NCBI GenBank assembly: GCA_019637295.1
Contig: JAHBVX010000001.1
Span: forward strand, 471,501 to 535,500
Length of the DNA: 64,000 bases
Direction: 5' to 3'
DNA from: Polyangiaceae bacterium
GTDB taxonomy: Bacteria; Myxococcota_A; Polyangia; Polyangiales; Polyangiaceae
A model generated the notes under the pieces. That model had not been told where the DNA came from and did not search any database. It worked only from the letters and a program-made list of their open reading frames with translations. How positions within the stretch are numbered: the first letter of the stretch is position 1; every line of letters begins with the position of its first letter. Made by a program: the position numbers and the translations under genes. Below, piece after piece: positions 1 through 64,000 of the stretch.

Positions 1-2739
1 CTTGAACTTCTGGCCGCTCGCCACGAACGCCGGCAGCCGGTTGCCGGAGTAGAAATTCTCGCCCTTCCAGTTCATCTGATAGGCGACGAGGGGCGCCTCG
101 GGTCCTGGGCGGTCTGCGTAGTATGCCAAGACCGTCTCCCGCTGGCCCCAGTGCGGCGCTGCCCGCACCAGGTAGACGTTGATGCCCCAGGCAGCCCACA
201 CGACACTGGTCGCGAGCAGGAGCGCGACGGCGTGGGTTCGGAACCGTCGCCAGGCGATCAGCGCACACAGCGCCACACTCGCGATGGTGAAGGCGGTCAG
301 CACGGCCTCGAAGCGTAGATCTTCGAGGGGCCAAGGGCGCCGGTAGTTGTACGTGAACAGGTGCATCAAGCGGGCCTGCCCGTCGATGTCTCCCTTCTGC
401 GTGACGAACATGTCGCGCCCGGCGAGCCCCACCACCGCCGCGGATGCCAGTCCGATGACGCCAAACAGCACGTGGTCGAAGTGCTGGCTCGGCTCCGTGG
501 GCGCTATCTCTGCGGGTGAACGCGGGCGACCGAAGAGCAGCGCTGCGCCGCCGCCGAACAACGAGCCGATCACGATCGAGGTCACGCCGATCCACAGCAC
601 CGCCGGGGGTGGGCCCGCGGGTTCGCCCGGGACCACGAGGCCGAACACGGACCCGGGGAAGAGTCGACTGATGCCGTACACGAGCAGCAGCGCGCCGAGG
701 AGCAGACCGCTGACATAGTGGGGAAGGTAGCGCCGCTGCGGCAGGACGCCGCGGCTAATCATGCGGTCCAGCATCACACCCAAGAGTACGGCAGTGGGCG
801 GGACCACCGGCAAGATGTAGTGGTGAAACTTGGTCAGCGTGATGGTGAACATCGAGAAGGCGCTGATGAACCACAGCGCCATGAACGTGCCTGCGTCCCC
901 GCGCAGGTCCCGCACGTCGTTCACGCGACGGGTCCACCACACGAGCCCTGCCGCGGCCAGCCCGGTCCACGGAAATAGGCCGTAGCCAAGCTGCCAGATG
1001 TAGTAGCGGAAGCTGACGTCATCCCCGGTGTTCGTGTCGTGGACGTGCACGAAGGCCCGCTTGTACATGTCGTGGAACAGCAGCCGGTCCGTGAAGGGCT
1101 GGCCGTGCCGCATGTACATTTGCACGTACCAAGGCAGCGTGATGCAGGCCACGAGCAACACCAGACCGAGCAACTCGAGGCGGGTGAGCTCGCGCCAGCG
1201 ACGGGTCGCACCCAGGTATGCGCCTGCGATGAACACCGGGAGCACCAGCCCCGGCGCCCCTTTGCCCATCGCGCTCAGCGCGACGAACGCCCAGGCGGCG
1301 AGGAACGCGAGCCGCTGCTTGCGCCGCTCGCCGCGGTTCATCCACAGGAGCACGCCCGTGACGCCGCCCCACAGCAGCGACGCGTGCCAGGGCTGGAACG
1401 CCTTGGTCACCGGCTGGTGCTCTCGGCAGCCATCGTTGCCGGGGAGCCCGCAGTTGCCACCGCCCGAGCCGCTCCAGAACTCGTCCAGGTGAGGGCGAAA
1501 GCCGTGCGGCGTGGCCTCGATCTGCAGCGTGAGGTTGCGAGTGGCCAGATACAGGACCTGTGGTAGCGCGAGCAGCAGCACCGCCGCGAACAAGAGGTGG
1601 TACGCGGACACGCGCAGGGTGCGCGAGCCCAGCCGGATCTCGTACACCCGGACCTTCTCTTCCGGGTCGGTGAACAGACCGAAGAGCAAGAGACCCATCG
1701 CCGCGGTCAGCGGAGCGACGTAGGGCATGTCGGTCATGGTCTGATGGCTGATCAGGTACCAATAGGGCATGGTGGCCAGCACCACGCCGCCGAGCAGCCC
1801 GACCCGTCGCCCCCACACCCGAGCGACGCCCTTGTACAGGAAGTAGGCCGCCAGCACCGTGAGCAGGAACACGGGCATGCGCGCCGCCCACTCGGGCTGC
1901 GGGAAGCGCCCGTGTGCGGCGCCGATCAGCATCTGATCGGGTGCCCAACCGACGCCGAGCGCCGAGAACGAGAGCGCCTGCATCCAGAAGTCGAGCACGG
2001 GCTTCGACCAGAACCAGCCGTCCTGAGCCCACCACAGGCTGATCCAGTCGTTGCGGGCGAGCATCTCGCGGGCGACCTCGCCGTAGTGGGTCTCCCAGGG
2101 ATCGCTGAGCGAGAAGCTGCCGAGCATCGGCAGGTAGAGCAGCGTCGTGACGGCGACGACCCAGAAGCCATGGCGTTCGAGCAAGGGTCGCGGTGCGCCA
2201 GCCTCGTCATTGCGCCAGGCGCCTAGGGTGACTCCCGTACGGAAGACCGTGACGACCAGCGCCAGGAACGTCGTGGTGACCAGGATCGCCGCCGTGAGGC
2301 GAGGCATGGGCAGCGAGCCGGCGACTGCCAAGCGCAAGGACACGAACAGCCCGCCCGCCGCCGCCGCCACCTCCGCGAGACGCTCGAGCAGCTGCTTGGC
2401 GGGCACGCTCTCCGCTACGACGGCGTCCGGCTCATCGAAGGTGCCGAGCAGATCGAAGATGCCCAGGATGCCGAGACACAGCCCCAGCAGACCGACGGGG
2501 ACGCTGAACGGCAGGGGCCGATCCGCTGCCATCAACAGAAACGGAATGGCGAGCCCGAACGCCGTGAGCAGCGTGCCCCGGATTGGGTGCAGCACAGCCA
2601 GGGGCGCGGTCGTGGCCTCACCCGAGCCCGTGGCGACGGGTGCGGGGAGCTCGGCCGGCGCCGGCGATTCGGACGGCGCTGCCGGCTCGTCCTCGCTCGC
2701 AGATTCCGCCGTCGGGTCGCGGGATTCGGTCTCGCTCAT
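1..2739 (-). CDS. GT39/ArnT-like membrane glycosyltransferase, 3' end cut by the window
   Basis: An uninterrupted reading frame runs from an ATG at 2739 to the left edge (913 codons, no stop), so the C-terminus lies outside. After a polar, acidic N-terminus of about 45 residues come many hydrophobic segments. The motif DPWETHYGEVAREM at residues 213-226 matches the acidic catalytic loop of GT-C fold PMT/ArnT transferases, which move a sugar from a polyprenyl-phosphate carrier to a lipid or protein outside the inner membrane. The motif normally sits near residue 50; here about 200 extra residues with several membrane spans precede it. Acceptor and sugar cannot be told. The gene is divergent from nothing; the next minus-strand gene lies 62 bp upstream. 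Confidence 0.85.
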   Translation of the reverse strand, partial: MSETESRDPTAESASEDEPAAPSESPAPAELPAPVATGSGEATTAPLAVLHPIRGTLLTAFGLAIPFLLMAADRPLPFSVPVGLLGLCLGILGIFDLLGTFDEPDAVVAESVPAKQLLERLAEVAAAAGGLFVSLRLAVAGSLPMPRLTAAILVTTTFLALVVTVFRTGVTLGAWRNDEAGAPRPLLERHGFWVVAVTTLLYLPMLGSFSLSDPWETHYGEVAREMLARNDWISLWWAQDGWFWSKPVLDFWMQALSFSALGVGWAPDQMLIGAAHGRFPQPEWAARMPVFLLTVLAAYFLYKGVARVWGRRVGLLGGVVLATMPYWYLISHQTMTDMPYVAPLTAAMGLLLFGLFTDPEEKVRVYEIRLGSRTLRVSAYHLLFAAVLLLALPQVLYLATRNLTLQIEATPHGFRPHLDEFWSGSGGGNCGLPGNDGCREHQPVTKAFQPWHASLLWGGVTGVLLWMNRGERRKQRLAFLAAWAFVALSAMGKGAPGLVLPVFIAGAYLGATRRWRELTRLELLGLVLLVACITLPWYVQMYMRHGQPFTDRLLFHDMYKRAFVHVHDTNTGDDVSFRYYIWQLGYGLFPWTGLAAAGLVWWTRRVNDVRDLRGDAGTFMALWFISAFSMFTITLTKFHHYILPVVPPTAVLLGVMLDRMISRGVLPQRRYLPHYVSGLLLGALLLVYGISRLFPGSVFGLVVPGEPAGPPPAVLWIGVTSIVIGSLFGGGAALLFGRPRSPAEIAPTEPSQHFDHVLFGVIGLASAAVVGLAGRDMFVTQKGDIDGQARLMHLFTYNYRRPWPLEDLRFEAVLTAFTIASVALCALIAWRRFRTHAVALLLATSVVWAAWGINVYLVRAAPHWGQRETVLAYYADRPGPEAPLVAYQMNWKGENFYSGNRLPAFVASGQKFK

Positions 2740-2801
2740 GGGCAGGGGCCGTTGTGGCCGCCCTTCCTAGCCCGGATGGCCAAATCCGTCCATCCCGGCG
2801 G

Positions 2802-3890
2802 TCACCTCGCGTCGCCGCCGCGCGCGCGGATTTCCCGCTCCAACCAGCGTTCGAGGGCAAGCTTGGTGGCCGTGTCCAGGTCCGCCGCCCCGATACGCTT
2901 GGCCTGGAGCAGGCTGAGCGCGCTCTCGAAGGCGCTCGCCGCGCTGGCTGGGGCGCGCGCTTCGTCGAGCGCGCGACGGCCTCGCTCGTCGAGCACGAGC
3001 AGGGACGAGTCCGCGCCCGAGGGCGTGAGCAGGAAGGTCACGGCGCGGATCTCAGCGAGGGGCATCTCGAAGCCAAAGCCCAGCACGCCGCCAGTCTCTC
3101 GGACGTGCAGCTTCTCGGAGTCTACGCGAATGACGCACTCCTTGCCGATGCTGAGTAGCGTGGTCGCGAGCGTCGCGAGCACGATCAAGCCGAGCAGGGC
3201 GATCACCGCCCAGTACACGACGCCCGGCAACTCGCCGCGCCCCCCGTGCGTCGCGAGCCCCAGTCCCAAGGGCACTCCGAGGAACGTCAGCACGGCCAGC
3301 GGGTGAACGCGCCGCCGCCAGCGCAGCTCCGCGAACGCATCGTGTCGGCTCTCCGTGAGCGCCCCGGATAGCCGGGACTCGTCGGGCGCGCGCGACGGCT
3401 CTCGGCTCAGGTCGACGCTGCTGCCGAGGGTGCTGCAGAGCGCGTCGGCGGCGGCGCGATCGCGGAACTCACCGAGCTGCCAGAAACCGCCATCCTGCTT
3501 GTCCATGACGACGCGGTAGTGCACGGTCGTGTGTTGGTTCTGAGTGGAGCGAACCTCGCGCACGGAGAAGCCGGCGATCGCCGCGTAGGACAGCCGTCCG
3601 GGCTCGCCGGCGCCGGCCTCGTGTACCAGTAGCGCCGCCTGCTGGTCGTCGAACACGAGCCGCCCCGGAGGGCTCCCGGACGTGACCGCCAAGAGCGCTC
3701 CGGACAGAAACGTCAACCCGAAGCCGTACGCCGTCAGGGCTGGGAGCCCCGGCACCACACCCGTCGCGCCCAGCGCGATCAGGCCAGCTCCGATGAGGCC
3801 GAGCGCCGCCCCGGCGATGAGCTTGGAGACGCTTGGCACCTGCAGCTGCGTGACGTGCGGCGCGACGCTCGGGACGATGGAGTACTGCAT
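2802..3890 (-). CDS. Hypothetical four-span membrane protein
   Basis: The 362-residue protein has two adjacent hydrophobic segments near the N-terminus (about residues 25-70) and two more in the middle (about 230-290), separated by soluble stretches. I recognise no family; the arrangement resembles bacterial PH-like or DUF membrane proteins that expose a beta domain to the cytoplasm. The ATG at 3890 was preferred over a GTG 63 bp upstream because the upstream 21 residues are Arg/Ser rich and would run into the divergent hemerythrin-like gene. Function unknown. Confidence 0.7.
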   Translation of the reverse strand: MQYSIVPSVAPHVTQLQVPSVSKLIAGAALGLIGAGLIALGATGVVPGLPALTAYGFGLTFLSGALLAVTSGSPPGRLVFDDQQAALLVHEAGAGEPGRLSYAAIAGFSVREVRSTQNQHTTVHYRVVMDKQDGGFWQLGEFRDRAAADALCSTLGSSVDLSREPSRAPDESRLSGALTESRHDAFAELRWRRRVHPLAVLTFLGVPLGLGLATHGGRGELPGVVYWAVIALLGLIVLATLATTLLSIGKECVIRVDSEKLHVRETGGVLGFGFEMPLAEIRAVTFLLTPSGADSSLLVLDERGRRALDEARAPASAASAFESALSLLQAKRIGAADLDTATKLALERWLEREIRARGGDAR

Positions 3891-3985
3891 GGGAGCCCCG
3901 TAGCAATGGCCGCGCTCCGACTCAAGACTGCGGCGAGCAGCGGGTGTCGACACGGGTGCAGGGTCATGTCACGGTCGGGTCAGTC

Positions 3986-4555
3986 ATGAACGGTCCCGCG
4001 AGCGACCTGGGATTCTCTGCGCTGCTCGAGGCGCACGCGGCGATCGACGACGCGCTGCTGCTCCACGAAGAAGCGCTCCTGCTGCTCGACGTGGAGCTGG
4101 CCATCGAGCTGCTCGCGGCGCACGGGCGCCTGCTCGCGGTTCACATGCGGCACGAGGAGGACGTGGTGCTCGACGCCTTCCGTCGTGTCCCCCCGGTCAA
4201 GAAGTGGCCCGTCGTTCTGTACACCGGGCAGCACGAGAAGCTGCTCTGGCACCTGGCTCGCATGACGCAGAGTACGCTGCAGCTTCGTGCCCTCTCCGGC
4301 AGCACGCTGCGGCGCGCCGCGATCACCTTGCTCGACCTGGAGGCGACCTACAAGCACCTGCACGAGCACCACGACGGTGCGGAGCGCGAGGGGCTCTTCC
4401 CGCTCGTGGATCACGAGGCCACATTGCAGGCGTGGCGCGACCGAGTGCCCGCGCTGCTGGCGGAGTGGCGAGCGGCGCTGCAGGCCGAGGAGCTGCTGTT
4501 CGCTGCTGCACGCGGCAGGCTCGACAGCCGCGCGGCCCGGCTCAACGGCGCGTGA
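3986..4555 (+). CDS. Hemerythrin-like HHE-domain protein
   Basis: A 189-residue all-helical protein with the spacing of metal ligands expected of the hemerythrin/HHE cation-binding fold: H17, H53 with E57 (HMRHEE), H83 with E84, and the cluster H124/H128/H129 followed by E133/E135 (HEHHDGAERE). Such domains bind a non-haem di-iron centre and act in oxygen, NO or iron sensing or storage. No extra signalling domain is fused. The ATG at 3986 is preferred; a GTG at 3944 would add 14 residues and overlap the divergent neighbour. Its 3' end overlaps the convergent prmA end by 14 bp. Confidence 0.8.
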   Translation: MNGPASDLGFSALLEAHAAIDDALLLHEEALLLLDVELAIELLAAHGRLLAVHMRHEEDVVLDAFRRVPPVKKWPVVLYTGQHEKLLWHLARMTQSTLQLRALSGSTLRRAAITLLDLEATYKHLHEHHDGAEREGLFPLVDHEATLQAWRDRVPALLAEWRAALQAEELLFAAARGRLDSRAARLNGA

Positions 4556-5399
4556 CCGTGCGCTCGAGCTCCACGCAAGCCCAGGTGCCATCGCCGCTCC
4601 GGCGCGCGAGCCCGAGCTCGGCGAATCGGCGCACTAGCTCGTCCTCTTGCTCGAGCAAGAGACCCGCCAAGATGAGCGTGTGCCCCGTCACGCGCACGAG
4701 GTCCGTCGCGAGTTCGGTCAAGATGTGCGCCTCGATGTTGGCGACCACCAGCGGGTAGCGACGCGGGATGGTGTGCAGCGGTCGCGTGGAGAAGCGCGCG
4801 TTCGGCACCTCGTTCACGCGCGCGTGACGACGCGCGGAGGCGACCGCCCGCCGCTCCCGGTCGAGCCCGAGCGCCGCGCTCGCGCCCGACAGCACGGCGA
4901 TCAGGGCCAGCACACCGGTGCCCGTGCCCACGTCGAGCACGCCCCGTCCCGGGTGAGACCGACACCAGCTACGGACGGCGCTGGCTGCGAGGCGCGTCGA
5001 GGGGTGCCCTCCCACGCCAAACACGAGCTCCGGCTCGATCCACAGGCGTCGAGTGCCGGCGGGCGCCCGGGTCCGGTCCCACGCGGGCTGGATCACGAAA
5101 CCCTCACACACGGGCTCCGGGACGAGGGACCGTCGCCAGGGGGCGAGCCACTGGTCACGGGTCAGCCGCTCTAGCTTCGCCGTCACGCTCGTGAGACCTC
5201 CGGCGTCGAGCACGGCTTGCGCAGCTCGCTGCAGGGACAGCGCGTCGCTCTTGCGCTGGGCGAAGCAGTGTAGGAGGACGCGCGCGCCCGCGGGGACCTC
5301 GCTGAGGCTCGTCGCTCCCGCTGCGACCAGGGCGTCCCCGACGGCCGCGCTCACGGGCTTCGGTACCGCGACGGAGAGTCGCCACACGCTGCCGCTCAT
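4542..5399 (-). CDS. prmA: Ribosomal protein L11 methyltransferase PrmA
   Basis: PrmA is a SAM-dependent methyltransferase that trimethylates ribosomal protein L11. The 285-residue product has a variable N-terminal substrate-recognition part, then the PrmA signature FGVGGHPSTR (usual form FGTGxHxTT), the SAM-binding motif I LDVGTGTGVLAL, an acidic residue ending strand 2 (LDRE) and the catalytic-site motif VVANIEAHIL (family NIL/NPPY-like position). The ATG at 5399 overlaps the stop codon of the upstream lipoprotein gene as TGATG, so translation is probably coupled. The longer reading upstream (to 5444) is Arg/His rich and was rejected. It is the last gene of the kinase-PEGA-lipoprotein run. 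Confidence 0.88.
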   Translation of the reverse strand: MSGSVWRLSVAVPKPVSAAVGDALVAAGATSLSEVPAGARVLLHCFAQRKSDALSLQRAAQAVLDAGGLTSVTAKLERLTRDQWLAPWRRSLVPEPVCEGFVIQPAWDRTRAPAGTRRLWIEPELVFGVGGHPSTRLAASAVRSWCRSHPGRGVLDVGTGTGVLALIAVLSGASAALGLDRERRAVASARRHARVNEVPNARFSTRPLHTIPRRYPLVVANIEAHILTELATDLVRVTGHTLILAGLLLEQEDELVRRFAELGLARRSGDGTWACVELERTVTRR

Positions 5400-6514
5400 C
5401 ACTCGGTGCAAGTGTCGGCGGCGGGGTCGGTGGCGGCTGGGCACTTGGCCTTCGGTTCGGGCAAGCTACCGACAGCGCCGAGACTGACGCCCGAAGACTC
5501 GAACGCGATACCGAAGCTGGTGCCGTCGCAGGGCGCGCCCTTGGTGTGTGCGCCGGTTGCCACGTCCGCGCCGCTGCAAATGAACTTCTTGGTGTTGGTG
5601 TAGCTCGGGTCATCGGTACACAGCGGGACCCCCAGGAACTCCGCGGTGATGCGCGGGATCACCTCGAGCAGCGAGTCGGCCGGCGAGTGTCCTGCGACCA
5701 GCCCGTCGCTCAGCAGGGTGGTCTGCGTCGCCGGATCGAACACGATCTTCGCTGTGAGGACCACGTCCCGACCATCGAAGTAGACGTTGGCCAGCGGTAT
5801 CGGCGCCGAGTCGAAGCGAGCCACCAGGGTCCGCCCGTTGACGTACGCTTCCTTGGCCTCGAGCGCCATCGCGGTGCTCGCGCTGCCGGTGCCCTGGACA
5901 GACGCCTGCGAGGCCAGAGGCCAGGCGTCCGTGCCGTCCAGCTTCGGGACGAACTCGCCCGTGGGGTCGAGCTTCGCCGCGATGGGGACGTACCAGCGCA
6001 CGGTCACCACGTCGTCTTCGGAGAACCCGTTGTAGCCCTCGACCGACACGACCGCCAGCGGGGGAAAGCCTCCGCCGGCGATGTTGGTGTTCACCACGGA
6101 GGACGACACCACGGACAGCCCGAACAGTTGTTCTTGAAGGAACAGCAGCTTGCCAACGCCGTTGTCTTGACCCTGCGGACCATCGGTGGGGTCGCCCTCG
6201 GTCCAAGCGGCAGGACCGCAGCGCGGGGCATCTCCGCGGTTCGTGCACGTCGCGTCCACGTCGTAGCCGACCTCGAGGTATCTTGGAGTTCCGTCGGTTG
6301 CCTCCCCATCGCCGAGGTCGACGTCGTGCAGGACGACCAAGAACGCAGTGCTACCGCCGCCCTCGATGTCCGGAGGTAGCGCTGGCCTGCGGCTGTCGCA
6401 GCTGCTGCCCGAGTCAGTCGGCTTTGCGACCACGTCATCGAAGTCCGCACCGATGAGCGCTTCGCAGGCGAGTGCGCTGCCAGTGAGGGCGAGGGCGGAG
6501 GCGAGTCTCCGCAT
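5399..6514 (-). CDS. Hypothetical lipoprotein
   Basis: A 371-residue protein with a short signal peptide ending in the lipobox LACE (Cys17), followed by the IGADFDD pattern common after the lipidated Cys of myxobacterial lipoproteins. The body is rich in beta-type sequence with scattered Cys (about ten), suggesting a disulfide-stabilised extracytoplasmic domain. No family recognised. Start and stop overlap both neighbours by TGATG (6514 and 5399), so it is translated with the TPR-PEGA gene upstream and prmA downstream. Confidence 0.8.
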   Translation of the reverse strand: MRRLASALALTGSALACEALIGADFDDVVAKPTDSGSSCDSRRPALPPDIEGGGSTAFLVVLHDVDLGDGEATDGTPRYLEVGYDVDATCTNRGDAPRCGPAAWTEGDPTDGPQGQDNGVGKLLFLQEQLFGLSVVSSSVVNTNIAGGGFPPLAVVSVEGYNGFSEDDVVTVRWYVPIAAKLDPTGEFVPKLDGTDAWPLASQASVQGTGSASTAMALEAKEAYVNGRTLVARFDSAPIPLANVYFDGRDVVLTAKIVFDPATQTTLLSDGLVAGHSPADSLLEVIPRITAEFLGVPLCTDDPSYTNTKKFICSGADVATGAHTKGAPCDGTSFGIAFESSGVSLGAVGSLPEPKAKCPAATDPAADTCTE

Positions 6515-7455
6515 CAGAACGTCCCCCTCACGCCGATTGCGGACGAGTCACCCTTGGGCGCGCTCGAGAGCGTCACATACACGCCGCCGCCCACCAGCAG
6601 CGCGCCGCCCGCGAAGCAGATCGTGCTGATCGTCGCCCAGCGCTTGCCGCGCTCGGCCGCGTCCAGGCCGTCGGGGCCGCACACCCGGCGCCCGTCGGCG
6701 CTAGAGCAGTCGTCATCCATGCTGCCCTTGGCGCTCAGCGCAACCAGCCCTGCCGCGGTCCCGGTCAGCAGCACGGCCGTGCCCGTCAGCATCAGGACGA
6801 GACCGGTGGGCGAGACGCTGTGACTGTCCGCTGCCGCGGGTTTGCTCGTCGGGGCTGGGCGGGCTGGCGCCGGTAGCGCCCGCGCCGGCGGCGGCGCGAC
6901 GAGCTTCCCGCCCAGCTCGACCACCACGGCGACCGTCTCGCCCTCGGTCAACGTGATCGTCTGGGCGCGCTCTTCGTGGCCCGGCGCGTGGACCACGACG
7001 GTGTGATTGCCAGGATCCACCGGTAGCGGCACGCCCAGAGAGGCTCGCCCGAGCTCGACCCCGTCGCGGACGATCCGCGTGGACGGGGGCGCGCCGTCCG
7101 GGAGGGAGAGCGTGAGCCGCGGTACGCGCTTGGCTAGCTCGTTGCTGCGCTTCGTGACGCCGGCATGACGCGGATCGTGTCGGGGTAGCAGCTGCTGTGC
7201 GGCGCGCCACTGCTCCCACGCCAGCGCGAGCTTTCCGCGCTGCTCGTTGCACGCGGCGAGGTTGATCAAGGTCCCGGCCGCGGGATCGAGTCGCTGGCTC
7301 TCTGCGAACTTCTCGCAGGCTTGGTCGACGCGTCCTGCCTCGAGATCCTCGCGCGCCGCGGCGAACAGGGCCTCCGCCGCCGCGGGGTCTCGGGTGTCCG
7401 ACCACGCGGGGACGGCCCACAGCAGCGCCGCCAGCGCGAAGGGCTCTGCTCTCAT
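6514..7455 (-). CDS. TPR and PEGA-domain membrane-anchored envelope protein
   Basis: The 313-residue product has a signal peptide (about residues 1-19), a TPR-like helical part (residues 28-110, with AAGTLINLAACNEQRGKLA), a PEGA-type beta domain (about 118-180; GVPLPVDPGNHTVVV, then APGHEE), a Pro/Ala linker and two hydrophobic segments near the C-terminus (about 218-240 and 277-297). This TPR-PEGA-TM layout is frequent in Myxococcota, usually beside Ser/Thr kinases, and is thought to act at the cell wall. The gene lies 54 bp downstream of the kinase gene and may be a partner or target of it (inference). Confidence 0.78.
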   Translation of the reverse strand: MRAEPFALAALLWAVPAWSDTRDPAAAEALFAAAREDLEAGRVDQACEKFAESQRLDPAAGTLINLAACNEQRGKLALAWEQWRAAQQLLPRHDPRHAGVTKRSNELAKRVPRLTLSLPDGAPPSTRIVRDGVELGRASLGVPLPVDPGNHTVVVHAPGHEERAQTITLTEGETVAVVVELGGKLVAPPPARALPAPARPAPTSKPAAADSHSVSPTGLVLMLTGTAVLLTGTAAGLVALSAKGSMDDDCSSADGRRVCGPDGLDAAERGKRWATISTICFAGGALLVGGGVYVTLSSAPKGDSSAIGVRGTF

Positions 7456-7509
7456 GTCGGACAGTATCGCGGCGCAGGACGAAGGCGTGAAGCCCAGCCA
7501 GGAAACAGC

Positions 7510-8901
7510 TTACTTGCGCCGGGTAAACAGGTCCACGTCGGCGGGCGGGCCCGGTTCGGCGCTCGCCTTGGCCGGCACTGGGGCTCTAGGGGAACGCGGA
7601 GCGGGCTGGGCCCTGTGCGCGGCGCTCGCGGGTGGTGGCTCGGTCGGCGGAGTCGTCCCCGCATCCACGGGGGCCGCGTCTGCGGTCACGGCTACCGGGA
7701 GCGAGGGAGTGGCCGCAGGCGCCGGCTCGCGAGCGAGCGTCTCGGCCGGCGCAGCGGCGGAACTCGGCGTCGTCGACTCGGCGGCGTCCGCGGGACTCCG
7801 GAGCTGAGTGGAGGCGACCGCCGCGAGCAGCGCTGCCGCGACCCCTGCGAGGATCCAGGGTCCGCGCCGCGTGGGCGCTGGCTCACCTTCGCGTTGGGTG
7901 ACCGGGCGAGTGGTGGTACTCGAGTCGGTCGCAGCCAGGGTGGGCGCGTCCGGGCGCACGCTGCGGGACATGCGCACGAGGGGCACGCTGAGCCGATCGT
8001 GGGTGCTCGAGATGCGCTCGCCCGTCAGCTCTTCGTACGCAGCACAGATGGCTTGCTGCATGGCTGCCGCGTTGGGCCAGCGCTCGGTCTTCTCGTAGCG
8101 CAGCGCCCGGTCGAGCAGCGCCGCCACCGGCTCGGGTAGCTCGGGCAGCACCGTCCGCGCGGGTGGCGCTTGCTGCGTCATGGCCAACATGAACTGCTCG
8201 TTACCCGTGTCCGCCTCATGAATGTGGCGCCCGGTCACCACGGCGAACAGCATGGCGCCGACCGAGAACAGATCGCTCTGCGCGTCCACTTCGTCCCAGC
8301 GGCCGCGCGCCTGCTCGGGGGCGACGAACCCGGGCGTGCCGAGCGCGGTGTCGTAACCCGTGGTGCTCTTGTCCATCCCGCCTTGACGCAGCCGCGCGAT
8401 GCCGAAGTCGAGCAGCTTCACCGAGCCGGTCCGCTCCACGAATACGTTGCCCGGCTTGATGTCTCGATGAACGATGCCTTTGTCATGCGCGGCGTTCAAC
8501 ACGTCGAGGATGCCGTTGCCGATCAGGAGCACGTCCCGCCAGGGAAGGCGCCCCTCGGCCGACCAACGCTGCTCGAGGGTTTCGCCATGAAGCAGCTCCA
8601 TGACCAAGAACACGGTGCCGTCGTCGTCGACGTTGTCGTCGACGATCTCGACTGCGCCAGGGTGCCCGACGCGATTGGCGACGTAGCCCTCACGCAAGAA
8701 GCGCTCGCGGATGTCCTTGACGGCAGCAGCCTCGGGCTCGAGCAGCTTGATGGCGACGCGATTGCCGTTACGGTGAGTGGCCGCGTACACCGAGGCCATG
8801 CCCCCCATGCCGAGCAGGTCGTCCAGCGTCCACTTGTCCTTCAGGATCGAGCCGATCCTGCCTCTCGCCCGCGCGACGAGGTCTGCATCCGATGCCCTCA
8901 T
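7510..8901 (-). CDS. Hanks-type Ser/Thr protein kinase with one membrane span
   Basis: The 463-residue protein has a complete N-terminal kinase domain: glycine loop GMGGMASVY at 31-39, lysine K52 (VAIKLL), catalytic loop HRDIKPGN at 145-152, DFG at 165-167, and APE at 194-196 after a Ser/Thr-containing activation loop. A Ser/Thr-rich stretch follows, then one membrane span at about 349-365 and an Ala/Pro-rich periplasmic tail with no recognised sensor domain. It should phosphorylate cytoplasmic proteins in response to an envelope cue. It heads the run with the PEGA protein, lipoprotein and prmA. Confidence 0.92.
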   Translation of the reverse strand: MRASDADLVARARGRIGSILKDKWTLDDLLGMGGMASVYAATHRNGNRVAIKLLEPEAAAVKDIRERFLREGYVANRVGHPGAVEIVDDNVDDDGTVFLVMELLHGETLEQRWSAEGRLPWRDVLLIGNGILDVLNAAHDKGIVHRDIKPGNVFVERTGSVKLLDFGIARLRQGGMDKSTTGYDTALGTPGFVAPEQARGRWDEVDAQSDLFSVGAMLFAVVTGRHIHEADTGNEQFMLAMTQQAPPARTVLPELPEPVAALLDRALRYEKTERWPNAAAMQQAICAAYEELTGERISSTHDRLSVPLVRMSRSVRPDAPTLAATDSSTTTRPVTQREGEPAPTRRGPWILAGVAAALLAAVASTQLRSPADAAESTTPSSAAAPAETLAREPAPAATPSLPVAVTADAAPVDAGTTPPTEPPPASAAHRAQPAPRSPRAPVPAKASAEPGPPADVDLFTRRK

Positions 8902-8970
8902 CGTCCCACGAGTTTTCAGTCCTCCCCGCGTCAGGTCAAGGGCCCGGGCGCCGAACCACGAAATACCGCA

Positions 8971-9765
8971 CTACAGCGGCCAGACCGGGCGGGGCATGGG
9001 GTAGCCGGGGCGGGCGAGCAGGTAGCCCTGCCCGAAGTCCGCCCCCGCGTCTCGAACTGCCTTGAGTTCGTCGAGCGTCTCGATGCCCTCGCACACCACG
9101 CGAGCGCCGAGGTCCTTGCACAGCGCGGTGACTGATCTGACCAGGACTCGCTGTCGATGGCTCTTGTCCAGGTCCTTCACGAGCTCGCGATCGAGCTTCA
9201 CGATCGCAGGCTCCAGATCGAGCACGCGCTTGAGGTTGGAGTGCCCGGCTCCCAGGTCGTCCACCACCAGGTGCGCGGAGGTGCGCGTGCACACCTCCTT
9301 GAGCACCGAGCGACACAGATCGAAGTACTCGAACGCCGCGGACTCGGTGATCTCCAAGAACAGCTCCCCCTCGTGGAAGCTGAGGGGATCGTCGGGCCGC
9401 ACCAGCCAGCGCGAGCTGAGCTCCTCGGGGTGGATGTTCAGGAACAGCGGCATCCCGGCGGCCCGGGCGATGGCGACCTCCCGGATGGGTCTGCCGAGCC
9501 GCCCGCAGGCCCGCTCCTTCTCGGCCTGCGCGAAGAGCGCGACGGGGCTGGCGTACTCGGGCCAGCGGCAGCGCACCAGGGCCTCGGCCGCGAACAGCCG
9601 GCCGTCCCGCAGGTCCACGATGGGCTGCAGGACCACGTCCAGGTCGTCCGCGGTGATCAGCCGGGTGCTGCGGCCGGGGGCGGACGCCTCCGGGCTGGAC
9701 TCGTCCTCACGGTCCAGGTCATCGCTGGAGAAGGTCCAGCGCAAGCGTTTGTCGCGGCCCGACAC
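8971..9765 (-). CDS. Stand-alone EAL-domain cyclic-di-GMP phosphodiesterase
   Basis: A 264-residue protein that is almost entirely one EAL domain, which hydrolyses cyclic di-GMP to pGpG. The expected active-site residues are all present: E61 of EALVR, N110 (NIHP), E138 (EIT), D169/D170 (VDDLGAG), K190 (VKLD), E226 (CEGIE) and Q246 (GQGY). It should therefore be active. There is no GGDEF, PAS or membrane domain, only a charged 35-residue N-terminus. Translation starts at a GTG; the divergent GNAT gene begins 65 bp away. Confidence 0.9.
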   Translation of the reverse strand: MSGRDKRLRWTFSSDDLDREDESSPEASAPGRSTRLITADDLDVVLQPIVDLRDGRLFAAEALVRCRWPEYASPVALFAQAEKERACGRLGRPIREVAIARAAGMPLFLNIHPEELSSRWLVRPDDPLSFHEGELFLEITESAAFEYFDLCRSVLKEVCTRTSAHLVVDDLGAGHSNLKRVLDLEPAIVKLDRELVKDLDKSHRQRVLVRSVTALCKDLGARVVCEGIETLDELKAVRDAGADFGQGYLLARPGYPMPRPVWPL

Positions 9766-9829
9766 CCTATTACCTAAGCTGCCAAGACTAGCATGATTGG
9801 ACCCGGGGGTTGTGGCAGGATCGGCGGCG

Positions 9830-10453
9830 ATGGATTTCGCTCAGGATCCCGACTCCGATGAGGACGCCGAGCCATCACCCATTCTGCTGGCGGGTCCACG
9901 CTTGACCTTGCACCTGCCGCCACCCACAGACGCCGGCAAGGTGCTGGCGTACTTCTGGATGAATCGGGCGCACCTTGGCCCGTGGTCTCCACCGGCGCCG
10001 CCAGGCTACTACACCGAGGAGTTCTGGCGCTACCGCTTGGAGGAGAACCGGGACGAGTACCTGGAGGATCGGTCCGTGCGCTTCTTCGCGGTCCGGACCG
10101 GCGACCCGGACCGCATCGTGGGCAACGTGAGCTTGACCAACATCCGGCGTGGAGCCCTGCAGGCTGCAAATCTCGGCTATGGGCTGGCGGGCGACGTGGT
10201 CGGTCACGGCCTGATGACCGAAGCGCTCGGGCTCACCATAGCGTTCGCCTTCGGCCGGTTGTCGTTGCATCGGCTCGAGGCCAATCACATGCCCGACAAC
10301 GATCGCTCCAGCCGCCTGCTCGAGCGCCATGGTTTCGTGGTGGAGGGCTTCGCCAAGGACTACCTCTACATCGATGGCCGCTGGCGCGATCACGTGCTGA
10401 CGGCGCTCAGCAACCCGAGCCTCGAGAGTCCCGGCGTGCATCGCACCGGCTGA
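9830..10453 (+). CDS. RimJ/RimL-type GNAT N-acetyltransferase
   Basis: The 207-residue product matches the ribosomal-protein-Ala acetyltransferase branch of the GNAT fold: an N-terminal TPRL-like entry (GPRLTLHLP), the F-W-x-Y helix, IVGNVSLTNI, the strand LGYGLAGDVVGHGLMTEAL around the acetyl-CoA loop, and the C-terminal HRLEANHMPDNDRSSRLLE signature. It would transfer acetyl groups to the N-terminus of a ribosomal protein or another amine. The ATG at 9830 has AGGA 10 bases upstream. The 3' end overlaps the convergent metalloprotease gene by 47 bp. Confidence 0.85.
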   Translation: MDFAQDPDSDEDAEPSPILLAGPRLTLHLPPPTDAGKVLAYFWMNRAHLGPWSPPAPPGYYTEEFWRYRLEENRDEYLEDRSVRFFAVRTGDPDRIVGNVSLTNIRRGALQAANLGYGLAGDVVGHGLMTEALGLTIAFAFGRLSLHRLEANHMPDNDRSSRLLERHGFVVEGFAKDYLYIDGRWRDHVLTALSNPSLESPGVHRTG

Positions 10454-12716
10454 AGGTCCGTGCCCGGGAAGCGCGGCGCAAGCCCGCCAGCAGCAGAGCG
10501 ACGGTGAACCATGCGCCGGGAACTCGGGAGTGGGTCGGGTCGGCTGCAGCCAGCGCGCAGCCCCCGCGAGGCGTCAGCCCCGGATCCGAGGCCGAGCTGG
10601 TGCCGCCCGTCCCGCCGAAGGCTCCGCCAGTTCCACCCGTGCCCCCGAAGGAGGGTGGGGGAGCGGAGCTCTTGGTGGTCAGGGTCAGGCCCCGGTAGAA
10701 GCCATCGCGCTCGCCGCGGTTGACGATCATGACGAAGGCCGTCGTTGCGTCGTCGGGAACGGAGACCTCGGCTCGATACGAGCCCGCGAGCTTGGTGACC
10801 GGGGTGACCTCGGGCACGTTGCTCGTCTCCCCGGCGCCGTGCACGAACTCGATCGGGGTGTCCGCGAAGCGCACCAGCAGGGCGGGATTGTAGGGCGTGC
10901 TCTGTCCCCCGGAGTTCGACGGTCGGGGGACGTCCTCCCAGCTCACGTTCAGCAGCGTCGCGCCCGGCTTGAGCTCGTACTTCACCTGCAGCACGCCCGG
11001 CACATACGGAGCCAGCACGTGAGACGGGACGATGTCGCGCCCCGGTGCCGTCAGGATGAACCCGTAGGTCTCCGAGTGACCGTAGACCGGGCCTTGGTAG
11101 TCCCGCACCCGCGGGCACTGCGGCAAGACACCGCGCGCGAGAAGCTCGGCCTGCAGCGATGCCTCCACGCCGGGGCCGAGCGGCGACGCCGACACGGCTG
11201 CCAGCAGCAACTCCGAGAACTCGTCGAACCCGAGGTCTCCGGTGGGCGCGAGCATCATCGCGTCCAGCACCGCCGCGTCGAACGGCATGCGGTCCGCCTC
11301 GGGCAGGGACTGACGCGTCTTCCACAGCGCACCCGAGAACAACGTGGAGTCGATGTGGACCTCCCCGGAAATGGAGCCGGGGCAGGCGTCCTCGTTGTCC
11401 AGCGTTCGGATCTTCGCCTCACCCGAAGACGCGCCGATGTTCTTCCCGGCGTATTCGCCCACGTTGGGATCCCCCGTGACCGCGCTAGACAGGTAGTCTG
11501 CCAGTCCCTCGTTCATGGCGCCGGGGGAGGGCAGCGCCCCGTGGGCGTCCAGGTGCCAGTAGGGCACGAGCCCCGCCGTGTCGTTCACGACCGCGTGACC
11601 GAGCTCGTGCATCACGACGTCTCCGTCATAGGCGAAGTCGGTCACCTGCCCTTGTCCGAACCAGAGCCCGAGGCCCGGCGAGCCCCAGGCCTTCCCGAAC
11701 GGGCTCTGAGGAGCGAAGAAGGCGTTGTTGTAGGGTTCGAGGGGCAGGCTCGTGTTCTGCATCAAGCCGTAGTCGCCCGACGCGAAGCCGGTGGCCATGC
11801 GCAGGTTCACCACCGCCGTGACGGGGCCGCCGCTCAGGCTCGGCAGGCCAAGCGCCTCGAGGTAGAGCTGCGCGCGAGACAGGTGGTGAAACGCGGCGAC
11901 CTCCGCGTAGCTGTCCTCGGCCTCGGTGTCCCCCTCGAACAGATGAGGGAAGTCCCCGTTGGCATCGGCTTCGGCCCGAGGCTCGAGGTCACACACTCGA
12001 AACTTGAACTGTCCTTGGGAGAGGCTGCCTTGGTCGATGCAGTTGTGCACGACGAACGCGTCGTTTGCGAGCGTCGTCGCGCCCGGAGCCAGGGATTCGA
12101 AGAACACGGGCTCCGGGACGGGGGTGACCACCGGGTTCTGCAGGTGCACGGTCGCCATGCGGTCGAAGCTCACGGCATTGACGTTGATGAGGACACTGCC
12201 CGTCACCGCGTCGATCAAGACCAACGGCGCGTAGGGGACGTTGTTCACTACCGGGCGATAGTGGACGAACACGCGCCGGGCGCGTGAGCCCACCGGTAGC
12301 CACGCGGGGAACGAGCGACTCGCGTCGAAGCGCACACCCGCGGCGCGCTCGGCCCGCTCGGCAGCTTGCCGGGGAGTCACGCTGGCAAGAGAGTCGTCGA
12401 ACTGCTCGACGAGGCGGGTAGCCCCTATCGTCAAGCGCCCGTTCGCTCCGACCAGTCCGCGCACGCCGCGACCGAGCACCGGAAGTCCGTCTCGCTGCTG
12501 CGTGAAGCGCAACAGCTTCCGACCTCCCGCCAGCGCAGTCGACGGCTGCTGGACGACGGAGGCGCGCAGCGCCGGCTGCACCCGAGAAAGCAGCGCGTCC
12601 CGAGCCGGCAGGGCCGAGCCGGGCGCTCGGATCACCTGGAGGCTCGGCGCCGCCTGCGCCAGCGACGAGCTGCAGAGCAGTGCGGTCAGGGTCGCGGGGA
12701 TTAGGGCTCGATTCAT
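10407..12716 (-). CDS. Secreted zinc metalloprotease (thermolysin/fungalysin-like) with MYXO-CTERM-like end
   Basis: The 769-residue protein has a signal peptide ending at AQA (about residue 21), an N-terminal propeptide of the FTP/PepSY kind, and a catalytic domain with H370-E371-x-x-H374 (VVMHELGHAVV) and a probable third zinc ligand E403 (NEGLADYLSS). The long HExxH-to-Glu spacing fits the M4/M36 group. After a C-terminal beta region and a GGTGG linker comes a sorting-signal-like end: Gly-Gly-Cys, a hydrophobic stretch (AWFTVALLLAGL) and RR, then about 20 extra polar residues including two Cys. The ATG at 12716 (GGGAG upstream) was preferred over a GTG at 12737. It probably degrades prey or envelope proteins (inference). 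Confidence 0.85.
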   Translation of the reverse strand: MNRALIPATLTALLCSSSLAQAAPSLQVIRAPGSALPARDALLSRVQPALRASVVQQPSTALAGGRKLLRFTQQRDGLPVLGRGVRGLVGANGRLTIGATRLVEQFDDSLASVTPRQAAERAERAAGVRFDASRSFPAWLPVGSRARRVFVHYRPVVNNVPYAPLVLIDAVTGSVLINVNAVSFDRMATVHLQNPVVTPVPEPVFFESLAPGATTLANDAFVVHNCIDQGSLSQGQFKFRVCDLEPRAEADANGDFPHLFEGDTEAEDSYAEVAAFHHLSRAQLYLEALGLPSLSGGPVTAVVNLRMATGFASGDYGLMQNTSLPLEPYNNAFFAPQSPFGKAWGSPGLGLWFGQGQVTDFAYDGDVVMHELGHAVVNDTAGLVPYWHLDAHGALPSPGAMNEGLADYLSSAVTGDPNVGEYAGKNIGASSGEAKIRTLDNEDACPGSISGEVHIDSTLFSGALWKTRQSLPEADRMPFDAAVLDAMMLAPTGDLGFDEFSELLLAAVSASPLGPGVEASLQAELLARGVLPQCPRVRDYQGPVYGHSETYGFILTAPGRDIVPSHVLAPYVPGVLQVKYELKPGATLLNVSWEDVPRPSNSGGQSTPYNPALLVRFADTPIEFVHGAGETSNVPEVTPVTKLAGSYRAEVSVPDDATTAFVMIVNRGERDGFYRGLTLTTKSSAPPPSFGGTGGTGGAFGGTGGTSSASDPGLTPRGGCALAAADPTHSRVPGAWFTVALLLAGLRRASRARTFSRCDARRDSRGSGC

Positions 12717-12927
12717 GGCGGGCTCCCGGGCAGGCACGGAGTTTTCGCTTGGAAACGCCCGCTGGCAACCAGTCGCGGATTTTTTTGGAACTTCATGCCC
12801 GCCGAGCCTGTCGATTCACCCAGTTCGGGACGACACGCTGCGGGCACCACCAGTGCCCGGGCGGCCTTCAGGTGAGGCGCCGACCGCGTGGCGGACCCGA
12901 GACCCAGCGACTTTTAGGAGAAATCTC
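12717..12927. promoter_or_regulatory. Divergent promoter region with a leader hairpin
   Basis: This 211-bp gap separates the divergent metalloprotease and AgmX-like genes and must carry both promoters; I see no clean consensus pair. It contains a T-run (12781-12787) and a 7-bp hairpin CGGGCAC/GTGCCCG at 12841-12859 with a five-base loop, in the presumed leader of the plus-strand gene. The Shine-Dalgarno TTAGGAG lies at 12914-12920, eight bases before the ATG at 12928. Confidence 0.4.
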
Positions 12928-14436
12928 ATGGCACAGCTCCGTATCGATCCGTCCTTCTTCGCCCCTCCCTCCGACGCGAACCCGTTTCGCCGCCCCCTCA
13001 GCGCCGTGCTGGCGCCCGTGGAGGGAGAAGAGGCGACGTTCGCCATGGTTCAGGTCGGCCCCGCCGTCGACCCCTCCGAGTGCGAGCGTGCCGACCGGAG
13101 CGAAGTGGAGATCACGATCCGTTGGGGCAGCAACGTGCTGGGCGTCGCTCACGTGCCGATGGCCCGCGGCTATCGCATCGGCGAAGAGCACGCTGACTTC
13201 GTCGTGCCGGCCAGCGTGCTCGGCGGCATCAACTTCGAGCTGGTGCAGGGTGGCGAGCCCGCCACTCTGTGCGTGCCGCCGGGAGCCACCGTGCGTCGGG
13301 CGGGTCAGCTCGTGGACGCCAGCACGCTCTCCCTCGACTCGGGCGCTTGCTACGACGTGCGGCTCGGTGAGCTGTCGATTCGAGTGGCAGCGGTGGCGGC
13401 GGGCAAGGAGACGGCGCGTAAGCTCGTCGCGACCAGTGAAGCGGCTTCCATGTTCTCTTTCGGACTGACGGCCCTCGCCGCCGGCGCGCTGATGACGACG
13501 CTGGCCATGTTCGTTCCCCCGCTCGGGCTCACCGAGGACGACAGCGCGAGCCAGGAGCGCATCTACGCCATCCAGCAGTACCTCGACTCCGCCGCGGAGC
13601 GTGAGCGCGAGCGCAAGGATCCCACGCCGGTCGAGGAGCACGCCCAGGGCGGCTCGGAGGCGGCTGCAGCGGGAGCCAAGGGCGAGTCGGGCGCGCTGGG
13701 CAAGGTCGGCGCGCCCCGCACGAACCGCCGCGCGGCGACGGCTGGCCCCAAGGACACCACCGATCCCCACCTGGCTCGCGAGCAAGCCATGCGTGAAGCG
13801 AGGAGCTTCGGCATGATCGGCCTGCTCAATGACGGTGGCGGCAGCATGGCCCAGACGGCGCCCTGGGGTCGCGACACCTCCTTGGGCACCGACGACCTCG
13901 ACGCGATCGGCAACATGTGGGGCGACGACCTGGGCGAGAGCGGCGGCTCTGGAGGTCTCGCGCTCTCGGGCATCGGCTCCGGCGGCGGCCTGCGCGGCGA
14001 CAGCATCGGCCTTGGCTCCATCGGGACCTGCGGCTCGACCTTCTGCGGCGGGCTCGAGCACGGGTTCGGTTCATCGACGGCGCGCCCGGGCGGCACCCAC
14101 AAGCCCGTCGCGCCGACCATGCGCCCCGGCGTGACCGATGTGAGCGGCTCGCTGCCCGGAGACGTCATCCAGCGCATCGTGCGCCAGAACTACGGTCGCT
14201 TTCGCATGTGTTACGAGAACGGCCTGCGCGGCAACCCGAACCTCGCCGGTCGCGTCGCGGTCCGCTTCGTGATCTCCCGGGACGGCGCGGTCAGCCACGC
14301 CACCAACGCGGGCAGCGACTTGCCCGACAGCTCGGTGGTCGGCTGCGTGGTCAGCGCGTACTACGGGCTGTCCTTCCCCGCTCCCCAGGACGGGATCGTG
14401 ACGGTCAACTACCCGATCCAGTTCTCGCCGGGATGA
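12928..14436 (+). CDS. AgmX/PglI-like protein with TonB-like C-terminal domain
   Basis: A 502-residue protein: an N-terminal FHA-like/beta-rich part (residues 1-165), one membrane span (about 175-195), a charged Ala/Glu linker, a Gly-rich low-complexity stretch (about 300-385) and a C-terminal domain (about 412-502) with VIQRIVRQNYGRFRMCYE, GRVAVRFVI and a conserved Cys (GCVVSAYYGLSFP). That last domain is the AgmX/PglI C-terminal domain of Myxococcota, a TonB-like fold thought to bridge the periplasm in gliding-motility and related machines. The start is fixed by a strong TTAGGAG. No other glt/agl motility gene is in the window, so the machine it serves is unknown. Confidence 0.8.
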   Translation: MAQLRIDPSFFAPPSDANPFRRPLSAVLAPVEGEEATFAMVQVGPAVDPSECERADRSEVEITIRWGSNVLGVAHVPMARGYRIGEEHADFVVPASVLGGINFELVQGGEPATLCVPPGATVRRAGQLVDASTLSLDSGACYDVRLGELSIRVAAVAAGKETARKLVATSEAASMFSFGLTALAAGALMTTLAMFVPPLGLTEDDSASQERIYAIQQYLDSAAERERERKDPTPVEEHAQGGSEAAAAGAKGESGALGKVGAPRTNRRAATAGPKDTTDPHLAREQAMREARSFGMIGLLNDGGGSMAQTAPWGRDTSLGTDDLDAIGNMWGDDLGESGGSGGLALSGIGSGGGLRGDSIGLGSIGTCGSTFCGGLEHGFGSSTARPGGTHKPVAPTMRPGVTDVSGSLPGDVIQRIVRQNYGRFRMCYENGLRGNPNLAGRVAVRFVISRDGAVSHATNAGSDLPDSSVVGCVVSAYYGLSFPAPQDGIVTVNYPIQFSPG

Positions 14437-14458
14437 GTCGGGTCGTGAGGGGGGACAG

Positions 14459-14491
14459 AGACCGCGACACGGGAGAGCCGTGTCGCGGTCT
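14459..14491. terminator. Bidirectional hairpin terminator
   Basis: A perfect 14-bp stem, AGACCGCGACACGG with CCGTGTCGCGGTCT, encloses a GAGAG loop. It sits in the 73-bp gap between the convergent AgmX-like gene (stop at 14436) and lipoprotein gene (stop at 14510), so it can end transcripts from both sides. The plus-side tail is CTTCGTGCGTT rather than a clean T-run, so efficiency is uncertain. Confidence 0.7.
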
Positions 14492-14509
14492 TCGTGCGTT
14501 CCCCCGCCC

Positions 14510-15118
14510 TCACTCGGCGCGGTACACGAGCTTCCCCTTGGCGGGGTCGTTCATCACGAGGGTCTTCTCGTCCGGCGCCTCGAGGGTGATGGCCTCCGGC
14601 AGCTTCTTCATCGGCTTCTTGCCGAGGTCCTTGCCCTGCGGGGTCAGCTTGATGGAGGCCTCGGCCTCCTCGGCGATCTCGAACTTGACCTTGTTCAGCA
14701 GCACTTCCTTGCCGCTGGCCTCGCTGAACGCGACCCACCACCAGGACTCGTCGTCGCCCTTGTCGAAACGGATGCCGTCCTTGGCGGCCAGCTCCTCGGC
14801 GCTCTTGACGCACGCGGCGCTCTTCTCTTCGTCGCCCTTTGCCTTCTTCTCGCACTCCGCCTTCTTGGCTTGTGCCGGATCCGACTCGGCCAGCACGTAG
14901 CGGAACGTCGTCCCCGCCGTGATCATCTCCTTCGCCGTCTTGCGCGGGGGCGGCGGCGGCGGCTCCTCTTCCTTCGGCTCCTCCTTCTGAACGACGGGCT
15001 CCGGCTCCGGGATGTCCGCGGGCGTCTCCGCTGGAGGCGGTGAGCCACCGCAGGCTGCAAGCCCGAGCGCGACGAAGCCGATGAGGCCGAGACGAAGGGA
15101 ACGACGGCTGAGAATCAT
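14510..15118 (-). CDS. Hypothetical lipoprotein with Glu/Pro-rich linker
   Basis: A 202-residue lipoprotein: signal peptide with lipobox LAAC (Cys23), a linker of Pro and Glu (residues about 27-60, with a run of six Pro), and a C-terminal globular part of about 140 residues rich in Lys/Glu with paired Cys and a WWW stretch. No family recognised. The ATG at 15118 is preceded by AGGAG with suitable spacing; a longer upstream reading was rejected. It diverges from the next lipoprotein gene. Confidence 0.8.
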   Translation of the reverse strand: MILSRRSLRLGLIGFVALGLAACGGSPPPAETPADIPEPEPVVQKEEPKEEEPPPPPPRKTAKEMITAGTTFRYVLAESDPAQAKKAECEKKAKGDEEKSAACVKSAEELAAKDGIRFDKGDDESWWWVAFSEASGKEVLLNKVKFEIAEEAEASIKLTPQGKDLGKKPMKKLPEAITLEAPDEKTLVMNDPAKGKLVYRAE

Positions 15119-15248
15119 GATGTGAACTCCTGGAAGGATCGTGGGCCCGCACGGGCGCGCCCCGGCGAGAAGATGCCTTCGAGTCGCTGGAATCAGCAAG
15201 GGGCAAACGAGCGACTGACTCCGGCGCGGCGTTGCGGTAACGGGCCCC

Positions 15249-17519
15249 ATGGCTCGTGAGCGACTGCTGCCATGGCTATTCGGGGTGATCCTGGCGGGTT
15301 GCGGGGCCACCCCCCCAGCGCCGCCCAAGGCAGCGACGGCCACCCAGCGCGCCAGCCCTGATTCGAGCGACGGCGCGCGGTCGCGGCTCAGTCGGCTGCT
15401 GCGGGAGTTGCCGCCGGCGGCCCCCGCGACCGACGCGATACCCCAGCCCGAGCGCGCGGCGCTGCAGACCTGGCTCGCCTCACTCGGGGATGAGGCTCGA
15501 GCCGAGCTCCGCACCCCGGCGGTCGCGCTGCAGCGGCCGCTCGCTCATCTCCTGGCCGGTGGCACGGCGCCGGCAGCGCTCTATCTGCTGGCCACGACGT
15601 CGTTCGCGGCCGACGAGCTGATGGGCGCCACCGCCAAACCCGCGCCCAGCGCCGAGGTTGTCACCGCGGTGCGCGAGATCGCCGTGCGCGCCGCCACGCA
15701 GTACCTGCGAGAGCGCGCGCCCGAGGTCGGGTCGTCGCAGGCCTCGGCGGATCTGAGTCGCTCCGTCGAGCGGGCGGCGCGCACCCTCGACCGCACCGAC
15801 CTGCGCTTGCTCGCACGGCAGCTCGTGGTCGAGCTCGAGCCCAAGCCGGAGAACTGGCTCGACGTCGCGCGAGCAGCGGCGTGGTCGCTCGACGATCGAC
15901 TCGCGGCGAGAGCTCTGAAAGAGAGTGGAGACGACCCCGCCCTGGCCGCGGAGCGCAGCACCGTGCAGCAGCTCATCGCCGAGGTCGCTACCGCGCGCGC
16001 ACCAATCGACGGCAGCGGCGACAAGGCGGGCTCAATCCGAGCCGCGGGCGCGCTGCTTCACCTGGGTCAGTTCGCGCGGGCGCGGGAGCGTCTCGCGCCC
16101 TTCGCTGGCCAGGCGGATGGGGACCTCGCCCTGGCCGCCACGTGGTCCCTGATCGAGCTCGAAGGCTCCATTTGCCCGGCGTTCCCCCCGGGCGTGGGCA
16201 ACGAGCTGTTGTGCGCCGCCACCTGGTTCAGCGACCGACGGGTGCAGCAGGCTCAGCAGCGGCTAGCCAAGGCGTGGGCAGGGGGACAGGGTCGCTCCGA
16301 GGCTGCCGTCGAGACCTACCTCGGCCTCGCTCACATCGTGCCGTGGACCTTCTCGCTCGGTGTACCGTCGCTCGCGGAGGCGACCGCGCGGGCGGCGGAC
16401 TTCCGCGCTCGCCTCGACGCGCTCTCGAAGGCATCGAGCGAGGCGGCTCGCGCGTCCGAGCGACTCCAGGGCGTGGTGTTGTTCGTCGACGTGCTGGGCG
16501 CCGCGTTCGACGCGACGCTGAAGCGCAAACCCAACAGCCGCGTCGTGATTGACGAGGCCACCCAGCGCACTCTGATCGCACGCGCGGAGAAGTTGCTCGC
16601 GTCGCAGCCGAGCGAGCCTCTCGCGCACTCGGCGGTCCTCGCCGTCGCGGCGTCGCTGGCTCAAGAGCGGGACATGAGCGCGCTCGTCGACCGTCTGCCG
16701 CCCATGGGACCTGGACATCGGGAGCGAACGCGGCAGGTGCTTCGCTTGTGGTTCGGCTTGGCCGAGGGGCAAGGCGAGCGAGTGACGGACGCGAAGAACA
16801 AGCTGGCGGGAGTACTGCCGGACGAAGCGCAGGAGCCGCTCGAGCGAGCGCGCATCGTGCTGCTGCTGGCGGAGGGCGAGGTCGCGTCGGCGCCGACCGA
16901 GCGCAATGTCGCGCTGCTGCAGCACGCCGCGCGCACGTTGCTCGAGGGCCCTGCCCCCATCGACCTCAAGCTGCGTGCCGCGCTCGACTTCGCCGGGTTG
17001 CTCGCGCGCGGAGACGACTTGGACAAAGCGAAGGAGCTCATGACCCAGGTGGTGGGCACCTTCGGCCCGCAGCCGCCCGGGAGTCGAGAGGCCGATCTGA
17101 TGCTGCTCTGTCGCATCACGTTGGTCTCGTTGCTGGCGCGCACCAGCGGGGCTGAGGAGCGCAAGGAGTACCAGCAGAAGCTGGCCTCGGTCCTGGATGG
17201 CGTGGGCGACATCCCAGCGACGGTGCGCCTCTACCATACCCTCGCGTCCAAGGAGCTCGTCGCTTGGGTCGAGAGTGAACGCTGCGGCAGGACCGCGGCC
17301 TGCAAGGCGCGCGCGGCACAGAAGCACGAGGTATTGGCGCGGGAGATCGAGCTCGCCCTCGGGGCTCAGTCGAGCAAGCTGTTGCTGCGAGGTGCGCTCC
17401 CCGCCGGCACGCTGAACCTGGCCTTCAACTTTTCCGCGCAGGCGGGGCTCGACCCGGTGGTTCGCCTGGAGCCGCGCCTTCTGGCCATCGAGATCCCGTC
17501 GGTCGTTCGTCGCCGCTGA
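15249..17519 (+). CDS. Large helical-repeat lipoprotein of unknown function
   Basis: The 756-residue product begins with a signal peptide and lipobox LAGC (Cys18), then a Pro/Ala/Ser linker and about 650 residues of Ala/Leu/Arg-rich helices resembling an alpha-solenoid (TPR-like) without clear TPR consensus. The last 60 residues look beta-like. It would be a periplasmic or outer-membrane-attached scaffold. Its stop codon lies only 12 bp from that of the convergent valS, with no visible terminator between them. Confidence 0.75.
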   Translation: MARERLLPWLFGVILAGCGATPPAPPKAATATQRASPDSSDGARSRLSRLLRELPPAAPATDAIPQPERAALQTWLASLGDEARAELRTPAVALQRPLAHLLAGGTAPAALYLLATTSFAADELMGATAKPAPSAEVVTAVREIAVRAATQYLRERAPEVGSSQASADLSRSVERAARTLDRTDLRLLARQLVVELEPKPENWLDVARAAAWSLDDRLAARALKESGDDPALAAERSTVQQLIAEVATARAPIDGSGDKAGSIRAAGALLHLGQFARARERLAPFAGQADGDLALAATWSLIELEGSICPAFPPGVGNELLCAATWFSDRRVQQAQQRLAKAWAGGQGRSEAAVETYLGLAHIVPWTFSLGVPSLAEATARAADFRARLDALSKASSEAARASERLQGVVLFVDVLGAAFDATLKRKPNSRVVIDEATQRTLIARAEKLLASQPSEPLAHSAVLAVAASLAQERDMSALVDRLPPMGPGHRERTRQVLRLWFGLAEGQGERVTDAKNKLAGVLPDEAQEPLERARIVLLLAEGEVASAPTERNVALLQHAARTLLEGPAPIDLKLRAALDFAGLLARGDDLDKAKELMTQVVGTFGPQPPGSREADLMLLCRITLVSLLARTSGAEERKEYQQKLASVLDGVGDIPATVRLYHTLASKELVAWVESERCGRTAACKARAAQKHEVLAREIELALGAQSSKLLLRGALPAGTLNLAFNFSAQAGLDPVVRLEPRLLAIEIPSVVRRR

Positions 17520-17531
17520 CGCTCACCGTCC

Positions 17532-20336
17532 TCACTGGCGCAGTTCGTCCACCAACGTACGCGCCTCCACCAGCAGCTCGCGCTGGCGTCGCAGCGAGTT
17601 CAGCTGCTCTCGCGCCTCGGCCACGACCTCGGGTGGAGCCTTGTCGACGAAGGCGGGTGTCGCGAGGCGCTTCTCGAGGCCAGCGCTGTCCTTGTCGATG
17701 CGCTTGAGCGAGCGCTCGATGCGGTCGGCCTCCTTTTCCGCTTCGACCAGACCCTTCAGATCCACCAGCACCTCCACCTCGCCGGCGACGCTCATCACGA
17801 ACCCCGGGGGGCGCGCGCCGCCGCTTGGACCGATGACCGGCGCGCCGTCGGTCTTGACCAAGTACGCCACGAGCTCGCCCTGCTCCGCGAGCAGGTCCCG
17901 CAGCGTGGGGTCGCCGCTCCTCAGCTCGAGCTTCACGCGCGCACCGGGATGGACCTCGTGCTCGCTGCGGGCCGAGCGGGCCGCCGAGATGGCAGCCATC
18001 AGCGTCGTCATGCGGCGCTCGGCGTCGCTGTCGCGGCGGCCGTCGGCGGCGGTCGGGTACGCCGCGCGGGCGAGGGAGGCGGGTCCGTCGGGTGGTCGGG
18101 GGACGCGCTGCCACAGCTCTTCCGTGACGAACGGCGCGTATGGGTGCAGGGCCCGCAGCGTCGTCTCGACCACATGGGCGAGCACCGCGCGCGTCTCGGC
18201 GCGAGCTGCCGCGTCGCCAGCTTGGAACACGGGCTTGCTCGACTCGAGGAACCAATCGCACAGCTCGTCCCACACGAAGTGGTAGAGCGCGCCCTGACCT
18301 TCGTCGAGGCGGAACGAGTCGATGCCCGCCGTACTCTCGTCTACTGCTGCCGCCAGGCGCGACAGGATCCAGCGGTTGGGCAGCGTGGTTGGCGTGGGCA
18401 CGGAGCCGTCCAGCGCCACCTCTCCGAGGTGGGTGAGCGTGAACCGGACCGCGTTGTATAGCTTGTTGCAGAAGTTGCGGTAGCCCTCGATGCGCTTGGG
18501 TGACAGCGCGATGCGCTTGGCTTGCGGCGAGTAGCTGCACAGGGTCATGCGCACGGCGTCCGTTCCATAGGCTGGAAAGCCCGCGCCCATCTGCGCCGCG
18601 GAGGGGTAGGCCTTCTTGAATTTGGCCAGCGCCTCCTTCACCGGTGCACCCGGGAGCGCCTTCTGCACGACCTGCTCGAAGCTCGCGCCGTGGATCAGAT
18701 CCAGGGGATCGATGGTGTTCCCCTTCACCTTGCTCATCTTGTCGCCGGTCTCGTCCACCACCAAGCCGTGCAGCAGCACCCGTCGGAAGGGCACGTCCCC
18801 CATGAAGTGAATGCCCATCATCATCATGCGGGCCACCCAGAAGAACAGGATGTCGTAGCCCGTCTCCATGTCGCTGGTCGGATAGAAGCGCTTCAGCGCG
18901 AGCGTCTCCTTGGGCCAGCCGAGCGTGGAGAAGGGCCACAGCGCGCTGGAGAACCAGGTGTCGAGCACGTCGGGGTCGCGCTCCAGCGCGGCCCCGTTGC
19001 AGCTCGGGCAGACCTTGGGGTCCGAGTCCCGCGTGACCAGCACCTGACCGCAGTCTTTGCAGTAGAACGCCGGGATCTGGTGGCCCCACCAGAGCTGGCG
19101 GCTGATGCACCAGTCTTGGATGTTCTGCAGCCAGTGGTTGTAGGTCTTCACCCACTCCGCCGGGATGATCTCGGTCCTGCCGTCCCGCACCGCGGCGAGC
19201 GCCGGCTCGGCCAGCGGCGCCATCTTCGTGAACCACTGGGTCGAGATCATGGGCTCGACCACGGTGTTGCAGCGCTGACAGCGGGGCAGCTGCAGGGTGT
19301 GGGGCTTGCCGCCCCGCTCGAGGCCCGCCTCGCTGAGCGCCGCCTTCACCGCCTTGCGCGCCTCCTTCACGCTCAGCCCCTGGAAGCCGCCGCCCTGCTC
19401 GTTGAGGGTGCCGTCGGGGTTCAAGATGTTGATCTCGTCCAGCGAGTGCCGCTTGCCCGTCGCAAAGTCGTTGAAGTCGTGAGCGGGCGTCACCTTGACC
19501 GCGCCGGTGCCGAACTCCATGTCGACCAAGATCGCGTCCGTGATCACCGGGACCGCTCGCTCCACCAGCGGGTGCCGAAGCACCTTGCCGTGCAGGTGCT
19601 TGTAGCGAGGGTCATCCGGATGCACCGCGACGGCGGTGTCCCCGAGCATCGTCTCCGGGCGCGTGGTGGCGACGACTAGCTCGGTCACGCCAGCCGCGGC
19701 GTCTGGGTCTCGCACCGGGTATGCGAACTCGTACAGCTCGCCCTGCGCCTCCTCGTTCTCGACCTCGAGGTCGCTCAGCGCGGTGCGACACTCGCTGCAC
19801 CAGTTGATCAGGCGCGTCGCGCGGTAGATCAGCCCTTCCTCGTACAGACGCACGAAGCTCTCGGTGACCGCGACGTTCAGCTCGGGGTCCATCGTGAACT
19901 TGGTGCGCTCCCAGTCGCAGGAACAGCCGAGCGCGCGCATCTGCTCGGCGATGCGGCCGCCGCTCTCCTCCCGCCACTGCCAGATGCGCTCGACGAACTT
20001 CTCGCGACCGAGATCGTGACGGCTCTTGCCTTCACGTCGAAGCTGTCGCTCGACCACGGTCTGCGTCGCGATCCCCGCGTGATCGATGCCAGGTTGCCAC
20101 AGCACGTTGAAGCCCTGCATGCGCTTGTGACGCACCAGGACATCCTCGAGGGTGCCCATCAGCGCGTGTCCCATGTGCAGCGACCCCGTGACGTTGGGGG
20201 GCGGCAGGGCGATCACGTAGGTTGGACGCTGGTCGTCGGGCACCTCGGACGCGCGGAAAACCCCCTGATCGACCCAGAACTGGTACCAGCGGGGCTCGAC
20301 CTCGTGGGGCTCATAGGCTTTGGGCAGCTCGGGCAT
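17532..20336 (-). CDS. valS: Valyl-tRNA synthetase
   Basis: Class I synthetase charging tRNA-Val. The 934-residue length is typical of bacterial ValS. Seen in order: ATP-site motif PPPNVTGSLHMGHAL with HMGH at 54-57, the CP1 editing domain (ATTRPETMLGDTAVAVHP; GTGAVKVTPAHDFND), Cys pairs of zinc-binding type (RCQRCN; CKDCG and CPSCN), KMSKV at 533-537, the anticodon-binding helices, and a C-terminal coiled coil (about 865-934) that contacts tRNA. The ATG at 20336 agrees with family N-termini. The promoter should lie in the 119-bp gap shared with the divergent cold-shock-like gene. Confidence 0.97.
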   Translation of the reverse strand: MPELPKAYEPHEVEPRWYQFWVDQGVFRASEVPDDQRPTYVIALPPPNVTGSLHMGHALMGTLEDVLVRHKRMQGFNVLWQPGIDHAGIATQTVVERQLRREGKSRHDLGREKFVERIWQWREESGGRIAEQMRALGCSCDWERTKFTMDPELNVAVTESFVRLYEEGLIYRATRLINWCSECRTALSDLEVENEEAQGELYEFAYPVRDPDAAAGVTELVVATTRPETMLGDTAVAVHPDDPRYKHLHGKVLRHPLVERAVPVITDAILVDMEFGTGAVKVTPAHDFNDFATGKRHSLDEINILNPDGTLNEQGGGFQGLSVKEARKAVKAALSEAGLERGGKPHTLQLPRCQRCNTVVEPMISTQWFTKMAPLAEPALAAVRDGRTEIIPAEWVKTYNHWLQNIQDWCISRQLWWGHQIPAFYCKDCGQVLVTRDSDPKVCPSCNGAALERDPDVLDTWFSSALWPFSTLGWPKETLALKRFYPTSDMETGYDILFFWVARMMMMGIHFMGDVPFRRVLLHGLVVDETGDKMSKVKGNTIDPLDLIHGASFEQVVQKALPGAPVKEALAKFKKAYPSAAQMGAGFPAYGTDAVRMTLCSYSPQAKRIALSPKRIEGYRNFCNKLYNAVRFTLTHLGEVALDGSVPTPTTLPNRWILSRLAAAVDESTAGIDSFRLDEGQGALYHFVWDELCDWFLESSKPVFQAGDAAARAETRAVLAHVVETTLRALHPYAPFVTEELWQRVPRPPDGPASLARAAYPTAADGRRDSDAERRMTTLMAAISAARSARSEHEVHPGARVKLELRSGDPTLRDLLAEQGELVAYLVKTDGAPVIGPSGGARPPGFVMSVAGEVEVLVDLKGLVEAEKEADRIERSLKRIDKDSAGLEKRLATPAFVDKAPPEVVAEAREQLNSLRRQRELLVEARTLVDELRQ

Positions 20337-20455
20337 CGGGGCTGGGACTCTACTCGAAACCCGCGCCGGGTCGGGCCAGGCTCGAGGGAAGAGTTCTCCC
20401 TACATTGGCGTACCTCCATCCACCCGTTGGCTTGCGCCGCGGAGGGGAGCCAGCC

Positions 20456-21217
20456 ATGACCCAGACCGCCGAGATCCAGTCCTTCAACCCCGAAAACGGT
20501 TTCGGTTTCCTGCTCTTGGGCGACGGCCGCCTGATGCTCTTCGACGTGACGGCGTGCCTGGCGGGTCCGTGGCGGGGACAGCAGGTCCGCGTGGAGCTCG
20601 CGGGTGACGGTCACCGGGTCGTTCGAGTCGAGCCCACCAGCCTGCCCGACTCCTCTCACCCGGTCACGACCCTGACCGAGGCGGCTCACCGCCTCCGGGC
20701 CGAGGGCCTGCTGCAGGAGCTGACCCGCGGCGAGCTCGAAGCCATCGCGGGACGCTTGGGGCTCGAGGGGCGCCCCGAGGAGGTGCCCCGCGTGCTGGCG
20801 GCCTATTACGCACATCCCGTGCTGGGCGAGCAGCGCGCGCTCGACGATCGCTTCGCACGTCCGGGCGACGGCGACCTCGGTCCACGACTGACGGAGCTGC
20901 TCGATGAGCCCGCCGACGGCGACCTCGCGTTGGACAGCGCCCCGCCCTCGTTGCGCGGCGGGGAGCTGCCGCTGCACGATCCCGCGTTCGTCGAGGCCGT
21001 CCAGCGCCGCCGAGTGGCGTCCCCAGCGGACCTGGCGCTCATTGACGGCGCGAACGCGATGCTCGCCGAGCGCGCGGACCCCCGTCGCGTGCTCTGCCTC
21101 GCCGACGGCTCCGGGGCGTTCTGTATGGCCCTATCGCGAGGGCGGCGTTTGGCCGAGGTGGGCGCGCTGCCGCTGTCACTGTCGCGGCCTCATCTGTCCC
21201 GCGTCGTGACGGCCTGA
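20456..21217 (+). CDS. Cold-shock-like N-terminal domain fused to a novel C-terminal region
   Basis: The 253-residue protein opens with a short CspA-like segment (residues 4-33: AEIQSFNPENGFGFLLLGDG, then LFDVTAC), resembling the beta1-beta3 RNA-binding strands of cold-shock domains, where KGFGFI is usual. It continues with about 190 residues that I cannot assign, helical in the middle and with a Leu/Arg-rich end. A strong GGAGGGGAG lies just before the ATG at 20456. It is followed, 99 bp later, by the BAX-inhibitor family gene. Nucleic-acid binding is inferred only from the first 60 residues. Confidence 0.72.
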   Translation: MTQTAEIQSFNPENGFGFLLLGDGRLMLFDVTACLAGPWRGQQVRVELAGDGHRVVRVEPTSLPDSSHPVTTLTEAAHRLRAEGLLQELTRGELEAIAGRLGLEGRPEEVPRVLAAYYAHPVLGEQRALDDRFARPGDGDLGPRLTELLDEPADGDLALDSAPPSLRGGELPLHDPAFVEAVQRRRVASPADLALIDGANAMLAERADPRRVLCLADGSGAFCMALSRGRRLAEVGALPLSLSRPHLSRVVTA

Positions 21218-21316
21218 GCTGCAGACGGCGGAATATCCACCGCTCGGCGACGGTTTCGACCCACGGCGGGGTTGCGTCCCACCCGCACCCCCGCCATACC
21301 CCCCTCCGGAGGAACC

Positions 21317-22021
21317 ATGAGTCAGAGCACCCAGCCGTACGCCGTCGCGGCCGCGCAGGCCCCGAGCGCCGTCGACCGTCGAGCGCGCTTCATCATCCGC
21401 ACGTACAACCACCTCTTTCTCGCGATCTTGGCCTTCACCGCGATCGAGGTTGGGCTGTTCATGAGCGGCATCGCGCCGGTGATCGCTCAGCTCATGATGG
21501 GCACCAGCTGGTTGCTCGTGCTCGGCGGCTTCATGGTGGTCAGCTGGCTCGCCAGCCGCGTCGCCCACGGCTCCACCTCCAAGCCCGCGCAGTACGCGGC
21601 GCTCGGTGGCTTCGTCCTCGCTCAAGCCATCCTGTTCGTGCCCTTGCTCTACATCGCGGACAACTTCGCTCCGGGTGCGATCCAGAGCGCGGGCATCGTG
21701 ACCATGCTCGGGTTCGCGGGGCTGACGGGGATCGCCTTCTGGACCCGCAAGGACTTCTCTTTCCTCGGCAGCCTGCTGCGCTGGGGAGGCCTGTGCGCGC
21801 TCCTGCTCATCGCCGCTAGTGTCCTGTTCGGCCTGCAGCTCGGCACGTTCTTCAGCGTGGCGATGGTCGCGTTCGCGGGCGCGGCGATCCTGTACGACAC
21901 CTCGAACGTGCTCCGTCACTTCCCCGAGGATCGCTACGTGGCCGCCTCGCTGCAGCTGTTCGCCTCCGTCGCGCTGCTCTTCTGGTATGTCCTGCAGATC
22001 TTCATCTCGTCGCGGGACTGA
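21317..22021 (+). CDS. BAX inhibitor-1/YccA family membrane protein
   Basis: A 234-residue protein with about seven membrane spans and the family pattern: soluble N-terminus, RTYNHLFLAI at the first span, alternating hydrophobic spans, and the last part with YDTSNVLRHFPEDRYVAASLQLFASVALLFWYVLQIF-type layout, where the conserved Asp of YDTS corresponds to the di-aspartyl pH sensor region of BsYetJ-type channels. Bacterial members are calcium-leak channels or modulators of FtsH proteolysis. The ATG at 21317 follows a near-perfect GGAGGAA. Confidence 0.88.
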   Translation: MSQSTQPYAVAAAQAPSAVDRRARFIIRTYNHLFLAILAFTAIEVGLFMSGIAPVIAQLMMGTSWLLVLGGFMVVSWLASRVAHGSTSKPAQYAALGGFVLAQAILFVPLLYIADNFAPGAIQSAGIVTMLGFAGLTGIAFWTRKDFSFLGSLLRWGGLCALLLIAASVLFGLQLGTFFSVAMVAFAGAAILYDTSNVLRHFPEDRYVAASLQLFASVALLFWYVLQIFISSRD

Positions 22022-22092
22022 GCGACGGGCGGGGGGGTCGTTCGTCCGAAGGTACTGCTGCAGGCTCTTGGGTGGCGGTTTGTAGCCGACTT

Positions 22093-22102
22093 CACAATTG
22101 TG
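22093..22102. promoter_or_regulatory. Palindrome in the RND operon promoter region, possible operator
   Basis: CACAATTGTG is a perfect 10-bp palindrome in the 134-bp gap before the efflux operon, in an AT-rich patch unlike the surrounding DNA. A TTCACA at 22091-22096 and TGTGCT at 22115-22120 (18-bp spacing) would make a weak sigma70-type promoter that the palindrome overlaps, as expected of a repressor site. No regulator gene lies next to it, so the binding protein is unknown. Confidence 0.4.
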
Positions 22103-22155
22103 GTTCGCCGCCGTTGTGCTAGGCAGCCCTCCACGCGGGCAGTGAAAGGGCGGAC

Positions 22156-23271
22156 GTGATCCTCGGTGCAGTGAGAACGAAGACGTTCATTTCGGTCGGG
22201 CTCGTTGGGGCGGCCTGCTGGGGCTGCTCCAACGCGAAGGCCAAGCAGGAGCCCCCGCCCGTCGGCAGCGTGAGCGGCACGCCCGCGGCCAAAGCTGCCG
22301 GCGGCGTCACCCGGGTCGAGGTGGCTACCGTGGAGCCCTCCGTGGCCAGCCTCACCATTCAGCTACCGGGAGAGGTGGAGGCGACCCGCGACGCGCTGCT
22401 CGCCTCGGCGCTCGGTGGCTACGTGGAGCGCGTCGCCGTCAAGGTGGGGGACCGGGTCAAGAAGGGGCAGGCCCTGGCCTGGGTGGACTCGGCGACCCAT
22501 CGCTCCCGCGTTCGACAAGCTCAGATCGAGGTGGACGCGTCCAAGCGCGAACTGGCACGGGCGCAAGCACTCGGCACGTCCATCGCTCGGATCGAGCTCG
22601 AGGCTGCCCAGACTCGCCACGACGCCGCGCGCGCGGGCTTGGCCACCGCCCGCGTCGCGTCCGGCCGCGCCGTCGTCACGGCGCCCTTCGCGGGCACCGT
22701 CGTCGACCTCAACGCCGAGGTGGGGGAGGTCGCCGCGCCCGGCACTCCTCTCGTGCGCCTAGTCCAGCTCGTCCCCGCGAAGGTCTCCGCGAGCGTGCCG
22801 GACCGGGACGTGGTGGTGCTGCGCGAGGGCCAGAGCGCGCGGGTGGTCGTCGCCGCCAACGCCACGCCCATCGCCGGGGTCGTCAAGCACATCCGCCGCG
22901 CGGCGGACCTGCGCACTCGCGCGTTCCAAGTCGAGATCGAGGTGGCGAACGAGGATCAGCGCCTGTTGCCCGGCATGATCGCGCAGGTTCACATCGAGCC
23001 CGCAGCCGACGAGCCCCGACTGGTCATTTCGCAGGACTGGTTGGTCACCCGCGGGAAAGACGTGGGCGCGTTCGTGGTCGACGGCGAGGTAGCGCGCTAT
23101 CGCGCGCTCACCCTCGGACCCGTGATCCGCGACCGTATCGTGATCAGTGGCGGGCTATCGTCGGGTGACCTCCTGGTCATCACCGGGCACCGCAATCTGG
23201 CGGATGGGGACCGACTCCTGATCAGCCGCCGCGGGGTGTGCTGCACCGACGGCCGGGTCGTCTATCGCTGA
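22156..23271 (+). CDS. RND efflux periplasmic adaptor (membrane fusion protein)
   Basis: The 371-residue product has an N-terminal signal with Cys21/Cys24 (probably lipidated), a lipoyl-like half motif (GGYVERVAVKVGDRVKKGQ), a coiled-coil hairpin (about 112-160), the second lipoyl half (VTAPFAGTVVDLNAEVGE), a beta-barrel domain and a membrane-proximal domain. This is the AcrA/MexA-type adaptor joining pump and outer-membrane channel. The start is a GTG at 22156. It is the first gene of a three-gene operon, 12 bp before the pump gene. The C-terminal end RGVCCTDGRVVYR carries an unusual Cys pair. Confidence 0.92.
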   Translation: MILGAVRTKTFISVGLVGAACWGCSNAKAKQEPPPVGSVSGTPAAKAAGGVTRVEVATVEPSVASLTIQLPGEVEATRDALLASALGGYVERVAVKVGDRVKKGQALAWVDSATHRSRVRQAQIEVDASKRELARAQALGTSIARIELEAAQTRHDAARAGLATARVASGRAVVTAPFAGTVVDLNAEVGEVAAPGTPLVRLVQLVPAKVSASVPDRDVVVLREGQSARVVVAANATPIAGVVKHIRRAADLRTRAFQVEIEVANEDQRLLPGMIAQVHIEPAADEPRLVISQDWLVTRGKDVGAFVVDGEVARYRALTLGPVIRDRIVISGGLSSGDLLVITGHRNLADGDRLLISRRGVCCTDGRVVYR

Positions 23272-23283
23272 GGGAGTGACGGC

Positions 23284-26200
23284 GTGATCTCCTATCTCGT
23301 GCGCCACGCCGCGACCGTCCTCTTGTTGATGGTGTGCGTGCTCGTGCTGGGCACGATCACGTACGTCAAGCTACCGCGCGAGGCGAACCCCGACGTAGCG
23401 GTGCCCTTCGTCATGGTGACCACCGCGTACCCCGGGGTCTCCCCCGAGGACGTCGAGACGCTGCTGACCGTCCCGCTCGAGAACGAGCTGACGGGTCTCA
23501 AGGACTTGAAGGAGATGCGCAGCACGTCCGCCGAGGGCGTGAGCATGATCTCCCTCGAGTTCGAGGCCGATGTGGTGATCGAGGACGTGCTGCAGCGCGT
23601 TCGCGATCGGGTCAGTCGGGTCAAGCCAGACCTGCCCCAGGACGCCGAGGACACGGACGTTCGCGAGATCTCGTTCTCCGACATGCCGATCGTGATCTTG
23701 ACCCTGGGCGGACCCGTGGACGACGTCGAGCTCAAGCGCCATGGAGAGCGTCTCGAAGAGAAGCTCAAGCGAGTGCCGGGCGTGCTCGACGTGAAGCTGA
23801 GCGGCGGGCGGACGCGGCAAATCCGCGTGCAAGTCGACCCGGATCGGCTCGAGCACTACGGGCTCTCCCTCAGCGACGTGCTGAGCGCCATCGGCAGCGA
23901 GAACGTGAACATCCCGGGCGGCGACGTGCGCGCCGGCAGCGCCAACTTCCTGGTGCGTGTCCCCGGCGAGTTCAAGGCGCCCAGCGAGATCGACGAGGTC
24001 GCCATCAAGCGAGTCGGGGACCGCCCGGTCTTCGTACGGGACGTGGCGAGAGTGGTGGACGGCTTCGCCGACCAGTCCACCTACTCGCGCATGAACGGGC
24101 AACCAGCGGTGTCGCTCGCGGTCTCCAAGCGAGCGGGCGCCAACATCCTGGACGTCGCGTCGCTGGTGAAGGTGATCGCGGACGATGAGGCCAAGCGTTG
24201 GCCCGAGGGAGTCAGCTACCGAGCGCTCGGAGATCAGTCCCGCTTCGTGAAGGACATGGTGAGCGAGCTGGAGAACAACATCATCGCCGCGCTGATCTTG
24301 GTCGTCGGCGTGGTGCTGTTCTTCCTGGGCTTTCGCAACAGCTTCTTCGTCGCCATCGCCATCCCCCTCAGCATGCTCATGGCCATGGGCGTGTTCTGGG
24401 CGCTGGGCATGACGCTCAACATCGTCGTGCTGTTCGCGCTCATCTTGGTGTTGGGCATGCTCGTGGACAACGCGATCGTGCTGGTGGAGAACATCTATCG
24501 GCACCTCGAGTTCGGCAAGACGCTGTTCGAGGCGTCCATCGACGGCGCGAAGGAGATCGCTGGCGCGGTCACCGCGTCTACGCTGACCACCGTCGCCGCC
24601 TTCGTGCCGCTCCTGTTTTGGACCGGGATCATGGGCGAGTTCATGGTCTACCTGCCCATCACCGTAGTGACCGTGCTGCTCAGTTCGCTGATCGTGGCGG
24701 TGTGCTTCCTCCCCGTCATCACCGCACGGATGATGAAGCAGTCCCAGAAGTCCCACGACGACTTCCGCTCCCGGCTCGTGCTGCGTGCCTATCGCCGCAC
24801 GCTCGAGTGGGCCATCGACCACCGCTACTTGACGTCCTTCGCGATGGTCGCCGCGCTCGTTGTCAGCTTCATCGGCTACGGCGCCTTCAATCACGGGACC
24901 GAGTTCTTCCCGGACGTCGAGCCCGACCGGGCCACGATCGTGGTGCGCGCGCCCGAAGGGACGGACGTGGAAGCCACGGACGCCATCGTTCGGCAGGTGG
25001 AGGCGATGCTCGAGAAGGAGCCGAACGTCGAGGTGTTCGTGTCCGAGACGGGCGTCGCCGCCACTGACTTCTCCAGCAGCGCCGCGGAGAACCAGGCTCG
25101 CATCACGGTGGACTTCTTGCCGCACCCGACCAAATCGCACGAAGGGGACACGCCCCGCCAGGAAGATGCCCGGCTGACGGTGGACCGGCTGCGCCAACAG
25201 TTCGCGACCATCGTCGGCGCCGAGGTGACCATCGACAAGGAGCGGATGGGCCCGCCCGTCGGCAAGCCAGTGGCCGTCGAGGTGGCGAGCGACAACTTCC
25301 ATCGCGCCGGTGAGGCCGCCGCCAAGGTGCGGCGCGACCTGGCCGCCATCGAGGGCGTGACGGATCTGAGCGATGACTACCGAGTCGGTCGGCCGGAGCT
25401 ACGCTTCGACATCGATCGCGGCGCCGCCAAGCGAGTCGGCGCGAGCACTCAGGCGGTGGCCTCCGCGCTGCGCACGGCGGTCTCGGGTACGAAGGCCAGT
25501 AGCTTCCGCGATGGCGACGACGAGTACGACATCATGGTGGAGGTCGCTCCCCGCTTCCGCAGCGACATGTCGGCGATCATGCGCCTTCGCATTCCCGGGC
25601 GTGAGGACACGAGCCCGGACACCTTCCCCGTGCCACTCTCCGCCATCGCGAGCTACCGGCTGGCGGGCGGCAGCGGCGCCATTCGCCACGTCAATCAGAA
25701 CCCCATCGTCACCATCGAGGGCGACGTCGCCGAGGGGCAAAACGAGAACGCCGTCCGAGCCCGAGTGGTCGAGTACATCGAGAAGGCCGAGTTGCCCGAA
25801 GGGGTGACGCTCCGTCTCGGCGGGGCAAACGACGAGCAGCGTGCGTCTCAAGAGTTTCTCAGCGGCGCCTTCTTGGTGGCCATCTTTCTGATCGCGATCG
25901 TGCTGGTGGGCCAGTTCAATCGCTACGACCTGCCGCTCATCATCCTGGCGTCGGTGATCTTGAGCTTGGTTGGGGTGCTGTGGGGCCTGATCCTGACGGG
26001 CACCGCGTTCGGCATCGTGATGACCGGCCTTGGGGTGATCTCACTGGCGGGCGTCGTGGTGAACAACGCCATCGTGCTCTTGGACTACGTCGAGCAGCTG
26101 CGCCGAGAGGGGCAAGGCGTACGCGAGGCACTGATCGAGGCGGGGCTCACCCGCTTCCGCCCCGTCATGCTCACGGCCATCACCACCATCTTGGGTCTGG

Positions 26201-26451
26201 TGCCGATGGCCATCGGGCTCACCCTCGACTTCCGCGAAATGAGGGCGTTCTTGGGCAGCCAGACCGCGACCTGGTGGGGGCCGATGGCGGTCGCGGTGAT
26301 TTTCGGTCTGGCCTTCGCCACCCTGCTGACGTTGGTGGTGGTTCCCACGCTGTACGCGGTGTCGGAGAGTGTTCAAAGCGGTCTGAGGAGTCTTCTGGAG
26401 AGAGCCCGCGCTCTTTTGTCTCGCAAGCCGCGTGACGCCAGCGCGGAGTGA
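23284..26451 (+). CDS. RND efflux pump (AcrB-type inner-membrane transporter)
   Basis: At 1055 residues it has the full RND layout: TM1, a large periplasmic porter domain, TM2-6, a second periplasmic domain, TM8-12. The first span is followed by LPREANPDVAVP and VSPEDVETLLTVPLE; TM4 carries GMLVDNAIVLVENIYRH with D395 kept as the proton-relay acid and Asn in place of the second Asp of AcrB. It exports drugs, lipids or secondary metabolites using proton motive force. GTG start at 23284; the TolC-like gene follows 11 bp downstream. Substrate cannot be told from sequence. Confidence 0.95.
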   Translation: MISYLVRHAATVLLLMVCVLVLGTITYVKLPREANPDVAVPFVMVTTAYPGVSPEDVETLLTVPLENELTGLKDLKEMRSTSAEGVSMISLEFEADVVIEDVLQRVRDRVSRVKPDLPQDAEDTDVREISFSDMPIVILTLGGPVDDVELKRHGERLEEKLKRVPGVLDVKLSGGRTRQIRVQVDPDRLEHYGLSLSDVLSAIGSENVNIPGGDVRAGSANFLVRVPGEFKAPSEIDEVAIKRVGDRPVFVRDVARVVDGFADQSTYSRMNGQPAVSLAVSKRAGANILDVASLVKVIADDEAKRWPEGVSYRALGDQSRFVKDMVSELENNIIAALILVVGVVLFFLGFRNSFFVAIAIPLSMLMAMGVFWALGMTLNIVVLFALILVLGMLVDNAIVLVENIYRHLEFGKTLFEASIDGAKEIAGAVTASTLTTVAAFVPLLFWTGIMGEFMVYLPITVVTVLLSSLIVAVCFLPVITARMMKQSQKSHDDFRSRLVLRAYRRTLEWAIDHRYLTSFAMVAALVVSFIGYGAFNHGTEFFPDVEPDRATIVVRAPEGTDVEATDAIVRQVEAMLEKEPNVEVFVSETGVAATDFSSSAAENQARITVDFLPHPTKSHEGDTPRQEDARLTVDRLRQQFATIVGAEVTIDKERMGPPVGKPVAVEVASDNFHRAGEAAAKVRRDLAAIEGVTDLSDDYRVGRPELRFDIDRGAAKRVGASTQAVASALRTAVSGTKASSFRDGDDEYDIMVEVAPRFRSDMSAIMRLRIPGREDTSPDTFPVPLSAIASYRLAGGSGAIRHVNQNPIVTIEGDVAEGQNENAVRARVVEYIEKAELPEGVTLRLGGANDEQRASQEFLSGAFLVAIFLIAIVLVGQFNRYDLPLIILASVILSLVGVLWGLILTGTAFGIVMTGLGVISLAGVVVNNAIVLLDYVEQLRREGQGVREALIEAGLTRFRPVMLTAITTILGLVPMAIGLTLDFREMRAFLGSQTATWWGPMAVAVIFGLAFATLLTLVVVPTLYAVSESVQSGLRSLLERARALLSRKPRDASAE

Positions 26452-26462
26452 GCGAGGGCAGC

Positions 26463-28049
26463 ATGAGTGACCAAGCAGAGCGATCGAGCAGGGTGCGTCC
26501 AAGGCGTGCGAGTCGGCATCTGACGTCTCGCGCCGCGTGGGCACTGCTGCTCTCGGGCACGAGCGCGCTAGCTCAGCTACCCCCGGGGGACCGTCCGGCC
26601 GCGGTGCCGCCCCCGGACGATCTCGGGCCGCCCGAGGCCGCCGCCCTGCCCTCCCCGGAGCGCGCCCTCGAGACCATCGAGCAGCGGCTGGCCGGGCTGC
26701 TGGCGCGGCCCGGTGGCCTCACCGCTCGCGAGGTGGGGTCGCGCGCCGCCGCCAGCAGCACCGACGCGAGCGTGCGGCTGGCGGACGTGCAGGCCGCCGC
26801 GGCGGACGTGGACCGCGCCTTCATGGCCTTCCTTCCTCGGCTCACGCTCACAGGGCGCTACACCCGGCTCTCTCCAGTGGATGCGGCGAGCGTAGGCCCG
26901 GGGCAAGGGAGCCTGGTCGGGACTACCGATCCGGCTGGGCCACTCGCGCCCGGCGCGCCCCTGTTCGGGATCCCCGCCAGCGCGTTCAGCTTCCCGGTGA
27001 TCCTCAATCAGTACCTGTTGAACGCCAACCTCACCATCCCGCTGTCGGACTACGTGATGTCCACCAGCAAGGCCTACGCGGCGTCTTCGGCGTCGCGCCG
27101 AGCCGCCGAGCTGGGTGTGAAGGCGTCGCGCGTGGCTGCCGCGGCCAACGCCAAGATCGCCTACTACAACTGGGTCCGGGCCAGGCTCCAGAGCGTGGTC
27201 GCCGAAGAGGCTTTGGTTCTGGCGAAGGCGCAGCTCGAGGTCGCGAAGGTGGCCTTCGGCGCGGGTCGGGTGTCCAACGTAGACGTCCTGCGCGCGCAGG
27301 CTCACGTCGCCAACTCGGAGCTGCTCGTAGAGAAGGCGCGCACGTTCTCGCGGGTGGGTGAGGAGCAGCTGCGGGTAGTGATGCACGCGCCGGCGGATCG
27401 CGCCTGGGAGATCGGTGAGAACGTGCTCACCGCCCGCGCCGCAGACCGCGAGACGAGGCCGCTCGACGCGCTCGTGAGCGAGGCCTTGAAGAAACGCCTC
27501 GATATCCGTTCTCTCGACGAGACCGCCTGGTCCCTCAAGAAGCAGACCGCGGTGCTCGAGGCGCAGGCGGTGCCGCGCGTCGAGGCTTTCGGCAACGCCT
27601 ACTACGCGAATCCGAACCAGCGCGTCTTCCCGCAACAGGAGAAGTGGAGCGCGACTTGGGACGTGGGGCTGCAGGTCGTGTGGTCCCCCAACGACCTCGG
27701 GACTTCGCCTGCGTCGGCGCGCGGCCTCGACGCACAGCGGGTGCGCGTCGAAGCCCAGAAGCGCGCGCTGCTCGATGGACTCCGGATGGAAATCACCCAA
27801 GCGCAACAGGCCATGTCCGAAGCGCAGTTCGCGGTGGAGACGTCCCGCCGTGCGCTCGCGGTCGCCGAAGAGGCCTATCGGGTACGCCGGCAGCAGTACA
27901 GCTTCGGGCGAGCGACCTCGCTCGAGCTGACGGACGCGGAGGTCGAGCTGCTGCGCAGTCGCATGGCCTTGATCGACGCGCACATCGCGCTGCGCGTCGC
28001 GCGGGTCCAACTCGATCACGCGCTCGGCCGTGACACCGCCGTGCGCTGA
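26463..28049 (+). CDS. TolC-like outer-membrane efflux protein
   Basis: A 528-residue protein with an Arg-rich n-region, hydrophobic h-region and likely cleavage after SALA (about residue 37). The two halves show the TolC repeat: long helices (AAAANAKIAYYNWVRARL; EALVLAKAQLEVAKVAFGAG then DVLRAQAHVANSE) and the C-terminal partner (EEAYRVRRQQYSFGRATSLELTDAEVEL). It forms the trimeric exit duct for the preceding adaptor and pump. The ATG at 26463 has GAGGG upstream; a GTG at 26448 overlapping the pump stop codon is an alternative. Confidence 0.92.
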   Translation: MSDQAERSSRVRPRRASRHLTSRAAWALLLSGTSALAQLPPGDRPAAVPPPDDLGPPEAAALPSPERALETIEQRLAGLLARPGGLTAREVGSRAAASSTDASVRLADVQAAAADVDRAFMAFLPRLTLTGRYTRLSPVDAASVGPGQGSLVGTTDPAGPLAPGAPLFGIPASAFSFPVILNQYLLNANLTIPLSDYVMSTSKAYAASSASRRAAELGVKASRVAAAANAKIAYYNWVRARLQSVVAEEALVLAKAQLEVAKVAFGAGRVSNVDVLRAQAHVANSELLVEKARTFSRVGEEQLRVVMHAPADRAWEIGENVLTARAADRETRPLDALVSEALKKRLDIRSLDETAWSLKKQTAVLEAQAVPRVEAFGNAYYANPNQRVFPQQEKWSATWDVGLQVVWSPNDLGTSPASARGLDAQRVRVEAQKRALLDGLRMEITQAQQAMSEAQFAVETSRRALAVAEEAYRVRRQQYSFGRATSLELTDAEVELLRSRMALIDAHIALRVARVQLDHALGRDTAVR

Positions 28050-28482
28050 GGGGGACTCCCGGCCCGTGGGTCAGTACGCTCCGGCGCGATGTGAGGAGCG
28101 GACGCTGAGCACCCAGCGCCCGGGGCGCAGCTCGATGAGCCGCGAGCGCAGGCGGGGCACAGGTGAGAACGGCGTCGTGGCACTCGTGACACGTGTGTCA
28201 GCAATCTCACGCTTGGGGCTTCGCTCGAGCTCCAGCGCTGCGTCGGTACTTCCCGAGTATTTACGCATCGTTCTCCCCAAGCCAAGGATGGGTGTCGGCC
28301 AGGTTGCTCCGTTCACCCACGCTCGGTGAGCAAGGCCCGTGCCTCGGGCTGTCGCCCACTCTTCCCCACACGCGCGCCTCCAGCAAGTCAGCCATTCGTG
28401 GGGCACAACGCGCAGGTCCGCCGCTTTCTTTCGGGCGATCGTCCAGAACCGTTGTCCTCGGCTCCGTCGCTGCGACAGCGGG
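28050..28482. other. 433-bp intergenic region, hairpin-rich, no credible gene
   Basis: Between the convergent tolC-like and Cys-repeat lipoprotein genes. No reading frame here has codon use or composition like the neighbouring genes. Visible structures are GCGCC-CGG-GGCGC at 28116-28128, TGACAC-GT-GTGTCA at 28187-28200, a three-way-junction-like fold at 28211-28282 (listed separately), GGGTG/CACCC around 28290-28319, and GCTC-GGT-GAGC at 28321-28331. Either strand could be the transcript. Confidence 0.5.
28211..28282. ncRNA. Candidate structured RNA (three-way junction), strand unknown
   Basis: An 8-bp outer helix GCTTGGGG (28211-28218) with CCCCAAGC (28275-28282) closes two inner hairpins. 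One is CGCT/AGCG (28222-28237). The other is TGCGT (28239-28243) with ACGCA (28263-28267), then a 3x3 internal loop, then TACT/AGTA around a TCCCG loop (28247-28259). The same fold can form on either strand. I do not recognise a known riboswitch or RNA family, and chance pairing in GC-rich DNA is possible. Confidence 0.25.
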
Positions 28483-29484
28483 TCAGCAGCCGCTCTGGCC
28501 GCCGGTCCCGCTGCAGGTCTGCGCCGTGCAACACACCCCGGATGCACAGGAGAAGGCCCCCGTGCAGCTCGCCGTGCAGGTCGTCCCGCCGCAGCTCACC
28601 TTGCCCGAGCACGCGGAGGCGCCGCTGCACGCGATGGTCGTCGAGGGCGCGCTGCTGTCCACCCCGGAGCTGCACGCGTACGAGCCGCAACCGACCTTGC
28701 ACTGCGCGCCGGCGCACTTCACCTTGCCCGAGCAGCTCCAGGCGCCCGAGCAGTCCACGTCACAGCTGTCACTCGCCGTGCACTCCACCGCGGACTTGCA
28801 GGCGTTCGACTCGGTGCAGTCGATGGCGCAGGTCTTCCCAGAGCAAGTGACGGCCCCGCCGCAGGCCGAACTCCCGCACTGGAGCGTGCAGCTCTGAGCG
28901 CTGCACTCCACGCCCGAGGAGCAGGCGCTGAAGCCACACGCGACCGCGCACTTGTCCCCACCGCATTTGACGGCGCTGCCGCAGGAGCCGCTCCCCGTGC
29001 AGTTGACGGTGCAGCTCGCGGCCTTCGTGCAGTCCACGCCGGCGCCGCACGCGTAGCCCTCGCACTCCACGCGACACGGAATGGATGGGGGGCACTCGAT
29101 CTTGTTCGGGCAGCCGAACGCGGGGCACTCGAACACGCACGTGCCACCCTGGCACACGCCGCCCGCGGTCGCGCAGGTCGCGTCGCACGGGAGCGGGGGA
29201 GCGCCCCCGCTGCCACCGGTAGCCGCGCCGCCGCTGCCGCCCGCCGGCGCGCCGCCCGACGAGGTTCCCCCGCTCGCCGCTGCCCCCGCAGCGCCGCCGG
29301 TCGCGCCGCCACCGCCCGCAGCGCCGCCGCTTCCCCCGCTCGCTGACTGACCGCCGCTGCCCACTGCACCGCTGCCGGCAGCGCCTCCTGCCGAGCCGCT
29401 CCCACCATAGAGCCCCGCGTCGGTGCTCGAGCCGCAGCCGAGGCAGGTCACGAGGGCGACCGCGAGCCATCCTTCGAGCCTCAT
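28483..29484 (-). CDS. Cys-repeat lipoprotein
   Basis: A 333-residue protein: signal peptide with lipobox LGC (Cys17), a Gly/Ser/Ala-rich linker (residues about 25-97), one short Cys-rich module (CDATC to CPSIPC region), then nine tandem repeats of about 21 residues (DNA 28516-29076), each with the pattern C-x3-C-x4/5-C-x4-V-x-C-x3/5. Most Cys positions are invariant; repeats 7 and 8 lack one Cys each, at positions facing one another. No enzymatic motif. It is probably a rigid disulfide-bonded surface or periplasmic stalk. It lies 60 bp downstream of the lamin-tail-domain protein and may share its transcript. Confidence 0.82.
   Translation of the reverse strand: MRLEGWLAVALVTCLGCGSSTDAGLYGGSGSAGGAAGSGAVGSGGQSASGGSGGAAGGGGATGGAAGAAASGGTSSGGAPAGGSGGAATGGSGGAPPLPCDATCATAGGVCQGGTCVFECPAFGCPNKIECPPSIPCRVECEGYACGAGVDCTKAASCTVNCTGSGSCGSAVKCGGDKCAVACGFSACSSGVECSAQSCTLQCGSSACGGAVTCSGKTCAIDCTESNACKSAVECTASDSCDVDCSGAWSCSGKVKCAGAQCKVGCGSYACSSGVDSSAPSTTIACSGASACSGKVSCGGTTCTASCTGAFSCASGVCCTAQTCSGTGGQSGC
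28516..29076 (-). repeat. Nine tandem Cys-rich coding repeats of about 63 bp
   Basis: In-frame repeats inside the Cys-repeat lipoprotein gene. Representative units begin CRVECEGYACGAGVDC, CTLQCGSSACGGAVTC, CAIDCTESNACKSAVEC and CTASCTGAFSCASGVCC. Units vary by one or two residues in length but keep four Cys and a Val two residues before the fourth Cys. Divergence between units suggests an old duplication, not recent slippage. Confidence 0.8.
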
Positions 29485-29544
29485 CCGCCCACAGGGTAGC
29501 GCGGCGCGCAGGCCGCGCCCAGGTGCCTCGCGGCGGAGCCCGAG

Positions 29545-31320
29545 TCAGCCGAGGTGGCGACGGGCGCCGCGTCGGGCCGCGATCAGCCCGAGGCCGAGCA
29601 GTCCGAGGAGCCAGGCGCCGGGCCGATCGCGCTCGCCGCCGGGAACCGCGCAACCACAGCCGCCGTCGTCGCTCGAGCTCGAGCTGCCGCCGCCCTGGTT
29701 CAGGCCGCCGAAGTTGCCGACGCCGCCGGTGGCGCCACCCGAGCCCGGGGTCCCGCCGGAGCCGCCCGTGGCGGCGCCGCCGCCCGTCCCAGCGCCGCCG
29801 GTCCCGGCGCCGGCGCTGCCGCCGACACCTGCTCCGCCCGAGCCGCCGCTCGGCGTTCCGCCGGAGCCACCGCCGGTGCCGCCGGTGCCCACGGTGCTGC
29901 AGTCGTTGAACGGGCTCGAGGTGTTCTTGGGCGAAGGGGTGCCCGTGCTGAAGTCGGCCTGGTTGTCGTCGGTGTCGATGCAGCCGCCGCCCGCGCGCAG
30001 GAGCGCGGTCGGGATGCCGGGCGACGGTGCGCGCCCGCTCCCCTCGAACTGACTGGCCGTGGCGCCGAAGCCGACGAAGTCGACGATGCTGCTGCTCGTG
30101 CAGGGCGTGCCTGCCGCGCCGCAGCCCGAGAGCACCGCGCCATGCACCAGCATCAGCTTGCCGGCGTTGAGCGACAGGTTCGTCGTGTTGGCGGCGTCCG
30201 GGGTTGGCAGCGGCGTGCCCGTCGCGCCCGTGCCTGCTCCGAGCCCCACGAGGTAATACTGACCCGGCGCGAGGGAGGTGTTGGTCAGGGCGGTCGAGGT
30301 CGTCGCCGCGCCGGTGAAGTTCCCCTCGGCGGTGCCATACTGCAGGAAGAGCCCGCCGAGCGAGACGGCGGACGTGCTGCGGTTGAAGAGCACGACGTAG
30401 TCGCTCGCCACCGGCGAGTTGTTCCCGGAGCCGGCGTAGATCTCCGCGATGGTGATGCCAGTGGGCGGCGTGCCGCCCCCGCCACCAGTTCCGCCAGTTC
30501 CGCCGCCAGTCCCGCCGGTTCCGCCAACTCCGCCAATTCCGCCGCCGGTCCCGCCGGTCCCACCGCCGGCTCCGCCAGCTCCGCCAGCTCCGCCGCTGCC
30601 GGCGTCCGGCACCGCGCTGCAATCGAACGCGGCGGTGCTGGAGTTGCGCGGAGTGGGCGCGCCCACCTCGAAGTCCGCGGCGTTGTCGTCAGTCTCCACG
30701 CAGCCGCCGTTCTTGCGCTTGGCGGAGGTTGCATTGGAGGGCGCCGCGGTCGGCCCCGAGCCCTCGAACTGCTGCGCGGTCGACCCGTAACCGACCAGAT
30801 CGACGATGTCCGTGGTCGCGCACTGGTTGGCCGTCGTGCCGCAGCCGTTCAGCGGCGTGGAGACGAGGGCGATCTTCCCAGCCGTCGCGCCCAGACCGAG
30901 GTTTCCGGTGGCGTCCGGCGTCGGCAACGCGCCGGGGCTCCCCGCGCCAGCGGCGAGCTGTACCAGGAAATACTTCCCGGGATCGATGGTCGCCGTCGGC
31001 AGGGCGAACACGTTGCTGCCGGAGTTGAACGCGCTGGTGTTCGCCGCGTACTGCAGCGACAGGCCCGCGAGCGACGCTGCAGCGCTGCCACGGTTGAAGA
31101 TCACCACGAAGTCATTGGTAAACGGCGCGTTGGTGTTGCCGCCGCCGCCGTACACCTCGGCGATCACCAAGTCCGGGCTGAGCTCCTGCGAGAGCGTCCC
31201 GAGCGGATCCGACTCGTCGGCGCCCGAACAGCCAGTCGGCAGCACCGCCGCGAGCACCGCGGCAACGGACAGTAGGCGAGACGAGAGCCGTCGAAGAGAC
31301 GAATTGCTGAGCTGGGCCAT
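29545..31320 (-). CDS. Secreted protein with two lamin-tail domains and MYXO-CTERM anchor
   Basis: A 591-residue protein: signal peptide with a lipobox-like TGC (Cys31 region, LPTGCSG), lamin-tail domain 1 (begins DLVIAEVYGGGGN; NDFVVIFNRG), a Gly-rich linker, lamin-tail domain 2 (begins ITIAEIYAGSGN; SDYVVLFNRS), a second long Gly/Ala linker, then a MYXO-CTERM-like end: GCGC, hydrophobic AWLLGLLGLGLIAA, RRGARR. The two domains align along their whole length, including a paired-Cys segment and the QFEGSG and TDDNxADF motifs, so they arose by internal duplication. Lamin-tail domains occur in secreted nucleases and adhesins; no nuclease domain is present. The ATG at 31320 has AAGGA upstream. 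Confidence 0.85.
   Translation of the reverse strand: MAQLSNSSLRRLSSRLLSVAAVLAAVLPTGCSGADESDPLGTLSQELSPDLVIAEVYGGGGNTNAPFTNDFVVIFNRGSAAASLAGLSLQYAANTSAFNSGSNVFALPTATIDPGKYFLVQLAAGAGSPGALPTPDATGNLGLGATAGKIALVSTPLNGCGTTANQCATTDIVDLVGYGSTAQQFEGSGPTAAPSNATSAKRKNGGCVETDDNAADFEVGAPTPRNSSTAAFDCSAVPDAGSGGAGGAGGAGGGTGGTGGGIGGVGGTGGTGGGTGGTGGGGGTPPTGITIAEIYAGSGNNSPVASDYVVLFNRSTSAVSLGGLFLQYGTAEGNFTGAATTSTALTNTSLAPGQYYLVGLGAGTGATGTPLPTPDAANTTNLSLNAGKLMLVHGAVLSGCGAAGTPCTSSSIVDFVGFGATASQFEGSGRAPSPGIPTALLRAGGGCIDTDDNQADFSTGTPSPKNTSSPFNDCSTVGTGGTGGGSGGTPSGGSGGAGVGGSAGAGTGGAGTGGGAATGGSGGTPGSGGATGGVGNFGGLNQGGGSSSSSDDGGCGCAVPGGERDRPGAWLLGLLGLGLIAARRGARRHLG
30470..30603 (-). repeat. Gly-linker minisatellite (9-bp-type units)
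   Basis: A run of CCGCCxxxx units (for example ccgccagtt, ccgccggtt, ccgccaatt) read on the minus strand as GGTGGTGGG-type glycine codons. It encodes the linker between the two lamin-tail domains. Such arrays can change length by slippage or recombination. Confidence 0.6.
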
Positions 31321-31461
31321 GGCAGTCCTTCTACCCGAGCGGCGCCCGCGATCGGGTGACAAAGCGATGACCCACCTGCGCCGCGGCGGCAACCGTGGAC
31401 GGCATTCCCCAGGGCTCTCGACGCCTTGCGTCGCGTGCCCGACGGCCACATATGCGCTCGG

Positions 31462-32652
31462 GTGAGCCAAGTTGCCTGGGGAACGGTGCTGGCCTGGGCA
31501 GCGGTCGTCGCCGCGGCTGGCCTGCTGCGCAGCAAGAGCTACGCGATCTTCCGGGCCGTGCTGCTGGGCGTCTACTCGCTGATCTTCCTGGGGCTGGCAG
31601 CAGCGTGGAGGAGCACGCCGCTGTGGCCGCTGGTCGTCTACTTGCACGCGACGGTGTTCATCCATTCGTTCGCGTTGATTCGGCCGCGGCTCTTCCCGTC
31701 GCTCTACCGCGCGCTGGTCAGCGTGCCGCAGGCCTTCTTCGCCGCGGGGACGTTGCTCGGTCTGCCTTGGGCCATCGCAGCTGCCCTGGGGCTCCCACCC
31801 TACGGCTTCTTCGTGCCGTATCTCCTCGCGCTCGTCGGTGTCCTACAGTCCCTGGTGAGTCGCGAGGAAGAGGTAGACGTGGTGGTGGCCGACGGTCACG
31901 TGGTGCCGGGCGTTCGGCGGCACCCGAGCGGCGGCGGCGCAAGCGAGCGCCCGCTGCGCATCATCCAGCTCACCGACCCGCACCTCGGTCCCTTCATGTC
32001 CGTCGAGCGCCTGGAGCGGATCTGTCGCCGCGCTGTGGAGCGAGAGCCGGATCTCGTCGTGCTCACGGGGGACTTCCTCACCATGGAGTCGCAGTCCGAT
32101 CCGGGCCTGCTCGGGCGGGCCCTCGCTCCGCTGCGCGCGCTCGAGGGCAAGACCTTCGCGTGCTTTGGCAACCACGACCACGAGGCGCCGGACACGGTCC
32201 GCTCGGCGCTCGAGTCCGCCGGAGTGACGCTCTTGATCGACGACGCGGCGCAGGCACAGACGCGCGCTGGGGCCGTCCAGATCATCGGCATGGACTTCCA
32301 CTGGCGCGAGCGCAAGGCGCGCATGGCGGCGGTGTGCGCGCGCCACCCCCGGGAACCGGGCGCGCTGCGGGTGGTCTTGCTGCACAATCCTGCGGCATTT
32401 CGTGAGCTAGCCGACGGCGAGGCGGATCTCGTGCTCTCGGGGCACACCCACGGCGGTCAGGTGGGCCTGGTGAGCTTGGGCCTGCCGCACACGCTGTTGC
32501 GAGTGCTCATGAACGCGCCGGATCACGGCTTCTGGGCGAGCGGGACCAACCGCCTCTACGTGCACCGCGGCACCGGCCACTATGGCTTTCCGCTCCGGCT
32601 CGGGGTGCCGGCGGAAGAGAGCCTGCTCAGGGTACACGCTCCAGAGCGCTGA
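31462..32652 (+). CDS. Membrane-anchored calcineurin-like metallophosphoesterase
   Basis: A 396-residue protein with about four N-terminal membrane spans (residues 1-125) and a C-terminal phosphoesterase domain holding the full metal-binding series: TDPHLG, GDFLT, GNHDHE, LLHNP and SGHTHGGQVG. It resembles the YkuE/YaeI branch, whose members hydrolyse UDP-2,3-diacylglucosamine or related phosphodiesters at the membrane; the substrate here is not known. The start is uncertain: GTG at 31462 was chosen, TTG at 31426 is possible, and neither has a good ribosome site. The deoxyhypusine-synthase-like gene follows after 40 bp. Confidence 0.87.
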   Translation: MSQVAWGTVLAWAAVVAAAGLLRSKSYAIFRAVLLGVYSLIFLGLAAAWRSTPLWPLVVYLHATVFIHSFALIRPRLFPSLYRALVSVPQAFFAAGTLLGLPWAIAAALGLPPYGFFVPYLLALVGVLQSLVSREEEVDVVVADGHVVPGVRRHPSGGGASERPLRIIQLTDPHLGPFMSVERLERICRRAVEREPDLVVLTGDFLTMESQSDPGLLGRALAPLRALEGKTFACFGNHDHEAPDTVRSALESAGVTLLIDDAAQAQTRAGAVQIIGMDFHWRERKARMAAVCARHPREPGALRVVLLHNPAAFRELADGEADLVLSGHTHGGQVGLVSLGLPHTLLRVLMNAPDHGFWASGTNRLYVHRGTGHYGFPLRLGVPAEESLLRVHAPER

Positions 32653-32692
32653 GGGACCGCGTCCGCGTCGGGAAATGTTAGAAGCGCGGGCG

Positions 32693-33841
32693 ATGGACAA
32701 ATCTCTCGGTCAGCGGGTCACCCGCGCTCCCCAGGTGCGGCCGACCAAGATCACGGGCAAAGAGCCGACGCGCGAGCTCCTGCGCGACAAGTTCCCTGCC
32801 TTCGCCGGACGGCAGGTGCGCGAGGCCTACCAGCTCATGCGCGCCACGGTCGAACAGAAGTGCGCGACCGTACTCACCCTGAGCGGCGCCATGACGCCCG
32901 CCGGCATCCACGGCTCCTGTCTAATCCCGCTCATCGAGCGCGGGCTCGTCGACCTGATCACGACCACCGGAGCGAACCTGTATCACGACGCGCATCGCGT
33001 GATCGGTCACGCGGTCCACGAGATCGATCCCGCGTCCGGCGACCTCGCGCTGCGCAAGGCACGCTGCATTCGCATCTACGATCTTGCCTTCCCCGAGCAG
33101 GCGCTCCTCGACTGCGACCGCGTGTTCTCGGCCATGATCCGCAAGCCGGACTTTCAGAAGCGCATGACCACGGCCGAGTTTCATCGTCTGCTCGGCAAGG
33201 AGATGGCACAGCTCGAGAAGGCGCTCGGTGTGAAGGAGCCGTCGCTGCTGTCCACCGCCTATCGTCACAAGGTGCCGATCTATGTCGGCGCGGTACAGGA
33301 CGGCTCGATCTTCTTGAACGTCGTCAAGCTCAAGGCGCTGCTAGGCGACGAGTTCCGCTGCGAGATCGACCCCATCGCGGATGTGTTCGAGATGAGCGCA
33401 CTTCAGCACTACTGTCAGCAGAAGCTCGGGAAGCGGCTCGCGGTGTGGATGCTCGGAGGCGGCGTGCCCAAGAACTACACGCTGCAAGGGGAGCCGCTGC
33501 TCGGACAGATCTTCGACATCCCGACGCGTGGCTTCGACATCGACGTGCAGATCTGCGTGGACGTCGCGGACAACGGCGCGCTCTCACCGGCGACCGCCGC
33601 GGAGGGTCACACCTGGGGCAAGACCAGTGCGGAGAGCGTGCAGACCGGCAGCGTGTACTGCCGCGCGGACGTGACCAGCGTGCTGCCGTTCATCACGCAC
33701 GCGCTGATGAGCGATCCGAAGATGAAGAAGGCCGGGCTGCGGCTGAACGATCAGCGCGCGGCCGCCGTCGCCATCTTGCAGGCTCAGGTGGACAAGCGCC
33801 GGAAGAAACTGCTTGCGTCGCTCGACTTCGACGGCGTGTGA
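32693..33841 (+). CDS. Deoxyhypusine synthase family protein
   Basis: The 382-residue protein matches the deoxyhypusine synthase fold: an N-terminal TVLTLSGAMTPAGIHGSCLIPLIE and ITTTGANLYHD region for NAD binding, VPIYVGAVQDGSIF, LGGGVPKNY, and the active-site lysine motif TWGKTSAES with K310. Eukaryotic and archaeal enzymes transfer the aminobutyl group of spermidine to eIF5A/aIF5A. Bacteria lack that substrate, and some bacterial relatives are thought to make homospermidine or other polyamines, so this enzyme is more likely to act in polyamine metabolism (inference). No speA/speB-like gene is adjacent. ATG at 32693. Confidence 0.9.
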   Translation: MDKSLGQRVTRAPQVRPTKITGKEPTRELLRDKFPAFAGRQVREAYQLMRATVEQKCATVLTLSGAMTPAGIHGSCLIPLIERGLVDLITTTGANLYHDAHRVIGHAVHEIDPASGDLALRKARCIRIYDLAFPEQALLDCDRVFSAMIRKPDFQKRMTTAEFHRLLGKEMAQLEKALGVKEPSLLSTAYRHKVPIYVGAVQDGSIFLNVVKLKALLGDEFRCEIDPIADVFEMSALQHYCQQKLGKRLAVWMLGGGVPKNYTLQGEPLLGQIFDIPTRGFDIDVQICVDVADNGALSPATAAEGHTWGKTSAESVQTGSVYCRADVTSVLPFITHALMSDPKMKKAGLRLNDQRAAAVAILQAQVDKRRKKLLASLDFDGV

Positions 33842-33842
33842 G

Positions 33843-34697
33843 CTACTCGGAGGTCAGGCGCTTGAGCTCTTCTTTGATGATCGTCTCGGCCAGCTGCGGG
33901 ACGACCTCCCACACGACCTGCTCGACGACCTCGCGCGACAACGCGAGCACGCCCGCCACCTGATCCGAGGTGAGCCCGAGCCCCGCGAGCTGCTCGGCGA
34001 ACTGTCCGTTGCCGCTCGTCGCCGCCGCGACGGCGGGTGCGGGTGCCGGGGCAGGCTTGGGGGGCGGCGCGGCCGCGATCGGCGGGGGGGGCGAGGGCGC
34101 GGGGGCAACGACCGGGCGTTGGGCGACTGGCGCGGGCGCCGGGGCGGGCTTGGGCGGCGGCGCAGCCGCGGGTGCGCCGAACGCGAGGGTCGGCGAACGA
34201 GACGCCGCGGGCGCAGGGAGCGGCGCCGCCTGCGGCGCGGGCGCTGCCATCGGCGCGGGCGCCGCCATCGGCGCGGGGGCGCGGTAGGGTGACTGTGCTG
34301 CCGGCGGTGCGCCCACGGCGACGGGCCCCTCGGCGGCCTTGCGCGCGACCGCAGCGGTCTTGTCGATCAGCTGCTGCGTGTCGAAGGGCTTGTCCATGAA
34401 GTCGTCGGCGCCCACGTTCGCTCCACGACCCTTGTCGTACGGCTGGTGTTTGCTCGACAGGATGATGACGCCGACCCCGGGCGCCTCCCGCTTGATGGCT
34501 TGGCACAAGTCGTAGCCGCTCTCGCCCTTGAGCGAGGCATCGACCAGGGCTACGGCCGGCCGCTCCGCGCGCAGTAGCTCCAGCGCCGACTGGGGGCTGT
34601 CCGCGAGAACCACCTTGTAGTCGTCCCCGGAGAAGGTGATCTCGAGCACCTTCCGCATCGTCTTGCTGTCATCCACGGCCAGCAGAGTGGTGGTCAA
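33843..34697 (-). CDS. CheY-like response regulator with Pro/Ala linker and C-terminal helix
   Basis: A 284-residue protein: receiver domain (1-120) with acidic pair VDDS (Asp9-Asp10), phospho-acceptor Asp in ALVDASLKG, and the conserved Lys in MDKPFD; then about 110 residues of Pro/Ala-rich linker with repeated PAPMAA and PPPKPAPAPAP units; then an amphipathic C-terminal segment of about 45 residues (EQVVWEVVPQLAETIIKEEL). The C-terminal segment is not a DNA-binding domain; I recall the same helix ending other deltaproteobacterial and myxobacterial regulators, which suggests a protein-docking role. The start is TTG with GGAGGAAC just upstream. Divergent from hrcA. Confidence 0.88.
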   Translation of the reverse strand: MTTTLLAVDDSKTMRKVLEITFSGDDYKVVLADSPQSALELLRAERPAVALVDASLKGESGYDLCQAIKREAPGVGVIILSSKHQPYDKGRGANVGADDFMDKPFDTQQLIDKTAAVARKAAEGPVAVGAPPAAQSPYRAPAPMAAPAPMAAPAPQAAPLPAPAASRSPTLAFGAPAAAPPPKPAPAPAPVAQRPVVAPAPSPPPPIAAAPPPKPAPAPAPAVAAATSGNGQFAEQLAGLGLTSDQVAGVLALSREVVEQVVWEVVPQLAETIIKEELKRLTSE

Positions 34698-34732
34698 AGT
34701 TCCTCCGACGCCTTTCCTGAAAACTGCGGGGG

Positions 34733-34762
34733 ATCATGGCGGCCCCGGACGAAAAGAGTCAA
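34733..34762 (-). promoter_or_regulatory. Putative sigma70-type promoter of the response regulator gene
   Basis: Read on the minus strand: -35 TTGACT (34757-34762), 18-bp spacer, -10 CATGAT (34733-34738). It would give a leader of about 30 bases before the TTG at 34697. Five of six and four of six consensus matches. Confidence 0.45.
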
Positions 34763-34895
34763 GGATTTCGCTGTCGCACGAGGCCCAAAGGTGGTCCCTG
34801 GGCTGGACGCACTATCAGCAGAAGCCGCCCGCGGGACCTGCCCCGGACAGCGGGGGGGCGTTGACCCCGGGCCCCAGGGTGGAAGAATTCCCTGC

Positions 34896-35975
34896 GTGTC
34901 CGCCGATCTGCAGCTCTCGAGGCGCGCTCGGGCGGTCCTCTACTCGGTGGTCAGCGAGTTCATCGCGACCGGCGAGCCGGTGGGCAGCCGCACCTTGACC
35001 AAGAAGTACGGCTTCGAGCTGTCCGCGGCGACGATCCGCAACGTCCTGGCGGATCTCGAGGACCTCGGCTTCCTGGTGCAGCCGCACACCTCCGCCGGTC
35101 GAGTCCCCACGGAGAAGGCGTTCCGCCTCTTCATCGACGCGTTGATGCAGATCCGGAAGCTGTCCGACGAGGAGCGGTCGCGCATCGCCGAGTGGTTTCA
35201 GGACCTCACGCCCGGATCCGACATCGTGCGCGAGACCGGTCGACTGCTCGCGGATCTGACCGGCACGGCCGCCGTGTTGGTGCGGCCACGCATCGAGTCG
35301 CGCACCATACTGAAGGTGCGCTTCATCCCCACTCGTCCTGGGGAACTGCTGAGCGTCATCGTGCTCTCGGACGGAACGGTGGAGAACCGCTTCATCAGCG
35401 TGGATGCGGAGCTGTCCGACGTACAACTGCAGTCCCTCCACTCGATGCTCGAGGAGTCCGTCGAGGGGCGCACCCTATCGGCGTTGCGCGAGCACTTCGC
35501 CGAGGCCCTCGCGGAGAGTCGGGATGAGCTCGCCGAGCTGCGCAAGCTCGGGCTCTCGTTGGTCAGTTCGGCCATCGCGCACGGGGATCGTGCGCTGGAC
35601 GTGGTGATCGAGGGACAGTCGCGGCTGCTCGAGCGCTCCGAGTTCGCGAGTGCTCAGAACATGCGCGAGCTCGTGCGCGCCCTCGAGGAGCGCGAGCGTT
35701 TGGTGATGCTGCTCGACCGGACGCTGTGTACGGATCGCGTCCAGGTGTTCTTGGGCGAGGAGGCGAGCGGCGATGTGCCCGGTTTCCCCGTCAGCGTCGT
35801 GGCTGCCTCGTACAAGGAGGGTGGAAGCCCGAGCGGCGCCGTCGGCATCATCGGCCCCACGCGCATGGACTACGCGAGCGTCGTGCCGATCGTGGCGGCC
35901 ACGGCGCAGGCGATGTCCGAGGCGCTCTCGCGCCCGGCAGATGGCTCCCGTCGCTCGGGCGACGACGGGGACTGA
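34896..35975 (+). CDS. hrcA: Heat-inducible transcription repressor HrcA
   Basis: HrcA represses chaperone genes by binding CIRCE operators and is itself kept folded by GroEL. The 359-residue protein has the N-terminal winged helix with LYSVVSEFIATGEPVGSRTL, the DNA-contact region LSAATIRNVLADLEDLGFL, then HTSAGRVPTEKAFRLFID, a central GAF-like dimerisation region and the C-terminal GVIGPTRMDY-type motif (here VGIIGPTRMDYASVVP). The GTG at 34896 has GGAAGAA upstream. I find no CIRCE inverted repeat in the window, and dnaK/grpE are not adjacent, so its targets lie elsewhere. Confidence 0.95.
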   Translation: MSADLQLSRRARAVLYSVVSEFIATGEPVGSRTLTKKYGFELSAATIRNVLADLEDLGFLVQPHTSAGRVPTEKAFRLFIDALMQIRKLSDEERSRIAEWFQDLTPGSDIVRETGRLLADLTGTAAVLVRPRIESRTILKVRFIPTRPGELLSVIVLSDGTVENRFISVDAELSDVQLQSLHSMLEESVEGRTLSALREHFAEALAESRDELAELRKLGLSLVSSAIAHGDRALDVVIEGQSRLLERSEFASAQNMRELVRALEERERLVMLLDRTLCTDRVQVFLGEEASGDVPGFPVSVVAASYKEGGSPSGAVGIIGPTRMDYASVVPIVAATAQAMSEALSRPADGSRRSGDDGD

Positions 35976-36032
35976 ACCCGCCTGCCGTCGGTCTAGCCCT
36001 GCGCGCGGGGCTGAACTACCCTGCTCGCTCAG

Positions 36033-37376
36033 ATGCCTGCGCCCGCCCCCGCCGCCGACAGCCCCCTCGACCACGCCATGGCGCTCTCCGCAGCGGGTCA
36101 GCACGAGGCCGCGTTGCGTCATGGTGGCGCGCTGCTCCAGAGTGACCCTGGCTCTCCCCCGGCGTTGTTGCTCTCGGCCCGCGCCCTGGCCGCGCTGGGT
36201 CGACCCGAAGCGTCGATGGACGCGCTACGCGTCTGCGTCGGCCGGGCGATCGATGCGGGGAATCTGCCGCTGGCCGTGGCGGCGTGTTGTGAAGCGAAGG
36301 CCCTCGGTGACGACCCGTCGGCGCAGCTCGACGCGATCGCAGCCGCCTTTGCCAGCACGTCGCCTCGGCTGCTGCACCATGGCGCGACTCCGCCCGAGCT
36401 CGGTGCTCACGACGAGTTCGAGCCGCTGCCGTCGAAGTTGGCGGGCGCGGCGTTGCTCGCCAAGGTCGAGGAGCTACTGCGGGCGGCCAAACGACGGTTC
36501 GAGACCGACCAGATCGAGCGCGACGTGGATCCGAAGTTCGCGGCCCATCCCCTGTTCTCCTCGCTGACCGAGCCCCAACTGCGCGCGCTCGTGGGCATCT
36601 TCGAGGTCTCCACCGTACCCGCGGGCGCGGTCGTGATCGAGCAGGGCACGAGCGGAGCCGAGGCCTACATGCTCGCTCGCGGCCAGCTCGAGGTGCGCCG
36701 GGCTCTCGACGAGGACGGCGAGCGGACGGTGCAGCTCGCCGTCCTCGGCAGTGGGACGTTGTTCGGGGAGATGGCGCTGCTCAGCCGCTCACCGCGTGCT
36801 GCCAGCGTGATTGCACGGCGGCCGAGCGTCATCCTCGTGGCGCGCAAGGACGCGCTCGACAAGGTGGCCGAGAGCCAGCCGCGGGTAGGCGAGCTGTTCG
36901 CGGAGCACTGTCGCCGTCGGATGGTGGAGAACCTCGTGCGCACCAGCTCGATCCTGCGAGCCGTGCGGCCCGACGAGCGCCCCATCCTGGTCGAGCGCTT
37001 CACGACGCGGACATTCGAGCAGGGTGAGCCGCTGATCGTGCAAGGGCGCGAGTCGGAGGGGCTGCACCTGATTGCGTCGGGTGAGGTGGAGGTCGTGCAC
37101 GACGAAGGGGACGACACCACGCTCATCGCGCGCTTGGGCGTCGGGGAGGTCGTTGGCGAGGTGGCGCTGGTGTTGCGACGCCCCTCGACCGCCAACGTCG
37201 TCGCCGCCTGCCCCACGGTGACCTTGCATCTGCCGCGGGATCACTTTCAGGAGCTGATCCGCCAGCACCCGGCCATCTTGGCGCAACTGTACGAGCTGGC
37301 GGTCAAGCGGGACGAAGAGACGACGACGATCGTGGCCCAAGAGGCCACGGAAGCCGACGACTTCGTGCTGATTTGA
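36033..37376 (+). CDS. Protein with two cyclic-nucleotide-binding domains
   Basis: A 447-residue cytoplasmic protein: an N-terminal TPR-like helical part (1-130), then two cNMP-binding beta rolls. The first (about 170-290) has VVIEQGTSGAEAYML and the phosphate-cassette-like GTLFGEMALLSRSPRAASV; the second (about 315-430) has PLIVQGRESEGLHLI and GEVVGEVALVLRRPSTANV. Both cassettes keep the Gly-Glu and Arg positions, so nucleotide binding is plausible. There is no HTH domain, so it is not a CRP-type regulator. It sits between hrcA (57 bp) and ompH (43 bp), in the run leading into lipid A genes. Confidence 0.85.
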   Translation: MPAPAPAADSPLDHAMALSAAGQHEAALRHGGALLQSDPGSPPALLLSARALAALGRPEASMDALRVCVGRAIDAGNLPLAVAACCEAKALGDDPSAQLDAIAAAFASTSPRLLHHGATPPELGAHDEFEPLPSKLAGAALLAKVEELLRAAKRRFETDQIERDVDPKFAAHPLFSSLTEPQLRALVGIFEVSTVPAGAVVIEQGTSGAEAYMLARGQLEVRRALDEDGERTVQLAVLGSGTLFGEMALLSRSPRAASVIARRPSVILVARKDALDKVAESQPRVGELFAEHCRRRMVENLVRTSSILRAVRPDERPILVERFTTRTFEQGEPLIVQGRESEGLHLIASGEVEVVHDEGDDTTLIARLGVGEVVGEVALVLRRPSTANVVAACPTVTLHLPRDHFQELIRQHPAILAQLYELAVKRDEETTTIVAQEATEADDFVLI

Positions 37377-37419
37377 GGCGTAGCTTGACCAAAGCCCGCC
37401 CGCTGACTATGCCCGCGCC

Positions 37420-38013
37420 ATGACGACCCGCTTCTCTGCCCGGGCGCTGCTCGCGGCGGCCCTGACTTCGGTGACCTTGGTTTCGGCTTCGGCCGCGGCG
37501 GAGGGCAAGATCGCCGTGGTCGATACGCAACGCGCCATCATGGAGACCGAGGACGGACTGCGCGCCCAGGCGACGCTGAAGAAGCTGTTCGACAAGCGTC
37601 AGCGTGAGTTGGACAAGAAGCAAGAGGAGCTGCAGAAGGAGCGCGAGGACATCGAGAAGCAGCGCGACGTGCTGAGCAAGAACGCTCTGTCCAAGCGCGT
37701 AGAGAAGTGGCAGCGCGAGATGATGCAGCTCCAGACGGTGTTCGTCGACTACAACAAGGAGCTGCAGAAGAAGCAGAACGAGCTGACGCAGCCGGTGTTC
37801 ACCAAAGTCATGGGCGTGATACGTCGCATGGCTACGACGGAGGGCTACGACCTCGTCGTGGACAAGCAGGCAGTGCCGTACGTTCGAAGTGATCTCGACC
37901 TCACCGACCGCATCATCACGCTGTACAATCAGGGCGGAGGCGCAGACCCCAAGGCGCCCGGACCCGCGCCCAAGGGTGCGCCCGCACCCAAGGCGCCGGC
38001 CGCCAAGCCCTGA
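37420..38013 (+). CDS. OmpH/Skp family periplasmic chaperone
   Basis: The 197-residue protein has a signal peptide (cleavage after about residue 27), the OmpH opening KIAVVDTQRAIMET, a long charged coiled coil (about 50-125) and the closing region YDLVVDKQAVPYVRSDLDLTDRII. It then has a Pro/Lys/Ala tail of about 27 residues not usual in Skp. Skp trimers carry unfolded outer-membrane proteins across the periplasm. Position before lpxD-fabZ-lpxA is the classic one, though bamA, usually just upstream, is replaced here by the cNMP protein. Confidence 0.9.
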   Translation: MTTRFSARALLAAALTSVTLVSASAAAEGKIAVVDTQRAIMETEDGLRAQATLKKLFDKRQRELDKKQEELQKEREDIEKQRDVLSKNALSKRVEKWQREMMQLQTVFVDYNKELQKKQNELTQPVFTKVMGVIRRMATTEGYDLVVDKQAVPYVRSDLDLTDRIITLYNQGGGADPKAPGPAPKGAPAPKAPAAKP

Positions 38014-38031
38014 CGCGGCGCGGGGCGCTTC

Positions 38032-38943
38032 ATGAGCGTTCGACTCGAGCGCGCACAAAGCCTCGGCTGGTGGGCGGAGTGTCTCGGCGGTGAGCTGGAC
38101 GAGGGTGCCGGCGACTCGGTCGTCGAGCGCGTCGCCGAGCCGGGGCCCTGCGACGCGCCGAACACGTTGCAGGTGCTGCTGCGGGCGCGCTACGCGCCTG
38201 GCGAGATCTCGGCTGCGTCCGTCTGGCTGTGTACTCCCGAACTGGCCGGGCGGTTGCCCACAGGTCGTCGCCTCAGCCACGGACACGCGGCTTGGGCGCT
38301 GGCGCGGCTGCTGGCCGGCGCGGCGCCCGCGGCAGCGGGCCGCGTACACCCGAGCGCCCGGGTGGCGGCGACGGCGGTCGTCGAGCCGGGGGTGGGAGTG
38401 GGCGAGGACGCTCGCATCGAGGCGGGGGCGGTGATCTACGCTGGCGTCACGCTCGGCGCTCGGGTTCGCATCGGCGCGGGCGCGGTGATTGGACGACCCG
38501 GGTTCGGCTGGGTGGAGGGACCCGACGGGCAACGCGAGCGCATGCCGCAGCCGGGCGGGGTTGTGCTGGAGGACGACGTGGAGGTGGGACCGCTCTGCAC
38601 CGTGGACTCCGGGACTCTCGCTCCGACGTTGCTGCAGCGTGGCGTGAAGCTCGATGCGCACGTCCACGTCGGCCACAACGTCCGCATCGGCCCCGATTGC
38701 TTGATCGCCGCGCAGGTCGGCTTTGCTGGCTCAGTGGTGCTCGGGCGCGGAGTGCTGGTCGGAGGTCAGGCCGGATTCAAGGACCATGTTCGCGTCGGCG
38801 ACGGCGCTCGCGTCCTCGCCAAGTCGGGCGTCATCGGGGATGTACCGCCCGGCGCCATCGTGGCAGGGTTCCCGGCCATGGCCCGGGTGCCGTGGCTCAG
38901 AGCCATGGCCGAGCTTCGGGCGAACCGCGGAAGACGTCGATGA
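38032..38943 (+). CDS. lpxD: UDP-3-O-acylglucosamine N-acyltransferase LpxD
   Basis: LpxD adds the N-linked hydroxyacyl chain in lipid A synthesis. At 303 residues it is shorter than the usual 330-345. The left-handed beta helix of hexapeptide repeats runs from about residue 100 to 275, with IGRPGFGW, the catalytic His in HVGHN (H215) and GGQAGFKDHVRVG. The N-terminal uridine-binding domain (1-95) is short and divergent, and the C-terminal helix is reduced to about 15 residues. Its stop overlaps the fabZ start (ATGA). LpxA paralogue status was excluded by gene order and the HVGHN-GFKDH pattern. Confidence 0.9.
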   Translation: MSVRLERAQSLGWWAECLGGELDEGAGDSVVERVAEPGPCDAPNTLQVLLRARYAPGEISAASVWLCTPELAGRLPTGRRLSHGHAAWALARLLAGAAPAAAGRVHPSARVAATAVVEPGVGVGEDARIEAGAVIYAGVTLGARVRIGAGAVIGRPGFGWVEGPDGQRERMPQPGGVVLEDDVEVGPLCTVDSGTLAPTLLQRGVKLDAHVHVGHNVRIGPDCLIAAQVGFAGSVVLGRGVLVGGQAGFKDHVRVGDGARVLAKSGVIGDVPPGAIVAGFPAMARVPWLRAMAELRANRGRRR

Positions 38944-39401
38944 CTGAGAAGAAGCTCGTGGAACTCGACATTCAGAAGATTCTGGAGATCCTCCCGCACC
39001 GCTATCCGTTCGTGCTCGTCGATCGGGTGACCGACATCGTGCCCAACCAGAGCATCCGTGGCGTCAAGATGGTCAGCTACAACGAACCTTGGGTGTGCGG
39101 CCACTTTCCGGGGCGGCCCATCATGCCGGGCGTGCTGATCATCGAAGCGCTGGCGCAGATCGGAGGGATCTTGACGTACGCGTCGGACCCGGTGGACCCG
39201 AGCACGAGCCTGATGTTCTTCCTGGGCATCGACAAGGCGAAGTTCCGGCACACGGTGACGCCGGGAGATCGACTCGACCTGTTCGTACAGGTCGTTCACC
39301 ACCGCACGAACGTGTGGAAGTTCCGTGGCGAAGCGACGGTTGGTGGCACGCTGTGTGCGCAAGGTGAGCTGCTCGCGTCGATCGTGGACCGGGAGGGATA
39401 G
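38940..39401 (+). CDS. fabZ: 3-hydroxyacyl-ACP dehydratase FabZ
   Basis: FabZ dehydrates 3-hydroxyacyl-ACP in fatty-acid elongation and competes with LpxA/LpxD for the hydroxyacyl pool. The 153-residue hot-dog protein has ILPHRYPFVLVDRV, the catalytic His in GHFPGRPIMPGV (H55) and the catalytic Glu in IIEALAQ (E69), with the usual 14-residue spacing. Start overlaps the lpxD stop by 4 bp and its stop overlaps the lpxA GTG by 1 bp, so the three are translationally coupled. Confidence 0.97.
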   Translation: MTEKKLVELDIQKILEILPHRYPFVLVDRVTDIVPNQSIRGVKMVSYNEPWVCGHFPGRPIMPGVLIIEALAQIGGILTYASDPVDPSTSLMFFLGIDKAKFRHTVTPGDRLDLFVQVVHHRTNVWKFRGEATVGGTLCAQGELLASIVDREG

Positions 39402-40180
39402 TGACCGCTCGCGTGCACCCCTCGAGCGTCGTCGCTCGGGAGGCCTGGCTCGACGACGACGTCGAGATAGGTCCGTTCTGTCAGGTGGGTCCCGGCGTTC
39501 ACGTCCAAGGTGGGACGGTCCTCTTGGGCCACGTCGCGCTCTTCGGCCCCCTGACCCTGGGGCGCGACAACCGCATCCATCCCTTCGCCGTGCTCGGCGC
39601 CGACCCGCAGGACAAGTCGCACTCCGGCGCGGAGACGCGGCTGGAGATCGGCGATCGCAACGTCTTCCGAGAGCAGGCCACCGCTCATCGCGGAACCGAG
39701 AAGGGGGATGGTGTGACCCGAATAGGCAGCGACAACTGGCTGCTCGTGGGCGCGCACGTGGCGCACGACTGCCAGGTGGGAAGCTCCGTGGTTCTCACCA
39801 ACCTGGCCACCCTCGGCGGACACGTCGTGGTGGAGGACAACGTGGTGTGCGGGGGTCACGTCGCGGTCGCGCCCTTCGTGCGGCTCGGGCGCGGCGCCTT
39901 CATCGCCGGAGGCGCCCGCGTGGAAACCGACGTTCCCCCTTTCGTCATCGCTCAAGGTGACCGCGCCCGAGTGCGCAGCTTGAACTCGGTGGGGCTCGGC
40001 CGGCTGGGCGTCCCCGCTCCATCGCAGGTCGCGCTCCGTGCGGCGTTCAAGGGTCTGTTCCTCGGCTCCGTGCCGCGCAGCCAGGCCCTGGTGAGCGTGC
40101 GCCAGCAGTGGGGTCACGACCCATGGGTCGGGGAGCTGTGTGCGTTCATGGAGCGGCGCCTGCCGTCTCTGGACCGCTGA
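39401..40180 (+). CDS. lpxA: UDP-N-acetylglucosamine O-acyltransferase LpxA
   Basis: First committed acylation of lipid A synthesis. The 259-residue protein has the hexapeptide beta helix, the family stretch DPQDKSHSGAETRLEIGDRN with FREQATAHRGT, the catalytic His H122 in AHVAHDCQVG (equivalent to E. coli H125) and the FVIAQGDRARVRSLNSVGL C-terminal transition to helices. GTG start, 1-bp overlap with fabZ. It ends the run: lpxB and lpxI do not follow, since the next gene is convergent after 3 bp. Confidence 0.95.
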   Translation: MTARVHPSSVVAREAWLDDDVEIGPFCQVGPGVHVQGGTVLLGHVALFGPLTLGRDNRIHPFAVLGADPQDKSHSGAETRLEIGDRNVFREQATAHRGTEKGDGVTRIGSDNWLLVGAHVAHDCQVGSSVVLTNLATLGGHVVVEDNVVCGGHVAVAPFVRLGRGAFIAGGARVETDVPPFVIAQGDRARVRSLNSVGLGRLGVPAPSQVALRAAFKGLFLGSVPRSQALVSVRQQWGHDPWVGELCAFMERRLPSLDR

Positions 40181-40183
40181 GCG

Positions 40184-42907
40184 TCACTTGCTGTCGAACA
40201 GATCCTCGAAGACCGAGTCGAACTCTTCTTCGCCGTTGGCTGCCCGCGGGGTGGCCTTCTGCACCGGGCGCCCGGGAGAGAGCGCCGCGATGCGATCTCG
40301 GACGTGGCGGTACCCTGGATCTCGACGCGCGACCTTCTCGAAGTAGTAGAGCGCCTCCTGGTTGGCGCCCTTCATCTCGTAGACGTTGCCCAGATCATAG
40401 TAGAGCGCCATTTCCTGATCCACCGTCTTGACGGGGGCCTCCAGCGCACGAACGTACGCGCGAGCGGACTGCTCGAGTTCGCCCTGCTCGAGGCGAATCA
40501 TCCCAATCATCGCGTAGCACATGCACTCGCGCGCTGGGTCCTTCGCGGCGAGCTCGAACTCGTTCGCGGCGTCGGCGGTGAGCCCCATCTCCTTGTAGGC
40601 TACGCCCAGGTCGTAGTGCGTCGCGCTGTCTGCCTCGGAGACCTGGGCACGGACACCGGCCTTGAACTTCTCGAACACCCGATCGACGTCGATGTCCTGT
40701 GCGGGCGCGGCGGGTGACTCCAGCTGATCCAGCGCCTGCAGGGACGCTGCGATGTCGAAGGCGCGATCATCCTCCGGCTCGTCCACAGGTTCGAGCCGAG
40801 TACGATCGATCGTACGACTCTCGCCTTGTGCCGCCAGGATGCCGTCGACCTCCCGCAGGCGCTCGACCAGGAGCGGGTGGCCCGGGTTGCGCGCGAGCTG
40901 GTCGGTGACGATTGCGCGGGCGTCTTCGTACAGACCGCGCGCCACGAAGAACTCCGCTTCCTCGAGCGCTTCTTCGATGCCGTCCGCTGTCGCCTCTGTG
41001 ACGGGCTCGTGCTCGGGCGCGGAGGCGTAGTCGATGCCCAGCGGGAACGACGGCAGCGGGTGCTCCGAGAACGGCTCGTCGGGTGCCGCGTCCCGGTAGG
41101 GATCGTCGGTCGGCGCGGCGGGGTAGCTCTCCTCTGCGAAGGGTTCGGTGCTGCCGAGGGCGCTCGACGCGCCCACACCCTCGAGATCGTAGGAGGGCAG
41201 CGGCGCGTTGGGGTCGTAGGCCCCGGCGCCGTAGGGGTCCGCCTCGTACGCGTTCTCGGGCGAGTAGCCCGCGTCCGAGTAGGTCTCGGTCGAGTACTCC
41301 GGGCCGAAGCCTTCGCCGTAGTTCGCTGCGCCTCCGTAGCCTGGCTGGCCGTGACCCCAGTCGGCTGCGTGACCGTAGCCGCCGCTCGCGTGGTGGTCGG
41401 GCGCGAACGCCAAGCCCGCTTCGGTGGCATCACCCGACAACTGCGCCAGCATCTCCAGCGCGGCTGGATGCTCGGGCTCGGCCTCCAACACTTCGTACAA
41501 GAGCGCCTCGCCGCGCTCGAAGTCGTTGTCGTCGAAGTAAAGCGACGCGAGCGTCACGCTCTCGCCGATCGCGTTGTCGCGGTCGCCGCTCTCGATGTAG
41601 ATGTCACGCAGCTTCTCGCGCACCTCGATCGAGCGTGGGTCCACCTCCAGCGCGATGTGCAGCACCTCCACCGACTTCGAGTACAAGCGCAGGCGACGGA
41701 ACGCTTCCGCATCGACGACGGCCTTCTTGCCGTGCTCCTGCAGTTCGAAGGAGCTCGGGCGCGCATCGGCGCCGAACTCTTCCGCGACGGTCACGTCGGA
41801 GGAGACCGCGACGACGTCGGGTGAGCTTGGCCTTTGCGCGCGCAGCTCTGGGTAGCTCGGGCGATTGAGCGCGAACGGATGCGAATCGGGCTCGGCGACC
41901 TCCACCTCTTCTTCTTCCTCGAAGAGCTCGACGTCGTCGTCCGCCACGTGCACGGTTGACGGCTCTTTGGCCGGGGGCGGCACGGAGCCGGCCGCGAGCA
42001 CGCGCACCCGCTCGTCGTTCGGGGCGAGCGCCACGAGGTGCTGCACGAGCTGCGCAAATAGCTCTTGCTTGCCGGAGTCCCGTGCGATGCCGGCCATCTC
42101 CTTGTACACCTCGAGGGACTTGTCCGGCTGCCCGATCACGGTGAAGGCTTGGGCGAGCAGTCCCAGGGTGTCGATGTCCTTTGGGTCCGCTTGAAAGCAG
42201 ATCTGAAGCCGCGCGAGGGCCTGCATGCCGTCCTCGTGCTCGCCGCGGGCCAGGTATAGCTCCGCCGCCGCTCGTGCGTACTTGGGCTCGGTCTTGAAGT
42301 GCAGAATCCGCTCGATGACCTTGAGCGCGTCGTCACGCCGCCCGAGCTTCAGCAGCAGCTCTGCCGCCGTCCAGAAGGCATCGATGGCGTCCCCCACCGC
42401 CTGCACGCGGCAACAGGCCTCCGCGAGCCGCAGGTGCGGCAGCGGGTTGGTCGAGTCCAAGGCCACCATGCGGCGAAAGACGTCGATGGCGGCCTGGTCT
42501 TGCCCTCCACGCTGATAGGTGGTGGCGACTTCGTCGTAGGCCTGCAGCGCGTCGCTCGTCAGCCCAAGCTGGGTGTAAATCTCCGCCAAGCGCGGGACGA
42601 TGTGCTCGTAGCGAGGCGCCAGCTCGGGCGCATGTTTGCGGATCAGCTCTCGGATCTGCTTGTAGACGGCGATGGCCTTGAGCGCGAAGCCCTGGCCCGC
42701 GTAGTAGGCGCCCACCCGGTCGTAGGTCGCGATCGCCTCCGGGTAGGCCTGCATTCGCGCCTGCAGATCCCCGATCTTGAGCAGGGTGCGCGCGTCGTTG
42801 GGGTCTAGCGCGACGACCTTCTGATAGTCCTCGACCGCTCGGTCGTAACGCTTCTTGTCGATCCACTTCTGGGCCGACAGGAGAATTTTCTCGCGTTCAG
42901 TGGACAC
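40184..42907 (-). CDS. Large TPR-repeat protein with acidic and Gly/Tyr-rich linker
   Basis: A 907-residue cytoplasmic protein with no signal peptide. N-terminal TPR array (1-300; YDRAVEDYQKVVALDPNDART is a clear unit), an acidic patch (FEEEEEVEVAE), a second TPR block (about 390-490), a low-complexity Gly/Tyr/Asp/Pro stretch (about 510-640; GGYGHAADWGHGQPGYGG), and a third TPR block (about 680-880) ending in an acidic EEEFDSVFEDLF tail. It looks like a protein-interaction scaffold. I do not assign a pathway. Transcribed from a good promoter just upstream. Confidence 0.85.
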   Translation of the reverse strand: MSTEREKILLSAQKWIDKKRYDRAVEDYQKVVALDPNDARTLLKIGDLQARMQAYPEAIATYDRVGAYYAGQGFALKAIAVYKQIRELIRKHAPELAPRYEHIVPRLAEIYTQLGLTSDALQAYDEVATTYQRGGQDQAAIDVFRRMVALDSTNPLPHLRLAEACCRVQAVGDAIDAFWTAAELLLKLGRRDDALKVIERILHFKTEPKYARAAAELYLARGEHEDGMQALARLQICFQADPKDIDTLGLLAQAFTVIGQPDKSLEVYKEMAGIARDSGKQELFAQLVQHLVALAPNDERVRVLAAGSVPPPAKEPSTVHVADDDVELFEEEEEVEVAEPDSHPFALNRPSYPELRAQRPSSPDVVAVSSDVTVAEEFGADARPSSFELQEHGKKAVVDAEAFRRLRLYSKSVEVLHIALEVDPRSIEVREKLRDIYIESGDRDNAIGESVTLASLYFDDNDFERGEALLYEVLEAEPEHPAALEMLAQLSGDATEAGLAFAPDHHASGGYGHAADWGHGQPGYGGAANYGEGFGPEYSTETYSDAGYSPENAYEADPYGAGAYDPNAPLPSYDLEGVGASSALGSTEPFAEESYPAAPTDDPYRDAAPDEPFSEHPLPSFPLGIDYASAPEHEPVTEATADGIEEALEEAEFFVARGLYEDARAIVTDQLARNPGHPLLVERLREVDGILAAQGESRTIDRTRLEPVDEPEDDRAFDIAASLQALDQLESPAAPAQDIDVDRVFEKFKAGVRAQVSEADSATHYDLGVAYKEMGLTADAANEFELAAKDPARECMCYAMIGMIRLEQGELEQSARAYVRALEAPVKTVDQEMALYYDLGNVYEMKGANQEALYYFEKVARRDPGYRHVRDRIAALSPGRPVQKATPRAANGEEEFDSVFEDLFDSK

Positions 42908-42964
42908 GGCGTCGTTGCGCTCTTGCCGAGACGAGCCCGGTAGTGGCGCCTAGAGGAGCCACAA

Positions 42965-42994
42965 ACCCTACGCGACGGGTGGCGGTATCGTCAA
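42965..42994 (-). promoter_or_regulatory. Putative sigma70-type promoter of the TPR protein gene
   Basis: On the minus strand: -35 TTGACG (42989-42994), 18-bp spacer, -10 TAGGGT (42965-42970), giving a leader of about 50 bases before the start at 42907. It lies in an AT-rich patch of the 175-bp gap. Confidence 0.5.
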
Positions 42995-43020
42995 GGAATG
43001 CGGCTATTTTCAAAGGTTTA

Positions 43021-43049
43021 GCGCGCCATCTTCCCGGCGATGGGCGCGC
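43021..43049 (-). terminator. Hairpin after the CopD/HemJ-like gene
   Basis: GCGCGCC-ATC (43021-43030) pairs with GAT (43039-43041) and GGCGCGC (43043-43049), one G bulged. It lies about 35 bp beyond the stop of the minus-strand CopD/HemJ-like gene. The following bases are not U-rich, so termination is only possible, not certain. Confidence 0.35.
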
Positions 43050-43082
43050 CGTCGACAGCGCTCGGCCGGCCGCCCACGTCGC

Positions 43083-43481
43083 TCAGAATGGCTTCGCGAC
43101 GCCCAGGAAAGCGGCCACCGCCGCGCAGGCCGCCAGTACGGCGCCGAGCACGGCGGTACGACCCGGGCCCTCGCGGTCACCTGCGGCCACGCGCTTGGCG
43201 TGCGCTCCAACCATGTGATGCAGCGCGATGACAGCCAGGGCGATGGGGAGCTTGGCGTGCATCCAGTGGGTCTGCACGAAGTAGAGCTTCGGGTTCGAGG
43301 CCAGCAAGGCCACGCCACCCAAGAAGGACGCGATGAACCCTGGGTTGGCGAGCCGGCGATAGATCGCCAGGGCGGAGCGACCGCTGGGTTCGCTGCCGAG
43401 GGCGACGGCTACGGCCGTGATCGAGCCGATCCACAGCAGATTCCCCATGACGTGGACCCAAAGCAGCACGCTGGTCAGCAT
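43083..43481 (-). CDS. CopD/HemJ-like small membrane protein
   Basis: A 132-residue protein of four membrane spans with the conserved His and aromatic positions of the CopD/UPF0093 (HemJ) superfamily: WVHVMGNLLWIG in span 1 and WMHAKLPIALAVIALHHMVG across spans 3-4. HemJ oxidises protoporphyrinogen IX; CopD-type relatives move copper. Length is close to HemJ (about 140-180), but the match is too general to choose. The ATG at 43481 begins the first span; a start at 43571 would add 30 Arg/Pro-rich residues and is less likely. Divergent from tldD. Confidence 0.7.
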   Translation of the reverse strand: MLTSVLLWVHVMGNLLWIGSITAVAVALGSEPSGRSALAIYRRLANPGFIASFLGGVALLASNPKLYFVQTHWMHAKLPIALAVIALHHMVGAHAKRVAAGDREGPGRTAVLGAVLAACAAVAAFLGVAKPF

Positions 43482-43583
43482 CGGAGAAGGAGGATAGTCC
43501 CTGCGGTCCCAGGGCGGGAGCCCGAATCGTGACGGGAGGCGACGCTTGCGCACGCCAGGGCGCGGCTGCATGGTGATCGCCCC

Positions 43584-45032
43584 ATGACGACCTCGAGCGC
43601 CAAGTACCGCGCGCCGTTCGCGCCCGGCGGCTCCCAGGAAATCGATGCCGAGATCTGCCGCAAGCTGCTCGAGATCGCGCTATCCAAAGGGGGCGACTAT
43701 GCCGATCTGTTCTTCGAATACCGCGCAAGCGGTGCCATGGTGTTCGAGGAGGGCATCACGCGCAGCGCCTCGCGGGGGGTGAGCCTCGGCCTCGGCGTTC
43801 GCGTCCAGCGCGGTGACGCCACCGGTTACGCCTACGTCGAGGACCTCACCTGGGACTCGATGAAGCGCGCCGCGGAGACGGCCGCGCGTATCGCCACGGG
43901 CTCGCCGGGTGCGCCTGCCGCGCGACTCGAGCCGCGAGTCCTGCCCAGTCGCTACGAGTTGGCCCAGGCCAGTCTGGACGTGGCCGGTCTCGACAAGCGT
44001 GCGCTGCTCGAGCGCGCGAGCCGCGCGGCTCTGGCCCTCGACTCGCGCATCCGCAAGGCGGACGCGAGCTTCGTGGAGGAGATCCGCGAGATCCTGGTGG
44101 CCACGAGCGACGGCGCCTTGTGCCGGGACGTGCAGCCACTGATCCGTTTCGGTGTTGGGGCCATCGCGGAACAGGCGGGCCGGCGCGAGTCGGGACGCAG
44201 CGGCGGCGGCGGTCGCATGACGCTGCAGTACTTCGCCGACAAGTCTCCCGAGTGGCACGCCGAGCGCGCCGCGCGGCAGGCGCTGACACTGCTCGACGCG
44301 CGGCCGGCCCCGGCGGGTCAGCTGGAGGTGGTGCTGGCACCGGGGGACAGCGGCATACTGCTGCACGAAGCGGTTGGGCACGGACTCGAGGCGGACTTCA
44401 ACCGGAAGGGGACCAGCAACTACACGGGGCGAGTCGGCAAGCCCGTGGCGAGCGAGCTGTGCACGGTCGTGGACGATCCGACGTTCTTGCAGAGCCGTGG
44501 CTCGATCAACGTGGACGACGAAGGTGTCGAGCCCGAGACGAACGTGCTGATCGAGAAGGGGATCTTGCGCGGCTACATGCAAGACCGGCTGTCGGCTCGC
44601 CACTTCAAGCTCCCGCGCGGGGGCAGTGGTCGCCGCCAGAGCTTCCAATGCGCTCCCATGCCGCGCATGACGAATACGGTGCTGCTGGCCGGGCCCCACG
44701 ATCCGGAGGAGATCCTCGCTAGCGTCAAGCGGGGTGTGTACGCCAAGACCTTTGGCGGCGGGCAGGTCGACATCGCCAACGGGGACTTCGTGTTCAACCT
44801 GACCGAGAGCTACCTGGTGGAAGATGGCAAGATCACCGCACCGCTCAAGGGCGTGAACCTGATCGGCAACGGGCCCGAGACCCTGGCCGACGTGAGCATG
44901 CTCGGCAGCGACGTCGAGATCTCCGACGGGATCTGGACCTGCGGCAAGGATGGGCAGAGCGTGCCCGTGGGGGTCGGCTGTCCCACCATCAAGATCTCGA
45001 AGATCACCGTAGGTGGCACCCAGATCGGATGA
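43584..45032 (+). CDS. tldD: Metalloprotease TldD
   Basis: TldD with TldE/PmbA forms a metallopeptidase that trims peptides such as modified natural products and antitoxins. The 482-residue protein has the zinc motif HEAVGHGLEADF (H261-E262-x3-H266), MVFEEGITRSASRGVSLGLGVRV near the N-terminus, and the C-terminal MTNTVLLAGPHDPEEIL and GGGQVDIANGDFVFN region carrying the third ligand. Its partner tldE is not adjacent. ATG at 43584. Confidence 0.95.
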   Translation: MTTSSAKYRAPFAPGGSQEIDAEICRKLLEIALSKGGDYADLFFEYRASGAMVFEEGITRSASRGVSLGLGVRVQRGDATGYAYVEDLTWDSMKRAAETAARIATGSPGAPAARLEPRVLPSRYELAQASLDVAGLDKRALLERASRAALALDSRIRKADASFVEEIREILVATSDGALCRDVQPLIRFGVGAIAEQAGRRESGRSGGGGRMTLQYFADKSPEWHAERAARQALTLLDARPAPAGQLEVVLAPGDSGILLHEAVGHGLEADFNRKGTSNYTGRVGKPVASELCTVVDDPTFLQSRGSINVDDEGVEPETNVLIEKGILRGYMQDRLSARHFKLPRGGSGRRQSFQCAPMPRMTNTVLLAGPHDPEEILASVKRGVYAKTFGGGQVDIANGDFVFNLTESYLVEDGKITAPLKGVNLIGNGPETLADVSMLGSDVEISDGIWTCGKDGQSVPVGVGCPTIKISKITVGGTQIG

Positions 45033-45060
45033 GCCGGGGGCCGCACGAACGCGCACGTTC

Positions 45061-45735
45061 GTGGCGGTGATCGGGCACGCGTCCTTGCTCGAACGGGAGG
45101 ACGGCGCGGCTGCGGTGCTTCGACAGCTCGGCGCCGAAGTGATCACCCTCGACCTGTGGGACGATCCCGGTCTGCTGCTGCGGACGGACGGCCGCTTGCG
45201 CGCGCTGGTCATCGAGGCGTTGGATCGACCGGACCTCGGCGTGGCCGTGCTGCGGGCGCTGCGCAAGGAGCGGGAGCTCGACGGTGTCTCGGCGCTGATG
45301 GCGGTCACCGTCGCTCAGCTCGGGCGCCTCGAGCCCTCGGGAGGCTTCGATGACTTCGTGCTCTTCCCCTACGTGCCCGCCGAGCTGTACGCGCGCATTC
45401 GCGCCCTGGAGTGGCAGAAGAGCGAGTTCTCCAGCGAAGAGCGGCACAAGGTCGGCAGCATCGTGGTCGACCGGGCAGCGCACGAGGTCACCGTCGACGG
45501 CAAGCCCGTGGTCCTCACCGCCAAGGAGCTCGCCCTCTTGGTCTACTTCTGCGAGCGTCGCGGACGCGTGCTCACGCGAGAGCACCTGCTCGCGAATGTC
45601 TGGGGCAATCGCTACGAAGGAGGCGCGCGCACGGTGGACATCCATGTTCGGCGGCTGCGCGCCAAGCTCGGGGACTCGCTCCCGCTCGAGACGCTGCGCG
45701 GCAGCGGCTACAAGCTGCGAGCCGTGGAGGACTGA
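45061..45735 (+). CDS. OmpR/PhoB-type regulator with degenerate receiver domain
   Basis: The C-terminal half (about 125-224) is a clear winged helix (VLTAKELALLVYFCERRGRVLTREHLL; RTVDIHVRRLRAKLG; LRGSGYKL). The N-terminal half has receiver-like length and pattern but lacks the phosphorylation chemistry: the acidic pair is replaced (VIGHAS), the acceptor Asp position reads LVIEAL (Glu), and the switch Lys position reads LFPY. It should bind DNA without phosphorylation or through another signal. Start uncertain: GTG at 45061 places the first strand at the N-terminus; a GTG at 45013 would overlap tldD. pdxA follows after 4 bp. Confidence 0.82.
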   Translation: MAVIGHASLLEREDGAAAVLRQLGAEVITLDLWDDPGLLLRTDGRLRALVIEALDRPDLGVAVLRALRKERELDGVSALMAVTVAQLGRLEPSGGFDDFVLFPYVPAELYARIRALEWQKSEFSSEERHKVGSIVVDRAAHEVTVDGKPVVLTAKELALLVYFCERRGRVLTREHLLANVWGNRYEGGARTVDIHVRRLRAKLGDSLPLETLRGSGYKLRAVED

Positions 45736-45739
45736 GGCC

Positions 45740-46729
45740 ATGTTGGTCGTGAGCGTTGGCTGTCCAGCCGGTGTCGGTCCCGAGGTGAGCGTCGCTGCAG
45801 CCGCCCGCGCGAGCCGTCACGCCATCGTCTTGGTGGGAGACTCGGGCGTCATCCGAGCGGCCGCGCGGCTGCGCGAGGTGTCGGCGGAGCGATTCGTCGT
45901 GTTCGACGGCAAGGCGCCGCCCCGCGGGCGCATCGCCGTGTACGATCCGGGACCCAAGCTCGTGCGCGCGGACTTTCGCCCAGGGCGCCCGTCGAAGCGC
46001 GCCGGGCGCGCGCAGCTCGCGTGGATCGATGCGGCGCTCGCGCTGGTGAGGATGCTCCCGACCGAGCGCGCGCTCGTGACCGGTCCCGTGAGCAAGCACG
46101 CGGTCGCGAGCTCCGGCGCGCGAGGCGCGGCGGGTTTTCTCGGCCACACCGAACACCTGCAGCGTCGAGTCGGGGCGAGCCACAGCGTGATGTGCTTTCA
46201 CACGCCGCGCTTCGCGACGTCGCTGGTGACGACGCACCTGCCCGTCTCCCGGGTTCCGCGGGCGCTCTCCGCCGCGGGGGTGAAGCACGCCACCGTCGAG
46301 CTCGCGCACTTCTCCCGGCGCCTCGGCGAACGACGGCCGCGCATCGCGGTCACCTCCCTCAACCCCCACGCGGGCGAGGGCGAGCTGCTCGGGACGGAGG
46401 AGCGCACCGCGATAGTCCCCGGGATCGAGCAGGCGCGCAGGCTGCTCGGCCGACGTGCCGTCATCACCGGGCCGGTGGGCGCCGAGACCGCGTATCGCTG
46501 GGCCCAGAGTGGCGCGGTGCAGGGTGTGGTGGCCATGATGCACGACCAAGCCACCATCCCGACGAAGCTCGTCGCGTTCGGCGACGCCGTGAACGTGACC
46601 CTGGGGCTCGGTCTGGTGCGCACCAGCGTCGATCACGGCACCGCGTACGACGTAGCCTGGCGCGGTCAGGCGGAGGCGCGCGGGATGTTGGCCGCGATGC
46701 GCCTCGCCGCGCGCTTGCTGGTGCGGTGA
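45740..46729 (+). CDS. pdxA: 4-hydroxythreonine-4-phosphate dehydrogenase PdxA
   Basis: PdxA oxidises 4-phosphohydroxy-threonine in the DXP-dependent pyridoxal phosphate pathway. The 329-residue protein has the N-terminal GCPAGVGPEV, FLGHTEHL, NPHAGEGELLGTEE and MMHDQATIPTKLVAFGDAVN motifs, which hold the three metal-binding His residues, and RTSVDHGTAYDVA near the end. The ATG at 45740 lies 4 bp after the regulator stop, so the two are probably one transcript. Confidence 0.92.
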   Translation: MLVVSVGCPAGVGPEVSVAAAARASRHAIVLVGDSGVIRAAARLREVSAERFVVFDGKAPPRGRIAVYDPGPKLVRADFRPGRPSKRAGRAQLAWIDAALALVRMLPTERALVTGPVSKHAVASSGARGAAGFLGHTEHLQRRVGASHSVMCFHTPRFATSLVTTHLPVSRVPRALSAAGVKHATVELAHFSRRLGERRPRIAVTSLNPHAGEGELLGTEERTAIVPGIEQARRLLGRRAVITGPVGAETAYRWAQSGAVQGVVAMMHDQATIPTKLVAFGDAVNVTLGLGLVRTSVDHGTAYDVAWRGQAEARGMLAAMRLAARLLVR

Positions 46730-46769
46730 GCAGCTCGCCGCGCCGACGGCGCGACGAAGCGTCGATTCG

Positions 46770-46842
46770 TGGAGCCGAGGGGGATCGAACCCCTGACCTC
46801 ATGACTGCCAGTCATGCGCTCTCCCAGCTGAGCTACGGCCCC
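46770..46842 (-). tRNA. tRNA-Ala (anticodon GGC)
   Basis: The minus strand folds into a standard 73-nt cloverleaf. The acceptor GGGGCCG pairs with CGGCTCC and includes the G3-U70 pair that identifies alanine tRNA. D arm GCTC/GAGC; anticodon stem CATGA/TCATG with loop CTGGCAG, anticodon GGC; T arm with GTTCGATC; discriminator A. CCA is not encoded. Confidence 0.97.
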
Positions 46843-46949
46843 GGGAAGGCCGCGAACCCTGTCACACTCCGCTCATGATGGCGAGCGGAAAAACTTCCGC
46901 CCGCTCGGAGCCATGGGCCCGCCGTCTCGCGGCCTCTTTCATTCTGTCT

Positions 46950-46967
46950 GTCCGCCGACCGGCGGAC
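46950..46967 (-). terminator. Hairpin beyond the small membrane protein gene
   Basis: A perfect 8-bp stem GTCCGCCG/CGGCGGAC with a 2-base AC loop, 12 bp after the minus-strand stop at 46979. No U-run follows. It lies between that gene and tRNA-Ala and may separate their transcripts. Confidence 0.4.
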
Positions 46968-46978
46968 CTTCATCAGTT

Positions 46979-47296
46979 TCAACCGCCTTGGGGCGCGGGC
47001 TGTCCGCCCGGCGCCGGTTGAGGCATGCGACCGGCCGGGATGGGCTGGGAGGGGAGATTGGCGGCCGCCTCCGCTGCGGCGGCTGCTTCCGCGGCTTGCG
47101 CGGTGGCTGTCGCGGCCTGCTGCAACTCCGCGCGCGTCTTACCCGGTGGCGCCATCACCACCAAGGTGAGCGCGCCCGCCAAGAACAGTGAGCCACCGAG
47201 CAGCGGCAGCCACAGGGGCGTGCGCGGCTCGTCGGCGTCGAGCTCGTCGTCCTCGGTGTGGGCGTCGGCGGCGTGGTCCAGATCGACGTGCGACAT
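46979..47296 (-). CDS. Small single-span membrane protein
   Basis: A 105-residue protein: acidic N-terminus with several Asp/His (residues 1-27), one membrane span (about 29-49, WLPLLGGSLFLAGALTLVVM), an Ala/Glu helix (about 55-80) and a Pro/Gly-rich tail. No family recognised. Composition and third-position GC agree with a real gene; the antisense frames are less convincing. Confidence 0.6.
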   Translation of the reverse strand: MSHVDLDHAADAHTEDDELDADEPRTPLWLPLLGGSLFLAGALTLVVMAPPGKTRAELQQAATATAQAAEAAAAAEAAANLPSQPIPAGRMPQPAPGGQPAPQGG

Positions 47297-47411
47297 TCAG
47301 GGCTTATGTGAGGGATCCGCCGCCGGGTCAAGTACGCCGGGCGAGGCCACCGGCGCGACCGGCCCCGGGGCCTGGTTTCCGCCCGGCCGAACGCGTCACA
47401 AGCGAGCCAAG

Positions 47412-48224
47412 ATGTCATACCCTCGCCGGGTGACACCGCTCCGATTCGCCGTGGTGGCCTCGCCCGAAGCGCGGAGCGCTGCCCGGGGGTTCGCGCGCTG
47501 GCTCGGGGGAGTGACCGGGCTGCCGGTGATGGCGGATGTATACGGCGGCTACAGCGAGCTCCGCGACGCCGTCGTCGCCGGGGCGGCCCACGTCGTGTGG
47601 GCGCCGCCGCTCGTTGCCATCGACCTCGAGGATCGCAACGCGGCGCGCTCGGTGGCGGTGGTTCGACGCGGCGCTCGCGCGGGCTACCACGCGGCGTTGT
47701 TCGCCAGCGCCCGGAGCGCGGCGCGTCGCGTGGAGGACCTCGAGCGGGTGCGCGTGGCGTGGGTCAGTCGGGAGAGCGCCTCTGGCTACGTCGTTCCGCG
47801 CTGGCACTTGCGCTCGCTCGGGCACCGCCTCGACGCCTTGTTCGGCTCGGAGGCCTTCCTGGGCAGTCACGAAGCGGTAGCGAGTGCGGTGTTGACCGGG
47901 GAAGCGGACGTCGGGGCGACGCATGTGGGCCTCGATCCGGATGGGCGTGCGCTGTCGAGCGCTCCCTGGATGGTGGCCGGCCACCCGGCGTCGGCGGCGC
48001 GCGTGCTCGTGCTGATCGGCCCGATCCCCGGGGACGTCGTGATGGTCGCGTCCAACATCTCCGGCGCCGAGCGAGAGCAGATCATGGGCGCGCTCTTGTC
48101 CGTGCGTGAGGAACCCGGCGTGGAGGCGTCGGTGCTGTTCGAGGCCAGCCGCTTCGAGCCCGTCGCCGAAGGTCACCTGAACTTGCTGCGAAAGCTCGCG
48201 CGCTTCGGGGAGACCCGCGCCTGA
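47412..48224 (+). CDS. PhnD-like substrate-binding protein without signal peptide
   Basis: A 270-residue protein resembling the PhnD/SsuA periplasmic-binding-protein fold: an opening strand RFAVVASPEA, ADVYGGYSELRDAVVAGAAHVVWAPP at the hinge, VAWVSRESASGYVVPRW, and FLGSHEAVASAVLTGEADVGATHV near the second lobe. PhnD proteins bind phosphonate or phosphite for an ABC importer, but here there is no signal peptide and no importer gene, so it may act as a cytoplasmic ligand sensor. Start at ATG 47412; a GTG at 47430 is also possible. The Ser/Thr kinase gene starts 88 bp downstream. Confidence 0.7.
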   Translation: MSYPRRVTPLRFAVVASPEARSAARGFARWLGGVTGLPVMADVYGGYSELRDAVVAGAAHVVWAPPLVAIDLEDRNAARSVAVVRRGARAGYHAALFASARSAARRVEDLERVRVAWVSRESASGYVVPRWHLRSLGHRLDALFGSEAFLGSHEAVASAVLTGEADVGATHVGLDPDGRALSSAPWMVAGHPASAARVLVLIGPIPGDVVMVASNISGAEREQIMGALLSVREEPGVEASVLFEASRFEPVAEGHLNLLRKLARFGETRA

Positions 48225-48311
48225 GCTGCCTCGGCCGCGCTGGAAAAGTGGCTGTCGCCGAATCCCGTGCCGTGATGTAGGCTTGTGCCCGCGTTTCGCG
48301 CCGCACCGCTC

Positions 48312-49751
48312 ATGGCACAGCAGCAACAACGGTACCGAGTCATCGAGAAGATCGCCTCCGGCGGCATGGCCGAGGTCTTCCGTGCCGAGAGCGCGGGCCT
48401 CGAAGGTTTCAAGAAGACGGTCGCGATCAAGCGCGTCTTGCCGCACCTCGCGGAGAAGAAGCAGTTCATCGGGATGTTCCTGGACGAGGCGCGCCTCTCG
48501 GCGACGCTGTCCCACTCGAACTGTGTCCAGGTCTTCGACATCGGCGTGGGCGACGACACCTACTTCATCGTCATGGAGTACGTGGACGGCGCGGACCTGA
48601 AGGCCGTCATCGAGTACCAGAAGAGGATTGGCCGCCCCATCGCTCCGGAGATCGCGTGCCTGATCTGCGTGCGCATTTGCGAAGGCCTCGCCTACGCGCA
48701 CGAGATGAAGGACTCCAAAGGGCACGTTCAGGGCATCGTCCACCGCGACATGTCGCCGCCCAACGTGCTGATCACGAAGCACGGCGAGGTCAAGATCGTG
48801 GACTTCGGTCTGGCCAAGGCGAACAGCCAGCTGGAGAAGAGCGAGCCTGGCATCATCAAGGGCAAGTTCAGCTATCTGTCTCCAGAGGCGGCGCTGGGTC
48901 AGCCCATCGACGCGCGGACAGACATCTTCGCCGTGGGCATCATTCTGTGGGAGCTGCTCGCGGGTCGACGCCTGTTCATCGGAGATACGGATCTCGACAC
49001 CGTGCGGCAGGTTCAGGCAGCGCGCATTCCTCCGCTCGCGCAGTTCAACCCCGCCGTCACCCCCGAGCTCGAGCAAGTGGTCCAGCGTTCGTTGGCACGC
49101 GATCCGGCGCAGCGCTACTCGACGGCGCGGGATCTCGGCCGCGATCTGAACGTGGTGCTCTTTCAGGTGGGCCGCCCGGTCTCCAGCTTCGACATCGCGT
49201 CGCTGGTGCAGCCCGTCGTGCAGGCTCGCCAGACGGACGTCAAAGGCGCGGTCTCGAAGAAGTCCATCATCGGCTCGCTGATCGAAGAGGCCTTGTTCGA
49301 GTTCACCTCGCTACAGGAGAAGGAAGAGCGGTCGAGCGCGGATTTGGGCTCCACTCCCCTCAGCCTCGGAGGCTTCAACCCGTCGCCCGACTGGGCCGGG
49401 GATCTGGGCCTCTCGCAACCACCCGAGCGCCAGCGCGTGCCCAGCGGCCAGTTCGAGCTCGGCAACCTGGCGGCGCTGGAGGACGACGAGCCGCTGCACG
49501 TCGCGCCTCCCTCGGTCCCCATCTCGGTCAATCAGCCGCCGCTCTCGGCGCCGGTCATGATGGCTCCGCCCCCGAGTGGCCCCGTGCAGTATCCGCCGCC
49601 CGCCTCAGGGAGCGCGGTTGCCCCCGCCTCAGCCAAGAGCGGCGGCAAGGGCGGCGTGGTGGCCGTGCTCTTGCTGCTCGTGCTCGTCGCGGGCGCCGCG
49701 GGGGCCTGGTTTGCCGGGCTCATCCCCGGGCTGCCCCCCCCGCCGCGCTAG
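48312..49751 (+). CDS. Hanks-type Ser/Thr protein kinase with C-terminal membrane span
   Basis: A 479-residue protein with an N-terminal kinase domain: glycine loop SGGMAEVF (16-23), Lys40 (VAIKRV), catalytic loop HRDMSPPN (144-151), DFG (164-166) and SPEAAL. The loop has Ser148 in place of the usual Lys of HRDxKPxN, a variant I recall as common in myxobacterial kinases. A long Ser/Pro-rich tail follows, ending in one span (about 449-470) and PPPPR. ATG 48312 was preferred over an upstream start at 48285. Its 3' end lies 16 bp from the convergent infC stop. Confidence 0.9.
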   Translation: MAQQQQRYRVIEKIASGGMAEVFRAESAGLEGFKKTVAIKRVLPHLAEKKQFIGMFLDEARLSATLSHSNCVQVFDIGVGDDTYFIVMEYVDGADLKAVIEYQKRIGRPIAPEIACLICVRICEGLAYAHEMKDSKGHVQGIVHRDMSPPNVLITKHGEVKIVDFGLAKANSQLEKSEPGIIKGKFSYLSPEAALGQPIDARTDIFAVGIILWELLAGRRLFIGDTDLDTVRQVQAARIPPLAQFNPAVTPELEQVVQRSLARDPAQRYSTARDLGRDLNVVLFQVGRPVSSFDIASLVQPVVQARQTDVKGAVSKKSIIGSLIEEALFEFTSLQEKEERSSADLGSTPLSLGGFNPSPDWAGDLGLSQPPERQRVPSGQFELGNLAALEDDEPLHVAPPSVPISVNQPPLSAPVMMAPPPSGPVQYPPPASGSAVAPASAKSGGKGGVVAVLLLLVLVAGAAGAWFAGLIPGLPPPPR

Positions 49752-49767
49752 CCGGACGAGCCGAGGC

Positions 49768-50463
49768 TCATTCGTCCGCGTCGTCGTCGTCATCGTCGTC
49801 GTCGTCGTCGTCGAAATCCTCCTCGGGCTCATCCGGGGCTTCGTTCGACGTGGAGGAGTGAGCGCCGGACTCGCGCTCTTTCTCGCGCAGCGCGCGATCT
49901 TGAGCCAAGCGCTGCATCACCGCCGGACGGGGTGACAAGAGCAGGCCCATGGTGCGCCCTTCCATGCCTGGCCCCTGCTCGACGTTCGCTAGGTCCTCGG
50001 TGTTCTGTATGAAGAACGCGAGCTGTCGCTGCGCGATCTGCGGGTGGGTGATCTCACGGCCGCGGAAGCGGCAGGTGATCTTCACCTTGTTGCCGCCCTC
50101 GATGAACTTGCGAGCGGCGCGCATCTTGACGTTCAGATCGTGATCGTCTGTCTTGGGGCGGAGCTTGATCTCCTTGACCTCGACGACGGTCTGTTTGCGC
50201 TTGGCTTCCCGCTGCTTCTTCTTCTCCTCGTACTTGTACTTGCCGAAGTCGAGAATCTTGCAGACGGGTGGAGAGGCTTTTGGATTGACCTCCACCAAGT
50301 CGAGCCCTTGCTCGGCAGCGCGCTTGAGCGCGGCGCCGGTGTCGAGCACGCCTAAATTCGAGCCGTCCGCGTCGACGACGCGCACCTCGGGCACTCGAAT
50401 GCGGTGATTGATTCGGATTTGCGGGCCGCGCGGCTCGCGACTGAAGCGTCGCCCCATTGCCAT
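49768..50463 (-). CDS. infC: Translation initiation factor IF-3 with acidic tail
   Basis: IF-3 binds the 30S subunit and checks start codons. The 231-residue protein has the N-terminal domain (RINHRIRVPEVRVVDADG; EVNPKASPPVCKILDFGKY), the linker helix (KKKQREAKRKQ), and the C-terminal domain (EIKLRPKTDDHDLNVK; RFRGREITHP). About 50 extra residues follow, ending in a run of eleven Asp. The usual length is about 170-180. The IF-3 (Dsg) of Myxococcus xanthus also has a long C-terminal tail, reported to matter for development. Start ATG 50463, 30 bp after thrS. Confidence 0.96.
   Translation of the reverse strand: MAMGRRFSREPRGPQIRINHRIRVPEVRVVDADGSNLGVLDTGAALKRAAEQGLDLVEVNPKASPPVCKILDFGKYKYEEKKKQREAKRKQTVVEVKEIKLRPKTDDHDLNVKMRAARKFIEGGNKVKITCRFRGREITHPQIAQRQLAFFIQNTEDLANVEQGPGMEGRTMGLLLSPRPAVMQRLAQDRALREKERESGAHSSTSNEAPDEPEEDFDDDDDDDDDDDADE
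49780..49813 (-). repeat. Triplet run encoding the poly-Asp tail of IF-3
   Basis: Eleven near-perfect GTC/ATC triplets (minus strand GAC/GAT) encode consecutive Asp residues at the IF-3 C-terminus. Ten are identical GAC and one is GAT, so replication slippage could change tail length. Confidence 0.8.
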
Positions 50464-50493
50464 GTGCTGGTTTCTCTATACCCTTTCCCCAGC

Positions 50494-52557
50494 TCAGGAG
50501 CCGGTTCGGTTCTCGTATCCGAGTCGCGGAGCAACGGACTCCGCGAGCAACTTGTTGGCGAAGGCCTCGACTGGGATCGCCCCCAGCTCGCCGTCGTCCC
50601 TGGAGCGGACGCTCAGCGTGCCCGCCTGCATCTCGTCGTCCCCGACCACGGCGATGTAGGGATAGCGAAGGTTCCTGGCGTTGCGGATCTTCGCTCCGAG
50701 CTTGTCGGAGCCAGCATCCAACTCCACGCGCAGGCCACGCGCGCCGAGGCGCCGCTGCACGTCGAGCGCGTAGTCGTACTGCTTCTCGCTGATGCTGACG
50801 ACGATGGCTTGTTTGGGGGCGAGCCAGACCGGAAACTTGCCCGCGACGTGCTCGATGTAGACGCTGAAGAAGCGCTCGATCGAGCCCAGAATCGCGCGGT
50901 GTAGCATCACCGGGCGATGGCTCTGACCGTCTGGCCCCACGTACTGTAGATCGAATCGCTCGGGCAGCGCGTAGTCGACTTGGATCGTGCCGAGCTGCCA
51001 GCTGCGACCGATCGCGTCCTTGACGTGGAACTCGAGCTTGGGGCCGTAGAACGCTCCCTCGCCGGGCAGCACCTCGAAGGGCACGCCGCTCTGCTTCAGG
51101 ACGTGTTCGAGGGCTGCCTCCGCGCGGTCCCACATGTCGTCGCTGCCCACCCGCTTCTCGGGGCGCAGCGCGAGCTTGACGGACACGTCCTCGAATCGAA
51201 AAGCGTGGTACACCTCGAACAGCAGCGAGTTGAAGCTGGAGAGTTCCTGCTCCATCTGCTCCGGCGTGCAGAAGATGTGCGCGTCGTCTTGGCAGAAGGT
51301 ACGCACCCGCGCGAGCCCATGTACGACGCCGCCGCGCTCGTAGCGGTGTAGCCGACCAAAGTCGGCCATGCGCCAGGGCAGCTCCCGATAGCTTCGCTTG
51401 CGCTGCCCGAAGATCAGGCAGTGGCTCGGACAGTTCATCGGCTTCTGCGCGAGGGTGGGGAGCGTCAGCGCCTCGTCAGGAGGCGCTCCCTGCGCCATGA
51501 GCTCCCGGGCTCGCGCGAGCGCTTCGTCGAGGTCGTCTGCCGTGACCGGCAGGTACATGTTCTCGCGGTAGTTCTCCAGATGCCCGCTGGTCGCGAACAG
51601 CCGGGGGTCGAAGATCTGCGGCGTGATGACCTCGTCATAGCCGTAGTCCACGTACAGCTCTCGAATGTAGTCGACCAGCCTGCGATAGATGCTCGCTCCT
51701 CGAGGCAAGAAGATGGGCATGGCCGGCGCGTAGTCGTGGAACATGAACAGCTCGAGCTCTCGGCCCAGCTTGCGGTGGTCCCGCAGCTTGGCTTGCTCGA
51801 GGCGCTCGAGGTGCTCATCCAGCTCGGCCTGGGAGGGGAAGGCGGTGCCATAGATGCGCGAGAGCATCGGGTTCTTCTCGTCCCCGCGCCAGTACGCGCC
51901 CGCGACGTGGGTCAGCTTCACGGCGCCGATGAAGCCGGTGTGCGGCACGTGGGGGCCCGCACACACGTCCGCCCAGGTTCCCTCGGGGCGTCCGGGGCTC
52001 CCGTGCCGGTACACGCTGATGGCCTCACCCCGCTCGAGGATGGAGTCGATGATCTGGCACTTGTAGTGCTCGCCCATGCCCTCGAACAGCGCGCGAACCG
52101 CCTCAGCCGTCAGCTCCTCACGGAAGAACGGCTTCTTGGAGGAGATGATCTTCTTCATCTCCTTCTCGATCTTCAACAGGTCGCGATCCGTGAATGCGCC
52201 GTCCGGGCGATCGAAGTCGTAATAGAAGCCGTTGTCGATCGCGGGGCCGATCGTCACCTGGGTCCCGGGGAACAGGCGCTGCACCGCGTCCGCCATGACG
52301 TGCGCGGCCGAGTGACGGATCACCGCGAGGGCGGCCTCGCTGCCCAGGCGGATAGGCGACAGCGCTGCGCCTTCGGGTGCAGGCGAGTGGAGGTCGATGA
52401 TCGCGCCGCTTCCCGTGTCGACGGCGACGACGTCGTCGGCAAGCTCGCCGCGGCCCGCGAGCACGTCGCGCACCGTGGGTTGGCGCTCGGCCACGGCTGT
52501 CACGAACTCACGACGGGCATGGTGAGAGCGAGCTGCGGCAGCAGCCGGGCTGTACAC
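50494..52557 (-). CDS. thrS: Threonyl-tRNA synthetase
   Basis: Class II synthetase for tRNA-Thr. The 687-residue protein has the N2 editing domain with HSAAHVMADAVQ and CAGPHVPHTG, then the catalytic core: motif 2 region FGRLHRYERGGVVHGLARVR, zinc-site MNCPSHCLIF (Cys) with DDAHIFC, motif 3 HRAILGSIERFF, and the anticodon-binding domain. The N-terminal TGS domain is short and divergent. An insertion of about 25 residues (LPVTADDLDEALARARELM) precedes the MNCPSH motif. GTG at 52557 is the only long start I can support. infC follows after 30 bp, the conserved thrS-infC order. Confidence 0.95.
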   Translation of the reverse strand: MYSPAAAAARSHHARREFVTAVAERQPTVRDVLAGRGELADDVVAVDTGSGAIIDLHSPAPEGAALSPIRLGSEAALAVIRHSAAHVMADAVQRLFPGTQVTIGPAIDNGFYYDFDRPDGAFTDRDLLKIEKEMKKIISSKKPFFREELTAEAVRALFEGMGEHYKCQIIDSILERGEAISVYRHGSPGRPEGTWADVCAGPHVPHTGFIGAVKLTHVAGAYWRGDEKNPMLSRIYGTAFPSQAELDEHLERLEQAKLRDHRKLGRELELFMFHDYAPAMPIFLPRGASIYRRLVDYIRELYVDYGYDEVITPQIFDPRLFATSGHLENYRENMYLPVTADDLDEALARARELMAQGAPPDEALTLPTLAQKPMNCPSHCLIFGQRKRSYRELPWRMADFGRLHRYERGGVVHGLARVRTFCQDDAHIFCTPEQMEQELSSFNSLLFEVYHAFRFEDVSVKLALRPEKRVGSDDMWDRAEAALEHVLKQSGVPFEVLPGEGAFYGPKLEFHVKDAIGRSWQLGTIQVDYALPERFDLQYVGPDGQSHRPVMLHRAILGSIERFFSVYIEHVAGKFPVWLAPKQAIVVSISEKQYDYALDVQRRLGARGLRVELDAGSDKLGAKIRNARNLRYPYIAVVGDDEMQAGTLSVRSRDDGELGAIPVEAFANKLLAESVAPRLGYENRTGS

Positions 52558-52587
52558 AGGGAGGTCGGGCTCGATGCATTACTCGGG

Positions 52588-52659
<72 letters not shown>

Positions 52660-52671
52660 TTGGGGAGAGAA

Positions 52672-52700
52672 CCCGTACAACCCGAGCGACGGGGTGTCAA
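52672..52700 (-). promoter_or_regulatory. Promoter of tRNA-Val
   Basis: On the minus strand a perfect -35 TTGACA (52695-52700) is followed after 17 bp by TACGGG (52672-52677), a weak -10. Transcription would start just before the tRNA at 52659. The strong -35 and short leader are typical of stable-RNA promoters. Confidence 0.6.
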
Positions 52701-52724
52701 GCAGCGGGCGGGGGTCGCACCGAT

Positions 52725-53285
52725 TCAGAAGCACTCGGTCTCGCAGTAGGTGTACATGCACCCCAGGAGGTCGTCGAACGCCTCCTGGCCGTCGGGGTTG
52801 TTGTCGTAACAGGCGTTGGCGCACGTCTCCGACGCGCCACAGCCGCCCAGACACGTGAGGATCGTCTGGCACGTGGAGTTGGCGCACGTCTGCAGCTCGG
52901 TCGCGCAGGAGGCCTGGGCGCAAGTCACGCAGGGGTCGGTGCCGCCGGTGCCGCCGGACCCGGCTCCACCGGTGCCCGCGCCGCCGAAGCCGCCCGCGCC
53001 CGTCCCGCCGCTGCCGAGTCCGCCCGCGCCCCCCGCGCCGCCGCCTGCGCTGCCCCCGGAGGCCAACCCCCCGGTGCCGAGGCCGCCGGACCCGCCGGAC
53101 CCACCGGTCGCGCCGCCCTCGGGCGTCACGCAGTAGCCACCCGCGCAGACCAGTCCGCCGTCGCACGCGCCTGCGTCGTCACACGGGGTCCCGCCGCCCC
53201 CCCCGCCCCCCGAGCTGCAGGCGCCGAGGCCCCCGAACCCCAAGCCCACCGCGCCGAACAAAACCAGCTGAACAACGTGTCTCAT
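52725..53285 (-). CDS. Cys-rich lipoprotein with Gly linker
   Basis: A 186-residue lipoprotein: signal peptide with lipobox GAC (Cys23), a Gly-run, a small four-Cys knot-like module (CDDAGACDGGLVCAGGYC), a long GGTGG/GGAGG linker (about 55-115) and a C-terminal helical domain of about 70 residues with twelve Cys spaced as C-x2-C-x4-C and C-x3-C. The layout is shared with many myxobacterial surface lipoproteins. No catalytic motif. GGAGAG lies before the ATG at 53285. Confidence 0.8.
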   Translation of the reverse strand: MRHVVQLVLFGAVGLGFGGLGACSSGGGGGGGTPCDDAGACDGGLVCAGGYCVTPEGGATGGSGGSGGLGTGGLASGGSAGGGAGGAGGLGSGGTGAGGFGGAGTGGAGSGGTGGTDPCVTCAQASCATELQTCANSTCQTILTCLGGCGASETCANACYDNNPDGQEAFDDLLGCMYTYCETECF

Positions 53286-53493
53286 AGCGCTCTCCAAGCC
53301 AAGACGGCACCCGAAGCCCGACCGCCAGGGTAGCGGAGTCGGGCCAGAACGCCAGCAGCGGGCGGCGCGCGCTTGCGCGAGGTCGGCAAAGCCGGTATGA
53401 GCCGGCCCCCCGGGCTCTGCACGCAGGGCGGCGCGCCACTGTGCGCGTCCCCGCCGTGTTCCGGGGCAAGCAGCAACAGGAGAACGATTCGTC

Positions 53494-53919
53494 TTGGCTT
53501 CGGCGTCTTTCTTTCAGGCCGTGCCGCCCGCTCCCGGGCGACCTGCTCCCGGTGCTCCGGCACAACCGGCGCAGCCCGCGCAGCCGGCGCAAGGTGCGAG
53601 CGAGAGCGCTCCGGCGCCGCCCGGTGGTGGCGAGGCCCCTGGCGCCATCTCGATGCTGTTCCCCATTCTGCTGCTGCTCCCGCTGCTCTTCATCATGTTC
53701 TGGTCCACGCGCTCGCAGCAGAAGAAGCAGCAGAAGGCGCTCGAGGAGCTGAAGAAGGGCGATCGCGTGCTGACCCAGTCGGGGCTGGTAGGCAAGCTCG
53801 TCGAGATCGGGGACCGTTACGCGAAGGTCGAGCTCGCACCCGGCGTGAAGGTAGAAGTCTTGAAGTCCGGGTTGCTCGGCAAGGACCTCGGGGACGTCAC
53901 GGCAGTCGAGAAGAAGTGA
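53494..53919 (+). CDS. yajC: Preprotein translocase subunit YajC
   Basis: YajC is the small accessory subunit of the SecDF complex. The 141-residue protein has an unusual Pro/Ala/Gln-rich N-terminus (about 1-50), one membrane span (about 52-70), then the YajC signature RSQQKKQQKALEELKKGDRV followed by LTQSGLVGKLVEIGD. The start is TTG at 53494, supported by AGGAGA 10 bases upstream. secD follows after 7 bp. Confidence 0.93.
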   Translation: MASASFFQAVPPAPGRPAPGAPAQPAQPAQPAQGASESAPAPPGGGEAPGAISMLFPILLLLPLLFIMFWSTRSQQKKQQKALEELKKGDRVLTQSGLVGKLVEIGDRYAKVELAPGVKVEVLKSGLLGKDLGDVTAVEKK

Positions 53920-53926
53920 GGCACGC

Positions 53927-56035
53927 GTGCCCGTTCATCACATCATAGCATCCGTCTTTGGCGCTCTGTTCGTCATCTATGGCGTGGTCGGCTACCTGAG
54001 CCGAGCGAGGCGCGTGCCCATGTGGCTCGGCACCTTGTGCGCCGCTGCCGGTGGGGGCGCCGCCTACAGCGACGCGTTCTGGCCAATGCTGGTGCTCGGC
54101 GTGCTCACTCTCTGCGCCGGCTTCTGCGCGACTCGCCTGGTCGATCTGGGCTGGCGGATGCGCGCGAGCATCGTGCTCTCGGTGATGACGCTGGCGTTCT
54201 TCGCGCTCTGGCCGTCGCTGGATCGAGACTCGGGGGTCCGCCTGCGCTGCCCGGCTTGGGTCAAGGACCGGGTGGACTTTCGGCTCGTCGCAGGTCTCGA
54301 TCTGCGGGGTGGCCTGCGGCTCGTCTACACCGTGGACGTGGAGGAGGCGATCAAGGACAAGCGGGATCGCTACAACGAGGACATGCGCACCTCGCTGGCC
54401 AAGGTGTTCGACCTGCACAGCGGCGACGAGCGGCCGACCGAAGAGGCGATGGTCAAGCTGCGGGAGTACGCCAAGGTCGAGGCGCCGCGCCGGCCGGCGA
54501 ACACCCTGCGCCTGACGCTGACCGACAAGGCGGACCCGTCCAAGATCGACGCTCGGTTCCTCGAGCAGTTCCGCAGCGACCTCACGTTCTCCCAGAGCGC
54601 GGACAAGCGGGAGTGGAACTTCCGCATCAAGGAAGAGAGCGAGACGGCGATTCGCGAGCGCGCGGTCGGCCAAGCGCGCGAGATCATCCTGCGTCGCGTC
54701 GACGAGCTCGGCTTGCGCGAGGCGGCCGTGTCGACCCGGGACGAGGACATCATCGTCGAGGTCCCCGGTCAGGACGAGAAGGACTTCGCCACCATCCGGG
54801 AGATCATCAGCCAGACCGCCCGACTCGAGTTCAAGCTGCTCGACGACGACACGGACTACATGGGCGAGGTGGCGCGCGCGGCCTCCAGCGGGACGCTGCC
54901 GGAGGGCCTCGAGTTCTTGCGCGAGACTGCGCCGGTTGGGCTGGACGAGAACAAAGACCAGATCAACAAGCCCGTGACCTACGCCTTCATCAAGAAGGGC
55001 GAGAAGGAGACCACCCAGGATGCGCTGGTGCGCATGCGGGAGTGGGCCGCCACCCTCGAGCCCCCCCCGGATCGGGAGCTGGGGTTCGAGCTGGTGTACG
55101 AGACGGACCCGGACACCCTGAAGGAGTCCGAGTCCGGCTGGCGCACCTACCTCTTGCGCAGTCGGGCCGAGATCACCGGCGACATGGTGCGTGACGCGAT
55201 CGCGCAGCCCGACCAGGGGCAAGGCAGCTTGGGCGGTTGGTACGTCGGCCTGCAGTTCACGGACCAGGGCGGAAAGATCTTCGACCGCATCACCACCGCC
55301 AACGTCAAGCGACGCTTCGCGATCATCCTGGATAACCGGGTGGAGAGCACGCCGGTCATCCTGACTCGCATCGCCGGCGGTAGCGCCAGCATCACCATGG
55401 GCTCCAACGATCCGATGGTGCAGCTCCGGGACGCGCGGAAGCTCGAGCTGGTGCTGCGCTCGGGCGCGCTGCCCGCTCCCATCTCGCCCTCGAACGAGCA
55501 GCGGATCGGCCCTTCCCTCGGCGCGGACTCGATCCGCCTCGGGGTTCAGGGGGCCGTGGGCGGCGGCCTCATCGTCCTGCTCTTCATGTTCATCTACTAC
55601 AAGCGAGCCGGGCTCATCGCCGACTTCTCGGTGGTACTGAACCTGTTCCTGCAGCTCGCGGTGCTGGCGACCTTCGGCGCGAGCATGACCTTGCCCGGCA
55701 TCGCGGGCCTGGCGCTCACGCTGGGTATGAGCGTGGACGCGAACGTGCTGATCAACGAGCGCATACGCGAGGAGCTGAACGCGGGGAAGAGTCCGCGCGC
55801 CGCTGTGGAGCTCGGCTACGGCAAGGCGCTCAGCGCGATCGTGGACGGGCAGCTCACGACCTTGATCTCGGGCGTCGTGCTGGCGCAGTACGGGTCTGGT
55901 CCCATCAAGGGTTTTGCCGTGACCCTGATCGTGGGCGTGACAATCAGCATCTTCACCGCGCTGGTGGTCAGCCGTGTGTGGTTCGACCTGTGGGTCCGCG
56001 GCTTCGGTCGCCTCAAGAAGCTGGACATCGGCTGA
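53927..56035 (+). CDS. secD: Protein translocase subunit SecD
   Basis: SecD uses proton motive force with SecF to help pull proteins across the inner membrane. The 702-residue protein has the expected parts: GLDLRGGLRLVYTVD after the first conserved span, a large periplasmic P1 domain, and a C-terminal RND-like membrane domain with GIAGLALTLGMSVDANVLI and ERIREEL. About 110 residues at the N-terminus with three additional membrane spans precede the usual SecD start. GTG start at 53927; secF follows after 12 bp. Confidence 0.95.
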   Translation: MPVHHIIASVFGALFVIYGVVGYLSRARRVPMWLGTLCAAAGGGAAYSDAFWPMLVLGVLTLCAGFCATRLVDLGWRMRASIVLSVMTLAFFALWPSLDRDSGVRLRCPAWVKDRVDFRLVAGLDLRGGLRLVYTVDVEEAIKDKRDRYNEDMRTSLAKVFDLHSGDERPTEEAMVKLREYAKVEAPRRPANTLRLTLTDKADPSKIDARFLEQFRSDLTFSQSADKREWNFRIKEESETAIRERAVGQAREIILRRVDELGLREAAVSTRDEDIIVEVPGQDEKDFATIREIISQTARLEFKLLDDDTDYMGEVARAASSGTLPEGLEFLRETAPVGLDENKDQINKPVTYAFIKKGEKETTQDALVRMREWAATLEPPPDRELGFELVYETDPDTLKESESGWRTYLLRSRAEITGDMVRDAIAQPDQGQGSLGGWYVGLQFTDQGGKIFDRITTANVKRRFAIILDNRVESTPVILTRIAGGSASITMGSNDPMVQLRDARKLELVLRSGALPAPISPSNEQRIGPSLGADSIRLGVQGAVGGGLIVLLFMFIYYKRAGLIADFSVVLNLFLQLAVLATFGASMTLPGIAGLALTLGMSVDANVLINERIREELNAGKSPRAAVELGYGKALSAIVDGQLTTLISGVVLAQYGSGPIKGFAVTLIVGVTISIFTALVVSRVWFDLWVRGFGRLKKLDIG

Positions 56036-56047
56036 GCGGAGCACGTC

Positions 56048-57271
56048 ATGCAGTTCTTCCCCAGCGGTACCGTCTACGACTTCATGCGCATCCGGCGAGC
56101 CTGCGCGCTCGTCAGCCTGCTCATGGTGATCGCCTCCATCGTCGCCATCTTTCGGCCGGGCCCCAACCTGGGGACGGACTTCAAGGGCGGCACGGAGATC
56201 GAGGTCGCCTTCGGCGAGGGCGTCTCCAGCGACGACATTCGTGCGGCGGTGCGGAGCTCCGGGTTCTCCAATCCGGACGTCGTCAAGGTGGACGACGAGA
56301 ACAACCCGAACCGGTACCTCATTCGCGTGCAGGAGGTGAGCGAGATCTCCGAGGAGAAGCGCACGGAGATCGAGCGCGTGTTCTGCTACGGAGAGGGGCT
56401 CGACCCCGCGGCTTGCCCCGAGGACAAGCAGGCCACGGAGGTGAAGATCAGCCCCGGCGGCGACAAGATCAGCTTGCGCTTCCGCTCGGCGCCGGATCTG
56501 GCCGAGGTGCGCGAGAGGGCATCGAAGATCGATGGCCTCGCGCTCCGTCCCGGGGACGGCAACCCGCTGCTGCAGAACGCCCGCGACCACAAGGTTGAGG
56601 TGCAGCTCATGAGCCGAGGGGACCAGCTCATGAACGGCCTGCGGACCAACCTGGGCGAGGCCAAGGTGCCAGCGGAGCCCTTGCGGGTGGAGTGGATCGG
56701 GCCCAAGGCGGGAGCGCAGCTGCGTGACGCGGCGCTGAAGAGCATCGCCATCTCGCTGGTGTTCATCATGGCCTACATCGCGTTCCGCTTCGACCTGCGG
56801 TTCGCGCCGGGCGCGGTCGTCGCCCTGATTCACGATGCGGTGATCACCGTCGGCATCCTGACCCTGATGCGGAAGGAGGTGAACCTGACGACCGTCGCCG
56901 CGGTCCTCACCATCATTGGCTACTCGGTCAACGACACGGTGGTCGTGTTCGATCGCGTGCGCGAGAACCTGGGTAAGATCCGTGGTGCGACCTTCGCGAG
57001 CCTGATCAACGTCAGCCTGTCCGAGATGCTCAGCCGCACGCTGATCACCAGCGGCACGACCGTGTTCAGCTTGCTGGCCTTCTTCGTCCGCGGCACCGGC
57101 ACGCTGAAGGACTTCGCGCTCACGCTGATCATCGGCCTGATCCTCGGCACTTATTCGTCGATATACGTCGCGCTCCCGTTCACCGAGTGGCTGGACCGGA
57201 AGTTCTTCGCGCGGGCCATGCCCAAGAAGCGGCGGGGCCCCGCCCGCAAGAGCGAAGAAGCGACGGTCTGA
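56048..57271 (+). CDS. secF: Protein translocase subunit SecF
   Basis: Partner of SecD. The 407-residue protein has the opening span, GTDFKGGTEIEV, and the membrane domain with GYSVNDTVVVFDRVREN and the LSEMLSRTLITSGTTV segment. Between them the periplasmic loop is longer than usual, with a Cys pair (CYGEGLDPAAC). ATG at 56048, third gene of the yajC-secD-secF operon. The convergent FabH-like gene ends 41 bp downstream with no clear hairpin between. Confidence 0.96.
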   Translation: MQFFPSGTVYDFMRIRRACALVSLLMVIASIVAIFRPGPNLGTDFKGGTEIEVAFGEGVSSDDIRAAVRSSGFSNPDVVKVDDENNPNRYLIRVQEVSEISEEKRTEIERVFCYGEGLDPAACPEDKQATEVKISPGGDKISLRFRSAPDLAEVRERASKIDGLALRPGDGNPLLQNARDHKVEVQLMSRGDQLMNGLRTNLGEAKVPAEPLRVEWIGPKAGAQLRDAALKSIAISLVFIMAYIAFRFDLRFAPGAVVALIHDAVITVGILTLMRKEVNLTTVAAVLTIIGYSVNDTVVVFDRVRENLGKIRGATFASLINVSLSEMLSRTLITSGTTVFSLLAFFVRGTGTLKDFALTLIIGLILGTYSSIYVALPFTEWLDRKFFARAMPKKRRGPARKSEEATV

Positions 57272-57312
57272 AGCGCTGGCGGAGGGGACCTGCCGAAGGT
57301 CTCACGTCGAGT

Positions 57313-58371
57313 CTAGATGCGCATGAGCACGCTGCCCCAGTGTACGCCCGCGCCGAGGGCGAGGAAGCACACGAGCTGGCCGTCCCGCAGCCGTCCATCA
57401 CGCCGCATCTCATCGACCAGGATGGGGATGGTCGCGGCCGAGGTGTTGCCCAGTCGCGCGATGTTGCTCGGGACCTTGTGCTCGGGCACGCCCAATCGCT
57501 CGCGCACGGCGTCGTTGATCCGCTGGTTGGCTTGGTGTGCGATGAACCAGTCCACTTGCTCCAGCGTCACGCCCGCCTTGTGGCACACGCGGCGGACGGA
57601 CTGCGGCAGCAGCGTGACTGCTTGGCGGAAGACGTCGCGCCCGTCCATGCTGGGGATCCAGGTGTCCTCCTGCACGGTGCGCTCGGAGATGAACGGACGG
57701 GTGCGGAACCCCGCCGGGATGTAGAGCTTCTTCACGAAGCGTCCGTCGGTGTGCACGTCCAGCGCCAGGATCCCGCAGCCCGGCCGCGGCGATCGCTCGA
57801 GCACGAGCGCGCCGGCGCCGTCTCCGAAGATGATGGCGAGCGCGCGATGCCGCGTCGCCCGCTCGCGGTCCTCGGGGCTCGGCGCGGCGTTGCGCTCGCC
57901 CGCCAAGATGTCCCAGTCACGCCAGGGCATGAAGCCGGCGTGAGCCTCCGCGCCCACGACCAACACGCGCTCCGCCTCACCCGACGCGATCAGCGCGTTC
58001 GCCAGCTGGAAGCTGTAGATCATGGCGGCGCACTGCGCGCGCAGATCCAGCGCGGGCACGCCGATGCAGCCGAGCCTGTCGGCGAGCACGGGCGCCGAGC
58101 CCGGAAACAGGTAGTCCGGGGTCATGGTGTTGAACAGGACGTAGTCCAGGTCTTCGGGGGCGATGCCGGCGCTCTCGAGCGCGCGCTGGGCCGCAGGCAG
58201 CGCCAAGTCCGACGCGCCTTGACCCTCCGGGCAGAAGTGTCGGGACTCGATGCCCGTGCGCTGCCGGATCCACTCGTCGCTGGTGTCCATCACGCGCGCG
58301 AGCGCGTGGTTGTCGATGGGGGGGCCGGGTAGGTAGTGGCCCGAGCCCGTGATGCGTAAGCCGGTGGTCAT
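57313..58371 (-). CDS. 3-oxoacyl-ACP synthase III (FabH-like)
   Basis: A 352-residue thiolase-fold enzyme with the FabH catalytic triad in place: Cys114 (DLRAQCAAMIYS), His in FIAHQANQRI and Asn in GNTSAATIP. FabH condenses acetyl-CoA or a branched acyl-CoA with malonyl-ACP; related enzymes make olefins, lactones or antibiotics. No fatty-acid synthesis gene is adjacent, and an insertion around the WRDWDILAGERN segment makes it longer than E. coli FabH (317), so it could be a specialised paralogue. The ATG at 58371 has GGAG upstream. Confidence 0.85.
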   Translation of the reverse strand: MTTGLRITGSGHYLPGPPIDNHALARVMDTSDEWIRQRTGIESRHFCPEGQGASDLALPAAQRALESAGIAPEDLDYVLFNTMTPDYLFPGSAPVLADRLGCIGVPALDLRAQCAAMIYSFQLANALIASGEAERVLVVGAEAHAGFMPWRDWDILAGERNAAPSPEDRERATRHRALAIIFGDGAGALVLERSPRPGCGILALDVHTDGRFVKKLYIPAGFRTRPFISERTVQEDTWIPSMDGRDVFRQAVTLLPQSVRRVCHKAGVTLEQVDWFIAHQANQRINDAVRERLGVPEHKVPSNIARLGNTSAATIPILVDEMRRDGRLRDGQLVCFLALGAGVHWGSVLMRI

Positions 58372-58568
58372 GTCCGCTCCCAAGAGATGCACGCGCCGGT
58401 GACGGCGAGCGCGCCTACGCATATCGGAGCTCACCCCGCCTGTCACGTTGGCGGCTGGTTCAACCACGAACAGCACGTATCCTCGGGTTTTCCGGGCTGC
58501 ATTTGTCGTCGCGTGCCCCGCGTGCGATTCTCCGACTCCAGACTTGGCTTCGGCGCGAGGAGATGAAG

Positions 58569-59792
<1,224 letters not shown>

Positions 59793-59818
59793 GCCCGCTC
59801 GGCTGCGGGCGCAGCGCG

Positions 59819-60544
59819 ATGCTCGAACGCCTGATCCCCGAGGAGTGGTGGGGCAAGCTCCGGCAGCGCGGCGGTCCCGTTGGCTGGCTCGGGCTCGCCG
59901 CGCTGGCTACGGTGGCCATCGGCATTGGCTACTGCGAGTACGGCGCGGCCGAGACGGTGGTGCGAGCCGCGGTCATGGGCTGCACAGATGGCACGACGGT
60001 CGCGGCGGATCGCGCGGCGCGCGTGTTCCAGCGGGTCATCGCCGTGTACGGCGAGCCCACGCGGGAGGAGGACCGTGGCAACACCCTCTATTTCGAGGCA
60101 CCCAAGAGCGCGGACGCTGCGGTCAGCCCGTTCTGGCTCCGGCTCTCCGACGACGCGGACCCGTGCCATTGGAGCCTCTCGGTGCAGGTGCGCGTCGCGC
60201 CGCCGGGGCCAGACGACGCGACTCTGGTGCAGGCAATCGACCGGGATCCTGCCGTCCGTCGCGGGTTCGAGAGCCGGGGCCGCTGGTACGCCAACGACGA
60301 GGGGCTCTTCTTGGCGCGGACCCACCCGGTTCGCGAGCTCCAGGGAGCCTCGCTGTACTGGCTCGAGGATCACCTCGACCTGGCGTCCCACTGGGCCACG
60401 ACCTGGCTCGGCGAGGTGCGCGAGATCCAAGCTGGACGCGCCCAGGCGCCCGGGGAGACCCGCTATCGTCCAGGCAAGGATCCCAAGTCCATCCTGGACA
60501 GCGCAAACCGCTTTCTGGCGGAGGCCGGAGTCCCCAAGCCGTGA
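59819..60544 (+). CDS. Hypothetical membrane-anchored protein
   Basis: A 241-residue protein with a short cytoplasmic N-terminus, one membrane span (about 22-40, WLGLAALATVAIGIGY) and a soluble domain rich in Asp, Arg and Trp with a few Cys. No family recognised. It lies 26 bp after the beta-helix lipoprotein and 47 bp before the EEP hydrolase gene, probably in one transcript. Confidence 0.72.
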   Translation: MLERLIPEEWWGKLRQRGGPVGWLGLAALATVAIGIGYCEYGAAETVVRAAVMGCTDGTTVAADRAARVFQRVIAVYGEPTREEDRGNTLYFEAPKSADAAVSPFWLRLSDDADPCHWSLSVQVRVAPPGPDDATLVQAIDRDPAVRRGFESRGRWYANDEGLFLARTHPVRELQGASLYWLEDHLDLASHWATTWLGEVREIQAGRAQAPGETRYRPGKDPKSILDSANRFLAEAGVPKP

Positions 60545-60591
60545 GCGGTCGCATGATGGCTGCAGCCACGTCGCCGTGCCAACCTGTGAGC

Positions 60592-61482
60592 ATGCGAGTC
60601 ATCATCGTCGCCGTATGCGGCGTGCTCCTGGTCGGGTGCGGCGGCAACGACGAGCCGGACGAGCCCAGCCTCGACCCGGAGCCGATGACGGTCATGACCT
60701 TCAACGTCATGTGCTCGCTGTGCGGTACGTCGGAGCACGACCCGTGGGAGGAGCGGCTCGAGTACTTTCGTGACATCTTCGCGCGTCACGATCCGGACCT
60801 CGTCGGCATCCAGGAGCTTACGCCGCTCGGAGACGAGGTCGGGCAGCTGCTCGAGCGTTTGCCTGGGCGCGCCGCGGTCTACTTCGCGCCCGCGGACGAG
60901 TTGCCCTATCCCGACGCCGCCATCTTCTATCGGAAGTCCCGCTTCCGGCTGCTCGACAGCGGCGAGTACTGGCTCAGCCCTACACCCGACGAGCCACGCT
61001 CTACTGGCTTCGCCAAGCCCCAGCTCGCGCGCCTGGTCGTCTGGGCCACGCTGCGGGACCGCGCCGGGGACCGCGACTTCTACTTCGCGACCACGCACTT
61101 CGACAACAACGTCCCGAGTCAGGCGCTCAGCGCACCGTTGGTGAAGGAGCGCACCGCGCCCTTCGCCGGCAAGATGCCCGTGATCGTGACCGGCGACTTC
61201 AACTCCAAGCCGGGCACTGAGGCCTGGGCCACGCTCACGACTGACAGCGGCGGCTTCCCGCTCGCCGACACTCACGCCCTAGCGGAGCAGTGGCGCGTGA
61301 TCTCGACGCAGCAGCCGGAGCCGAGCTACGAGCTCGAGTCGCGCATCGACCATGTGTTCGTCGGGGGTACGCCCGGGACCTGGGCGGTGTCGGACTGGAA
61401 CGTGGACATGAGCCGCTACGGGCCCCAAGACCGCCGCCCCTCAGACCACTTTCCCATCACGACGCGACTCGACTACTGGTGA
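60592..61482 (+). CDS. Secreted endonuclease/exonuclease/phosphatase-family lipoprotein
   Basis: A 296-residue protein with lipobox LVGC (Cys17) and a complete EEP domain: MTFNVMCS, GIQELT, THFDNN, VTGDFNSKPGTEAW, RIDHVFV and SDHFPI, which together supply the metal site and the catalytic His/Asp/Asn residues. Family members include DNase I-like nucleases, sphingomyelinases and inositol phosphatases; the target here is unknown. ATG at 60592 puts the signal peptide at the N-terminus; an ATG at 60553 is possible. Confidence 0.88.
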   Translation: MRVIIVAVCGVLLVGCGGNDEPDEPSLDPEPMTVMTFNVMCSLCGTSEHDPWEERLEYFRDIFARHDPDLVGIQELTPLGDEVGQLLERLPGRAAVYFAPADELPYPDAAIFYRKSRFRLLDSGEYWLSPTPDEPRSTGFAKPQLARLVVWATLRDRAGDRDFYFATTHFDNNVPSQALSAPLVKERTAPFAGKMPVIVTGDFNSKPGTEAWATLTTDSGGFPLADTHALAEQWRVISTQQPEPSYELESRIDHVFVGGTPGTWAVSDWNVDMSRYGPQDRRPSDHFPITTRLDYW

Positions 61483-61517
61483 CGCTCCGCTCGTTGGTGC
61501 GCCGCGGAAGCGGAGGC

Positions 61518-61877
61518 TCAGCGCCCGCCCAGGTCCGTCGAGGTCAGGAGCTCGTGAACCTCGAGCACGTTGGGACCCGCGAACATCTCCTTGGGAGGTC
61601 GGTTCCTGTGCGCCTCCGCGAAGCTGGGACTCTGGGTCCAGGCCACGAAGTCGTCGAAGCTCTGCCACCAGGTCTTGACCTCGTAGTAGCCCTGCACGTC
61701 CGGGTCCGGTGACCAGGCGCCGGTGGAGTGGTCGAGCTTCATGGGTTTGGGCCGATGCACCTCGTTGCGGATGAACCCGGGAGCGGTGTCCACGAGGTGG
61801 GCGCGGTTCTTGAAGCGGTCCTCGAAGTCGATCTGGTGCCCTTCGGCGACCGGGATGCGGTTGGTGACGACGATCAT
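61518..61877 (-). CDS. IsdG/HmoA-like haem-degrading monooxygenase (ABM fold)
   Basis: A 119-residue antibiotic-biosynthesis-monooxygenase-fold protein. The three residues needed by IsdG-type haem oxygenases are all in place with the right spacing: Asn6 (VVTNRI), Trp80 (FVAWTQS) and His90 (FAEAHR). These enzymes dimerise, bind haem and open it to release iron. Two further Trp (W70, W71) flank the pocket. No signal peptide, so it is cytoplasmic. The ATG at 61877 starts the first beta strand; an upstream start adds only Arg-rich residues. Confidence 0.85.
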   Translation of the reverse strand: MIVVTNRIPVAEGHQIDFEDRFKNRAHLVDTAPGFIRNEVHRPKPMKLDHSTGAWSPDPDVQGYYEVKTWWQSFDDFVAWTQSPSFAEAHRNRPPKEMFAGPNVLEVHELLTSTDLGGR

Positions 61878-61903
61878 GTGTGGACCATACCGCGATCGGC
61901 GGG

Positions 61904-63145
61904 TCACGGCGCGTCGTCGTCGAAGACGGCGAGCGTGCGCGGCAGCACCGTGCTCGAGCCGCTGTCGTACTCGACGCGGAGCTTGGGTAACCGTCGCTCG
62001 AGCCGGGTGACCGCAGCGGCCAGCTTGGGGTCCGGGTGTGCAGCCGCAGGCTCCGAGTTGCCGCTCACCCGCAGGCGCTCGAGCCCAGTCAGCTTCTCCA
62101 GCGCCATCAGGCGCGAGACCTGAGTCTTCGACACGTCCAGAAACCTCAACTGAGACAGCGACGCGAGGGCCGTCAGATCGGTTACGGTGCTCCTGGACAA
62201 GTCGACGCTGGCGACGCCCGTCAGGTGTCGGATGAAGGTGTAGTCGTCCAGTCGCGACTCCGAGAGGTCGAGCTCACGAACGCGAGTGAGGGTAGACAGC
62301 TCGCGCGCCCCTCGACCCTCCACGGCCGAGAGGGTGAGCGTGCGCAGCTCGGTCAGCGCGGCGAGATGTCGCAGGTCGACCCGCTTGCAGCGATGCACGC
62401 TCAAGTGAGTCATGCGGGTGGAGGTCGAGAGCGCCTCGAGGTTCCTGCACGGGGCATCGAACAACCCCACTCGCTCGAGCTCCGTGAGCCCCGCCAGCGC
62501 GGCGAGCGCGTTCGCGGGTGCCTCGATGGCCACCAGGCCGAGCCGCCTCAGACCGCGCGGGACAGCGAGGGGTGCGAGCGAATCGACAGCGATGAAGCCG
62601 AGCTCCACCCGCTGTAGCGCCGGCAGCCGAGCGAGCGGGCCGAGGTCGACCTTGGGTGTGGGGCGAGCGAGGGCCGTCAGCACGCGCGGGTGAGCGGTCG
62701 TGGCGGTCGTGCGGTACACCAACCGCAGGCGCTCGAGCCCCGTGAGCGTCGCAAGGGGCGTCAGGTCGGTGACGTCCGTGCTCTGCAGATCCAGCGACTC
62801 GAGGCGAGTTCGCCCTGCCAGCGGCGACAGATCCGTCACCCCGGTCCGGCTCAGATCGAGCTGCCGCAACGAGGTCAGCTCGGCCAACGCGCGCAGATCG
62901 TCGAACTGTAGGTCATTGCACACCAGCGCTTCGGCGCTGATCCTCACGTCCTGACCACACACACGAATGGTGGGCTCGAGTCGCTCGGGAGGTGCGGCAT
63001 CGGTGGCCGGGCCCCTGGTCGTCGCCGGCGGAGTGAAGGCCGACTCGGCGCGTGGCGGAGGCGCCGACGCACAGCCGACCGTCAGCGAGGTCGTCAGACC
63101 GAGCGCGGCGGCGAGCCGCTGCGGACTCGTCCAGGGTATCTGCAC
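61904..63145 (-). CDS. Leucine-rich-repeat lipoprotein
   Basis: A 413-residue lipoprotein: signal peptide with lipobox VGC (Cys25), a Pro/Ala linker, then about ten leucine-rich repeats of roughly 21-24 residues of the bacterial type (LTSLRQLDLSRTGVTDLSPLA; LESLDLQSTDVTDLTPLA; SVDLSRSTVTDLTALA; FLDVSKTQVSRLMALE). LRRs bind proteins, so a surface receptor or adhesin is plausible. GTG start at 63145. The IsdG-like gene follows 27 bp downstream. Confidence 0.88.
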   Translation of the reverse strand: MQIPWTSPQRLAAALGLTTSLTVGCASAPPPRAESAFTPPATTRGPATDAAPPERLEPTIRVCGQDVRISAEALVCNDLQFDDLRALAELTSLRQLDLSRTGVTDLSPLAGRTRLESLDLQSTDVTDLTPLATLTGLERLRLVYRTTATTAHPRVLTALARPTPKVDLGPLARLPALQRVELGFIAVDSLAPLAVPRGLRRLGLVAIEAPANALAALAGLTELERVGLFDAPCRNLEALSTSTRMTHLSVHRCKRVDLRHLAALTELRTLTLSAVEGRGARELSTLTRVRELDLSESRLDDYTFIRHLTGVASVDLSRSTVTDLTALASLSQLRFLDVSKTQVSRLMALEKLTGLERLRVSGNSEPAAAHPDPKLAAAVTRLERRLPKLRVEYDSGSSTVLPRTLAVFDDDAP

Positions 63146-63240
63146 CGACCCGAGGGTAGCGAAGTGGCCACACGGCCGCCACCGGCCCCAACCTGAGCGC
63201 GGTCATACCTCCGCTCGCGCAGGGTGCTACGTTCCTCGCC

Positions 63241-63780
63241 ATGGCGACCTGGTCTGCGCTCGTCGGCGCGCGGCGCGACGACAAGGCGACGGCGCTCGGC
63301 CGGGTGCTTGCCAAGGTCGAAGAAGCCGGTGTTCGCGTCGGCGGCTTCGCTCAAGAGCGAGTGCTCGACGCCGCGGGCGAGACGCTGGGTTGGGACGTGG
63401 TGCGGATCGGCGCTCCGGTGCGACAGCCCCTCGCCCGCCGCGGCGAACAGCCAGACGTCTGTGACTACGCCTTCTCCGCGCTCGGCTTCGAGACCGCGGC
63501 GGCGTGGGCGCTCGACCCGCGCGCGGAACTGGTCGTGGTCGGCGGGGTCGGCAAGCTGGAAGCGGCAGGGCGTGGGCACTCTCCGCTGCTGCTGCGGCTG
63601 CTCGAGGAGGGGACGCATCGACACGCGCTCTTCTGCATTCGAGACACGAGCCTGGCGGCCGTCGCGCTCAGCATCCCCGACCCCGAGTCCCACCTGCAGC
63701 TCCCCTGCGAGCCCAGCCAGCTCGACGAGTTCGCCGACGGGCTCGTCGAGCTGGTGCGGGCGTCGCACAGGCGCGCTTAG
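63241..63780 (+). CDS. THEP1-like protein with degenerate P-loop
   Basis: A 179-residue protein that follows the order of THEP1-type NTPases (GARRDDKATALGRVLAKV, then VGGFAQERV, GETLGWDVV, and ELVVVGGVGKLEAAGRGH where the Walker B acidic pair would be), but the key residues are lost: the P-loop GxxxxGK[ST] reads GARRDDKA, and the DE of Walker B reads GG. It may be a non-hydrolysing relative or belong to a DUF2478-like group. It ends 6 bp before a strong hairpin terminator. Confidence 0.75.
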   Translation: MATWSALVGARRDDKATALGRVLAKVEEAGVRVGGFAQERVLDAAGETLGWDVVRIGAPVRQPLARRGEQPDVCDYAFSALGFETAAAWALDPRAELVVVGGVGKLEAAGRGHSPLLLRLLEEGTHRHALFCIRDTSLAAVALSIPDPESHLQLPCEPSQLDEFADGLVELVRASHRRA

Positions 63781-63785
63781 CGCTC

Positions 63786-63813
63786 AAGAGCTGTCGAAGA
63801 GTCGACAGCTCTT
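63786..63813 (+). terminator. Intrinsic terminator after the THEP1-like gene
   Basis: A perfect 12-bp stem AAGAGCTGTCGA/TCGACAGCTCTT with an AGAG loop starts six bases beyond the stop codon and is followed by T-CATTCT. Confidence 0.75.
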
Positions 63814-63823
63814 TCATTCTGTC

Positions 63824-63942
63824 GGCGGGGAGGTACGCGCCTCCCCGCCCCAATGAAGTGACTTCGTTGGGGCCCCACCCCACGCGGGCCGGCTTCGCCG
63901 GCATGAGCTGGGTCAATTCTCGACAGACTTTCAGTCTTCGAG
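63824..63942. terminator. Four further hairpins between convergent genes
   Basis: Stems at 63824-63849 (GGCGGGGAGG/CCTCCCCGCC, 10 bp), 63851-63871 (CCAATGAAG/CTTCGTTGG, 9 bp with one wobble), 63888-63902 (GCCGGC-TTC-GCCGGC) and 63919-63942 (CTCGA-C-AGACT/AGTCT-TCGAG, one bulge). The last overlaps the stop of the minus-strand partial gene and may act as its terminator; the rest may reinforce termination on both strands or be a structured element. Confidence 0.5.
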
Positions 63943-63999
63943 GTGGCCGAAGGCGCCGCGCTCGTAGTCGCGCGCGGCCTGTACGATCTCGTGCTCGTC
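63931..63999 (-). CDS. C-terminal fragment of an unidentified gene, 5' part outside window
   Basis: Reading the minus strand from the right edge gives 22 codons ending DYERGAFGHLED and a TGA at 63931-63933. Codon use fits the region and the position, facing the THEP1-like gene across the hairpin cluster, fits a gene end. Too short to identify. Confidence 0.5.
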   Translation of the reverse strand, partial: DEHEIVQAARDYERGAFGHLED

Positions 64000-64000
64000 G

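Follow-up and report, generated by a model that had tools for sequence, protein, structure and literature searches.

Paired loss of cysteines points to an intra-coil disulfide staple in a predicted lipid-anchored beta-solenoid of Myxococcota

The window, that is, the whole 64,000-nt stretch of Polyangiaceae bacterium DNA analyzed here, carries on its minus strand an open reading frame (ORF; positions 28483-29484) whose translation is a Cys-rich product of 333 residues. The ORF list and the translation bear out the first-pass annotation in its strand and coordinates as well as in the Cys-rich repeats and the lipoprotein appearance that it described. Homologues with a matching layout, roughly 33-52% identical to the window protein, occur in the host's own family and, more widely, in its class and phylum, and on this comparative evidence the ORF is a real gene. 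The following features were assigned to it:

28483..29484, minus strand: whole gene for a Cys-rich, probable lipoprotein of 333 aa with a predicted beta-solenoid (P0001), from the ORF list, translation and homologues
29434..29484, minus strand: residues 1-17, putative signal peptide with a probable lipobox (C-L-G-Cys17), by eye and from the homologue alignment
29188..29433, minus strand: flexible Gly/Ser/Ala-rich linker, residues 18-99, with zero Cys, from the sequence
28483..29187, minus strand: predicted beta-solenoid domain, residues 100-333 plus stop (234 residues, 44 Cys), from the AlphaFold2 model and slot labelling
28639..28656, minus strand: coil missing both C1 and C2, Ser277 to Thr282, from the sequence and slot labelling

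The window protein is probably secreted and lipid anchored. Its lipobox, C-L-G-Cys17, was read by eye and aligns with the lipid-modified Cys of three homologues (L003, L006 and L012), in which this residue is followed, as in the window protein, by a GSS...GL[F/Y]GG motif. A motif close to CGSSxxxGL[F/Y]GG thus directly follows the lipid Cys in the window protein (residues 17-28) and in these homologues; it also occurs in L031, an otherwise unrelated lipoprotein, and is possibly a sorting signal.

The gene is flanked on one side by an RND pump with its outer-membrane channel and on the other by a lamin-tail-domain protein, and we see no apparent functional link to either. The latter gene (29545-31665, minus strand) encodes two lamin tail domains (Pfam LTD) with Gly-rich linkers, and its product ends in a Cys/hydrophobic/Arg tail that, by eye, resembles a myxobacterial sorting signal of the MYXO-CTERM-like type. 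Six homologue loci, when compared, had no partner gene in common; because the gene neighbourhood is not conserved, context lends no support to a function, and an operon-based function was dropped.

Pfam and NCBIfam contained no family for the window protein at E values up to 1, Pfam contained none for 11 homologues at an E value of 0.1, and a literature search found no description of the family. Members were found in Myxococcota only, where other phyla were covered solely by two peptide patterns, and plasmids yielded no match. A scan of genome contigs with the single protein found nothing, and a wide alignment had no conserved stretch usable as a query; a four-row alignment retrieved 8 loci. 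A weak second match in the host genome (L161) proved to be a protein of another kind, rich in Cys and Gly, and all further matches in that genome were restricted to the linker. The Cys-rich repeats of some protists may resemble those of the window protein.

Four Cys slots per coil (C1 to C4) were assigned by a dynamic-programming parse, which gave the coil consensus V-x-C1-x4/5-C2-x-V-x-C3-x4/5-C4-x3 and a family-wide mean period of 21.6 residues (843 coils). Narrow loop limits in the slot labelling produced false single losses, and the final loss counts use a replacement labelling. The first-pass annotation had described nine four-Cys repeats of about 21 residues; the Cys-rich repeats and their length stand, but the window protein comprises ten four-slot coils, a final half coil and caps, the latter containing Cys 100, 104, 318 and 333. 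The number of coils among homologues ranges from about 3 to 19, and three homologues belonging to other Myxococcota classes (L164, L165 and L170) have longer C3-C4 loops in alternating coils.

In one coil of the window protein, VDSSAPSTTIAC, C1 is replaced by Ser277 (codon 28656-28654) and C2 by Thr282 (codon 28641-28639). The two missing Cys had been noticed at first pass and are real, but whether they count as the fourth Cys of repeat 7 and the first of repeat 8 is a matter of the chosen repeat boundary: the repeat had been cut between C1 and C2, and the pair therefore looked like neighbours across that boundary. In the register of strands and hydrophobic residues, Ser277 and Thr282 are C1 and C2 of one coil, five residues apart. 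The nearest homologues (L003, L004 and L005) likewise have neither C1 nor C2 in their third-from-last coil. Among the homologues, joint loss of C1 and C2 was seen in 0 of 270 coils at the first two positions and clusters in coils 4-9, and the pattern in which coils 5 and 7 are both empty recurs in several homologue groups.

Cys losses were counted over 135 homologous ORFs. C1 was missing in 96 of 978 and C2 in 105 of 961 assigned positions, as opposed to 0 of 908 for C3 and 3 of 918 for C4. C1 and C2 were lost jointly in 93 coils, C1 alone in 3 and C2 alone in 12. Paired loss, as claimed at first pass, thus exceeds chance by far (10.7 joint losses expected; p 6e-111), although the p-values assume independent coils, which is not fully true, and the thinned counts are therefore the safer figures. 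After thinning to below 50% identity, 69 joint losses remained against 12 single ones (C1 alone 3, C2 alone 9), and 47 single-linkage clusters at 45% gave 33 against 8 (C1 alone 1, C2 alone 7); clustering at 40% left just three clusters, with which the test has little power. When losses were simulated as independent and passed through the same parse, 3-7 joint and 123-148 single losses of C1 and C2 resulted. A simulated joint loss of C4 and the C1 of the next coil (C1′) was recovered as such, and the labelling is hence able to detect other pairings. In the homologous ORFs, the neighbouring pairs C2-C3, C3-C4 and C4-C1′ did not covary; for C3-C4, this is because both slots hardly vary.

The two Cys are not always lost together, as the 15 single losses demonstrate, but most of these fall into recognizable groups. 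Six affect the final coil to be labelled (L019, L112, L134, L150, L154 and L158), in which the remaining Cys could pair with a terminal Cys instead, and two are in coils with an extra Cys beside C3 (L116 and L125). Another four come from L157 and L159, two related homologues that each have a pair of adjacent C1-only coils, where a coil-to-coil disulfide may replace two staples. The remaining three (L072, L075 and L081) have no obvious explanation; the Cys count of L072 and L075 is odd, which implies a truly unpaired Cys.

The parity of the Cys counts is informative independently of the parse. Of 124 proteins, 111 have an even number of Cys in the domain (p 1.5e-20), and reading the sequences of the 13 odd-count domains indicated that about nine are odd merely because the lipobox Cys was counted. 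Such counts support complete disulfide pairing.

Given residues 96-333 together with eight homologues as input, AlphaFold2 modelled the domain as a beta-solenoid with high confidence (pLDDT 93.5, pTM 0.89), in agreement with the solenoid proposed at first pass. Each coil of the model has two strands, the first ending at C1 and the second spanning C2 to C3, with C4 in a loop, so that the turn connecting the two strands of a coil has C1 on one side and C2 on the other; the strand pattern continues unbroken through the coil that lacks both. A 16-coil homologue with five empty coils was likewise predicted to be a solenoid (pLDDT 87.3, pTM 0.83). Searches for relatives of known structure gave no sequence match by phmmer against the PDB, nothing significant for the domain model in a viral structure library, and, in a PDB profile search, a match to internalin J that we rejected as due to chance (E value of 0.51). 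The passenger of Antigen 43 is a self-associating surface beta-helix. This passenger (4kh3) ranked first among beta-helices in VIA-align (Z 16.0, 4.3 Å rmsd over 206 residues, 7% identity) and is the top structural neighbour by that measure, though Foldseek found no significant match in the PDB (best E value of 1.7). Antigen 43 possesses a C-terminal autotransporter (translocator) barrel, whereas the window protein has a probable lipid anchor, ends after the solenoid and matches no Pfam model.

Collectively, the covariation of C1 and C2, the even Cys counts and the confident solenoid prediction make a C1-C2 disulfide very likely, and we strongly infer from the covariation that it lies within one coil. 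The first-pass annotation was thus supported in proposing a disulfide between the two covarying Cys, but it had this bond join successive repeats, cross-linking the solenoid coil to coil. Two covarying Cys would be expected there as well, and the adjacent C1-only coils of L157 and L159 could hold an inter-coil bond; however, the pair is separated by five or six residues within one strand-turn-strand unit, loss of C2 is independent of loss of the next C1 (11 joint losses against 12.0 expected), and C4 and the next C1 were jointly lost in 0 cases, which leaves this arrangement very improbable as the general rule. We give a similarly small chance to the idea that the Cys ligate a metal or an iron-sulfur cluster instead of forming disulfides. 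The protein is indeed very Cys-rich, and two ligands of one site would also disappear in pairs, but it is probably exported, with a putative signal peptide, the Cys count is even almost universally, no metal-binding family was matched, and the pairs vanish coil by coil with their neighbours unaffected, unlike what a four-Cys site would entail.

Disulfide-stapled solenoids are known from ice-binding proteins. In the beetle antifreeze proteins TmAFP and DhbAFP (Tenebrio and Dorcus), each coil of a right-handed solenoid has an interior disulfide that joins two Cys spaced six residues apart (PMC8038014), and a secreted, disulfide-rich predicted beta-solenoid, ChloroIBP, has been described from Chloromonas (PMC4838330). 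The C1-C2 covariation and the solenoid model of the window protein fit an intra-coil staple of the beetle type, the bond itself being deduced, and by analogy the beetle solenoid is the nearest working analogue. That the window protein might itself bind ice is nevertheless the least probable of the alternatives. The beetle proteins are built of 12-residue coils (TCTxSxxCxxAx repeat) with a single disulfide each, and TCT forms their ice-binding face, whereas a coil of the window protein measures about 21.6 residues and contains two Cys pairs, and a T-x-T array is absent: the outward residues of its second strands read T/N, A/A, T/Q, A/D, D/D, K/G, T/A and T/S, and across the family these positions mix D, T, A, R and E. 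ChloroIBP probably shares secretion, richness in disulfides and the predicted fold with the window protein, but its 15 Cys are irregularly placed on the loop side, it has a TxT ice-binding face, and a regular C1-C4 coil is lacking. TraA and the myxo disulfide repeat proteins likewise display Cys-rich repeats on myxobacterial surface proteins, whereas the window protein matches no NCBIfam or Pfam model. A further alternative concerns function: the protein could be a lipid-anchored spacer or an envelope or matrix protein that has no specific partner and in which the staples just give stiffness and protease resistance. The conserved core and caps beside variable outward positions, together with the variable coil number, are consistent with such a role, and nothing speaks directly against it; it is hard to separate from an adhesin, and we regard it as a tentative possibility. 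Overall, we favor, with a probability of roughly 0.7, a lipid-anchored parallel beta-solenoid with C1-C2 staples inside its coils that forms a rigid surface rod.

In the favored solenoid architecture, the C-terminal domain would be built of about 11 coils, each 20-22 residues long, in which a short strand up to C1 is followed by a turn, by a second strand that spans C2 to C3 and by a loop bearing C4. The C1-C2 disulfide would staple the two strands of one coil together at their corner, and C3 and C4, by elimination, very likely form a second staple of the same coil. Coils would stack through backbone hydrogen bonds and not through inter-coil disulfides. The C1-C2 staple would be dispensable in single coils and lost as a unit, the C3-C4 staple indispensable. 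The long Gly/Ser/Ala linker would hold the rod away from the membrane, and the anchor and linker together would expose it at the surface. A rigid, protease-resistant surface rod of this kind might serve adhesion or self-association, a speculative last step that we take from the architecture alone and to which we assign well under even odds.

Among disulfide-stapled beta-solenoids, we regard the window protein as a new variant that falls outside the antifreeze and autotransporter families. Slightly short of an even chance, in our estimate, is the wider proposal that it represents undescribed, Myxococcota-wide solenoids on a lipid anchor whose disulfides form two ladders within the coils; one ladder would be optional and the other essential, staples would be lost as units, and orphaned neighbouring Cys would re-pair between coils in some members (L157 and L159). 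Because a disulfide comes and goes as a unit within the regular repeat of these proteins, the family is a natural data set from which the contribution of each staple to stability would be directly measurable coil by coil; it may also provide a scaffold for very stable designed solenoids. For the myxobacteria themselves, it adds a widespread, unannotated family of putative surface proteins that is missing from Pfam and NCBIfam.
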